A stretch of 41,887 bases of DNA, taken from the NCBI GenBank assembly GCA_003553525.1, contig PWEO01000042.1:1-41887 (forward strand). The letters are read 5' to 3'. The stretch comes from Clostridiaceae bacterium. GTDB taxonomy: Bacteria; Bacillota; Clostridia; Peptostreptococcales; T1SED10-28. The position numbers and the translations under genes were made by a program. A model generated the notes under the pieces. That model ran no database searches. It saw only the letters and a list, made by a program, of their open reading frames with translations, and was not told the origin of the DNA. Position 1 is the first letter of the stretch; each line of letters opens with the position of its first letter. Below are positions 1 through 41,887 of the stretch, one piece after another.

Positions 1-15
1 CTTTGAATTTTACTT

Positions 16-888
16 TTATTGATTGGAAAGATCCACATTCATGGTTTTAGCCGTATCTCTGATAATATTGTAATCCTGATCCTGGGCAACTACAAAGCCG
101 TGAATATTAAAAAGTTCCGCTAACAGCTCTGCCCCTGCTTCCGTTTCGGAGATTTTAATTAAGGCCTCCTGAAGTCTTGCCTCGGTTTCCGGATCCATGG
201 AATCGCTGATGGTTACACTGATATTGGGAATGTAGCGGGTATAGCCTAGGACCCTAGCCTTATCCATGGCGTCGGGAAAGTCCTCTTTATAACGGTCTCT
301 GGCATCCACAAAGGTCACCGCTGCATCCACATCACCGCTTAGGAGTAATTGAAGGGACTGGTCATGGCCACCGCTGTAAAGATAGGTGATATCCTCTTCG
401 ATATCAATCCCAAGATCATACAGATGGGCTCCGGGAAATAAATAACCGGAGGGGGAGGAAGGGTCTACAAAAGCCAGGGTTTTGCCATAAAGATCTTCAA
501 AACTTTCGATATCCGAGTCTTCCCTGACTAAAAACTGGGACCGGTAACTGCTCTCTCCGCTGGCGTTTAGCACCGTCAGAGAAACCCTTGCGTCACTTTC
601 AGCATTGGCTAATACGTAAGCAAAGGGCGGAATAAATCCGAAGTCCACTTGTCCGGAACCCAGGCCCTCTACAACACCCACATAATTTGTAGCAGTAAAA
701 GCCTCTACGGCTACTCCCATTTCCTCGGAAAGCATTTCCTCTAAGGGCTCTAAGGATTCGATCAGCTGTTCCCCATCCCTCATGGGTACAAATCCCATGG
801 TCAGTATTTCTTCATCATTGGAACATCCAATCAAAAGAGTAGATGCAATTATTGCGGTTATTATTATTCCTGAAATTCTTGTTTTCAT
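16..888 (-). CDS. PhnD-like phosphate/phosphonate ABC transporter substrate-binding lipoprotein
   Basis: This is a 290-residue periplasmic-binding-type protein tethered to the outer face of the membrane. The N-terminus is a lipoprotein signal (MKTRISG, hydrophobic stretch, lipobox LIGC with the acylated Cys near residue 22). The mature part reads like PhnD/PtxB-family proteins: an early GFVPMRDGEQ segment, DFGFIPPFAYV near residue 85, and FEDLYGKTLAFVDPSSPSGYLFPG near 130-155, which normally lines the oxyanion pocket. Length matches the family. An AGGAGG box sits about 7 bases before the ATG. The partner permease and ATPase genes would lie beyond the left edge, so the substrate (phosphonate, phosphite, phosphate or another anion) cannot be fixed. 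A good promoter lies just upstream, so it is probably the first gene of its operon. Confidence 0.85.
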   Translation of the reverse strand: MKTRISGIIITAIIASTLLIGCSNDEEILTMGFVPMRDGEQLIESLEPLEEMLSEEMGVAVEAFTATNYVGVVEGLGSGQVDFGFIPPFAYVLANAESDARVSLTVLNASGESSYRSQFLVREDSDIESFEDLYGKTLAFVDPSSPSGYLFPGAHLYDLGIDIEEDITYLYSGGHDQSLQLLLSGDVDAAVTFVDARDRYKEDFPDAMDKARVLGYTRYIPNISVTISDSMDPETEARLQEALIKISETEAGAELLAELFNIHGFVVAQDQDYNIIRDTAKTMNVDLSNQ

Positions 889-921
889 AATATTTTCCTC
901 CTAGTTATGGTTTCTGCTATA

Positions 922-950
922 ATCATAATCCCTTTCAATCTATTGCGCAA
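922..950 (-). promoter_or_regulatory. Sigma-A type promoter of the PhnD-like gene, overlapping a 12-bp palindrome
   Basis: On the minus strand, TTGCGC (945-950) and TATGAT (922-927) are separated by 17 bases, about 34 bases before the ATG. The -35 hexamer lies inside a perfect 12-base palindrome, TATTGCGCAATA (941-952), which could be an operator. Confidence 0.55.
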
Positions 951-1035
951 TACGGTTTTTGGAATTTTGCTAATCATATCGGTATAATAAATTTTAATTT
1001 TATAATCATATTGTTTAAGTCCCGGTTATATCCAT

Positions 1036-1071
1036 AAAAAAACCGATCAGTAAATACTGATCGGTTTTTTT
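1036..1071 (-). terminator. Rho-independent terminator after rpsD
   Basis: The inverted repeat CCGATCAG-N6-CTGATCGG is flanked by A7 on one side and T7 on the other. On the minus strand it ends in a U-tract and terminates rpsD before the PhnD-like gene; it is symmetrical and could work in both directions. Confidence 0.88.
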
Positions 1072-1140
1072 GCTGCTGATATAATCCCGGACCCTCTTGT
1101 TGTTAAATGTCCCCGGTTTATCTTTGAATTTTTTTCAAGC

Positions 1141-1734
1141 TTATAGTGAAGTGTAGTACTCAACGACTAATTGGTCGTTAACTTCAACGGGTATTTCTTC
1201 CCGCTCAGGACTTTTGGTTAATGTGGCGGTAAAACTTTCCACATCTCTTGAAATGTAAGAGGCATGCGCCTTTAATTCCTGGAAATTTTCTTTAAATCTT
1301 TCAATTTCTCTGGATTTTTCCCTTAAGGTTACCTGATCCCCAATGCTCACTTGATGGGAAGGTCGATCCACTCGCTTTCCGTTTAACAGAATATGTCGAT
1401 GTACAACCATTTGTCTAGCTTGCCGAATGGAACTTGCAAAGCCCATACGATATACCATATTATCCAGTCTGGTCTCTAATTGACGTACCAGTGCGTCTCC
1501 GGTAATGTCGTCGCTTTTTTTCGCTTGATCCATATATCTTCGCATTTGTTTTTCCAAAACGCCGTAATATGCTTTTAATCGTTGCTTTTGCAGAAGCTGC
1601 TCCCCATAGGTGGAAAGCTTTTTATCCCCTCTGCCCATACCCTTTCTATATCGATCCATTGCTTTAGGATGTCCGTAAATGTTTACCCCTAAGCGTCGGG
1701 ATTCTTTAAATCTGGGATTTAGATTTCTTGCCAT
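1141..1734 (-). CDS. rpsD: 30S ribosomal protein S4
   Basis: This 197-residue protein is the primary-binding small-subunit protein S4, which nucleates assembly on the 16S rRNA 5' domain. The N-terminus [18 protein letters not shown] and the S4 RNA-binding domain around residues 90-150 ([19 protein letters not shown], then [18 protein letters not shown]) are characteristic. There is no four-Cys zinc motif near the N-terminus, so this is the zinc-free (C-minus) form. It stands alone, away from the alpha-operon, as in Bacillus and many clostridia, with its own promoter and terminator. The ATG follows a GAAAGGAGG ribosome binding site. In other Firmicutes rpsD is autoregulated through its leader; the leader here is only about 50 bases and I could not assign the known leader fold. 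Confidence 0.97.
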
Positions 1735-1791
1735 TGTTTTGCCTCCTTTCTTAATCGCTATTTGATAACGAATATCATTTTCAGTACTCCC

Positions 1792-1820
1792 AGTATACCG
1801 AAAATCTTCTATTTTGTAAA
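1792..1820 (-). promoter_or_regulatory. rpsD promoter
   Basis: On the minus strand TTTACA (1815-1820) and TATACT (1792-1797) are separated by 17 bases, placing the transcription start near 1785, about 50 bases before the rpsD ATG. Confidence 0.75.
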
Positions 1821-1893
1821 GCCTTCTCTAAAGAAAAAAGTTAAAGTATAATTTAGTGTTGCAATTACCCAGTTGTGCTCAAACAAACAGGAT

Positions 1894-1930
1894 TAAAAAA
1901 ATAACCGGAGCTTCTTTTAGAAGACTCCGG
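1894..1930 (-). terminator. Terminator after topB
   Basis: A hairpin with arms CCGGAG (1905-1910) and CTCCGG (1925-1930), extended by CTTC/GAAG inside, is followed on the minus strand by TTATTTTTTT. It lies about 90 bases past the topB stop. Confidence 0.85.
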
Positions 1931-2022
1931 CCTTTCCTATGGCTTCACTTATATATAAAGCATCAAATACACTGGTCACTTCTTAAGACTGTGCGATTCT
2001 TATGATTAATCTGTTCTGATGA

Positions 2023-4206
2023 TTAATCATCCTTTAATTTCAATTTAGCCAACTGGTCTGCTAAACCGGTATTGATCGGTTGGTCCTTTTCTTTTTCCTG
2101 TTTTTTAAGGAACTTTTGTACTTCCCCTTTGGAAGCTCGATCTCCCTTTTCCTTTTTTCGGTTTTGAAAGGCCGATAATTTTTCCCGATGACCGCAGGAA
2201 CAGGTAAAGATCTGACCCTCCCCCTGTCCCCGCAGTTCCATTTTTTTATGGCAGTTTGGACAGCGGGCATTGGTAGCCCTAGCAATGTTTTTACGATAAC
2301 CGCATTCACGGTCCCGACAAACCAGCATCTTTCCACGCTTGCCCTTTACCTCTAAGAGGTATTTATCACATTCGGGACAACGATTCCCCGTAATATTGTC
2401 ATGTTTAAAGGTGGCGTCACTATTTTTAATATCCTTCACCACGATTTTGGTATAATTCTTCATCTCCGTAACAAAGGCGTCCTTTGAAAGTTTTCCCTTA
2501 GCAATGTCCGAAAGCTTCTGTTCCCATTTCGCCGTAAGGTCGGGAGACTTCAAGTCCTTAGGCACTAAGGTTAATAGTTGCTTTCCTTTGGCAGTGATTC
2601 TAAGATCCTTTCCCTTTTTCTCCATTAAAAAAGTGCTCAAAAGTTTTTCAATGATGTCTCCTCTAGTGGCTACGGTACCCAGTCCTCCCGTCTCCGTCAA
2701 GGCTTTTTCCAAATTCTTCTCACTGCCTGTAAGATATTTTTTTGGATTTTCCATGGCGGTCAGAAGGGTTCCCTCCGTAAAGAAACCGGGAGGAGTGGTT
2801 TTTCCTTCAGTCATTCGAAGGTTTTTCGTTATTAAAATCTCCCCTTTCCCAAATTCCGGAAGTTTTTGATCCTCCTGATCATCCTCGTTTCCTATATCCT
2901 GTTCTAAGGATTTCCATCCGGGGGATAGTACTTTTTTGCCTTTTGCATGAAAAAGTTCTGTCCCCAGTTTGATTTTTACGTTATTTGCCTCATATTCAAA
3001 GGGGGGCAGTAATACACTTAAAAATCTTTTTACCACCAGATCATAGATCTTTCTCTCCGCCTCACTCATTTTACTGAGTTGTACCCGCTGTTCCGTAGGA
3101 ATAATGGCATGATGATCCGACACTTTCTGATCATTCACAAAGTGTTTATTTCCCTTTATGGGTTTTTGCAGTACTTTATTGGCCACACTTTGATAGTTCC
3201 CAAGAGCCACGGCTCTTACCCGTTCCTCCAAGGTTTCAACAATATCGGAAGACAGGTACCTGGAGTCGGTCCTTGGATAAGTCAGCACCTTATGACTTTC
3301 ATAAAGCCCCTGCATAATCCGCAAGGTTTCCTTTGCCGAGAAATCAAACCGCTTATTGGCCTCTCTTTGCAGTTCCGTTAAATCATAAAGAGCGGGAGGC
3401 ATTTGTTTTTTCTTCTGTTTAATAATCTCCGAAACCACGGCTTTTTCCTTTTGCAGTTTTCTTAGTATTTCCCCGGCTTTTTCCTTGTTAAAGGTCCGGT
3501 TGGAACTGCTTTTGTCATCAAACCAGGTAAAATTCACCCCTTTTGCCGAAAGCTTTAATCCATAATAGGGTTTTGGAATAAAATTTTGGATTTCCTCTTC
3601 CCGCTGACCGATCATGGCAAGGGTCGGGGTTTGTACCCGGCCACAGGAAAGCTGAGCGTTGTGCTTGCAGGTAAGAGCCCTGGTGGCATTCATCCCCACA
3701 ATCCAATCCGCTTCCGACCGCGCCACGGCGGATTGGAACAGATTGTAATATTCCTTGCCATCCTTTAGGGCGGCAAACCCTTTTTTGATGGCTCCATCGG
3801 TGACCGATGAAATCCATAAACGTTTAATCGGCTTTTTTACTCCGGCCAACTGAATAGTCCAACGGGCCACCAGCTCTCCTTCCCGCCCCGCGTCTGTGGC
3901 AATGACAATATCAGTAACATCCTTACGATGCATCAATTTTTTTACCTGTCCAAACTGTTTGGAGGTTTGGGGTATAACTTCAAGTTTCATCGGCTCGGGA
4001 AGCATAGGTAAATCCTCAAGGTTCCATGATTGATAACGTTTGTCATATTTCTCCGGTGTCTGCAGGGTCACCAAATGTCCCAGAGCCCAGGTTACAATAT
4101 ACTGCCGCCCTTCCATATGACTATGGTTTTTATTATCGGCCCCCAGGACCTTGGCAATGTCCCTCCCCACCGATGGCTTTTCCGCCAATACTAGTGTTTT
4201 ACTCAT
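2023..4206 (-). CDS. topB: DNA topoisomerase III
   Basis: This is a type IA topoisomerase that passes single strands to decatenate and relax DNA. The Toprim domain starts at once (LVLAEKPSVGRDIAKVLG) and includes the acidic cluster ATDAGREGELVARW. The catalytic tyrosine is in LTYPRTDSRYL near residue 310. Two C-terminal zinc ribbons follow: CPECDKYLLEV...CRDRECGYRK near 610-640 and CPNCHKKMEL...FTCSCGHREK near 650-675. The tail is lysine-rich. The longest frame begins at a TTG (4215) that abuts the ribosome binding site; the ATG at 4206 has AAAGG nine bases upstream and was chosen, giving 727 residues. It follows purC by 48 bases and probably shares the degV-purC transcript. Confidence 0.95.
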   Translation of the reverse strand: MSKTLVLAEKPSVGRDIAKVLGADNKNHSHMEGRQYIVTWALGHLVTLQTPEKYDKRYQSWNLEDLPMLPEPMKLEVIPQTSKQFGQVKKLMHRKDVTDIVIATDAGREGELVARWTIQLAGVKKPIKRLWISSVTDGAIKKGFAALKDGKEYYNLFQSAVARSEADWIVGMNATRALTCKHNAQLSCGRVQTPTLAMIGQREEEIQNFIPKPYYGLKLSAKGVNFTWFDDKSSSNRTFNKEKAGEILRKLQKEKAVVSEIIKQKKKQMPPALYDLTELQREANKRFDFSAKETLRIMQGLYESHKVLTYPRTDSRYLSSDIVETLEERVRAVALGNYQSVANKVLQKPIKGNKHFVNDQKVSDHHAIIPTEQRVQLSKMSEAERKIYDLVVKRFLSVLLPPFEYEANNVKIKLGTELFHAKGKKVLSPGWKSLEQDIGNEDDQEDQKLPEFGKGEILITKNLRMTEGKTTPPGFFTEGTLLTAMENPKKYLTGSEKNLEKALTETGGLGTVATRGDIIEKLLSTFLMEKKGKDLRITAKGKQLLTLVPKDLKSPDLTAKWEQKLSDIAKGKLSKDAFVTEMKNYTKIVVKDIKNSDATFKHDNITGNRCPECDKYLLEVKGKRGKMLVCRDRECGYRKNIARATNARCPNCHKKMELRGQGEGQIFTCSCGHREKLSAFQNRKKEKGDRASKGEVQKFLKKQEKEKDQPINTGLADQLAKLKLKDD

Positions 4207-4254
4207 CCAATCCAACCTTTCTAAGATACTTCGTCCATAGTATAATATCCAACA

Positions 4255-4941
4255 TTATTGATTCAGCATAATTTTTTCTAATTCTAAGGGCTCTACAGGA
4301 TTTTTCCCTTTATAGGCCCGCATATTTCCTCCGGAAATTTCATCAATTAACAGTATCTCTCCCGTACTCATATCTCTTCCGAATTCAAACTTGATATCAT
4401 AGAGTTCCAAATCTTTCTTAGCCAGCTCCTTTTTTACCACTTCGGCGATTTGAACCGTCAGGTTTTTAATCCTCTCGTATTCTTCCTCGGATAACAGCCC
4501 CAGCATAGCCAGAGCGTCTTTGGAAATCGGAGGATCTCCCCGTTCATCGTCCTTCAACGTAACCTCCACAAAACCCTCAAGTTTTTCACCCTCGTTAATA
4601 TAGGCCCCATACCGTCTTAGAAAACTTCCCACGGCTCGGTACCGACAAATTACCTCCAATCCTTTACCGAAAACCGCTGCAGGCTTTACGGTCATGGTGG
4701 CCCTTTCAATATCCCCATCAATATAGTGGGTTTGTATCCCTTCTTCTTCGATTTTTTCGAAAAAGAATTTGGTTAATGCGAGGCCCGCCCTTCCGGCGCC
4801 CTCCACCGTGAGTCCGACTTCATTGGATCCGGGATCAAAAGCTCCATCGGCTCCGGTCATATCGTCTTTGAATTGCAAATGATAATTTCCGTCTGGCAGT
4901 TGATAAACATCCTTGGTTTTCCCTTTATAGATCAATTCCAT
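4255..4941 (-). CDS. purC: Phosphoribosylaminoimidazole-succinocarboxamide synthase
   Basis: SAICAR synthase makes the eighth step of purine synthesis, joining CAIR and aspartate with ATP hydrolysis. The start MELIYKGKTKDVYQL is the conserved nucleotide-binding strand-loop, and FEFGRDMSTGEILLIDEISGGNMR near residue 190 is the C-terminal ATP/substrate signature. Length (228 residues) is normal. The open frame can begin at GTG 4950, but that codon is inside the ribosome binding site AAGAGGTG; the ATG at 4941, six bases after it, is the better start. It lies 24 bases after degV and before topB, so it sits apart from the usual purine operon. I see no purine riboswitch or PurR-type site near it. 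Confidence 0.95.
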   Translation of the reverse strand: MELIYKGKTKDVYQLPDGNYHLQFKDDMTGADGAFDPGSNEVGLTVEGAGRAGLALTKFFFEKIEEEGIQTHYIDGDIERATMTVKPAAVFGKGLEVICRYRAVGSFLRRYGAYINEGEKLEGFVEVTLKDDERGDPPISKDALAMLGLLSEEEYERIKNLTVQIAEVVKKELAKKDLELYDIKFEFGRDMSTGEILLIDEISGGNMRAYKGKNPVEPLELEKIMLNQ

Positions 4942-4965
4942 TGGTTTCACCTCTTAGAATAGTTA

Positions 4966-5913
4966 TTAATTTCCGTATTTTTCTAAAAATCGATTTTTCT
5001 TCTCCACAATACTTTCCCATTCGTTTCGAAGGAGATTATCCTTCATGCGATCCTTTTCAATAAAATAGAGAGCAAGGCCTCCGAGACCTACGTGAGTTCC
5101 CACGGCAACTCCCATTTGCATAATAAAAATCTCTCCTTTAAAATCCGTTTCTTTTTCTATCTTTCCTTTTAAATTTTTCGCATAGTTAATATCGGAAGTA
5201 TAACCGATAATGATAAAATCCGTTAATTCCTCGTCCACTCTTTTCTTAAAAGCGTTTACATAGTGCTCTAAAACTCGCTTTCGTCCTCTTTCTTTTGCGA
5301 CGATTGCACCTTTAGCATCTTTCATAGTCATTATGGGTTTCAGGCGTAAAATTTTACCGATAAAAGCACTGGCATTGGATAAACGTCCGCTTCGTATAAG
5401 GTGATCTAAATCATCCACCGAAAGAAAATGCTTGACGTTTAACTTGTAGGATTCGTTAAAATCAATTAATTCCTGAAAGCTTGCCCCCTGTTCTCTCAAA
5501 CCGGCGCTTTTCATAATCAACCAACCGCTGCCGTGGCTCATGCACTTTGAGTCCACTATATGGACGGGCACATCTTTATATTCCTCAATTTCATGAAAAT
5601 ATTTTTTCCCAAGCTCTGCGGATTGATAAGATCCACTGGTCCCGCTGGACATGGAAATACAAAGAATCTCTTTGTAACCATCCTCTACCGCCTTTTTCAT
5701 TAGATCCGTAAACTCTGCGGGACTGGGCATTCCCGTAGTAGGAGGTTTGCTGTAATTTTCGATCTGGTCATAAAAATCATCGGGGGTAATATCCACCCGA
5801 TCCCGGTATACCTTGTCTTCAATGGTGATTTTTAACGATGCCAGTTGAATGTCATACTTCTCCAAAATCTCCTCGGATAAATCACAAGTGGAGTCTGCTA
5901 TAATTTTTATCAC
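4966..5913 (-). CDS. DegV family fatty-acid-binding protein
   Basis: This 315-residue protein belongs to the DegV/FakB family, which holds a fatty acid so that the FakA kinase can phosphorylate it for phospholipid synthesis. The start IIADSTCDLSEEI carries the conserved ADST motif, followed by TTGMPSPAEF near residue 60 and ISMSSGTSGSYQSA near 87-100, the loops that bind the fatty-acid carboxylate. No kinase gene is in the window. It begins with GTG behind a strong AAGGAGG and is the first gene of a likely degV-purC-topB transcript; the chain length it prefers cannot be read from sequence. Confidence 0.9.
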   Translation of the reverse strand: MIKIIADSTCDLSEEILEKYDIQLASLKITIEDKVYRDRVDITPDDFYDQIENYSKPPTTGMPSPAEFTDLMKKAVEDGYKEILCISMSSGTSGSYQSAELGKKYFHEIEEYKDVPVHIVDSKCMSHGSGWLIMKSAGLREQGASFQELIDFNESYKLNVKHFLSVDDLDHLIRSGRLSNASAFIGKILRLKPIMTMKDAKGAIVAKERGRKRVLEHYVNAFKKRVDEELTDFIIIGYTSDINYAKNLKGKIEKETDFKGEIFIMQMGVAVGTHVGLGGLALYFIEKDRMKDNLLRNEWESIVEKKNRFLEKYGN

Positions 5914-5963
5914 TTTTTTTCCTCCTTATTTTATATACACATTTGCCTTTTTTCAGTTGATTC

Positions 5964-5992
5964 ATTTTATCATTAATTACACGGCGTAACAA
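5964..5992 (-). promoter_or_regulatory. degV operon promoter
   Basis: TTGTTA (5987-5992) and TAAAAT (5964-5969) on the minus strand have a 17-base spacer, about 50 bases before the degV start. It is divergent from the ppiB promoter. Confidence 0.65.
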
Positions 5993-6023
5993 ACATAATT
6001 TGACCTTTAATTCCCTAAATGTC

Positions 6024-6052
6024 TTGTAAAATAAAGGAATTGTTACTATAAT
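6024..6052 (+). promoter_or_regulatory. ppiB promoter
   Basis: TTGTAA (6024-6029) and TATAAT (6047-6052) have a 17-base spacer and lie about 57 bases before the ppiB ATG. Confidence 0.75.
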
Positions 6053-6108
6053 AAAAGAAACTTTGCTTTATTGTTTTAAAATCCATTATTCTGAGAGGAT
6101 GAATACCA

Positions 6109-6630
6109 ATGAAAAATCCAGTAGTTACCTTTGCCCTGGAAAACGGCAATACCATGAAAGCAGAACTATATCCCGAGATCGCACCGAATACGGTTCGGAA
6201 TTTTATTTCTTTAATTGAAAAGAACTTTTATGATGGTGTGATCTTTCACCGCGTGATTCCCGGTTTTATGATTCAAGGGGGAGACCCGGAAGGTAGCGGC
6301 GCAGGCGGCCCTGGCTATTCCATTAAAGGAGAGTTCCGTTCCAACGGTTTCGCAAACGATCTGAAGCACGACGCTGGAGTACTTTCCATGGCCAGAGCTC
6401 AGGACCCGGATTCCGCAGGTTCACAGTTTTTTATTATGGTGGCCCGCTCTCCCCATCTGGACGGGGAATATGCAGGATTCGGAAAAATCATCGAAGGTTT
6501 TGAACATGCAGAGGAAATCGTTAAAGTGAAAACGAATATGATGGACCGCCCCTTAGAAGACCAACGTTTAAAAACCCTGACCGTGGACACCTTCGGAGAG
6601 GAGTATCCGGAACCGGAGAAAATTTCGTAG
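6109..6630 (+). CDS. ppiB: Peptidyl-prolyl cis-trans isomerase, cyclophilin type
   Basis: This 173-residue cytoplasmic cyclophilin catalyses proline isomerisation in folding proteins. The single domain has the core motifs FDGVIFHRVIPGFMIQGGDP-like at residues 41-60 (here YDGVIFHRVIPGFMIQGGDP, with catalytic Arg in FHRV), then SMARAQDPDSAGSQFFI near 95-112 and AGFGKIIEGFEHAEEI. No signal peptide or membrane anchor is present. It is transcribed alone from its own promoter, between divergent degV and a convergent reductase gene, and ends at a strong terminator. Confidence 0.95.
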   Translation: MKNPVVTFALENGNTMKAELYPEIAPNTVRNFISLIEKNFYDGVIFHRVIPGFMIQGGDPEGSGAGGPGYSIKGEFRSNGFANDLKHDAGVLSMARAQDPDSAGSQFFIMVARSPHLDGEYAGFGKIIEGFEHAEEIVKVKTNMMDRPLEDQRLKTLTVDTFGEEYPEPEKIS

Positions 6631-6695
6631 TGCCTATTCTTAGTACCTAGGATGTACCTATACAAGGTTCCGTAATATTTAGTATTGTTTGATAG

Positions 6696-6735
6696 AAAAA
6701 GCCATGCCCATCTTATCCGATGGGCATGGCTTTTG
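6696..6735. terminator. Bidirectional terminator between ppiB and the reductase gene
   Basis: Arms GCCATGCCCATC (6701-6712) and GATGGGCATGGC (6719-6730) pair perfectly over 12 bp with a six-base loop. A5 precedes and TTTTGGTTTT follows, so it can serve both ppiB and the convergent minus-strand gene. Confidence 0.92.
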
Positions 6736-6761
6736 GTTTTGGTATTTTATATTTATACACT

Positions 6762-7757
6762 TTATTCCCTGTGCTTTAGAATAACTCTGCCGACTTTTTT
6801 ACCCGCCAGCATTTCATCGATTTTCCCTTCGATCTCTTCCAGACTCACAACCTGAACCATGGCTTGAAGGTTATCTGCTTTCCAGGGCCCTGCTAACTTC
6901 TCCCAAATTTTTAACCGAAGCTCCATTGGGCACTGAACCGAGTCAATCCCATAAAGGGTCACTCCTCTTAAAATAAAGGGGTACACGGAACTTTGGAATT
7001 TATCGCCTCCCACATTTCCACAGGTGGTTACGGCGCCGTTATATTGTATGCTTTTTATAACGTCTCCCAAAATATCTCCTCCTACGGTATCAATTACGCC
7101 GGCCCATCGGGATTTTAACATGGCCTTTCCTTTAGGGTCTTGAACCTCTTCCCTGGAAACCACGGATTTTACCCCGAGGTTCAAAAGCTCATCTTTTTGA
7201 CTATCCACTTTTCCTGTCGCCACTACAACATCATATCCCAGCTTCACCAGAATTTTCGAAGCAATATTCGCCACGCCTCCGGTACCTCCCGTAACCAGGA
7301 CTTCCCCGGAATCCTTACCTACGGTTTCCGTCAGCTTATAGACGGAAAGCGCTGCAGTAAAGCCCGCGGTCCCGTAAACCATACTTTCCTTAAGATCCAG
7401 TCCTTCCGGCTTTTTAACGATCCACTCCGAAGGCACCCGGATATATTCTCCAAAACCTCCATCGGTATTCATTCCAAGATCATAACCTGTAATGAGGACT
7501 TCTTCTCCGTGGGAAAACTCCGGATTGCTGCTCTCTTCAATAGTCCCTGCGGCGTCAATACCCGGTGTGTGAGGGTAGTTTCGAGTCACCCCTTTGTTTC
7601 CCGCACTGGAAAGAGCATCCTTATAATTCAGTGAGGAGTACTGTACTTTTATGATAGTGTCTCCTTCCGGCAACTGGGAAATTTTTCGATCTTCGATCTT
7701 TTTAGTATACCCATCACCATCTTCCATAATTCTTAAGGCTTTAAAGGTTTTTTCCAT
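6762..7757 (-). CDS. Zinc-independent MDR oxidoreductase, YhdH/AcuI acryloyl-CoA reductase family
   Basis: This 331-residue medium-chain dehydrogenase/reductase resembles YhdH/YhfP/AcuI proteins, several of which reduce acryloyl-CoA to propionyl-CoA with NADPH. The GroES-like domain has SSLNYKDALSSAGNKG and YPHTPGIDAAGTI. The Rossmann domain has VTGGTGGVANIASKILVKLGY near residues 156-176. The Cys/His zinc ligands of alcohol dehydrogenases are absent. The open frame starts at TTG 7763; the ATG at 7757, six bases after AAAGGAGA, was preferred. The physiological substrate is unproven; acrylate detoxification is the family-level guess. It ends at the terminator shared with ppiB and has a 96-base gap to the LtaS-like gene upstream. 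Confidence 0.85.
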   Translation of the reverse strand: MEKTFKALRIMEDGDGYTKKIEDRKISQLPEGDTIIKVQYSSLNYKDALSSAGNKGVTRNYPHTPGIDAAGTIEESSNPEFSHGEEVLITGYDLGMNTDGGFGEYIRVPSEWIVKKPEGLDLKESMVYGTAGFTAALSVYKLTETVGKDSGEVLVTGGTGGVANIASKILVKLGYDVVVATGKVDSQKDELLNLGVKSVVSREEVQDPKGKAMLKSRWAGVIDTVGGDILGDVIKSIQYNGAVTTCGNVGGDKFQSSVYPFILRGVTLYGIDSVQCPMELRLKIWEKLAGPWKADNLQAMVQVVSLEEIEGKIDEMLAGKKVGRVILKHRE

Positions 7758-7853
7758 AATCAATCTCCTTTCATTTTTATTTCTCTTTTAAATAATTACC
7801 CTAAACTCCTCATCTATACCAGGGACCTCATCATCATTGCTTGCTTTTCATTG

Positions 7854-9968
7854 CTACTCTTCTAAGGCACCTTCAATGATACTGTAATAATCCAGGTCTA
7901 GAATTCTAGCGGAGAAATAAAATTTCGCGCTGATCCTGTTGGAAATTTCCTCCTGATAATTTTCCGGTACCTCTACCCCTTCCTTTGGGACAAATTCACC
8001 GGTCTCTGCGTTATATCTTCCTTTATCCGTAATAAAACTTCGATTTTGAAAAAGTACCAAGGGCTTTGTATCGGCAAACAAATCCCTGCCCATAAATAAA
8101 CGGGAATCAAATTCCAATCCCATCAGATTGGATACCGTAGGCATAATATCCAAGCTGGATGCCGGTTCCGTAAAAGTTTCCCCTTCCATTCCGGGACTGT
8201 ATATAACGAAGGCATTTCTATACAGCTCAAAATTCTCGTCCACAGATTCCCCCTGAAGTTCTTCAATGGTTTGGTGATCCAGTCCATAGGGATAATGATC
8301 GGAACTCATTACAATCAAAGTGTTTTCTGCAATTCCCTGCTCTTCCAGTTGATCAAGTAAATACTCCATGGCCCGGTCCAGTTCCACCTGGGTAGCCAAA
8401 TAAGCTCTGGCTTGGGTAGAGTAAGGAAGATGGGCCACTACGTCCCGGTTTTTCAAAGCCATATTATTTCCTTCAAAACTGTATAATAAATGACCGCTCA
8501 TAGTAAGATAATACGTATGAAAAGGCACATTTTCAATATAGTCAGGAATACTTGCTTCCATCATTTCCAGGTCGGAAGCCGGCCAGGTTCGAGTAATGTC
8601 CAATCCGTTCCCAATTCCCTGATAAATATATCCGAGGTTGGGATGGGATAAATGACGGTCATAATAAGTATAAGTGTGGTTATGATAAGCTCTTGTTTCA
8701 TATTCCAACTCTTTTAATTGATTGCCGAAAGCAAAGGGCATGGCATTGTTGCTGGACTCACGAAAACTCCATACGCCGCTTTTGGGAATCAATCCCGTAT
8801 TGGCAACATATTCTCCGTCCAAGGTGCTTACTCCCCAAATAGGGGTGTAAAAATCCTCAAAGTGGTAACCCTCATGAACAAGTTTATACAGCGTAGGGGT
8901 GACTTCCTCATGGAGGGCCAGATGAGAAAAGGCTTCTGCGGTAATTACAATTAAATTATATCCCTCATATTTTCCCGTAAATTCATTTTTTTCGCTGGGA
9001 GACTGATTTCTAAAATATTGATGTAGTTCAAGGATCTCTTCTCTGTTTTCTTCTTTAATCAGTTCTTCAAAATCGATATCTAAAACATTGTACTCTATAG
9101 GCTCTTCCGGTTCTACTTCCTCAGCTTCATTGGAATTTTCCACTCCGCTTTCATTGGAGTTTTCTTCTCCCGGATCTTCTTTCGTATCTTCTTCAAAGTT
9201 CTCCTCCAACCCTTCAGGTCTCTCTCCCACAAACCCGGGGTTCCAATCGGTGATTTGTCTTTGTGCATCCAGTCGGGTGTAGGTAATTAACCCTAAATTA
9301 TCAACGGCAAAACGGGGATAGTGAATGTTATAGTAAAGATTATAAGGGGAGTTTTCTCCCTGATCCTGCATGTGAACCATTCCCACTCCCATAAAGTGAA
9401 GAACCACAGCAAATACCAGGATTAATCCTAATTGATATAGGGTTTTGTTTGAAGTTTTCTTTGAGGTTTTTTCCGGGGTTTTGATAATTCTTTTTCCCCA
9501 AAATACATAGATCACAAGGGGCAGAAAGGATAAAAGAATAAAATACCAACTATTCCCTATCGCGTATAGGGCCTCTCTCCAAAATTCGGTGGTTTGACCC
9601 GCATGTCTCATAGAGTAAATCGTATTATACGTGCCAAACATGTTAAAATAAACCAACTGAGACGCAAAAATAAATCCTAGAGAAAATAAAACTATTCCCA
9701 GAATTATTTTTCGCAGTTTAGTACCTATAAGCAAAGTCCCGCCATAGATAACTGACGCTGTCACTCCTCCGAAAATCAAGGAAAAAAACAGTCCCCAAGA
9801 AAGAAAATTTCCCGTGGTTCCTATGCGAATGATATTCTCAAGGTAATAAATACTTGCCCATAAAAAAATAAATAAATAAAACCCATAAATGCCCCGGGAA
9901 TTTTCATCCTCTTTATTGTGTCTTTTACGGTAAACTTCTCTACGGTTTTTTTCTCTTATTTTATCCAT
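7854..9968 (-). CDS. LtaS-like membrane sulfatase (lipoteichoic acid synthase family)
   Basis: A 704-residue membrane protein with a short basic cytoplasmic N-terminus, about five membrane segments between residues 28 and 195, an acidic linker (246-297, almost all Glu/Asp/Asn/Ser) and an extracellular alkaline-phosphatase-fold domain. LtaS enzymes transfer glycerol-phosphate from phosphatidylglycerol. The family's metal-binding Glu is in VITAEAF (E345), the nucleophilic Thr in WGVSTLDGE (T382), and further metal ligands in SSDHYPYG. The TSTLDGE-like active-site loop differs from the classical GKTSDAE, so it is a divergent paralogue and could act on another phosphoglycerol polymer. The ribosome binding site (AGGATG) is weak. 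The acidic insert is unusual for the family. Confidence 0.85.
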   Translation of the reverse strand: MDKIREKNRREVYRKRHNKEDENSRGIYGFYLFIFLWASIYYLENIIRIGTTGNFLSWGLFFSLIFGGVTASVIYGGTLLIGTKLRKIILGIVLFSLGFIFASQLVYFNMFGTYNTIYSMRHAGQTTEFWREALYAIGNSWYFILLSFLPLVIYVFWGKRIIKTPEKTSKKTSNKTLYQLGLILVFAVVLHFMGVGMVHMQDQGENSPYNLYYNIHYPRFAVDNLGLITYTRLDAQRQITDWNPGFVGERPEGLEENFEEDTKEDPGEENSNESGVENSNEAEEVEPEEPIEYNVLDIDFEELIKEENREEILELHQYFRNQSPSEKNEFTGKYEGYNLIVITAEAFSHLALHEEVTPTLYKLVHEGYHFEDFYTPIWGVSTLDGEYVANTGLIPKSGVWSFRESSNNAMPFAFGNQLKELEYETRAYHNHTYTYYDRHLSHPNLGYIYQGIGNGLDITRTWPASDLEMMEASIPDYIENVPFHTYYLTMSGHLLYSFEGNNMALKNRDVVAHLPYSTQARAYLATQVELDRAMEYLLDQLEEQGIAENTLIVMSSDHYPYGLDHQTIEELQGESVDENFELYRNAFVIYSPGMEGETFTEPASSLDIMPTVSNLMGLEFDSRLFMGRDLFADTKPLVLFQNRSFITDKGRYNAETGEFVPKEGVEVPENYQEEISNRISAKFYFSARILDLDYYSIIEGALEE

Positions 9969-10089
9969 TTAAGATCATCCTAACATTTTATTATTGTTGT
10001 AAAACACTCTGAATCCTACTTTGAACTCAACAACACAACGGCGGATTGTTTTAATCTTAGACGATAATGCAAAGAGAAAAGTTTCATGT

Positions 10090-10575
10090 TTAGTAAAATA
10101 AATCCTCTTCCTTATTTCTCTTTTTAATATTATTACGGTTCACTGTTTTACTCTTATTGGTGTCATCTTTGGTATTCCCATTTTGCTTTTTTTCTATGTT
10201 ATTCCTTTCAGGTTCGTTATGGCTTTTGTTCTCCTTACTTCGGATTTTCTCCCGGGAAAACCTCCCCTCTTTTTCCCCTTGAAGAAGGTTAGCCATATGA
10301 ATGAGTCTTAGTCTTTCTTTTTCCAGGACTTCCAAACCTTTTTTCCCAATTTGAAAAACTTTCTTCCGAGAACCGGTCTCTTCGATTAAATCGATCAATC
10401 CCTGCTTTTCTAATTTCTCCAAAGCCCCATAAAGAGTCCCCGGGGCTAAATGTACTTGCCCATCACTAAGTTCCTTTACTTTATTAAGTATTATATACCC
10501 ATGACAGGGCTCTAATAACGCAACCAAAGTATAATAAGTGGTTTCCGTCAAGGGTAAATAAGGATCACGATTCAT
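10090..10575 (-). CDS. PadR family transcriptional regulator with a long charged tail
   Basis: Residues 8-85 form the winged-helix PadR domain: LTETTYYTLVALLEPCHGYIILNK, then LAPGTLYGALEKLEKQGLI as recognition helix and ETGSRKKVFQIGKKG as wing. Family members are repressors, often next to the membrane or transport genes they control. From about residue 105 the protein becomes a roughly 55-residue Asn/Lys/Arg/Glu-rich low-complexity tail, in place of the usual PadR C-terminal dimerisation helices, and looks disordered. An AGGAGGTG site precedes the ATG. It lies between hflX and the LtaS-like gene on the same strand; the latter is a candidate target but no operator is recognisable. Confidence 0.85.
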   Translation of the reverse strand: MNRDPYLPLTETTYYTLVALLEPCHGYIILNKVKELSDGQVHLAPGTLYGALEKLEKQGLIDLIEETGSRKKVFQIGKKGLEVLEKERLRLIHMANLLQGEKEGRFSREKIRSKENKSHNEPERNNIEKKQNGNTKDDTNKSKTVNRNNIKKRNKEEDLFY

Positions 10576-10656
10576 ACCACACCTCCTGGTTAGTCAGTTC
10601 CACTGAGTATTTTCCATTTGCATTAATTGTGAACTCCACATCAAAGTTTATCATCA

Positions 10657-11922
10657 CTACGTTTCTTCTACGACGTACTCCCGGTATTTTTCATAATCCT
10701 TTTCTTTGCATTCTACCTCTAATAATGTTCCCTCCGGCTTATATTCCTGACTGATCACTGTGGCATTTCGGTTTAAATTTGATACCACTTCCCCCTCACT
10801 AAAAGGGATTAAGAACTTAGCTTTTTTATAGCTTTTAAATATTTTTCGTTCAATGGCTTCCATAAGCATTTCTATTCCAATATCTTCTTTCGCAGAAATA
10901 TAAATTTTATCCCCGATCATTCTGGGAATTTCCATATCGGTTAAATCCCCCTTGTTGTAAACATCCAACATAGGAATATCCAATGCGCCGATTTGCTTTA
11001 GTGTATCTTCTGTAATTTTCATTTGCTCCCGGTAATCAGGATTGGAAATATCCACTACATGAAGAAGCAGATCCGCTTCGCGAACTTCCTCCAGGGTAGA
11101 ATGAAAAGCCTTGATTAAATTATGGGGAAGATTACTGACAAAACCTACGGTATCTGAAAGCAAGAAGGTCTTTTGATTTGGGAGTTCAATTTTTCGAATG
11201 GAAGTATCTAAAGTGGCAAAGAGCATATCCTTTACCCATACCTTTTTCGAATCGTCTCCCCCGTACTTTTCCACGGCTTCATTCATTAAAGTGGATTTCC
11301 CCGCATTGGTATAACCTACAAGAGCTACCATGGGCATGCCGCTTTTGGCTCTACGCTTTCGCTGCACCTCCCTTTTCTTGCTAATCTCCTTTAAACGCTT
11401 TTGAAGTTCCGTGATCTGGTCTTCAATCCTTCTTCGATCCAACTCAATTTTTTTCTCCCCGGCACCACGGTTTTTCAGTCCCGCGCCTCCTCCTTGACGG
11501 CCTAATGCCTCATAAGCCCCTTTAAGTCTCGGAAGAATGTACTGAAGTTGAGCTACATCCACCTGCAGTCTTGCTTCTTTGGTTTTTGCCCGTTTAGCGA
11601 AGATTTCAAGAATCAAACTGGTACGATCCAGCACAATAATGTCCAAGGTTTTTTCAAGATTTTTTAATTGCATGGGACTCAGCTCATCATTAAAGACCAC
11701 CACATCAATTTCCAGTTCCTCTAAAAAAGGTTTCATTTCCTCTACTTTCCCAGTACCCATATAATAAGCAGGATGAATGGACTTTAAGTTTTGATCCATT
11801 CGACCGGCCACCTCATAGTCACAGGCTTCCGTTAAATTTTTCAACTCTTCCATGGATTCTTCAAAGTTCTCCCGGGAGTTTAAGTTTACCCCTACAATCA
11901 GAGCTTTATACTTCGTACTCAT
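10657..11922 (-). CDS. hflX: GTPase HflX
   Basis: HflX is a translational GTPase that splits stalled or heat-damaged 70S ribosomes. The 421-residue protein has the N-terminal HflX domain (YYMGTGKVEEM near residue 55, then NDELSPMQLKNLE), a linker with GGGAGLKNRGAGEKKIELDRR, and a G domain: G1 GYTNAGKST (203-211), G3 DTVGFVSNLPHNLI, G4 NKGD. The order and length are standard. The ATG follows AAAGGAGAGG by a few bases. It has its own promoter, facing away from tldD, and no terminator separates it from the PadR gene downstream. Confidence 0.95.
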   Translation of the reverse strand: MSTKYKALIVGVNLNSRENFEESMEELKNLTEACDYEVAGRMDQNLKSIHPAYYMGTGKVEEMKPFLEELEIDVVVFNDELSPMQLKNLEKTLDIIVLDRTSLILEIFAKRAKTKEARLQVDVAQLQYILPRLKGAYEALGRQGGGAGLKNRGAGEKKIELDRRRIEDQITELQKRLKEISKKREVQRKRRAKSGMPMVALVGYTNAGKSTLMNEAVEKYGGDDSKKVWVKDMLFATLDTSIRKIELPNQKTFLLSDTVGFVSNLPHNLIKAFHSTLEEVREADLLLHVVDISNPDYREQMKITEDTLKQIGALDIPMLDVYNKGDLTDMEIPRMIGDKIYISAKEDIGIEMLMEAIERKIFKSYKKAKFLIPFSEGEVVSNLNRNATVISQEYKPEGTLLEVECKEKDYEKYREYVVEET

Positions 11923-12235
11923 ACAATCCTCTCCTTTATGTTTAACTTCTTTTTATAGCTTAGACGTCTTCACAGGTACTATAGTATTTCATTGTATCGA
12001 TATCAATTGTTTAATGAAAGCGTCTTTCGAAGGATTGTTTCTACTTCTCAAGACGGATAAAATCATTACTTACATTGTAACATAAAGCAATAAAAGCCTT
12101 CGATTTATTATTAAAATAATTTTTGTGATTATTGAATAAATTCATATATTTCCTGGCCCTAAATAAATAGCCGTGATACAATAATATTGGATTAAAAGAT
12201 GCCCGAAGTATTTCCCGGGCAAAAGGAGGAAAAAG
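11923..12235. other. Divergent intergenic region between hflX and tldD
   Basis: This 313-base gap has no credible gene. It holds the hflX promoter (described separately). On the plus strand, TGATACAAT (12174-12182) is a possible extended -10 for tldD. A short hairpin with arms GCCCG and CGGGC (about 12199-12219) lies just before the tldD ribosome binding site AAGGAGG. Confidence 0.6.
11978..12006 (-). promoter_or_regulatory. hflX promoter
   Basis: TTGATA (12001-12006) and TATAGT (11978-11983) on the minus strand have a 17-base spacer, about 56 bases before the hflX start. Confidence 0.7.
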
Positions 12236-13588
12236 ATGGATAAACAGTATTTTAAAGAAGCGCTACCTAGCAAGGACTTTTGTGATCTTCGTTATCAAGA
12301 TTTTTCCCATACCACAATCAAAGGTGGTAAGGAGGAAATTGATGAAGTATCCATAGTTAAAAAAAGCGGCGGAAATGTTCGCGTGCTCTCAGGAGGAGGT
12401 TTTGGAAGTTTTGCCTTTACAGACCCGAAGGATATTACCATGGCCTTTCAGGAAGCCAAAACCGCCAGCGATTTGAACCCGGGAAACGAGAAGCTTAAAC
12501 GAATTCCTACCAATGTGGCCCATGTCACTGTCTCTCCCTCCAAAGACCCTCGAGATCTTTCAATCTCTGAGAAAAAGGTGTTACTGGAAAAATACCGGGG
12601 ACTCATCCTGGACCACACCGAGATTGCGGACTTGGAATCTCAATACTATGAACAATTTACCGATACCTTAATTTTAAACAATCATGGAGCGGAGATTCAA
12701 CAGGAAGAACTGATCTGCGGCATGACCTTTCGAATTACGGTAAAGCGGGGAGACTTAACCCAGCTTACCCGTCTGTCCTTCGGAGGAAACGGAGATTATA
12801 CCGAACTTCAAAACAAAGAGGAAGAGGTCCTGGAGAAAGTTCAGCAAACCATTGATCTCCTTGATGCAATGCCGGTTAAAGGCGGAAACTATGATGTGAT
12901 TTTAGACAGTGATGTAGGGGGTCTTTTTATTCATGAGGCCTTCGGCCATCTCAGTGAAGCAGATAATTTAATTGGAAATGATACCCTGGCCAATACCATG
13001 GAGCTCGGCACCCCTTTTGCCATGAATAACTTTAATGTCATAGACGATCCCACCCGGTTAGGCCATCCCGGAAGTTATGTATATGATCATGAAGGTACGA
13101 AAGCCCGACCGGTAACTTTAATAAAAGACGGAAAACTAAGCGGTCGTCTGCACTCCCTGGAAAGTGCCAATTTTATGGACGAGGAGCCCACAGGCCATGC
13201 GAGGGCAAAAAATTTCGGTTTTACTCCCATCGTTCGTATGGGGAATATTTATATTGATAAAAGCAAGAATACCTTAGAAGATATGATCGCATCTATTGAT
13301 GACGGACTATATCTTTTCGGATCCGCCGGGGGACAAACCAGCGGAGAAACCTTTACCTTCGCCGTACAGGGCGGATACAGAATCGAACAGGGTAAAATCA
13401 CCCACATGGTTCGGGATCTTGCTCTAACGGGACATTTGTTTACCACTTTGAAAAACATTGAAATGGTCGGCAATGAAGTTACTTTCTCCAAGGCGGGAGG
13501 ATGCGGAAAAGGCGGACAAATTCTAATTCAATCGGGTAAAGGATCTGCACCGATCAAAATCAAAAATATGGGAATAGGAGGACAGTAG
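12236..13588 (+). CDS. tldD: TldD-like metalloprotease subunit
   Basis: TldD is the catalytic half of the TldD/TldE heterodimer, a zinc protease that degrades unfolded peptides and in some bacteria matures microcins. The 450-residue protein has the zinc site HEAFGH (HExxxH, residues 233-238) in the family context GGLFIHEAFGHLSEAD. The C-terminal third has VRMGNIYIDKS, GSAGGQTSGETFTFAVQGG and SKAGGCGKGGQ, which supplies the third zinc-ligand region. An AAGGAGG site sits seven bases before the ATG. tldE follows after one base, so the two are co-translated. No RiPP precursor is adjacent, which favours the general peptide-clearing role. Confidence 0.93.
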   Translation: MDKQYFKEALPSKDFCDLRYQDFSHTTIKGGKEEIDEVSIVKKSGGNVRVLSGGGFGSFAFTDPKDITMAFQEAKTASDLNPGNEKLKRIPTNVAHVTVSPSKDPRDLSISEKKVLLEKYRGLILDHTEIADLESQYYEQFTDTLILNNHGAEIQQEELICGMTFRITVKRGDLTQLTRLSFGGNGDYTELQNKEEEVLEKVQQTIDLLDAMPVKGGNYDVILDSDVGGLFIHEAFGHLSEADNLIGNDTLANTMELGTPFAMNNFNVIDDPTRLGHPGSYVYDHEGTKARPVTLIKDGKLSGRLHSLESANFMDEEPTGHARAKNFGFTPIVRMGNIYIDKSKNTLEDMIASIDDGLYLFGSAGGQTSGETFTFAVQGGYRIEQGKITHMVRDLALTGHLFTTLKNIEMVGNEVTFSKAGGCGKGGQILIQSGKGSAPIKIKNMGIGGQ

Positions 13589-13589
13589 T

Positions 13590-14906
13590 ATGCGACAATT
13601 ACTGAATAAAGCTTTGACAGTAGCCGATGGCGGCGAAGTCTATAAACGGGATGTTCACAGTACTTCTGTTGATGTGAAACTGGGAAAACTCAAGGGAATT
13701 AATGCCGAGAAAAAACGGGAAGTTTCTTTGCGACTTACAAAAAATGGTCTTATGGGAGCCTCAGTTTCCACCTCTCTAGAAGACGACACTTTGGTGGACA
13801 GGGCTCTTGCAGCCTTAGAAAACCAAAAATCCGATGCTGTTAAATTTCCCAGCGAGCCTCCACGAATGGTTTTTTCATTTTCTCCCGTGGTAGATCAGTT
13901 AAGCACCGAAGACTTAACAAAAATGGCCTTCGACTTATCCGATCGCTTAAAAGAAAAAGCCCCGGATATTCCCGGTGGGGTTCGGGTTCAAAAGAATATC
14001 AAACGTATCTCTTTATTAAACAGCGCCGGTTTTAATGAAACCTATGATTACTCCAACTTATCAATTTCCTTACACACCTTAACGGAAAAGGGCTTTATGG
14101 GAACCGCTAAGGAGTATTCTTCGGGAAAAGTGCCGGATGTTACGGAGCGGGATCTTGATCGTTTAATCCAGCGCCACCGTCTGGGAAGCCAGACCATTAC
14201 CATGGAAAACGAAAAAATGCCGGTGATTTTTTCCGGAAATGTGATGGGCGCTCTAATGCTTCGCGTGTTAGGAGGAGTTAACGGTGGTAATGTGCTAAAA
14301 GGCACGTCTCCCCTGAAAGACAAAATCGGAGAAAAGCTTTTCTCTGAGAAAATCACCATACGGGATGACGGAAAAATGGCTTTCGGAGTCAATACCTGCT
14401 TATTTGACGACGAGGGAACCCCTGGAAAAAACACGGTGCTTTATGAAAAGGGGGTTTTAAAGAACTACCTTGTCAATATCGAACAAGGTAAAAAGCTGAA
14501 TCAGGAGCCTACGGGAAATGCTTTAAAACGAACCCTGTTTTCCAAAGAAATCGAAGACACCCCTTCGATTTTTGATACCAATCTGATTATTGAAGGAGAC
14601 CATCAGGAGGATGAACTGATTCTAAAGGGAATCAAGCGAGGTCTTCTGATTACCGCCGTGATGGGAGCCCATACAGGAAATATCAACCGGGGAGATTTCT
14701 CCTTAAATATTTCCTCCGGTTATCTGATCGAAAACGGAGAGCTTCAAGGCCAGGTAAAAGGGGCTATGATTGCAGGCAACATCTACGATTTGTTTAAGAA
14801 TGTGGAAGCCATCGGTACCCAGTATGAGGTCATGCGGAGTATATTTTATCATATGGGCTACTCTCCCATGGTGCTTTTCAAAGAAGCTTCCATTGTGGGG
14901 AAATAG
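13590..14906 (+). CDS. TldE/PmbA family subunit of the TldD/E protease
   Basis: This is the 438-residue partner of TldD. It lacks the HExxxH motif, as TldE/PmbA proteins do, and has the fold's shared elements: VDVKLGKLKGINAEKKREV near the N-terminus, YDYSNLSISLHTLTEKG near residue 150, the NGGNVLKGTSPLKDKIGEKLFS segment where TldD has its zinc helix, and GAHTGNINRGDFSLNISSGYLIENGE near 352-377. It begins one base after the tldD stop, with GGAGG inside the tldD 3' end as ribosome binding site. In characterised pairs the two subunits make a barrel in which TldE shapes the substrate tunnel. Confidence 0.92.
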   Translation: MRQLLNKALTVADGGEVYKRDVHSTSVDVKLGKLKGINAEKKREVSLRLTKNGLMGASVSTSLEDDTLVDRALAALENQKSDAVKFPSEPPRMVFSFSPVVDQLSTEDLTKMAFDLSDRLKEKAPDIPGGVRVQKNIKRISLLNSAGFNETYDYSNLSISLHTLTEKGFMGTAKEYSSGKVPDVTERDLDRLIQRHRLGSQTITMENEKMPVIFSGNVMGALMLRVLGGVNGGNVLKGTSPLKDKIGEKLFSEKITIRDDGKMAFGVNTCLFDDEGTPGKNTVLYEKGVLKNYLVNIEQGKKLNQEPTGNALKRTLFSKEIEDTPSIFDTNLIIEGDHQEDELILKGIKRGLLITAVMGAHTGNINRGDFSLNISSGYLIENGELQGQVKGAMIAGNIYDLFKNVEAIGTQYEVMRSIFYHMGYSPMVLFKEASIVGK

Positions 14907-14955
14907 TAAAAAATTTCTATTACCAATTTTAATATTATCTGAAAGCAGATAAATC

Positions 14956-15001
14956 AAAAGTCAGGGAAAACCGAATTACTCTCGGGATTCCCTGACTTTT
15001 T
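14956..15001. terminator. Terminator after tldE, overlapping the end of the convergent gene
   Basis: Arms AAAAGTCAGGGA (14956-14967) and TCCCTGACTTTT (14989-15000) pair perfectly over 12 bp, with an inner CCGA/TCGG pair, and a U-run follows on the plus strand. The right arm lies inside the last codons of the convergent Pr6Pr gene, so the 3' ends of both genes share it. Confidence 0.85.
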
Positions 15002-15629
15002 GCAGTCTGATGAATAGTAAGCTTAGGAGAAAGAAGATCAACCCTCCAATTAGAAAATTAAATGTCAACTCTGCCGTTGATAGCACTTCCATGTTCAAAA
15101 AGGGGTAGGCATAGTCTCCCAGGAGCCTTCCATAAAACAGAGACAATAGTCCATAAAGCAAAGGATACACCGTCCACTTTAAACCATCTGTCCACCGAAA
15201 GCCCCCTACTCTAACGGTGATGAACCAATCAATTAGATAGCCTGCTGGAATAATGTAATGAGTAATTACATGTATTGCCTGAAGTATTCCTGTGGTTTGA
15301 TACTCCTGGCGCAGAACAAGGAAGAAAGTCAACATGGTTATGCTAATATAAACGGCAAAGGCAGTTCGCACCTTGGAATCTGTAAAGAAATTGGTTTTTC
15401 TTCTCTTTCTGTACCCCAAGGCAAAGGATAAGCTTAGAAGTACTAATATATTGCTCTGAATTGTAAAAAGTTTAAGACCGTGAAATAAGGCTTCAAAAAA
15501 ACCATAAGAATGGTGCAGCCCATTCATTAAAAAGATATGGTTCAAAACGATCGTTCCCCAACCCAGGATCACAAGAAACCAACGAAAAACCATAAGTTTC
15601 CAGTTATTGTTCCAATAGTTTTTTTGCAA
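14976..15629 (-). CDS. Pr6Pr family integral membrane protein
   Basis: A 217-residue protein with about six membrane helices. The segments LFTIQSNILVLLSL (near residue 54), HYIIPAGYLIDWF (near 126) and YPLLYGLLSLFYGRLLGDYAYPFLN (near 152) are typical of the Pr6Pr/FAR-17a-AIG1-related family, whose eukaryotic relatives hydrolyse hydroxy-fatty-acid esters; bacterial members have no assigned function. The start is a TTG behind GAGGTGA. It follows the selenoprotein gene by 83 bases on the same strand and may share its transcript. Its 3' end lies within a terminator hairpin. Confidence 0.75.
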   Translation of the reverse strand: MQKNYWNNNWKLMVFRWFLVILGWGTIVLNHIFLMNGLHHSYGFFEALFHGLKLFTIQSNILVLLSLSFALGYRKRRKTNFFTDSKVRTAFAVYISITMLTFFLVLRQEYQTTGILQAIHVITHYIIPAGYLIDWFITVRVGGFRWTDGLKWTVYPLLYGLLSLFYGRLLGDYAYPFLNMEVLSTAELTFNFLIGGLIFFLLSLLFIRLQKVRESRE

Positions 15630-15712
15630 GCCCTCACCTCTTTAGCAGTTGATGTTCGTCGTCTAAACTTCAAAACAGCCCTCTCTTTAAACGATGCAAA
15701 ATTACCACTAAC

Positions 15713-16117
15713 TTATTCTTGTTCCCGGTATTTCTCTATAGTACCCTCCAGGATCGCTGCGCCCTTTTCTACTACCGGAGAACACTTAAGCTTTTCATCC
15801 CGAAAATTATTTTTTAGAGTCTTACAGTTTGTAGAAGATAGTTCTTCTCTAAAAGATTCAACAAATTCCTTTGTTGCCTCTTTTACTTCGCCTTCATCAT
15901 AACCACGCTCTACTGTAAACAGTGCACCAAGAACTGCCACACCGCCGCTAATGGCTCCACAGAATTCTTCAACACCTGCTCCGCCGCCAAAGCCCGCCAT
16001 TATTTTAAATGTTTCCCCTTTAAGATTTAAATTATAGTATTCGTTGCCACCTAGCAACATGGCTTCTGCTCAGTTGTATCCTTTTTGATAATAACTGACT
16101 ACCGACTCTTTTAACAT
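15713..16117 (-). CDS. C-GCAxxG-C-C family redox protein, probable selenoprotein (in-frame TGA at codon 16)
   Basis: An ATG at 16117, six bases after an AGGCGGTG ribosome binding site, opens a frame that reads MLKESVVSYYQKGYN, then TGA (16070-16072), then AEAMLLGG and on to a stop at 15713, 134 residues in all. The C-GCAxxG-C-C family is a small putative redox protein with four conserved cysteines; the first sits in an N-C-A-x-A context. Here the later ones are present (C53 in FCGAISGG, C98, C112) and the TGA replaces exactly the first. A SECIS-like hairpin follows. I infer selenocysteine at residue 16. The alternative is a nonsense mutation, with a short product from the ATG at 16060 lacking the first redox residue. 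No selenocysteine machinery is in the window, but it is common in clostridia. The gene lies 26 bases after the YgjV-like gene. Confidence 0.82.
16043..16058 (-). promoter_or_regulatory. Candidate bacterial SECIS hairpin
   Basis: Eleven bases after the in-frame TGA, the minus strand has GTTGC (16054-16058), loop TAGGTG (16048-16053) and GCAAC (16043-16047). The apical loop starts 17 bases after the TGA and contains GGU, like the fdhF SECIS loop. Distance and loop fit the known bacterial pattern. Confidence 0.65.
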
Positions 16118-16143
16118 TTTGCGCACCGCCTTCTCTAGGAATG

Positions 16144-16776
16144 TTACTGAATTACTTTCTCGAACAAGTTTTTCTCTTTATCAATTCTTTTAAATCCCAT
16201 TTTTTCCAAGTAGATTTCATGCTTTTCATTAACTGCATAGCTGTGGAAAGTATTGTACCCTAAATTTAAAAAATAGTCTTTACGATCTTCGAAAATATAG
16301 TTTCCGATATTAAAATCCCGATATTCAGGAATTACAAAATCCAATTGAATTCTCAGAGTATTTTGATCCTCTTCCGTGGCAAGAAAAACCCCTGCGGGTA
16401 CCAGGTTTCTTAAAATATAAAGTCCTATCGTAGTCTCTCCCACTTTGAAATTATTATGGGAAAAATATTTTTGTATATCCTCCCGGTAAAAATCCAGAAA
16501 ATAATTAAAGTACTGGGTGTCTTTATCCACAGGAACCATATGGAAATACTCTTTCCGCGCGTAAATTTTCCTTAAATAATAAATATTAATAATTACAATC
16601 CCTAAGTTCATGATCCCTACGGGAAGAGCTCCGATAATAAATCCATAGGCTGCAAATATTGCCGCACCGGCTAAGTTGATCCAACGAAGTTTTACAATCG
16701 AACTCATCAATAAAGAGATTAAAATCAATACCGATGCTAAATACCCGACCCATTCAATCCATTCTATTCCAAACAT
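16144..16776 (-). CDS. YgjV-like membrane protein with C-terminal GNAT-like domain
   Basis: The first 75 residues hold three membrane helices (WVGYLASVLILISLLMSS, INLAGAAIFAAYGFIIG, GIMNLGIVIINIYYL) resembling YgjV-type bacterial inner-membrane proteins. The remaining 130 residues are soluble and look like an acetyltransferase-type fold (LYILRNLVPAGVFLATEE, then LDFVIPEYRDFNIGNYIF and LGYNTFHSYAVN...YLEKMGFKRI), although a canonical acetyl-CoA loop is not clear. Function is unknown. The first ATG (16791) has only a weak site, whereas the ATG at 16776 has GGAGG eight bases upstream, so the shorter 210-residue form is given. It probably leads an operon with the selenoprotein gene. Confidence 0.7.
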   Translation of the reverse strand: MFGIEWIEWVGYLASVLILISLLMSSIVKLRWINLAGAAIFAAYGFIIGALPVGIMNLGIVIINIYYLRKIYARKEYFHMVPVDKDTQYFNYFLDFYREDIQKYFSHNNFKVGETTIGLYILRNLVPAGVFLATEEDQNTLRIQLDFVIPEYRDFNIGNYIFEDRKDYFLNLGYNTFHSYAVNEKHEIYLEKMGFKRIDKEKNLFEKVIQ

Positions 16777-16839
16777 ATTCTGATCCTCCATTTATTCTTC
16801 TACTTACCTTCCGCTGTTTATTCTTAACATACCCTATCT

Positions 16840-16867
16840 ATTATACGCTGAACCGAAGAAGTGTTAA
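16840..16867 (-). promoter_or_regulatory. Promoter of the YgjV-like/selenoprotein run
   Basis: TTAACA (16862-16867) and TATAAT (16840-16845) on the minus strand, 16-base spacer, about 63 bases before the chosen start. Confidence 0.65.
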
Positions 16868-17032
16868 AGGAATACTTTCTCGTTAGGAAATGTTCTTTTT
16901 TTATCTATATTCGAAATTTTCTGTTTTATTATACGGTCGGGAAAATAGGTAGCTTCAACCTCCCAGGACTCAATTGATACTTTATCTCTTGGTTCATGTA
17001 GTAGAGCTTATTTTTCCTTTTCATTTTTTTGC

Positions 17033-17074
17033 AAAAAAAACTACTAAGATGAATAACTTCTTCTTAGTAGTTTT
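17033..17074 (-). terminator. Terminator after the HD-GYP gene
   Basis: Arms CTACTAAGA (17041-17049) and TCTTAGTAG (17062-17070), extended by AAAA/TTTT, form a hairpin followed on the minus strand by a run of eight T. It lies 17 bases beyond the HD-GYP stop. Confidence 0.9.
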
Positions 17075-17090
17075 CTCCTCGCTATGAAAA

Positions 17091-17861
17091 TTATCTGTAT
17101 TGCAGTATAACCTTCTCAACAAAAATTTTTACAATTTTCGGATCAAACTGACTGCCGGAATTCTTAATCAATTCCTCCACAGCCAGTTTCCGACTTTTTG
17201 TTTTTTGATACACTCGTTCAGTAGTCATTGCGTCGTAAGCATCAGCCACCGCAATGATCCTTGAAAACAGTGGTATTTCTCCGCCCTTTAATTCCCCCGG
17301 ATATCCCAGTCCATTCCAATACTCATGATGATGTCGCACATACTTGGCAAGCTTTCGATATCTCTTATCAGCTTTGAGTAACCAATACCCGATTTCCGGA
17401 TGTTTTTTAATCTCTTCCATTTCTGCTTTACTCAGTTTTTGAGGCTTATTTAGAATTTCCGGTTCAATAAAAGCCTTGCCGATATCATGCATTTTCGCAG
17501 CCAGACCCAAGGCCTGCAGTTCATGATCTTTAAGTTCCAATACTTTCCCAATACCCTTACTATAGCGTTCCACGTTTTGTAAATGCAGGACCTGATCTTC
17601 AAAACGGTCTTTAATCGTTTCTAATGTATGTTCTAAAATCAAACTTCCGACACCCATTTTACTGTCAATTTGCTTTCCATATATTCCTATTGGATCTCCG
17701 CTCATAATCCCCCGGTACTCTGACAATGTCTCTTGCTCCCCGATACATTCCTTTGGCATGGAAGAAAAGACATTCCCGTGAATCTTACCTGTAGCAACAT
17801 CTAGCAGGCTTGTATATTTACTTTTAAAATTATGACTATGCTCTTTAATAATGAATCCCAT
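17091..17861 (-). CDS. HD-GYP domain phosphodiesterase
   Basis: A 256-residue cytoplasmic protein with no signal peptide or membrane helix. After about 80 unassigned residues comes a complete HD-GYP domain: MHDIGKAFIE (HD metal ligands), HPEIGYWLL, YVRHHHEYWNGLGYPGELKG (HH ligands and GYP), then IPLFSRIIAVADAYDAMTTERVY. HD-GYP enzymes hydrolyse cyclic di-GMP, and some other cyclic dinucleotides. All metal-binding residues are present, so it should be active. The open frame reaches 17897, but ATG 17861 has GGGAGGAG five bases upstream. It lies 52 bases after the repeat-peptide gene on the same strand with no terminator between, so the peptide and the phosphodiesterase are probably co-transcribed. 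Confidence 0.9.
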   Translation of the reverse strand: MGFIIKEHSHNFKSKYTSLLDVATGKIHGNVFSSMPKECIGEQETLSEYRGIMSGDPIGIYGKQIDSKMGVGSLILEHTLETIKDRFEDQVLHLQNVERYSKGIGKVLELKDHELQALGLAAKMHDIGKAFIEPEILNKPQKLSKAEMEEIKKHPEIGYWLLKADKRYRKLAKYVRHHHEYWNGLGYPGELKGGEIPLFSRIIAVADAYDAMTTERVYQKTKSRKLAVEELIKNSGSQFDPKIVKIFVEKVILQYR

Positions 17862-17913
17862 GGAATCTCCTCCCTTCCTCTTATTCTGATAGCTCAATTG
17901 AAATGTTATCCGT

Positions 17914-18114
17914 CTATGAATATTCCTCTACGGTAAAGTCATTCCACTCGATCAGCCCGTCATTTTCTCTGCCCGCCACTTCTTCTTCAATGGGTACACT
18001 GTTCCATTCAATCAACCCGTCATCCCCTTTTCTACTGTTTATTCCCATCCCTCCATCAATGAATACTATCAAAAAACTGGTAATGATCATACAGACAGCA
18101 ATGAATCTTTTCAT
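17914..18114 (-). CDS. Small exported peptide precursor with two DGLIEWN repeats
   Basis: A 66-residue product with a classic export signal (MKRF, then a hydrophobic core to about residue 19, then DGGMG) and a short acidic mature part. DGLIEWN occurs twice (residues 32-38 and 52-58), each followed by a related tail (SVPIEE and DFTVEE). The two copies differ at four of seven codons by synonymous changes only, so the amino acids are being kept. AAAGGAGG lies nine bases before the ATG. Size, export signal, repeated motif and divergent placement next to a helix-turn-helix/TPR regulator fit a signalling-peptide precursor of the Phr/PapR type. No peptide-modifying enzyme is nearby, so a RiPP is less likely. 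I recognise no known family. Confidence 0.75.
   Translation of the reverse strand: MKRFIAVCMIITSFLIVFIDGGMGINSRKGDDGLIEWNSVPIEEEVAGRENDGLIEWNDFTVEEYS
17941..18021 (-). repeat. Two in-frame copies of the DGLIEWN coding repeat
   Basis: Copies at 18001-18021 and 17941-17961, 60 bases apart start to start. Both encode DGLIEWN but use different codons for Leu, Ile, Glu and Asn. Confidence 0.9.
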
Positions 18115-18140
18115 CCGGTATAACCTCCTTTAAAATTATT

Positions 18141-18160
18141 TAGAATTGTACTTAATTCTA
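18141..18160. promoter_or_regulatory. Perfect inverted repeat upstream of the peptide gene
   Basis: TAGAATT-N6-AATTCTA (7-6-7) lies between a probable minus-strand -10 (TATATT or TATTAT, 18160-18167) and the peptide ribosome binding site. It is a good candidate operator for the divergent regulator; a 5' mRNA hairpin is the alternative. Confidence 0.55.
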
Positions 18161-18221
18161 TAATATAACGATTCACCCGGAATTACAGCAGGCATGGATG
18201 CGCGGTTCCCCCCTTGAATTT

Positions 18222-18237
18222 TGGCACGATTATTGCA
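18222..18237 (+). promoter_or_regulatory. Sigma-54 (-24/-12) promoter of the HTH-TPR regulator
   Basis: TGGCACG-N4-TTGCA with a T before it matches the full YTGGCACGNNNNTTGCW sigma-54 consensus, with the GG-to-GC spacing intact. It points towards the regulator gene, with a start near 18249 and an untranslated leader of about 87 bases. A sigma-54 activator would be required; none is encoded in the window. Confidence 0.72.
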
Positions 18238-18335
18238 AGCAATCGGCTGTTGTATTTATTTCCCCATAATTTGTTTTAAATCCTTTATAAATGGTAAATA
18301 TTCTATAGATTAAATCATTAGAAAAGGAGACTGCT

Positions 18336-19247
18336 ATGGACTTTAATCTTGCAAATTTCGGCGTTAAACTAAAAGATATACGTGTAAAGTTTAATCTAAG
18401 TCAAAATGAGGTTTATGAACAAACCGGAATTAATCCCTCCACCCTGCGACGTTTAGAAGGGGGCAAAGTAATTCCGAAGTTTGAGACCCTGGAAATCCTT
18501 TCTTCGCTTTATAAGGAGGACCTTCTTTTACTATTTTCTCAATACCGCATTGATCATAGCCTGCTTTTTAATGAGGTATACAATCGTTTAGAGTTGAAAT
18601 TTGATAAGGATGAAATCGATTCCCTGGCAAAGGAGATTCTGGAGCTCGAGACTTTACTGGAAAATTCCTCGCAGTCCTATTTCAAAGTTCAAATTCACCA
18701 ATTGATACACCTTTCTAAGGCTGTACTCTTATATAAAAAAGAAGGAGATTCATTAAAAGCTTTAGATGAGTTGGTTCACGGGCTTCAACGAACCATACCC
18801 GCTTTTTCCGTGAGTACTTACTCAGACTTCGTTTACTCCACCTTTGAAGTTCGAATTCTAATGAATATCGCCTTTGTGCTTAACAAACTTCACCGTGATG
18901 AGGTCTATGTAGAAATTTTGGAATTCTGTCATATTTCTTCAGATAAAAACGATGGGATCTTCCCGAAAATATGCCATAATTTATCTACGGTGTATATCCG
19001 AGCCGCCAAATACGAAAAAGCTTTAACCATTGTAAATGAAGGGATTACCTCCTGTCAAAACAATAGGAATTATAATGGTCTCAATCTCCTGTATTACAAC
19101 CAAGGCATTATCAAATTTCGCCTGGATCAGGAGGATTACTCTGATTCCATTGGTCTTGCTCTCACCCTTTCAACGGCCTATGGACATCCGAAATTATCCG
19201 CGAAGTTGTTGGATAACTGTCGGGAAATTTTTAATATGCCTATCTAA
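18336..19247 (+). CDS. XRE-type HTH regulator with TPR-like C-terminal domain (RRNPP-like)
   Basis: A 303-residue cytoplasmic regulator. Residues 8-60 form an XRE helix-turn-helix (LKDIRVKFNLSQNEVYEQTGIN, then PSTLRRLEGGKVIPK as recognition helix). The rest is alpha-helical with repeat-like segments such as ICHNLSTVYIRAAKYEKALTIVNEG and LNLLYYNQGIIKFRLDQEDYSDSI. This is the layout and length of Rgg/PlcR/NprR proteins, which bind short imported peptides in the TPR groove. The exact subfamily is not recognised. It is divergent from the repeat-peptide gene, its probable ligand source, and is preceded by a sigma-54 promoter. AAAGGAGA precedes the ATG by five bases. A YihY-type gene follows after 73 bases. 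Confidence 0.82.
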   Translation: MDFNLANFGVKLKDIRVKFNLSQNEVYEQTGINPSTLRRLEGGKVIPKFETLEILSSLYKEDLLLLFSQYRIDHSLLFNEVYNRLELKFDKDEIDSLAKEILELETLLENSSQSYFKVQIHQLIHLSKAVLLYKKEGDSLKALDELVHGLQRTIPAFSVSTYSDFVYSTFEVRILMNIAFVLNKLHRDEVYVEILEFCHISSDKNDGIFPKICHNLSTVYIRAAKYEKALTIVNEGITSCQNNRNYNGLNLLYYNQGIIKFRLDQEDYSDSIGLALTLSTAYGHPKLSAKLLDNCREIFNMPI

Positions 19248-19320
19248 TGTTTTTTTTGAAAAGCCGTATTTGATTTTTAAAAACCTATATGCTTTTTTTA
19301 TAATAGAAAGGAAGGATATT

Positions 19321-20415
19321 ATGTTTAACACCCTATCTTTTGATTCGATTCTTTGGTTATTGTTTTTCGTAGGAATCTTGATTCTGATTTTAGCATTTAT
19401 TCAATTACTCTTTAGAATTTTGGATCTCAAGCGAAGCCTTCATAATATTGGAAACAAAAGAAAAGCACCTGCAAAATCTCAAAAAATACAACCGGAGAAG
19501 CCTGAAAAATCCTTAGGGCCCCCCTCTGAAAATTTGTCTGAAAATCCTAAGCATGATTCCGAGGCAGGCACGGATATTTCCAAAGATCTCAAAGAGTATT
19601 CGAAAACTTTTTTTAAAGCATTATTGAATAATATCAAAAATGATAAGGTGCCGGATTTAGGGGCCCAAACTACATATTATCTGCTTTTAGCCCTGTTTCC
19701 TTTCTTTATTTTTCTGCTTAGCGTCCTGCAGTATACTCCTTTAGAATATGAAACAATTATCATTACCTTAGAAGATTTATTACCCGAAGAAGCCCATGAA
19801 ATTATTTTCGGAACCATTGAAGAGGTGTTTACCGGCAGTAGCGGAGCCCTCCTTTCCTTTGGTGTGGTTGCCGCTCTTTGGAGCTCCCTTAAGGGTGCTA
19901 ATGCCTTAATCAAAGGAGTAAACACCGCTTACAACGTAGAAGAAACCCGAAATTTTTTCCAAGTTAAGGCCGTAGCTCTGTTAACCACCATCGGTGTTCC
20001 CATCGTAATTCTTCTCGCTTTTTTCTTTATTGTTTTCGGACAGGTGCTGGGGACTTATGTGTTTGACTTTTTCGGTCTTTCAGATTATTTTATCGATCTT
20101 TGGAGCTGGATGCGTTTTCCCATCCCCATTGCGGTTATGGTGCTGTTCTTTATGATATTTTATAAGTTCGCCCCGAACCAACAGCTGAAATTTCGAAATG
20201 TGTTCTGGGGAGCCCTTTTTACCGTGATTTTTTGGTTAATAGCCTCCTTAGGTTTTTCCTTTTATGTCAATAATTTTGGCAATTACTCCACGGTGTACGG
20301 AAGCCTCGGCAGTGTGGTGGTGATTCTGCTCTGGCTTTATATCAGCAGCATTATCATCATTGTGGGCGGGGAAGTAAATGTAGTTCTGTCAAGACTTGGA
20401 AGAGATCAGCTTTAG
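19321..20415 (+). CDS. YihY/BrkB family membrane protein
   Basis: A 364-residue integral membrane protein. An extra N-terminal helix (WLLFFVGILILILAFIQLLF) is followed by a polar Lys/Pro/Ser-rich linker (about residues 45-95), then the YihY/BrkB core with about six helices. Core motifs include AQTTYYLLLALFPFFIFLLSVL, SFGVVAALWSSLKGANALIKGVNTAYNVEE and VYGSLGSVVVILLWLYISSIIIIVGGEVN. Family members were once called RNase BN in error; their function is unknown, with transport or envelope roles suggested. The ATG at 19321 has GGAAGG upstream; the open frame runs much further back inside the regulator gene and that part is an overlap artefact. It may be in the regulator's transcript. Confidence 0.88.
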   Translation: MFNTLSFDSILWLLFFVGILILILAFIQLLFRILDLKRSLHNIGNKRKAPAKSQKIQPEKPEKSLGPPSENLSENPKHDSEAGTDISKDLKEYSKTFFKALLNNIKNDKVPDLGAQTTYYLLLALFPFFIFLLSVLQYTPLEYETIIITLEDLLPEEAHEIIFGTIEEVFTGSSGALLSFGVVAALWSSLKGANALIKGVNTAYNVEETRNFFQVKAVALLTTIGVPIVILLAFFFIVFGQVLGTYVFDFFGLSDYFIDLWSWMRFPIPIAVMVLFFMIFYKFAPNQQLKFRNVFWGALFTVIFWLIASLGFSFYVNNFGNYSTVYGSLGSVVVILLWLYISSIIIIVGGEVNVVLSRLGRDQL

Positions 20416-20468
20416 TTTTTCAATCCTAAAACTTCCATAAGTGAACAGCCGCTAACCTTCTAAACGAC

Positions 20469-20515
20469 AAAAAAGGAAGAAAAGAGACTATTCCTTCTCT
20501 TTTCTTCCTTTTTTA
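20469..20515. terminator. Bidirectional terminator, 19-bp perfect stem
   Basis: Left arm 20469-20487 begins with A6 and right arm 20496-20514 ends with T6; the two are perfectly complementary with an eight-base loop. It serves the YihY gene and the convergent thiosulfate-transport operon. Confidence 0.92.
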
Positions 20516-20558
20516 ATATTTTCCCTAATTTCTCCTAAAGGATGGTTTTCTCTTTTAT

Positions 20559-21116
20559 TTAAAGCCCCGCAACCTCGAGGATCGCCATAATTCCTATAAG
20601 GACTGCAGCAAAGGGCAGCGTATACTTAAAAGGACTGCCTTTCATTCGTTGAAATAAAGAAACTTCACTAAAATGGTCATCTTCGATGATTTTTTTTCTT
20701 TTCAGGGTACTGTACATCGAAGCAAAGATTCCCGAGCCAATTATAATTCCCAGCATCCCTCCGATAAGACCATCGATATATCCGTTTCCCACGGCTCCGG
20801 CAATGGTACCGGGACAATATCCTAAAATGGCAAATCCCACTCCGAATATGAGTCCTCCTATCATAGAGTTTTTAATGGAGCCAGGTTTCGGATGCAGTTG
20901 AATTTTACCCTTTGGATACCAATAGCTGATCCCAAGCATTGTAACGATAACTGCGGTTAACATGATTTTTAAAACCGTAAAATCCATCAACCGTAATTGG
21001 GCTAGAATCACATCATACTTGGTCACGCCTCCCTTTTGCAGTAAAAAGCCGAATACTATACCGATTAACAGTCCAAGAAATAGTTGAAGCCTTTTATTAT
21101 CATAGTGTTTCTCCAT
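20559..21116 (-). CDS. YeeE/YedE-type sulfur transporter half, PmpB-like
   Basis: A 185-residue protein with about five membrane helices, one half of a split YeeE/YedE transporter. Full-length YeeE imports thiosulfate; half-size proteins (PmpA/PmpB) occur in pairs beside persulfide dioxygenase genes. The conserved segment is FAILGYCPGTIAGAVGNGYIDGLIGGMLG near residues 95-125, whose Cys is the family's likely sulfur contact. The first ATG of the frame abuts the GGGAGG site; ATG 21116, six bases further, is better spaced. It is the last gene of the operon, 15 bases after its sister subunit, and ends at a strong terminator. Confidence 0.85.
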   Translation of the reverse strand: MEKHYDNKRLQLFLGLLIGIVFGFLLQKGGVTKYDVILAQLRLMDFTVLKIMLTAVIVTMLGISYWYPKGKIQLHPKPGSIKNSMIGGLIFGVGFAILGYCPGTIAGAVGNGYIDGLIGGMLGIIIGSGIFASMYSTLKRKKIIEDDHFSEVSLFQRMKGSPFKYTLPFAAVLIGIMAILEVAGL

Positions 21117-21131
21117 AAACATCCTCCCTTC

Positions 21132-21644
21132 TTATAAGCTGTACTTAATCAGAGCCGTGACAATTCCTCCGATGAAAAATGCCGTCGCCGCCATCCAGCT
21201 GACAATTGAAAGTTGACTGGCGCCGCTGATTCCATGTCCGCTGGTACAACCCCCGGCCCACCGGGCACCAATGCCAAGTATAATCCCTCCGATTAACGCC
21301 GTAATAAATCTGGGAAAGAAATCCGATGAAAAGTTGGATGCCCACATTTCCGGTACCAAGGTGATTTGAAAGTCCCCCGATAAGGTGGCGGACAAAAATG
21401 ATCCGATTATAATACCTCCTACCAGCATCACTCCCCAATCCACCTGTGGGGTCTTTTGGCTGTAATATTCGTTCCTTTGCACCTTTTCTCTTTGGAATAT
21501 TTTCCGAATCATTCCGCTTACATTAAGATAAGTGGTTGATGCCGCTAAGGGCTTGTTGGAAATCCTTAGGGCAATAATATTTAAAAGCCCGATCAGTGCT
21601 CCCACCACATAGGGAGACCACTGGGTCTCTGTGAAAATACCCAA
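21132..21644 (-). CDS. YeeE/YedE-type sulfur transporter half, PmpA-like
   Basis: A 170-residue membrane protein and sister of the downstream half. It has about four to five helices and the hallmark ARWAGGCTSGHGISGASQ (about residues 125-142), in which the Cys is the conserved sulfur-relay residue of YeeE. The start codon is TTG behind AAAGGAGG with seven bases of spacing. It follows the SLC13 permease by 63 bases. Together with the downstream half it should make one channel for thiosulfate or a related sulfur anion; the direction (uptake or release) cannot be told. Confidence 0.87.
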   Translation of the reverse strand: MGIFTETQWSPYVVGALIGLLNIIALRISNKPLAASTTYLNVSGMIRKIFQREKVQRNEYYSQKTPQVDWGVMLVGGIIIGSFLSATLSGDFQITLVPEMWASNFSSDFFPRFITALIGGIILGIGARWAGGCTSGHGISGASQLSIVSWMAATAFFIGGIVTALIKYSL

Positions 21645-21707
21645 TATTGTTCCTCCTTTCGCTCTTATAATTCGCTTATATAATTAGTCCGGGATCTCTC
21701 CGTTTCC

Positions 21708-23495
21708 TTATAAATAAAAGAAATAGATCATCGTTACCAGTACCACTAAGAAAGCAACCGTCATCAAACCTCCGGCCTTCATATAATCTTTATTGCTATA
21801 GCCTCCGGGGCCCATGGTAAAGGCGTTGACCGGATGGGTAGGGAGGACAAAGGAATTATCGGTTCCCACGGCTATCAACAAGGCCAAAGCTCTAGGATCC
21901 AGTCCGAAATTCTCCGCAATAACCAGCACCAAGGGAACCAATAACACCGTTGCGGCCACGTTGGACATGAACAGGGAAAACACGGTGGCCAGAACAGCAA
22001 GGGTGATTAATACCGGAACAACTCCCCATCCTCCCACAATACTCATCATCCACGTTGCTGCCAGCTCCGCTCCTCCGGTTTTTTCAAAGGCTAATCCCAG
22101 GGGAATCAGACCCGCAAGTAAAAAGACTGTTCGCCAACCAATGGCCTGATACAGCTCTTCCTTAGGAACCACTCCCAGCACCACCATCAACAGTGCCCCG
22201 GTAAAGAAGCTTAGGGCTAAGGAAAACCCTAAAATCACCAATAAAATGCCAAGGCCCATAGAAAATAAAGCCTGCAGTTTTCGATCCTTTCCTTTCTCTT
22301 CCGGAGCCTTAACCTCGGTCATCACCACAAAATCCCTGGAAGATTTCATTCGCTGCAAATCCTCCCATCGGCCAAAAACAATCATCTCCAAGCCCGCTTC
22401 CATAGGTTTTTTTAACAAGCTGGTTTTCTCACCCTCTTGATGAATATAGGCTACGGGTTCTACTTTAAAGTTCTTTCGAAGAGCAAACTCTCCCAGGGTT
22501 TTTCCGATGGCACCGGACCGGGGAGGCACAATAATTTCTGCAAATCCTGCATAGTCCTCTTGGGTTAAATTTGAGAACTCCTCCAGCTTTTCCTTTACTG
22601 TAAGTTTTTCATTGTCAATAAAGGCCTCTAACTTTTCTTTTTCTCCAAGAATTACCAAACTTTGATTTTCTTTCAATGTGGTCTTTCTCCAAGGAACATA
22701 AGTTTTGCTACCTTCCTCGGATATTCCTAAAATGTGCAGATCATACTTTTCCCAAATATCAATGTCTTCAATATTCTTCCCTAAAACAGGGCTTTCCCCG
22801 GGAATTGACACTTCCCGAAGTTCCCTTGGCAAATCATAAAGTTTTTGGAGATCCTTCTTTGTTTCTCCTTTTTCATCCTTCCTGCTCTTTGGCAATATAA
22901 AGCTGCCGAAAAAGTAAAAAAGTAAAATCCCCGTAGCCAGCAGCATCAATCCGATGGGCGTCACGCTAAACAAATTAAAACCTTCATAGCCTCCATCCCC
23001 TAATAAATCATTCAGCACAATCAAGGGGCCCGATGCCACCATGGTCAATGTACCTCCTAGAATCGCTGCAAAACCCATGGGCATAATAAGCCTGCTGGCA
23101 GGAATATCCGCCTGCTTTCCCACTTTTCGAAGAGCCGGTAAAAAGAGAGCGGCAGCTCCGATGTTTTGCATAAATGCGGAAACTATTCCCACGGTACCGG
23201 AGACTGAAACCATAATCCTTTTCTCATTTCTCCCCACGGTATCCGTAATCTTTTTCGCAAGAAGCGTCATTAAACCTGACCGATCGATCCCATAACCTAA
23301 AATCATCACTCCCATAATAGCAATCACCGCATTGGATGAAAAACCGGAGAAAGCTTCTTCAATGGTAATGACTCCAGACCAGCCAAGAAGAATCATCACC
23401 AATATGGCCACAAGGTCCGTCCGTAGTTTTTCCGTAACAAATAAAACAACGGCTATTATTAATATCCCATAGGTTATTGCAATTTCCTGGGTCAT
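21708..23495 (-). CDS. SLC13/DASS family permease with two RCK-C domains
   Basis: A 595-residue transporter. The two halves of the membrane domain (about residues 1-200 and 405-595) flank a cytoplasmic insert with two TrkA-C/RCK-C modules (near 215-290 and 300-380). Conserved elements include MQNIGAAALFLPALRKVG near 110 and MSNVAATVLLVPLVLVIAE near 510, which carry the SNT/NAA-type sodium and anion sites. The insert-containing subgroup includes many putative sulfate or other anion permeases. It lies 59 bases after the CstB-like gene and before the YeeE-type halves, which argues for a sulfur oxyanion such as sulfate, sulfite or thiosulfate rather than a dicarboxylate. Confidence 0.88.
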   Translation of the reverse strand: MTQEIAITYGILIIAVVLFVTEKLRTDLVAILVMILLGWSGVITIEEAFSGFSSNAVIAIMGVMILGYGIDRSGLMTLLAKKITDTVGRNEKRIMVSVSGTVGIVSAFMQNIGAAALFLPALRKVGKQADIPASRLIMPMGFAAILGGTLTMVASGPLIVLNDLLGDGGYEGFNLFSVTPIGLMLLATGILLFYFFGSFILPKSRKDEKGETKKDLQKLYDLPRELREVSIPGESPVLGKNIEDIDIWEKYDLHILGISEEGSKTYVPWRKTTLKENQSLVILGEKEKLEAFIDNEKLTVKEKLEEFSNLTQEDYAGFAEIIVPPRSGAIGKTLGEFALRKNFKVEPVAYIHQEGEKTSLLKKPMEAGLEMIVFGRWEDLQRMKSSRDFVVMTEVKAPEEKGKDRKLQALFSMGLGILLVILGFSLALSFFTGALLMVVLGVVPKEELYQAIGWRTVFLLAGLIPLGLAFEKTGGAELAATWMMSIVGGWGVVPVLITLAVLATVFSLFMSNVAATVLLVPLVLVIAENFGLDPRALALLIAVGTDNSFVLPTHPVNAFTMGPGGYSNKDYMKAGGLMTVAFLVVLVTMIYFFYL

Positions 23496-23554
23496 AACAT
23501 CACCCCTCTAAACTGAATTTCATCTTTCGACTTTTCTTTAAAAAAACTCTAACA

Positions 23555-24907
23555 TTAATTATTCAAAAGGGGCTTCAGGGTTAACAGTCCACCGGAAACG
23601 ACTCTTCCGTCATAGCCTTTATTCCTTAGAAAAGATGCTGCCGTTGCCGATCGGTCACCGGAGCCGCAAAGAATGTAGATTGGTTTGTCCTTTGGGAGTT
23701 TTTCATAGTCCCGATATAAATGCTGCAAGGGAATATTAATACCATTTTCCGTTGGATCTTCCGGAGAAATATCCTCGGGCTTTCGAATGTCCACCATCAC
23801 AAATTCTTCCGGATTTAAATCCAAATATTCCACTGCAGTAATCGTAGGAAGAGGCTGTAAATCTTTTACCATTTGCTCCCATTGAGAATTTCCGTCGGCA
23901 ATGTATCCCTTGATGTTTTCAAATCCGATTCTTCGGGCATACCAGTACAGAGTTTTTAGTTTTTCCATATCGTTACCCTCTACCAAAAAGGCCACGGGTT
24001 CATCGGTATCTAGGATATTTCCTGCATAGGTTGAAAAATTCCTTACGCTGAAAAACAGGGTTCCGGGAATATGCCCGCCAAAATAAGCTTCTTTTGTTCT
24101 TGCATCAATAATGGTAATTCCCTGTTTTTTCACTTCTTCTAATTGCAGGGGTTCTAATTTCACTTCTTCCCCTACAAATTCAGCACCTTCCACATTATAC
24201 TTTTCCATTTTCTCAAAGTACCTTGGTTTGATCCTCATTCTGGCAAAGTCTTTAATAAATCCCTCTTTGGAGACTACCTGCATCTCCGGGTTATAGGCTT
24301 TTTCATAGCCCAGGGTTGAGTATGGGCGGTCCTCCATACTGTCTCCACAGGCAGAACCCGCACCATGAGCCGGGAATACCAACACTTCGTCTCCTAAAGA
24401 CAGTAGTTTTTCAAACACGCTGTCATACAAAAGACCGGTCATTTTTTCCAGGTTTTCTTCTCCGTAAAAATCCGTACGTCCCAGATCTCCCATGAACAGA
24501 CAGTCTCCCGTAAAGACCATATAGGCTTTATCCCTGCCTTCTTCATAAACCCCATAGCTCATGTGACCTAATGTATGCCCGGGGGTATGAATGCCCTGGA
24601 TGGTTAAGGATCCCACCGTTAAATTATCTCCGTCAAAGATTTTTTCTCCATAGACATGTCCTACATCCTCATGACCGGAGATATAAATTGTAGCTCCCGT
24701 TCTTTCAGCTAATTCCCTGGAGCCAATAATATAATCTTCATTCCGGTGAGTCTCTAAAATGTATTTGATTTTTAATCCTTCCTTACGGGCTTCCTCTAAA
24801 TAAATACCTATATCTCTCTTTGGATCAATAACGGCCACTTCTTTTCCCTCTCCAACCATATAGGAATAGTGAGCCAATCCCGCACTTTCAATTTGTCTGA
24901 AAAACAT
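23555..24907 (-). CDS. CstB-like persulfide dioxygenase-rhodanese fusion
   Basis: A 450-residue cytoplasmic enzyme with three domains. The metallo-beta-lactamase part (1-200) has THRNEDY (H54, D58), HTPGHTLGH (H111) and GDCLF (D135), the three-ligand iron site of ETHE1/CstB dioxygenases, and PAHGAGSACG. Residues 250-345 are a rhodanese fold without the active-site Cys. Residues 355-450 are a rhodanese with an intact loop CGSGDR (C414). This order matches CstB, which turns low-molecular-weight persulfides into thiosulfate. The frame opens at 24979, but ATG 24907 has AAAGGAGG nine bases upstream. It heads an operon with an SLC13 permease and two YeeE-type halves, and its leader carries two perfect inverted repeats. 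Confidence 0.9.
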   Translation of the reverse strand: MFFRQIESAGLAHYSYMVGEGKEVAVIDPKRDIGIYLEEARKEGLKIKYILETHRNEDYIIGSRELAERTGATIYISGHEDVGHVYGEKIFDGDNLTVGSLTIQGIHTPGHTLGHMSYGVYEEGRDKAYMVFTGDCLFMGDLGRTDFYGEENLEKMTGLLYDSVFEKLLSLGDEVLVFPAHGAGSACGDSMEDRPYSTLGYEKAYNPEMQVVSKEGFIKDFARMRIKPRYFEKMEKYNVEGAEFVGEEVKLEPLQLEEVKKQGITIIDARTKEAYFGGHIPGTLFFSVRNFSTYAGNILDTDEPVAFLVEGNDMEKLKTLYWYARRIGFENIKGYIADGNSQWEQMVKDLQPLPTITAVEYLDLNPEEFVMVDIRKPEDISPEDPTENGINIPLQHLYRDYEKLPKDKPIYILCGSGDRSATAASFLRNKGYDGRVVSGGLLTLKPLLNN

Positions 24908-24928
24908 GTGAACATTCCTCCTTTTTTG

Positions 24929-24953
24929 CGAAATATCTCCTAAGGATATTTCG
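24929..24953. promoter_or_regulatory. 9-7-9 inverted repeat in the CstB-like leader
   Basis: CGAAATATC-N7-GATATTTCG is perfect over 9 bp and begins 21 bases before the ATG. It may be an operator or an mRNA hairpin just before the ribosome binding site. Confidence 0.6.
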
Positions 24954-24968
24954 TCGATTGTTTGTTTA

Positions 24969-24984
24969 ATAGTATACATACTAT
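24969..24984. promoter_or_regulatory. 7-2-7 palindrome at the CstB-like promoter region
   Basis: ATAGTAT-AC-ATACTAT is a perfect palindrome that includes the candidate -10 TATACT (minus strand). Position and size suit an ArsR/BigR-type repressor site, the regulator class of comparable persulfide operons. Confidence 0.5.
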
Positions 24985-25043
24985 AATTTAAATACCCTAT
25001 TTACTCTTAATTTAATCGATTCCGTTATTTCTTTTTCAACTTC

Positions 25044-25080
25044 AAAAAAAAACCTGTCAAGGCTATTACCTTGGCAGGTT
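25044..25080 (-). terminator. Terminator after the DUF4153 gene
   Basis: Arms AACCTGTCAAGG and CCTTGGCAGGTT (one G-T pair) with loop CTATTA, followed on the minus strand by a run of T (25044-25052). Confidence 0.9.
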
Positions 25081-25126
25081 TAATAAAAAAAACTATTCAG
25101 TAGACGAAATCTATTCATTAAATATG

Positions 25127-26881
25127 TTAGTCTTCCACACCAACCATTATATACACATCTCCATTGTAATTTTCTTGACCGCTTCGTTCCTGAAGGTCAA
25201 AGAAATTTATGATCACAGCCATACTTTTTCCATTATCCGTTGCAGAAAAGGTAGCTTTCTCTTGGGATATTCCCTGTCTTCCCGAATCACTTTCTTTTAG
25301 TTCACTGATAATTTCCTCGATACCGATAAACAAAATCTCCTCATCTGCAGCATCTCTCAAGTAAAAACCTTCCCGTCCTTCACTCATCCAGCCTAGCCGA
25401 TAGGTCTCCCCCTTTATTAAAAGCTCTTCCGATTCCCGGTCATCCTCATTATCGCCAAAGTTCAGTTGAACCATATAGTCAAAGTTTGATATGTTCATCG
25501 GTTCTTGTTGAGCCCTATAGAAGCTTCGATATGTGGGAACATCCATGTCGTATCTTGATTCATAAGGGCTAAAACCGAATACTTCTTCAAAGTCGGAGTA
25601 ATAACTAAAATTCTCCGGAATCCAGGTAATATCCTCTGTGTAGTTCATTTCATATAGATAAAATGTGGTATTGCTGATGAGTCTTCGGTCCTGTTCAGAA
25701 ATATCCGTAACTCTTTGTATTTCACCATCAATCAAGATTTCATTTTCAATCAGTACCGTTTCCAATTGCTCAGTTTGACTTCGTCTACTTACACTGAAAG
25801 CATCCACGGGAGGTACAATGGAAATGATCGATAATCCCATTAAAAGGATGGCCACTACTCCGTTCTTTTTCCCTTTATAAATACTGAATAAAACCCCGGA
25901 AATAATGGCAAAAATCCCATACAATATGACAAAATACCGACTATGAGTTAAGCCTTCTTCCTGGATCTTTAGGAATGAGGCAATGGTTTGAAACAAAACA
26001 ATGGGAAGAAGTACCTTTGGAAAGATCCTTTTAAAATGGTCCACCAGTTTATTCTCCAAGGTTCCCGATAAAACGTATACAAATATCACAACAATGGAAT
26101 ACGTGACCAGCATCGGCTCTAACAAGTTATCCGTCCAAAACTCATCCCGAATGTTCAGCAGGATATAAAGTACTAATATCACGGTGAATACCGAGACCAA
26201 AGGAATAATGATATAGGCCACTAATACCTCCAGGAATCGACTCCATTTTACTCTTTGATCCACTTCCCCTTCATCCACATGGTACTTTGGAATCAATGAT
26301 AGGAAGTACATCGGTGCAAAAATTATAAAGATGATATTTGCTGCATGGGGATAAGCCCGGTAGGTTACATTGAAAAGCAGTTGATCCGTGGCTCCAAGAA
26401 TTAAACTTACCCCTAGCATAATCACCGCGCCAAAGAATAGGGAAGTGAAAAATGCCTTAAAAACGATTAAAAAACTCTGATCGAATTGAAATTTCGATTT
26501 GATCGTGGGAACCCAAATAAATGCCACAACCAAAGCAAGTGCCAATACTCCGGTTCGAATAGAAATGACGGGACTATAATCCGGGGCACCCAACATCGTT
26601 AGATAGTAAACTCCCGCTAAAATCACCGACCCTGCTGCCAGTAACCAACGCTTCTTACCATCAGTGAAAAAGCGTTCGTACATCCCTTGGGCAACCAAAC
26701 TAAGAAGCACTCCCACAATAAAGGTCAGTAATAAACGGTCATATTGATCAAACCCTGACATTTGAATGCTTAAACCATTGACTATGGCCGTGGCTAAAAG
26801 AAATATACTGGTTAAGGGATAACGTAAAACCGCATAGATGAGTCCTTCCAAGCTTTGTTTCAATCGTTGGGTGAGTTTCAT
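25127..26881 (-). CDS. DUF4153 domain membrane protein
   Basis: A 584-residue protein with about ten to eleven membrane helices between residues 15 and 365, then an extracytoplasmic C-terminal domain of about 210 residues (SRRSQTEQLETVLIENEILIDGE onward) rich in acidic and aromatic residues. The helix pattern and motifs such as FKAFFTSLFFGAVIMLGVSLILGATDQLLF match DUF4153, a family without known activity. The start follows AGAGGATGG with rather long spacing (about 12 bases). It is a single-gene unit, with terminators on both sides. Confidence 0.8.
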   Translation of the reverse strand: MKLTQRLKQSLEGLIYAVLRYPLTSIFLLATAIVNGLSIQMSGFDQYDRLLLTFIVGVLLSLVAQGMYERFFTDGKKRWLLAAGSVILAGVYYLTMLGAPDYSPVISIRTGVLALALVVAFIWVPTIKSKFQFDQSFLIVFKAFFTSLFFGAVIMLGVSLILGATDQLLFNVTYRAYPHAANIIFIIFAPMYFLSLIPKYHVDEGEVDQRVKWSRFLEVLVAYIIIPLVSVFTVILVLYILLNIRDEFWTDNLLEPMLVTYSIVVIFVYVLSGTLENKLVDHFKRIFPKVLLPIVLFQTIASFLKIQEEGLTHSRYFVILYGIFAIISGVLFSIYKGKKNGVVAILLMGLSIISIVPPVDAFSVSRRSQTEQLETVLIENEILIDGEIQRVTDISEQDRRLISNTTFYLYEMNYTEDITWIPENFSYYSDFEEVFGFSPYESRYDMDVPTYRSFYRAQQEPMNISNFDYMVQLNFGDNEDDRESEELLIKGETYRLGWMSEGREGFYLRDAADEEILFIGIEEIISELKESDSGRQGISQEKATFSATDNGKSMAVIINFFDLQERSGQENYNGDVYIMVGVED

Positions 26882-26946
26882 TATCGTACCATCCTCTCTT
26901 AATAATTGCTTTACTATATTGTATTTATACCCTTTAACCCAGCATA

Positions 26947-26971
26947 AAACCGACCGTATCGGTCGGTTTTA
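26947..26971 (-). terminator. Probable terminator after the formamidase gene
   Basis: AAAACCGACC-N5-GGTCGGTTTT is a perfect 10-bp inverted repeat just past the stop at 26986; the U-run is short (four bases). Confidence 0.7.
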
Positions 26972-26985
26972 ACTGATATTTATCT

Positions 26986-27879
26986 TTATTTTTCTAATAA
27001 TTTTTTCATTAGATGCTTAGGAAAACCAAATCTTGCTGTAACCAGAGGGTCCACAACTTGACAGATTTCTGCATTTCCTGCAGCACTTAAAATCATTCCC
27101 GCTTCATTAAATGATAAGTCAAGTTCCTTCATGACGAGCTTATGCATATCCTCCGTGGCTTCTTTAACAGCTCCTAAAAGTTCCTTATGGGATGCAATGG
27201 TATAGAAGTACTCTGAATCCTCAAGAATAGGATTGTTTATAGCCTTCGCCTTCAGTATTTCAACCCGAACCGACACTTCGCCTCCTACTTCCACTCCGCT
27301 GACCATGATTTCACCGTCTCCCATGGCTCCGTGCAGATCCCCCATGGAAAGCAGGGCTCCTTTTTGAAAAACCGGAAGAAATAGTGTAGTGCCTTCCCGG
27401 ATTTTCTTGTTATCCATATTTCCGCCGTGGGCCCCCGGTGTGCCGCAGGGCACCCCGTCGTTCTCAGGAGCGACACCGATCACTCCGATCATCGGCTCCA
27501 GGGGCAGTTCGATGTTTTCATTAAAAATCACTTTGTCTTCTTTAATCGGAAGAAGTTTAAATGTTGATTTTTGAACCTTTTCTCCCATTAGACCCGCTTC
27601 TGGAATCGCAGCTAAAACCCCGTAGGAATTAACCTCGATTCTTTGAATTTCAATTTTCAGGACATCCCCGGGCTCCGCCTCTTCAATAAACAAGGGTCCC
27701 GTAGCCGGATTGATATGCTCCCAGTTCAGAGCTTCCATGGATTGTTCTTCCTTAGTGATTTGATTTTGGAAACAGTCATAGGTTTCAAAAGTTACAACGC
27801 TACCGGACTTTACCTTCAGTGCCGGCGGATGGTTCTTGTTCATCTCAAAAATGTGCTGATCTTTATTGATTTTATTCAA
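26986..27879 (-). CDS. Acetamidase/formamidase family protein
   Basis: A 297-residue cytoplasmic hydrolase of the FmdA/AmdA family, which splits short amides such as formamide or acetamide to ammonia and the acid. Family motifs: VKSGSVVTFETYD near residue 23, HINPATGPLFIEEAEPGDVL near 55-75, the GVAPENDGVPCGTPGAHGGNMDNK core near 133-156 and SMGDLHGAMGDGEI near 178-191. Length is slightly short but normal for anaerobe members. The start is a TTG behind AGGAGGG. It follows the TtcA-like gene by 16 bases, so the two are co-transcribed, an odd pairing that suggests the substrate may be something other than simple amides. Confidence 0.87.
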   Translation of the reverse strand: MNKINKDQHIFEMNKNHPPALKVKSGSVVTFETYDCFQNQITKEEQSMEALNWEHINPATGPLFIEEAEPGDVLKIEIQRIEVNSYGVLAAIPEAGLMGEKVQKSTFKLLPIKEDKVIFNENIELPLEPMIGVIGVAPENDGVPCGTPGAHGGNMDNKKIREGTTLFLPVFQKGALLSMGDLHGAMGDGEIMVSGVEVGGEVSVRVEILKAKAINNPILEDSEYFYTIASHKELLGAVKEATEDMHKLVMKELDLSFNEAGMILSAAGNAEICQVVDPLVTARFGFPKHLMKKLLEK

Positions 27880-27895
27880 CGGCTTCCCTCCTCAT

Positions 27896-28762
27896 TTAAA
27901 TTTCGTCATATTCTTCTAAATAAGTATGCTTCTCTCCAGCTTTTTGCCACCCGATGATGCAGTCCATATTTACATTGTGTCCTGCACGAAAAATCTTTCG
28001 ATCCACATGGGGAAAGGTTTTTTTCATGTTTTCAATAAAGGTCTTCATTTCTTCTCTTTTACTTCCGATTTTTTTGGAGGCCACCATACAGGCACAATTC
28101 AAAGGCCATATCCCGCTATTTTCCGTAAAATCCGTAATATTCTTTTCTTCAATTAAATACATCGGGCGAATGAGTTCCATGTTCTCAAAATTCTGAGCCT
28201 TAAGTTTCGGTAGCATGGTTTTGAAATTCCCAGTATAAAAGAGGTTTAACATTGTTGTCTCAATCACATCATTATAATGATGTCCCAGGGCGACTTTATT
28301 GCACCCTAAGACTTCGGCTTTTGCGTAAAGAGCCCCTCTTCTCATCTTTGCACAGATATAGCAGGGATAATCCTTCGCTTTTTCCTGGGCAATTTCAAAG
28401 ACCTTATACTCAAAAATATGCACGGGAATATTCAAGTGGTTGCAATTATCCACCAGCAACTCTTTTATACTGGAATGATACCCCGGGTCCATGGCAATAA
28501 ACTCCAGATCAAAATTGGCGATGCCGTTTTTTCTCAGTTCCTGAAAAAGCTTTGCCATTACCAGGCTATCTTTCCCTCCGGAAATGGCCACGGCAATTTT
28601 ATCTCCGGATTGAATTAACTGATAATCCTTTACCGCTTTAATAAATTTAGTCCAAAGCTTTTTTCGGTATTTCGTAATAACCAGTTTTTCTATTTCTTCA
28701 AGGGATTTCCGACTTTCCCCGGGGATGATCTGGGGACAACCGGGTCCATTTAACTCTGACAT
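27896..28762 (-). CDS. TtcA-like PP-loop ATPase (tRNA thiolation family)
   Basis: A 288-residue protein of the TtcA/TilS N-type PP-loop family, which activates a base with ATP for thiolation. The PP-loop is AISGGKDSLV near residue 58, CYIC near 131-134 provides two cysteines, and LNCACMV near 227-231 provides further Cys, as in the [4Fe-4S] TtcA group. GHHYNDVIETTMLN is the conserved helix. The frame opens at 28834, but ATG 28762 has AAGGAGTGG four bases upstream. Whether it thiolates tRNA C32 or another target is unproven; paralogues are frequent in anaerobes. It shares an operon with the formamidase-type gene. Confidence 0.87.
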   Translation of the reverse strand: MSELNGPGCPQIIPGESRKSLEEIEKLVITKYRKKLWTKFIKAVKDYQLIQSGDKIAVAISGGKDSLVMAKLFQELRKNGIANFDLEFIAMDPGYHSSIKELLVDNCNHLNIPVHIFEYKVFEIAQEKAKDYPCYICAKMRRGALYAKAEVLGCNKVALGHHYNDVIETTMLNLFYTGNFKTMLPKLKAQNFENMELIRPMYLIEEKNITDFTENSGIWPLNCACMVASKKIGSKREEMKTFIENMKKTFPHVDRKIFRAGHNVNMDCIIGWQKAGEKHTYLEEYDEI

Positions 28763-28805
28763 TTTACCACTCCTTGTACGTTGAACCAGCAATATTCTTG
28801 ATTTA

Positions 28806-28834
28806 AGAATACCACCTTCAGAGCTAAATATCAA
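28806..28834 (-). promoter_or_regulatory. Promoter of the TtcA-like/formamidase operon with overlapping inverted repeat
   Basis: TTGATA (28829-28834) and TATTCT (28806-28811) with a 17-base spacer on the minus strand. A perfect 7-5-7 inverted repeat, TATTCTT-N5-AAGAATA (28793-28811), covers the -10 and start site, as a repressor operator would. Confidence 0.62.
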
Positions 28835-28930
28835 TATGGATGCCTTTATCCTTTGTTATTTGAAAAGTTATTCATTCCTTCTTCCTCATCAGGACTCTTA
28901 TTATTATTTTTGCTGTTACTTTAGCTTTTA

Positions 28931-31066
28931 TTAATTATTTTTCACCTGCATTACCCGCATGGCATTTAGGATGGCTAACAAAGCAACCCCTACATCGGCA
29001 AAAACAGCTTCCCATAAAGTAGCAACCCCCATGGCTCCCAGAACCAGGAAAATCAACTTTACCCCGAGAGCCAGAATAATATTTTGCCATACGATATCCC
29101 TCGTTCTTCTACCTATTCCAATAGCCGTGGCAATTTTTGAAGGTTCATCATTCATGATGACCACATCCGCAGCTTCTATGGCCGCATCAGAACCGAGTCC
29201 ACCCATGGCAACCCCTACATCAGCCTTGGCCAGTACTGGAGCATCGTTGATTCCGTCCCCGACAAACAGGACTTTTCCCTTTGTGATTCTCTTTCCCTCG
29301 ATTTCCTCAAGCTTTTGAACCTTTTCATCGGGAAGAAGTTCTGCATAGACCTGATCAATGCCCAGCTTCCTTCCGATTTCTTCGCCGACGCTTTTACTAT
29401 CTCCCGTTAACATTACCGTATTCTTAACCCCTAAGGCTTTTAGTAATTTTATCGCTAATACTCCGTCTTTTTTTATCTCATCGGCAATTTCGATGTATCC
29501 CATATATTCTTGATTTACCGCTATATAAATAACGGTCCCCAAGGTTTTTACCCCTTGATATTTAATCTTTTCCCGGTCCATTAATTTACTGTTTCCCACA
29601 AGAACTTCCTTGTCCCTGTAGTACACCTTTATACCATAGCCGGGGATTTCCTCATAATTTGAAAGTTCTTTAGTGTTGACCTCTTTATTATAGGCATCCA
29701 CAATGGAAATCCCAATAGGATGATTGGAGTAACCCTCTGCATAGGCTGCATATTTCAGTAATTCTTCCGCGCTGAAACCTTTTTCCGCTACAATGTTCCT
29801 TACCTTGAATACCCCTTCTGTTAAGGTTCCGGTTTTGTCAAAAATAACGGTTTCCACATTATTCAGGGCTTCAAGATAGTTACTTCCTTTAATTAATATT
29901 CCGCTTTTCGATGCGCCCCCTATTCCACCGAAAAAGCCCAAGGGTATTGATATAACCAATGCACAGGGGCAGGATATCACAAGAAACACCAGCCCTCGAT
30001 ACATCCAGTCAGAAAAAAGTGCTCCGGGAAGTACCAAGGGAGGAATTACCGCGAGAAGTAAAGCGGTAATAACCACAACCGGCGTATAATACCTGGCAAA
30101 CTTGGTTATAAAATTTTCTGTGGGTGCTTTTCGACTGCTGGCATTTTCCACAAGTTCCAAAATTCTGGATACCGTGGAGTCTTGCAACTCTTTGAGGACT
30201 TCCATGGTAAGGACTCCGTTTTTATTAATAAAGCCGCTTAACAGGCTACTTTCCGCTTTTACGTCCCTTGGCATTGATTCACCGGTTAACGCTGAAGTGT
30301 CCACGGAGGACATCCCTTCGATTACTTTTCCGTCAAGGGGCACTCTTTCCCCGGGTTTTACAATGATCACATCCCCCACCCTAACCTCTTCCGGAGCAAC
30401 TTTGCGTACCCCTTCGGGTGTTTTTAGGTGGGCAAACTCCGGACGAATATCCATCAGCTCTCCAATGGATTTTCTGGAGCGATTAACGGCCAAATCCTGA
30501 AAATACTCTCCTACCCGGTAAAAAAGCATAACCGCCACAGCTTCGGGGTATTCTCCGATGGCAAAGGCTCCTAAGGTGGCAATTCCCATTAAAAAATTCT
30601 CATCAAATACTTGTCCCCGAATAATGTTTTTTCCCGCCCTTAGAAGAATTCCTCCTCCCACGATAATATAGCTTAGTAAAAACAATCCCAGACTCAGATT
30701 ATCGCTAAGGTTTAGAGTCATGGTCAAAGCAAAAATTCCGCCTCCAAGGAACAGTCTCCTTCGATTATCTTTAGACTTATCATCCTCATCTTGAACACCG
30801 GACAGCTTTCTTTTGTATCTATTTTTCTCCAAAGACTGAACCTTTACCCCAGGTTCAATACGATCAATGATTTTTGCGGCCTCTTTTACAAGTTGGATAA
30901 TTTCCTGTTTTTCATCCGCTTCGATGGTCAGTTTTCTTCCGATATAGTCCACTCTTGCCCGCTGTACTCCTTGCAGTTTACTAATCTGGTTTTCCATTTT
31001 TTCTGCGCAGATTCCACAGCCTAGACCTTCCAGGGCCCATTCTTTTTTAATGGTGTTATGCTTCAT
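28931..31066 (-). CDS. cadA: Cd/Zn/Pb-type heavy-metal P-type ATPase
   Basis: A 711-residue P1B-type pump that exports soft divalent metals. One N-terminal metal-binding domain has GLGCGICAEK (C17xxC20). Eight membrane helices are expected; the metal-site motif is CPC (366-368), the phosphorylated Asp is D410 in DKTGT, and GDGINDAP and SNHPIG are the hinge and nucleotide signatures. CPC with a CadC-type repressor upstream favours Cd/Zn/Pb over copper. The start follows AAAGGAGGGG. It is 24 bases after cadC in one operon. No terminator is visible in the 168 bases beyond its stop up to the next gene. Confidence 0.94.
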   Translation of the reverse strand: MKHNTIKKEWALEGLGCGICAEKMENQISKLQGVQRARVDYIGRKLTIEADEKQEIIQLVKEAAKIIDRIEPGVKVQSLEKNRYKRKLSGVQDEDDKSKDNRRRLFLGGGIFALTMTLNLSDNLSLGLFLLSYIIVGGGILLRAGKNIIRGQVFDENFLMGIATLGAFAIGEYPEAVAVMLFYRVGEYFQDLAVNRSRKSIGELMDIRPEFAHLKTPEGVRKVAPEEVRVGDVIIVKPGERVPLDGKVIEGMSSVDTSALTGESMPRDVKAESSLLSGFINKNGVLTMEVLKELQDSTVSRILELVENASSRKAPTENFITKFARYYTPVVVITALLLAVIPPLVLPGALFSDWMYRGLVFLVISCPCALVISIPLGFFGGIGGASKSGILIKGSNYLEALNNVETVIFDKTGTLTEGVFKVRNIVAEKGFSAEELLKYAAYAEGYSNHPIGISIVDAYNKEVNTKELSNYEEIPGYGIKVYYRDKEVLVGNSKLMDREKIKYQGVKTLGTVIYIAVNQEYMGYIEIADEIKKDGVLAIKLLKALGVKNTVMLTGDSKSVGEEIGRKLGIDQVYAELLPDEKVQKLEEIEGKRITKGKVLFVGDGINDAPVLAKADVGVAMGGLGSDAAIEAADVVIMNDEPSKIATAIGIGRRTRDIVWQNIILALGVKLIFLVLGAMGVATLWEAVFADVGVALLAILNAMRVMQVKNN

Positions 31067-31090
31067 GTCTTCCCCTCCTTTGCCCTAGGT

Positions 31091-31468
31091 TTATAATGAT
31101 TTCATCTCGTTAATATGAATTAATCCCTGATCAAAAATCTCTTTGACGTGTTCATCGTCTAAGGTATAATACACTACCTTCCCTTCTTTTCGGTACTTCA
31201 CCAGCCGTGCCTGCTTCAGTACTCGAAGTTGATGGGATATCGCGGATTGAGTCATGTTTAGCAGCACTGCAATATCGCATACACACATTTCTGCAGCAAA
31301 TAAGGCATATAAAATTTTGATTCTAGTGGTATCTCCGAAAACTTTAAAAAGTTCAGCCAGATCATACAAACTCTCTTCTTTAGGCATATTTTTCCCCACG
31401 CGATTTACAACGTCTTCGTGAATAATCGTGCAGTCACATCCATCCGCTTTTATTTTTGAATTGTTCAT
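31091..31468 (-). CDS. cadC: ArsR/SmtB family metal-sensing repressor, CadC type
   Basis: A 125-residue winged-helix repressor. It has the CadC metal site: two N-terminal cysteines (C11, C13 in DGCDCT) and MCVCD (C62, C64) in the alpha-3 region, which together bind Cd, Pb or Bi at the alpha3N site. The DNA-recognition helix is TQSAISHQLRVLKQARLV, and D..H...H at the C-terminus resembles the alpha-5 zinc site. It heads the operon with cadA and should repress it at the palindrome just upstream, releasing when metal binds. Confidence 0.92.
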   Translation of the reverse strand: MNNSKIKADGCDCTIIHEDVVNRVGKNMPKEESLYDLAELFKVFGDTTRIKILYALFAAEMCVCDIAVLLNMTQSAISHQLRVLKQARLVKYRKEGKVVYYTLDDEHVKEIFDQGLIHINEMKSL

Positions 31469-31490
31469 AGTTTTTCCCCCTTTTCAATGT

Positions 31491-31515
31491 TATATGTGAG
31501 CATGTATTCATATGA
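31491..31515. promoter_or_regulatory. Candidate CadC operator
   Basis: An imperfect palindrome with core TGAGCA-TG-TATTCA and flanking TATATG/TATGA, of ArsR/SmtB operator design. It starts eight bases after the -10 of the cadC promoter and so covers the transcription start. Confidence 0.65.
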
Positions 31516-31522
31516 TAATTCC

Positions 31523-31551
31523 ATTATAATATTCTACTCTCCCTATGTCAA
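31523..31551 (-). promoter_or_regulatory. cadCA promoter, perfect consensus
   Basis: TTGACA (31546-31551) and TATAAT (31523-31528) on the minus strand with a 17-base spacer, a full sigma-A consensus, fitting a promoter kept silent by a repressor. Confidence 0.9.
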
Positions 31552-31576
31552 CTGCACCCTTATTGATTTTATTCTG

Positions 31577-31626
31577 AACATAAAAGAACCGACGGGAGAA
31601 CTGCTCCCATCGGTTCTTTTATGTTT
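31577..31626 (-). terminator. Terminator after the aminotransferase gene
   Basis: A long inverted repeat (outer AACATAAAAGAACCGA, inner GGGAG/CTCCC with loop AACTG) with one internal mismatch and flanking A/T runs; probably works in both directions. Confidence 0.9.
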
Positions 31627-31680
31627 TAATCACTGATTTCTTCAGTTTCTACAAGTACCTAGAAAAATTCGTTTGTAAGT

Positions 31681-32865
31681 TTACCTTCCTGCCATTTCTT
31701 TTTCCAGGATTAATCCTAGCCGCCGTATTCCCACCTGAATGTTTTCCTCAGACATCATGGAATAATTCAGTCGAAAAGTATTTTCTCTTCCCCCGTTGGG
31801 ATAAAAGGACCCTCCCGGAACAAAAGCAACATTTTCTTCTATGGATTTTTTAAATACTTCCTTGGCATCCATTCCTTCGGGAAGTTCGCACCAGGTGAAA
31901 ATTCCCCCTTGGGGATAGGTATACTTTACTTCCTTAGGGAAGTGTTTCCTAATAGCCGTCATCATAACATCCCGTCGTTTTCGGTAAACCTTCTTGATTT
32001 TTTCAATATGTTCATCAATGCTGTAGATTTCCATGAATTTATTGATTTCCCGTTGAGTCAGGGTATTGGTATGAAGATCCGTGCCCTGCTTTACAAAAAT
32101 GTATTTTTGTAATACTTCACCCTCTCCCAATGTCCATCCTAATCGCAAACCGGGACAAAATATTTTGGAAAAACTCCCCAAATAAACAACCCTCCCCTGG
32201 GTATCATAAGCTTTAATCGACGGCGGACGTTCTCCTTCAAATCGCAGTTCTCCATAGGGATTATCCTCGACAATGGGAAGGTCGTATTCGTTTGCCAGTT
32301 CAACCAGCCGCTTTCGTCTTTCAATGGACCAGGTTCTACCCGAAGGATTTTGAAAGTCCGGTATTACATAGATTATTTTAATGTTGTCGGTTTCTTTTAT
32401 AATCTTCTCTAACATCTCCATATCCATACCTTCATCATCGGTATCAATTTCCACAAATCCGGGGGAATAGGATTTAAATGCATTAATAGCTCCAAGATAA
32501 CTGGGACTCTCACAGAGTACTATATCCCCTTTATTTAAAAATACTTTTCCTGATAAATCCAGGCCTTGTTGTGATCCATTGGTAATAAGGATATTATCCG
32601 CAGTAGTTTTAACTCCAGCCTCTTCCATTCTTTTTGCAATTTTTTCCCGCAGGGGCAGGTACCCCTCCGTACTGCTGTATTGTAGGGCTTTTTCTCCGTC
32701 TTCCTCCAAAACCGCCTTCGATACCGCTTTCATTTCCTCCACGGGAAATAATTCCGGTGCCGGAAGACCTCCAGCAAAGGAAATGATCTCTGGATTTTCA
32801 ATAAGCTTTAAAATCTCCCGTATCTCCGAAGCCTTTAGTGATTCCATGCGCTTTGCAAATTTCAT
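31681..32865 (-). CDS. PLP-dependent aminotransferase, 2-aminoadipate/aromatic type (LysN-like)
   Basis: A 394-residue class I/II fold aminotransferase without an N-terminal DNA-binding domain. Start region ISFAGGLPAPELFPVEEM, TNGSQQGLDL (phosphate loop), PDFQNPSGRTWS near 170-181, and the Schiff-base Lys K234 in GSFSKIFCPGLRLGW identify the 2-aminoadipate/kynurenine aminotransferase branch. Such enzymes take broad aromatic or branched amino acids, which fits tryptophanase and other amino-acid genes nearby. The frame opens at two TTG codons; ATG 32865, nine bases after GGAGG, is given. It has an extended -10 element upstream and its own terminator. Confidence 0.88.
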   Translation of the reverse strand: MKFAKRMESLKASEIREILKLIENPEIISFAGGLPAPELFPVEEMKAVSKAVLEEDGEKALQYSSTEGYLPLREKIAKRMEEAGVKTTADNILITNGSQQGLDLSGKVFLNKGDIVLCESPSYLGAINAFKSYSPGFVEIDTDDEGMDMEMLEKIIKETDNIKIIYVIPDFQNPSGRTWSIERRKRLVELANEYDLPIVEDNPYGELRFEGERPPSIKAYDTQGRVVYLGSFSKIFCPGLRLGWTLGEGEVLQKYIFVKQGTDLHTNTLTQREINKFMEIYSIDEHIEKIKKVYRKRRDVMMTAIRKHFPKEVKYTYPQGGIFTWCELPEGMDAKEVFKKSIEENVAFVPGGSFYPNGGRENTFRLNYSMMSEENIQVGIRRLGLILEKEMAGR

Positions 32866-32916
32866 CAACAAACGCCTCCATCTTTATTAGTATTCCTTCA
32901 TCCTTTTATCACTGAT

Positions 32917-32925
32917 ATTATACCA
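32917..32925 (-). promoter_or_regulatory. Extended -10 promoter of the aminotransferase gene
   Basis: TGGTATAAT on the minus strand is an extended -10 (TGN-TATAAT) about 50 bases before the start; no good -35 is present. Confidence 0.5.
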
Positions 32926-33067
32926 TATTTCTGAAGATTCCGACTCCGGATCCATAAGAGCCCTACTGGAATTTTCCTGTATAAAGTATCTCCTCTTAAT
33001 AATTGTGTATTTTCCTAAACTACAGGGTATACAGGTATAATACAGAAAATCTCTTGGAGGGATAGTA

Positions 33068-34849
33068 ATGTTTAAATTGATGTTAAGCAGCTTATGGGAT
33101 TTTAGAAAGTCCTGGAGAAAATACTTGTTATTCAGCTTTTTTTATTTACTGTTAAGCAGCTATGTATTAATTCCCTTTTTAGGTTATTTCTTAAACCGTC
33201 TTCTTCTTCTGGTCAGCTCCGGAGTTCTTATCAACTCCGCAGCATTTTCCCTTCTTCTGGATCCTAGGGGGATCATCGGACTTATCCTGCTGTCCACCTT
33301 GGCGGTTATTTTTACCATTATCCAGGTGGGTACCTTGATTATCCTTGCCCATAAAAATAATTTCAACAAAGAAATTCTTGTTTCCGAAGGAATTTTCACC
33401 TCCCTTTCTTCGATCAAACGAATGCTCGGTTTAGGAGGGCTTTACCTTGCTTTTCTTTTCTTTTTAATCATTCCCATTGTTAATATTCCTATAATGCCGG
33501 AATTTTCAGAGCTTGTCGCTTTTCCTCAGCTGCTAATGGAGACCATTATGGGAAACATCCTAACCCGGAGTCTTTATTTCCTGGTCACTATCCTGTTTAT
33601 CTATCTCCTTCTTCGTTTAATTTTCACCCTCCATGAAGTACTGATTGAAGATCAAAAAGTCTGGACGGGGATGAAAAACAGTATGAAATTAACTAAAAGA
33701 ATCAGTTTCATTCTCCTTGTAAAGCTGTTGATTTTTGATATTATCCTGTTTTCTTTGGGAGCACTGTTCTTTACCTTGCTTTCTTCACTACCGGAAGTTC
33801 TTAATATTCAGGTCAATTATATTCTCCGTAATTATCTTGTCACATTGTCCAGCTTTTTGACCTATATTTATTCCTTGATTCTGATTCCCTTAAACATCAT
33901 CTTTATCACTAAGCTTTATAAACAGTCAAAGGGCAATTATCTGAAGGAAGATCGGTTGCAAACCTACAATATTCAGTCCCTTGCGGCTTTTGAGAAGTGG
34001 TTGTTTGGACTATTGAAAAAGAAAAAAATACTCCTTCCCATTTTACTCTTTGTCAGCATTGTCGCCACATTTTTTACGGGCCTGTTTATCAACCAAAATA
34101 CCATCTATGCCGGAAGAGATGTTTCAGTAATTTCTCACCGGGCCTTGGTTCAGGATGAGTTTGAGAATTCCCTGGCCGCTATTCGTGCTTCCATGGAAGC
34201 GGATGTGGATATCATAGAATTCGACGTAATGATGACCGAGGATCAGGTTATCGTTCTTCATCATGACCGCAGTTTATTAAGAACCTTCGGACTTCCTTAT
34301 ATGATCAACGAGTTGACCTATGGGGAACTGCTAAGTCTTGATGCGGATTTACCTACCAACTGGCATTCCGACGACCCCTTTCTCCCTACATTGGATGACG
34401 CGTTGGAAATTACTACAGGGGAGGTACGGGTTCTTATTGATGCTAAAACCAATGGAGACAATGACGCCTTCGCCCGGGAGCTGGTTCGAATTATTGAAGA
34501 TCATGAAATGGAAGAAAGCGCTTATATTCAGTCCTTCAGTAATAACCTCCTCAATCATGTTCACGAACTGAACCCTGAAATTATCACGGCTCAAATTATG
34601 TATTACAGCCTGGGTGACCTTGGTACTTTAGACGTAGATTACTATACGGCTCATCACGGAATGCTAAGTCATGATTTTGTTCGAAGGGCGAGACAGAACG
34701 ACAAAGGTATCTGGGTTTGGACCGTGAATACGGAAGAGGCGGTACGTGAGGTGTTGCAATACGATATCGACGGAATCATTACCAACCAACCTTTAATGGT
34801 AAAGGATATTTTAGGAAGAAGCGTAGATGAGGTGAGCAATGAAGACTGA
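33068..34849 (+). CDS. Glycerophosphodiester phosphodiesterase with N-terminal membrane domain
   Basis: A 593-residue protein. Residues 1-350 are a multi-helix membrane domain (about seven segments) of the GDPD-associated type; residues 355-590 are a GDPD TIM barrel outside the membrane. The catalytic elements are SHRALVQDEFENS (His-Arg and Glu-Asn-Ser), DIIEFDVMMTEDQVIVLHHDRSL (metal-binding Glu/Asp and second catalytic His) and VRVLIDAKT. The usual HRG...PENS reads HRA...FENS, a small deviation. The enzyme releases glycerol-3-phosphate from glycerophosphodiesters, possibly also from lipoteichoic acid, which pairs logically with the LtaS-like gene in the window. A GGAGG site precedes the ATG, and a TATAAT (33036-33041) lies upstream. 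Confidence 0.9.
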   Translation: MFKLMLSSLWDFRKSWRKYLLFSFFYLLLSSYVLIPFLGYFLNRLLLLVSSGVLINSAAFSLLLDPRGIIGLILLSTLAVIFTIIQVGTLIILAHKNNFNKEILVSEGIFTSLSSIKRMLGLGGLYLAFLFFLIIPIVNIPIMPEFSELVAFPQLLMETIMGNILTRSLYFLVTILFIYLLLRLIFTLHEVLIEDQKVWTGMKNSMKLTKRISFILLVKLLIFDIILFSLGALFFTLLSSLPEVLNIQVNYILRNYLVTLSSFLTYIYSLILIPLNIIFITKLYKQSKGNYLKEDRLQTYNIQSLAAFEKWLFGLLKKKKILLPILLFVSIVATFFTGLFINQNTIYAGRDVSVISHRALVQDEFENSLAAIRASMEADVDIIEFDVMMTEDQVIVLHHDRSLLRTFGLPYMINELTYGELLSLDADLPTNWHSDDPFLPTLDDALEITTGEVRVLIDAKTNGDNDAFARELVRIIEDHEMEESAYIQSFSNNLLNHVHELNPEIITAQIMYYSLGDLGTLDVDYYTAHHGMLSHDFVRRARQNDKGIWVWTVNTEEAVREVLQYDIDGIITNQPLMVKDILGRSVDEVSNED

Positions 34850-34916
34850 TGCCGAACCGTCACCACACTCATATTCCATGGTAGGGAAGTATTAACCCAA
34901 TTAAAAGCAATCAATT

Positions 34917-34949
34917 AAAGGACTCCTGGATTACCAAGAGTCCTTTTTT
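34917..34949 (+). terminator. Terminator after the GDPD gene
   Basis: AAAGGACTC (34917-34925) and GAGTCCTTT pair over nine bases around a 12-base loop, followed by T6 on the plus strand. Confidence 0.88.
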
Positions 34950-35022
34950 AGTCTGCATTTCTATCTAAAATATATATGTCAAAATGCTTAATCGGACTTG
35001 TCCCTCATGAGTTGATAAAATC

Positions 35023-37221
<2,199 letters not shown>

Positions 37222-37355
37222 TTAACCTCCTTCATTCATTTGGTCGTTCCAAATCTTTTTAATATATTTAATTTCACATATGAAACATATACCCATTTAT
37301 ATAGATCGCTTAACAAAATTTCTGACAATTCCCTTTGCCTAACTCTTAGATTCCA

Positions 37356-38582
37356 CTAATTGATGTCCTCCTTCACTGCAAAACTTGGATACAGCCCGTC
37401 CCAGACAATTTTTCGATAATTCTTTCGATCCGTATCCCCTTCGGTGGAAATACAAAGAATTTTTGATGTCTTACCCAATTTCAGCTTCTTTTTTATTTCC
37501 AGTAGTTCCTCTCGGGTCATAATCTCCGCAATGAGTCCCAGGGTTACGGCACCGCTTTCTCCGGAGATTACTCTTTGATCCCCGGCCAGAGGGTTGCCCA
37601 GGATTCGCATACCCTTTGCAGCAATATGGTCCGGCACCGATACGAAATTATCCCCATAATTTCTTAAAATTTCCCAACCGACGGTAGATACCTCTCCACA
37701 GGCGAGGCCTGCCATGATCGTGTTCAAATCCCCCGTCACACATTGTAAAGTATCGCCATTAGATATAGCATTTTTCAAAACACAAGCGGCTTTGTCCGGC
37801 TCCACAATGGTAATAATCGGTCGCTCTTTTTCACCATAGTAATCAGCAAAAAAACCGGTTAATGCCCCGGCCATAGAACCCACTCCCGCTTGAAGAAATA
37901 TATGGCTAGGCTTCCGTTCTTTTAGCTGTTCGATGATTTCATGTGCCAAAGTAGTATATCCTTCCATAATCCATCGGGGGATTTTTTCATAACCCTCCCA
38001 AGCGGTGTCTTGAAGGAGCACCCAATCATTTTTTTCTGCTTGAGCCTTTGCAAACCTCACCGTATCATCATAGTTCATATCTGTAATAGATGCCTTCGCC
38101 CCCAGGTTCCGTATAGTGCTTAATCGCTCCGGCGCGCTTCCCCTCGGAAGATATACCACACTTTTATATCCCAGTTCCTTCGCTGCCCATGCAATTCCCC
38201 TACCATGATTTCCGTCAGTGGCGGTAACAAAGGTAATATCTCCGATCTCTTTTTCAGTTTTCTTACTTTTTAATTTCCGAAAGGATAATTCTTCAATGTC
38301 GACTCCCAGCCGGCTTGCAATGTATTGTCCGATACAGTAAGTTCCTCCTAATGCTTTGAAGGCATTTAGACCGAATCGGTAGCTCTCATCTTTAATAAAA
38401 ATACTGTTAAGCCCGAAATAATTGGCTAATTGCTGAAGTTCTATTAAGGGGGTTACGGAATAACCCGGGAAGCTCTCATGAAACTTTCTTGCTTTTTTTG
38501 CATGCATTACTCCAAAGGGACTCTGAGAAATATTTTCTCCTTGTACTTTCTCCTTATGTAGAAATCCAATATTGTTTATCAT
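37356..38582 (-). CDS. dpaL: Diaminopropionate ammonia-lyase
   Basis: A PLP enzyme of fold type II that splits 2,3-diaminopropionate to pyruvate and two ammonia. The 408-residue protein has KDESYRFGLNAFKALGG with the PLP lysine K76, VTATDGNHGRGIAWAAKELG, AGVGSMAGALTGFF (phosphate loop), and the C-terminal LCISTEGDTD, all typical of YgeX/DpaL and distinguishing it from threonine dehydratase. AGGAGGG precedes the ATG. It lies between an IclR regulator and katG. With tryptophanase it forms an amino-acid-to-pyruvate/ammonia set. Confidence 0.95.
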   Translation of the reverse strand: MINNIGFLHKEKVQGENISQSPFGVMHAKKARKFHESFPGYSVTPLIELQQLANYFGLNSIFIKDESYRFGLNAFKALGGTYCIGQYIASRLGVDIEELSFRKLKSKKTEKEIGDITFVTATDGNHGRGIAWAAKELGYKSVVYLPRGSAPERLSTIRNLGAKASITDMNYDDTVRFAKAQAEKNDWVLLQDTAWEGYEKIPRWIMEGYTTLAHEIIEQLKERKPSHIFLQAGVGSMAGALTGFFADYYGEKERPIITIVEPDKAACVLKNAISNGDTLQCVTGDLNTIMAGLACGEVSTVGWEILRNYGDNFVSVPDHIAAKGMRILGNPLAGDQRVISGESGAVTLGLIAEIMTREELLEIKKKLKLGKTSKILCISTEGDTDRKNYRKIVWDGLYPSFAVKEDIN

Positions 38583-38642
38583 AAAAACCCTCCTGTTTTT
38601 TTCTTTCTAAGCATCTATATTACTTATATTATCATCAATATT

Positions 38643-38651
38643 ATTATAACA
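38643..38651 (-). promoter_or_regulatory. Extended -10 promoter of dpaL
   Basis: TGTTATAAT on the minus strand fits an extended -10 about 60 bases before dpaL; the -35 is poor. Confidence 0.5.
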
Positions 38652-38680
38652 TCGAAGTTTACTTACAACGAAAAGAATAA

Positions 38681-38713
38681 TAGCAGTAAAAGTTACATTA
38701 GCAGTGAAGGTTG
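38681..38713. repeat. Imperfect direct repeat upstream of dpaL
   Basis: TAGCAGTAAAAGTTA (38681) and TAGCAGTGAAGGTTG (38699) are 18 bases apart, placed just upstream of the dpaL promoter where an activator could bind. Confidence 0.4.
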
Positions 38714-38753
38714 TTACTGTGGTGAAAGCATGGAAAACTATTACCTATATATT

Positions 38754-38789
38754 AAAACCCCCCGAAAAAGGATTTATTCCTTCCGGGGT
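38754..38789 (-). terminator. Terminator after the IclR gene
   Basis: CCCCGGAAGGA...TCCTTTTTCGGGG on the minus strand forms a hairpin with an internal mismatch, followed by GGTTTTAAT. It separates the IclR gene from dpaL. Confidence 0.75.
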
Positions 38790-38794
38790 GCCGA

Positions 38795-39541
38795 CTAAAA
38801 CTTTGAAGTAATTTCCGATGCGGTTTTTACCACTTTATCAATAAAAACCTGCTCGTTTTGTATTCGAAAGGATGGTACCGAAATACTAATGGCTGCAATA
38901 CAATGTCTCATCCCATCAAATATCGGTGCCCCGAAGCAGGTAAGCCCTTCCTCAACTTCTTCGCGATCGATGGCGAATCCTCTCTCTCTAACCATTTTCA
39001 AAGATTCCCCAATCAATTTTCGGTCCGTAACGGTTCGGTCACTATAAGCCCTCAAGGTTTCCTTGGAATTCATCAACTGATCAAAACAGCCGTTACTGTT
39101 AAAGGCTAATAAACATTTCCCCACGGAAGTGGCATGAAGTTGCCGCTTATCCCCGATATTCGGTACTGCGGAAAATTTTCTTTCGGGGTTTGCTTTTAAC
39201 ACCGTTACCGCATAAATTCCCTGGGCAATGGAAATATTAATACTTTCGTTTATTTCCTGTGCTAATAATTGTATCACCCGTTGCGCTTGTTTTTCCAGTT
39301 GGCTTACGGTTTCCGTCTTGCTTCCGATTAAGTAGGGTTTGATGGTCAAATAGTATTTCTTAGTTTCCTGTTCCCGATAAAGATACCCCGCTTCTTCCAA
39401 GGTTATTACCAATCGCTGGGTTGTACTGCTGGGAAAAAGCAGTCTTTCACCGATTTCCGTGATGCTCCAAGCCGGCTTTTCCGTAAACAGTTCTAAAATC
39501 TTTAGGGCCTTCATTACCGACTGGATGCTTCCATTACTCAT
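38795..39541 (-). CDS. IclR family transcriptional regulator
   Basis: A 248-residue regulator. The winged helix is at residues 8-70 (VMKALKILELFTEKPAWSITEIGERL, then PSSTTQRLVITLEEAGYLYR). The IclR effector domain follows, with KFSAVPNIGDKRQLHATSVGKCLLA near 120-145 and EEGLTCFGAPIFDGMRHCIAAISIS near 205-230, the small-molecule pocket and its Cys. TTG 39559 opens the frame inside the tnaA terminator; ATG 39541, eight bases after AAGGAGG, is the better start. It lies between tnaA and dpaL, so one or both are likely targets and an amino-acid breakdown product the likely effector. Confidence 0.92.
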   Translation of the reverse strand: MSNGSIQSVMKALKILELFTEKPAWSITEIGERLLFPSSTTQRLVITLEEAGYLYREQETKKYYLTIKPYLIGSKTETVSQLEKQAQRVIQLLAQEINESINISIAQGIYAVTVLKANPERKFSAVPNIGDKRQLHATSVGKCLLAFNSNGCFDQLMNSKETLRAYSDRTVTDRKLIGESLKMVRERGFAIDREEVEEGLTCFGAPIFDGMRHCIAAISISVPSFRIQNEQVFIDKVVKTASEITSKF

Positions 39542-39556
39542 AATGCTTTCCTCCTT

Positions 39557-39584
39557 CAAAAAAAGCCGGAGGATAATCTCCGGC
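39557..39584 (-). terminator. Terminator after tnaA, inside the IclR leader
   Basis: GCCGGAG (39565-39571) and CTCCGGC (39578-39584) around GATAAT, followed on the minus strand by T7. The U-tract ends a few bases before the IclR ribosome binding site, so read-through would feed that gene. Confidence 0.9.
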
Positions 39585-39602
39585 CTTTAATTAAACAACT
39601 GC

Positions 39603-40982
39603 TTATATCATCGGCTTAAGTTTCGCTGTAAAGTGTCTAAGAATCGGTGGTTCCCAGGTGATCTCATATCCTTTTAAACTGTCCGCTTTTTCTTGAATCG
39701 CGATTAAAGCCTCTACAATCACATCTAAATGGGACTGGGTGTACACTCTTCTTGGTACCGCAAGGCGAGTAAACTCAAATTCCGACTCGATCTGCTCTCC
39801 CGTATCGGGATTGTTCCCCATCATATAGGAACCGATATCGCAAGACCGAATGCCTGCTTCTTTATAAAGCTCCAGGGCTAATGTCTGTGCAGGGAACTGA
39901 TGATAGGGAATATGGGGAAGCATTTTCTTCGCATCAAGGAAAAGGGCATGTCCCCCTGCTGGGGACTGATGGGCAATTCCTGCTTCTTTCAGCTTACCCG
40001 CAAGATATTCAATTTGTCCCACTCGATATTGAAGATAGTCAAAGTCCGTTCCTTCCTGCAAGCCGATGGCCATGGCTTCAAGATCCCGTCCTGCAAGTCC
40101 TCCGTAGGAAATAAATCCTTCCAAGGGAATGGTTCTGGCTTTAACGGTTTCAAAAAGGTCATTACGATCCTTAATTCCGATTAATCCTCCCATATTGATG
40201 ATGGCATCTTTCTTTGCACTCATGGTGAAGATTTCTCCATAACTGAACATTTCTCTTGCAATATCCTTAATGGATTTGTTCTCATATCCTTCTTCTCTTT
40301 GTTTAATAAAATAGGCATTTTCTGCGTAACGGGCAGCATCAATACATACGGGAATATTATATTTTTTGGCGATTTCACTGGTTTCCCGCATATTCTCCAT
40401 GGAAACCGGCTGTCCTCCTGCGCTGTTGTTGGTAACCGTAATAATAATCAGCCCTACTTTTTCCGGGCCGTGTTCTTCAATTAAGGACACCAACCGTTTA
40501 TTATCCATGTTCCCTTTAAAGGGGTGATAGAATTCCGTATCTCCCGCTTCCTTAATCACACAATCAATAGCTCTTGCCCCGGCCAACTCCACATGGGCTC
40601 GGGTAGTATCAAAGTGCATGTTGGAGATTGCAACTTTGCCTTCCTGTAAATACATGGGCATAACAACCTTTTCCGCAGCTCTTCCCTGATGCACCGGTTG
40701 AAAATACTGATATCCAAAGATATCTTCAGCGGATTTCATCAATTCTTTATAACTTCTGGAACCGGAGTAGGATTCATCACCAATCATCATTCCACTCCAC
40801 TGTTGATCACTCATTGCACCGGTACCACTGTCGGTTAACAGGTCGATATATACATCATCGGAATTAAGGGCAAACACATTGTAATTTGCCTCTTTGATTT
40901 TTTCAATACGTTCTTCCCGGCTTAGGACCTTAATCGGCTCCACCATTTTGATTTTGAAAGGTTCAGCAAAGTACTTTGACAT
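39603..40982 (-). CDS. tnaA: Tryptophanase
   Basis: A 459-residue PLP enzyme that splits tryptophan to indole, pyruvate and ammonia. The PLP lysine is K258 in [41 protein letters not shown] and [14 protein letters not shown] are shared with the beta-eliminating lyase family. It is called tryptophanase rather than tyrosine phenol-lyase because the position of the phenol-binding Arg (MERG in TPL) reads CDIGSY here, and the C-terminus ends LRHFTAKL with tryptophanase's His. The sequence SDQQW after the SGTGAM motif is TPL-like, so a mixed specificity is possible. ATG 40982 has AGGAGAG six bases upstream and was chosen over 41003. A structured leader precedes it. Confidence 0.9.
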
Positions 40983-41037
40983 GTTGATCTCTCCTATCAT
41001 CATTTATTTTTCATATTACGTCCTGTTTCTTTAATCC

Positions 41038-41066
41038 CACAATACGGGAATCATTCCCACATTGTG
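41038..41066. promoter_or_regulatory. Leader hairpin before tnaA
   Basis: CACAAT-N2-GGGAA-N3-TTCCC-N2-ATTGTG pairs 11 of 13 positions, starting about 56 bases before the tnaA ATG. It could be an RNA hairpin or operator. Confidence 0.55.
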
Positions 41067-41077
41067 AACATATTAAA

Positions 41078-41104
41078 ACAGAATTACTTGTTTCTCAATT
41101 CTGT
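41078..41104. promoter_or_regulatory. Inverted repeat at the tnaA transcription start
   Basis: ACAGAATT-N11-AATTCTGT is perfect over 8 bp and begins at about +1 of the predicted promoter; a possible 5' mRNA hairpin or operator. Confidence 0.5.
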
Positions 41105-41110
41105 AATTCT

Positions 41111-41139
41111 ATTTTATATGATATTGATGAACTTTACAA
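41111..41139 (-). promoter_or_regulatory. tnaA promoter
   Basis: TTGTAA (41134-41139) and TAAAAT (41111-41116) on the minus strand with a 17-base spacer, giving a leader of about 120 bases. Confidence 0.65.
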
Positions 41140-41257
41140 GGCAAAAAACTAACTTAGAATTCAATTTTGAAAAGCCCCGGCATCGTATCCACGCCAAATG
41201 CGGTTACTTGGACTTTTCATCCCCTAAAAGCAAATCAGATTTTGCTAGTAAAGATCC

Positions 41258-41887
41258 CTACAAATCAATTTCAAATAATATTGGCGTGTGGTCTTGTCTT
41301 GGACCTGAATCAATCATTTCAGATTTAATAACCCGATCGGCAATACGGTCACTAACCAGCCAATAGTCAATTCTCCAACCTGAATTATTGATTTTACTTG
41401 TCTTTGCCCGCTGAGCCCACCAGGTGTAAACACCTGTTACATCACCGTGAATACTGCGAAAGGTATCTGTAAATCCTTTTGCTAAAAGATTTGTGAAGCC
41501 TTGACGTTCCTCATCTGTAAAGCCCGCTGAATTACGGTTGTTATTAGGATGAGCCAAATCAATTTCTTTATGGGCTACGTTAAAATCACCCGTTGCTATA
41601 ACATACTTCTTTTTATCCAGATTTGCTAGGTACTCTGCATACTTTTTGTCCCAAATCTGACGTTCTTCTAAACGATTCAAGCCATCTCCTGCATTAGGTG
41701 TGTAAACTTGTGTTAAGTAGAATTCATCAAACTCTAATGTGATGATTCGCCCCTCAGAGTCCATGGTACTCGGTGCACCAAGTACCGGATAGGTAACGGA
41801 TGGTTCCAGATCCTTCTTATATAAAAACATGGTACCTGCATAACCCTTGCGGGCCGGCTCCACTGAAACATTCCAAACAATTTCATA
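41258..41887 (-). CDS. Exodeoxyribonuclease III (5' end outside window)
   Basis: The last 209 residues of an ExoA/XthA-type enzyme that cuts at abasic sites and trims 3' ends in base-excision repair. The frame is open to the right edge (YEIVWN before the first internal GTG), so about 45 N-terminal residues lie outside. Visible catalytic motifs are TQVYTPNAG (Tyr), ATGDFNVAHKEIDLAHP (Asp-Asn), YTWWAQR, NSGWRIDYWLVS and the terminal RQDHTPI (Asp-His). The sequence reads much like lactic-acid-bacterial/streptococcal ExoA, so transfer from Bacilli is possible. No strong terminator follows. Confidence 0.93.
   Translation of the reverse strand, partial: YEIVWNVSVEPARKGYAGTMFLYKKDLEPSVTYPVLGAPSTMDSEGRIITLEFDEFYLTQVYTPNAGDGLNRLEERQIWDKKYAEYLANLDKKKYVIATGDFNVAHKEIDLAHPNNNRNSAGFTDEERQGFTNLLAKGFTDTFRSIHGDVTGVYTWWAQRAKTSKINNSGWRIDYWLVSDRIADRVIKSEMIDSGPRQDHTPILFEIDL

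Follow-up and report, generated by a model that had tools for sequence, protein, structure and literature searches.

The locus described here raises two questions: whether a TGA codon near the start of a small bacterial gene is read as selenocysteine (Sec), and, if it is, what such a residue might do in the protein. The gene lies on the minus strand of a 41,887-nucleotide stretch of DNA from a Clostridiaceae bacterium, which was analyzed over its whole length and is referred to below as the window. A preliminary description, made from the letters of the DNA, had proposed that reading through the TGA joins a 15-codon start, led by a ribosome-binding site, to the remainder of a C-GCAxxG-C-C family protein without a change of frame, and that the TGA stands at the first of four conserved cysteines with the other three intact.

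An in-frame TGA codon in a C-GCAxxG-C-C family gene

The gene, its presumed signals, and its immediate neighbors are the following.

15713..16117, minus strand: predicted selenoprotein gene of the C-GCAxxG-C-C family (PF09719), 134 aa, with one in-frame TGA (from frame, profiles, and alignment)
16070..16072, minus strand: the TGA, codon 16, predicted to be read as selenocysteine, at the first conserved Cys column (all five congeners have TGA here, and the aligned relatives have Cys)
16118..16137, minus strand: ribosome-binding-like stretch (AGAGAAGG) and spacer 5' of the ATG at 16117 (by consensus resemblance only)
16042..16059, minus strand: bSECIS-like hairpin (U)GUUGCU-AGGU-GGCAAC(G), with a stem of 6 to 7 bp, a 4-nt loop, and G at loop position 2, 17 nt after the TGA
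16144..16791, minus strand: upstream gene, 215 aa, with a hydrophobic N-terminal part (84 to 93% identical and adjoining the selenoprotein gene in four congeners)
14976..15629, minus strand: downstream gene for a Pr6Pr family membrane protein (with the same adjacency in two of the four congeners)

Reading through the TGA does give a single frame of 134 residues, which runs from 16117 to 15713 as MLKESVVSYYQKGYN-U-AEAMLLGG..., has its sole in-frame TGA at 16072-16070, and ends at a normal terminal stop; a stretch resembling the ribosome-binding consensus is indeed found 5' of its ATG. The joined protein matches PF09719 over residues 14 to 124, that is, across the TGA (E = 7.8e-24; 84.5 bits against a Pfam cut-off of 27), and also matches the NCBIfam model TIGR01909 (3.9e-23; 81.8 bits, cut-off 47.4). 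By the standard code, the open reading frame covers 15713 to 16060 (115 aa). Because it starts at 16060, a gene caller would truncate the gene there and lose the key residue, as the preliminary description had foreseen. Throughout the window, this gene is the only TGA-joined frame of at least 90 codons that lies outside other genes.

The codon and its surroundings are conserved. The other four genomes of the genus all have the same TGA (five of five in total), in proteins that are 63 to 70% identical and whose flanks are conserved on both sides, and the 15 codons 5' of the TGA are conserved in these four congeners as well as in Cys orthologues. As checks on its reading, the preliminary description had suggested an alignment with Cys or Sec at this column and a search of the genome for selenocysteine machinery, and both came out in its favor. 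An alignment of 33 diverse family members spanning the class has Cys or TGA in the Sec column without exception; with the TGA written as Cys, columns 16, 53, 98, and 112 are all invariant, the last three being the intact cysteines C53, C98, and C112. As for the machinery, selA, selB, and tRNA-Sec lie in a row on one contig of the same genome, the tRNA has the anticodon UCA, and selD is present and carries an in-frame TGA of its own. Among the congeners, selA, selB, and tRNA-Sec are absent solely from two incomplete assemblies (63% and 79%). We consider it almost certain that codon 16 of the window gene is decoded as selenocysteine, and the interpretation given in the preliminary description is supported.

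Three other readings of the TGA were weighed. If it were a nonsense mutation or a sequencing error in a Cys-type gene, the locus would be a pseudogene, and a single base is indeed all that separates the TGA from the TGT of Cys relatives; however, the same TGA recurs in five species, with both flanks conserved and the neighbors syntenic, and the Sec machinery is complete, so that a pseudogene is extremely improbable. Translation might instead start at the internal ATG (16060-16058) and produce a 115-residue protein without the first Cys. Such a start would coincide with the standard-code open reading frame, and none of the five Sec genes departs from this ATG, but several Cys relatives also have Met20, there simply as an internal Met. 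Moreover, the protein sequence of codons 1 to 15 is conserved, and an internal start would remove the first helix together with the invariant Cys column, which makes this reading very improbable. Lastly, TGA might encode some other amino acid, such as Trp, throughout the genome, a reading that gains something from the rarity of TGA as a terminator among the long open reading frames of the window (1 of 20). That one frame nevertheless does terminate at TGA, and Trp is written as TGG in the long frames (96 times); together, these observations give no sign of global reassignment. Nor does the window contain a further TGA-joined frame outside genes, and Cys stands at the Sec column in all aligned relatives; the chance of reassignment is practically nil. 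All three readings were rejected, and selenocysteine at codon 16 is the reading retained below.

Three results go beyond the preliminary description, namely, a hairpin 3' of the TGA, the confinement of this Sec to one genus, and a second Sec-containing relative in the genome. Published limits for bSECIS elements are a stem of 4 to 16 bp, a loop of 3 to 9 nt, G in the first two positions, a distance of 16 to 37 nt from the UGA, and an MFE of -7.5 or lower (PMC13188914). The window hairpin falls within these limits (6 to 7 bp, loop AGGU, 17 nt, -7.9 kcal/mol) and, as a single sequence, is not above chance; its energy is that of shuffles (z = -0.13 and 0.51), so that single-sequence energy is uninformative. 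A 6-bp hairpin with the loop AGGU or GGGC, beginning 17 nt after the TGA, is possible in five of five congener genes, with 100% of cells paired, and random synonymous recoding yields the exact stem in about 10% of trials per sequence; among these five close relatives, no two-sided compensating changes were found in the window-type hairpin. Six Cys relatives were tested for a 6-bp hairpin fitting the rules, and five of them, the two nearest among these, had none. All five Sec genes use TTG at codon 21, a codon that accounts for 17% of the Leu codons in the window. Taken alone, the window hairpin proves little.

Distribution of Sec and Cys in the family

A search of relatives found an uninterrupted frame in the sister genus and in nearly all more distant relatives. 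The sample comprised 394 genomes of the order, 45 of which had matches at E ≤ 1e-14; among these 45, a TGA occurred only in the five congeners, and the other 40 were without it, the aligned ones having Cys. The Sec proteins form one clade beside Cys proteins (tree support 96/95 and 100/98), and an exchange of Cys for Sec within the genus is thus the simplest history. The sister genus retains the whole Sec machinery, so the Cys found there is not a consequence of machinery loss. A scan of contigs with the single window protein as the query returned one Cys orthologue and nothing more, and a scan of viral contigs for relatives of the window protein found none. The congeners retain the neighbors of the gene, most notably the 215-residue upstream gene at 16144-16791, for which there was no Pfam or NCBIfam match.

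The preliminary description had stated that some members of this family are annotated as selenoproteins, and rightly so: TIGR01909 is named "C-GCAxxG-C-C family (seleno)protein," and the available portions of PMC9312934 and PMC13188914 list the family among prokaryotic selenoproteins, the latter paper including Sec-containing C-GCAxxG-C-C forms 1 and 2. The window gene adds a member to this already listed family, a statement that holds at the family level only, as those portions do not give the Sec columns of the listed forms. The listed Sec forms and the window protein have the domain and the four invariant Cys columns in common and differ in source, the listed examples in the same portions coming from a deltaproteobacterial symbiont and a marine metagenome paper. 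Other family models are more remote. The DVU_1555 family C-GCAxxG-C-C protein (NF045669) is the second-best NCBIfam match of the window protein, with 44.6 bits, far under the cut-off of 103, and the HUGP/GUXX-star fusion selenoprotein (NF045501) gives a weak match to residues 3 to 102 (27.9 bits against a cut-off of 325), in which only the first half of the 236-position profile is matched.

Resemblance to split-Soret cytochrome c and the exported paralogue

The AlphaFold model of the window protein is confident (pLDDT 92.7) and helical. Its best structural match in the PDB is split-Soret cytochrome c 1h21 (127 residues, 2.5 Å), at a Z of 13.8, which for a helical domain is about the level that the tool calls possibly non-specific and which may reflect a common helical arrangement; the runner-up reached 6.0. 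This match was found by a second structural aligner and not by Foldseek, which returned nothing below an E of 1 when the model was compared with the PDB. A common fold, if real, would concern the non-haem domain of the cytochrome. Because Z values of helical proteins may reflect such a common arrangement, support was sought from sequence. A narrow family profile found no relative in the PDB. With a broad family profile, the top PDB sequence match was 1h21, at a sub-threshold E of 0.075, with the CGA motif and the last Cys aligned. By this weak profile match, the motif and the Cys are common to the window protein and split-Soret cytochrome c, but the window protein, unlike the cytochrome, has no CxxCH haem-binding motif in its 134 residues and no signal peptide.

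A closer relative of the cytochrome is encoded in the same genome and belongs to a type that also occurs in other members of the order.

L012 86-766 (own genome, contig 88), minus strand: haem-less split-Soret-like protein with a Tat-type signal and an in-frame TGA at codon 86 (the third PF09719 match)
L124 3854-10340, L119 1382-3634, L122 3830-4870, and L120 3444-4577: neighborhoods of the exported type in relatives (from gene matches)

Read through its TGA, the L012 gene gives 226 residues with a twin-arginine-type signal. The protein matches PF09719 (4.4e-11) and 1h21 (5.4e-25), the latter having Cys at all four Cys/Sec columns, including the column at which the exported paralogue has its TGA; it also matches the NCBI split-Soret cytochrome c model, under the cut-off of that model. 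No CxxCH haem motif is present in the L012 protein. As judged from these sequence matches, the paralogue links the window family and split-Soret cytochrome c, and it is a candidate for a further selenoprotein.

The exported type is widespread in the order, with 30 near-full-length copies in 24 of the 148 genomes searched, 29 of them with one TGA. In every distinct TGA copy read (28, one of them partial), the TGA falls at the same Cys column, and one copy has Cys. The hairpin that follows this TGA is strong: its core pairs are formed in 26 of 26 distinct sequences, and two have a double change from A-U to G-C. In relatives, the neighbors of the exported type include YedE/TsuA-type transporter halves resembling the "selenium metabolism membrane protein YedE/FdhT," as well as a LysR regulator similar to a "selenium metabolism-associated" model, multi-domain FMN-binding RnfG-like proteins, TatC, and FdhD. 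One of the two Sec forms listed in the available portion of PMC13188914 may be this exported type. The open-access literature searched yielded nothing relevant on a split-Soret-like or YedE-linked selenoprotein.

A combined tree, rooted at the midpoint only, separates the two Sec groups by a long branch with full support, and the window Sec clade lies deep among Cys proteins. The simplest reading is thus that this column was exchanged at least twice, in separate events. That Sec recurs at the same position in the exported relative is the less expected part of these results. The genome has one more PF09719 paralogue, on contig 7 (L010 1450-1935, minus strand); it is all-Cys, contains a "CVCGA" motif, and does not group with the window type in the tree.

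Possible chemistry of the Cys/Sec site

Based on these comparisons, we propose that UGA codon 16 would be decoded as Sec by means of SelB, tRNA-Sec, and the hairpin directly after the codon. The predicted product is a 134-residue, mostly helical protein in which Sec16 replaces the first of four invariant Cys, and Sec16 would form one redox or metal site together with C53, C98, and C112. The site may bind a metal (iron or iron-sulfur), or it may work as a selenol/thiol redox pair. The idea of a metal arises because split-Soret cytochrome c appears to have the same fold and cysteine pattern; the selenol would mark a reactive or labile position because Sec also occurs there in the exported split-Soret-like relatives.

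The centre of split-Soret cytochrome c is reportedly one that EPR described as iron-sulfur. The PDB entry 1h21 (Desulfovibrio desulfuricans ATCC 27774) reports a novel iron centre. Since a cytochrome with a reported additional iron centre has Cys at these columns, we regard a metal site (iron or iron-sulfur) made of the four Cys/Sec residues, as suggested by the modeled fold and the cysteine columns, and a metal-free centre of purely selenol/thiol redox type as about evenly balanced, each being a tentative reading. The selenol/thiol centre would suit the annotation of the family as putative redox-active, and the evolution of Sec from redox-active Cys is the usual pattern according to the available part of PMC1794560; however, there is no CxxC or CxxU motif at Sec16, and a metal site fits the four invariant Cys and the split-Soret resemblance equally well.

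A broader proposal, which we consider unlikely as a whole, would make Sec a ligand to an iron or iron-sulfur centre, in first place among four Cys/Sec ligands. It would have this role in the window protein and also, after a history of its own, in the haem-less split-Soret-like selenoprotein that is widespread and Tat-exported; the latter would work in selenium/sulfur electron transfer and is encoded beside YedE-type transporters and an FMN protein. Whatever the chemistry, Sec occurs at one column in two groups that lie far apart within a fold: the first is confined to one genus and embedded among Cys proteins, and the second is nearly always Sec. Comparing the two would be a clean way to ask what Sec adds there. 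The link to split-Soret cytochrome c also gives a family of unknown chemistry a concrete and testable hypothesis, that of an iron centre.

Elsewhere in the window, positions 20559-21644 of the minus strand hold two adjacent half-length YeeE/YedE (Sulf_transp) genes. The break between the halves is a TAA stop followed by a ribosome-binding-like site and an ATG of its own, and these are therefore two genes, not one recoded gene. Near them and a DASS-like transporter, 23555-24979 (minus strand) encodes a metallo-beta-lactamase-fold and rhodanese-like protein, with matches under all cut-offs; this region is possibly a sulfur-handling cluster.
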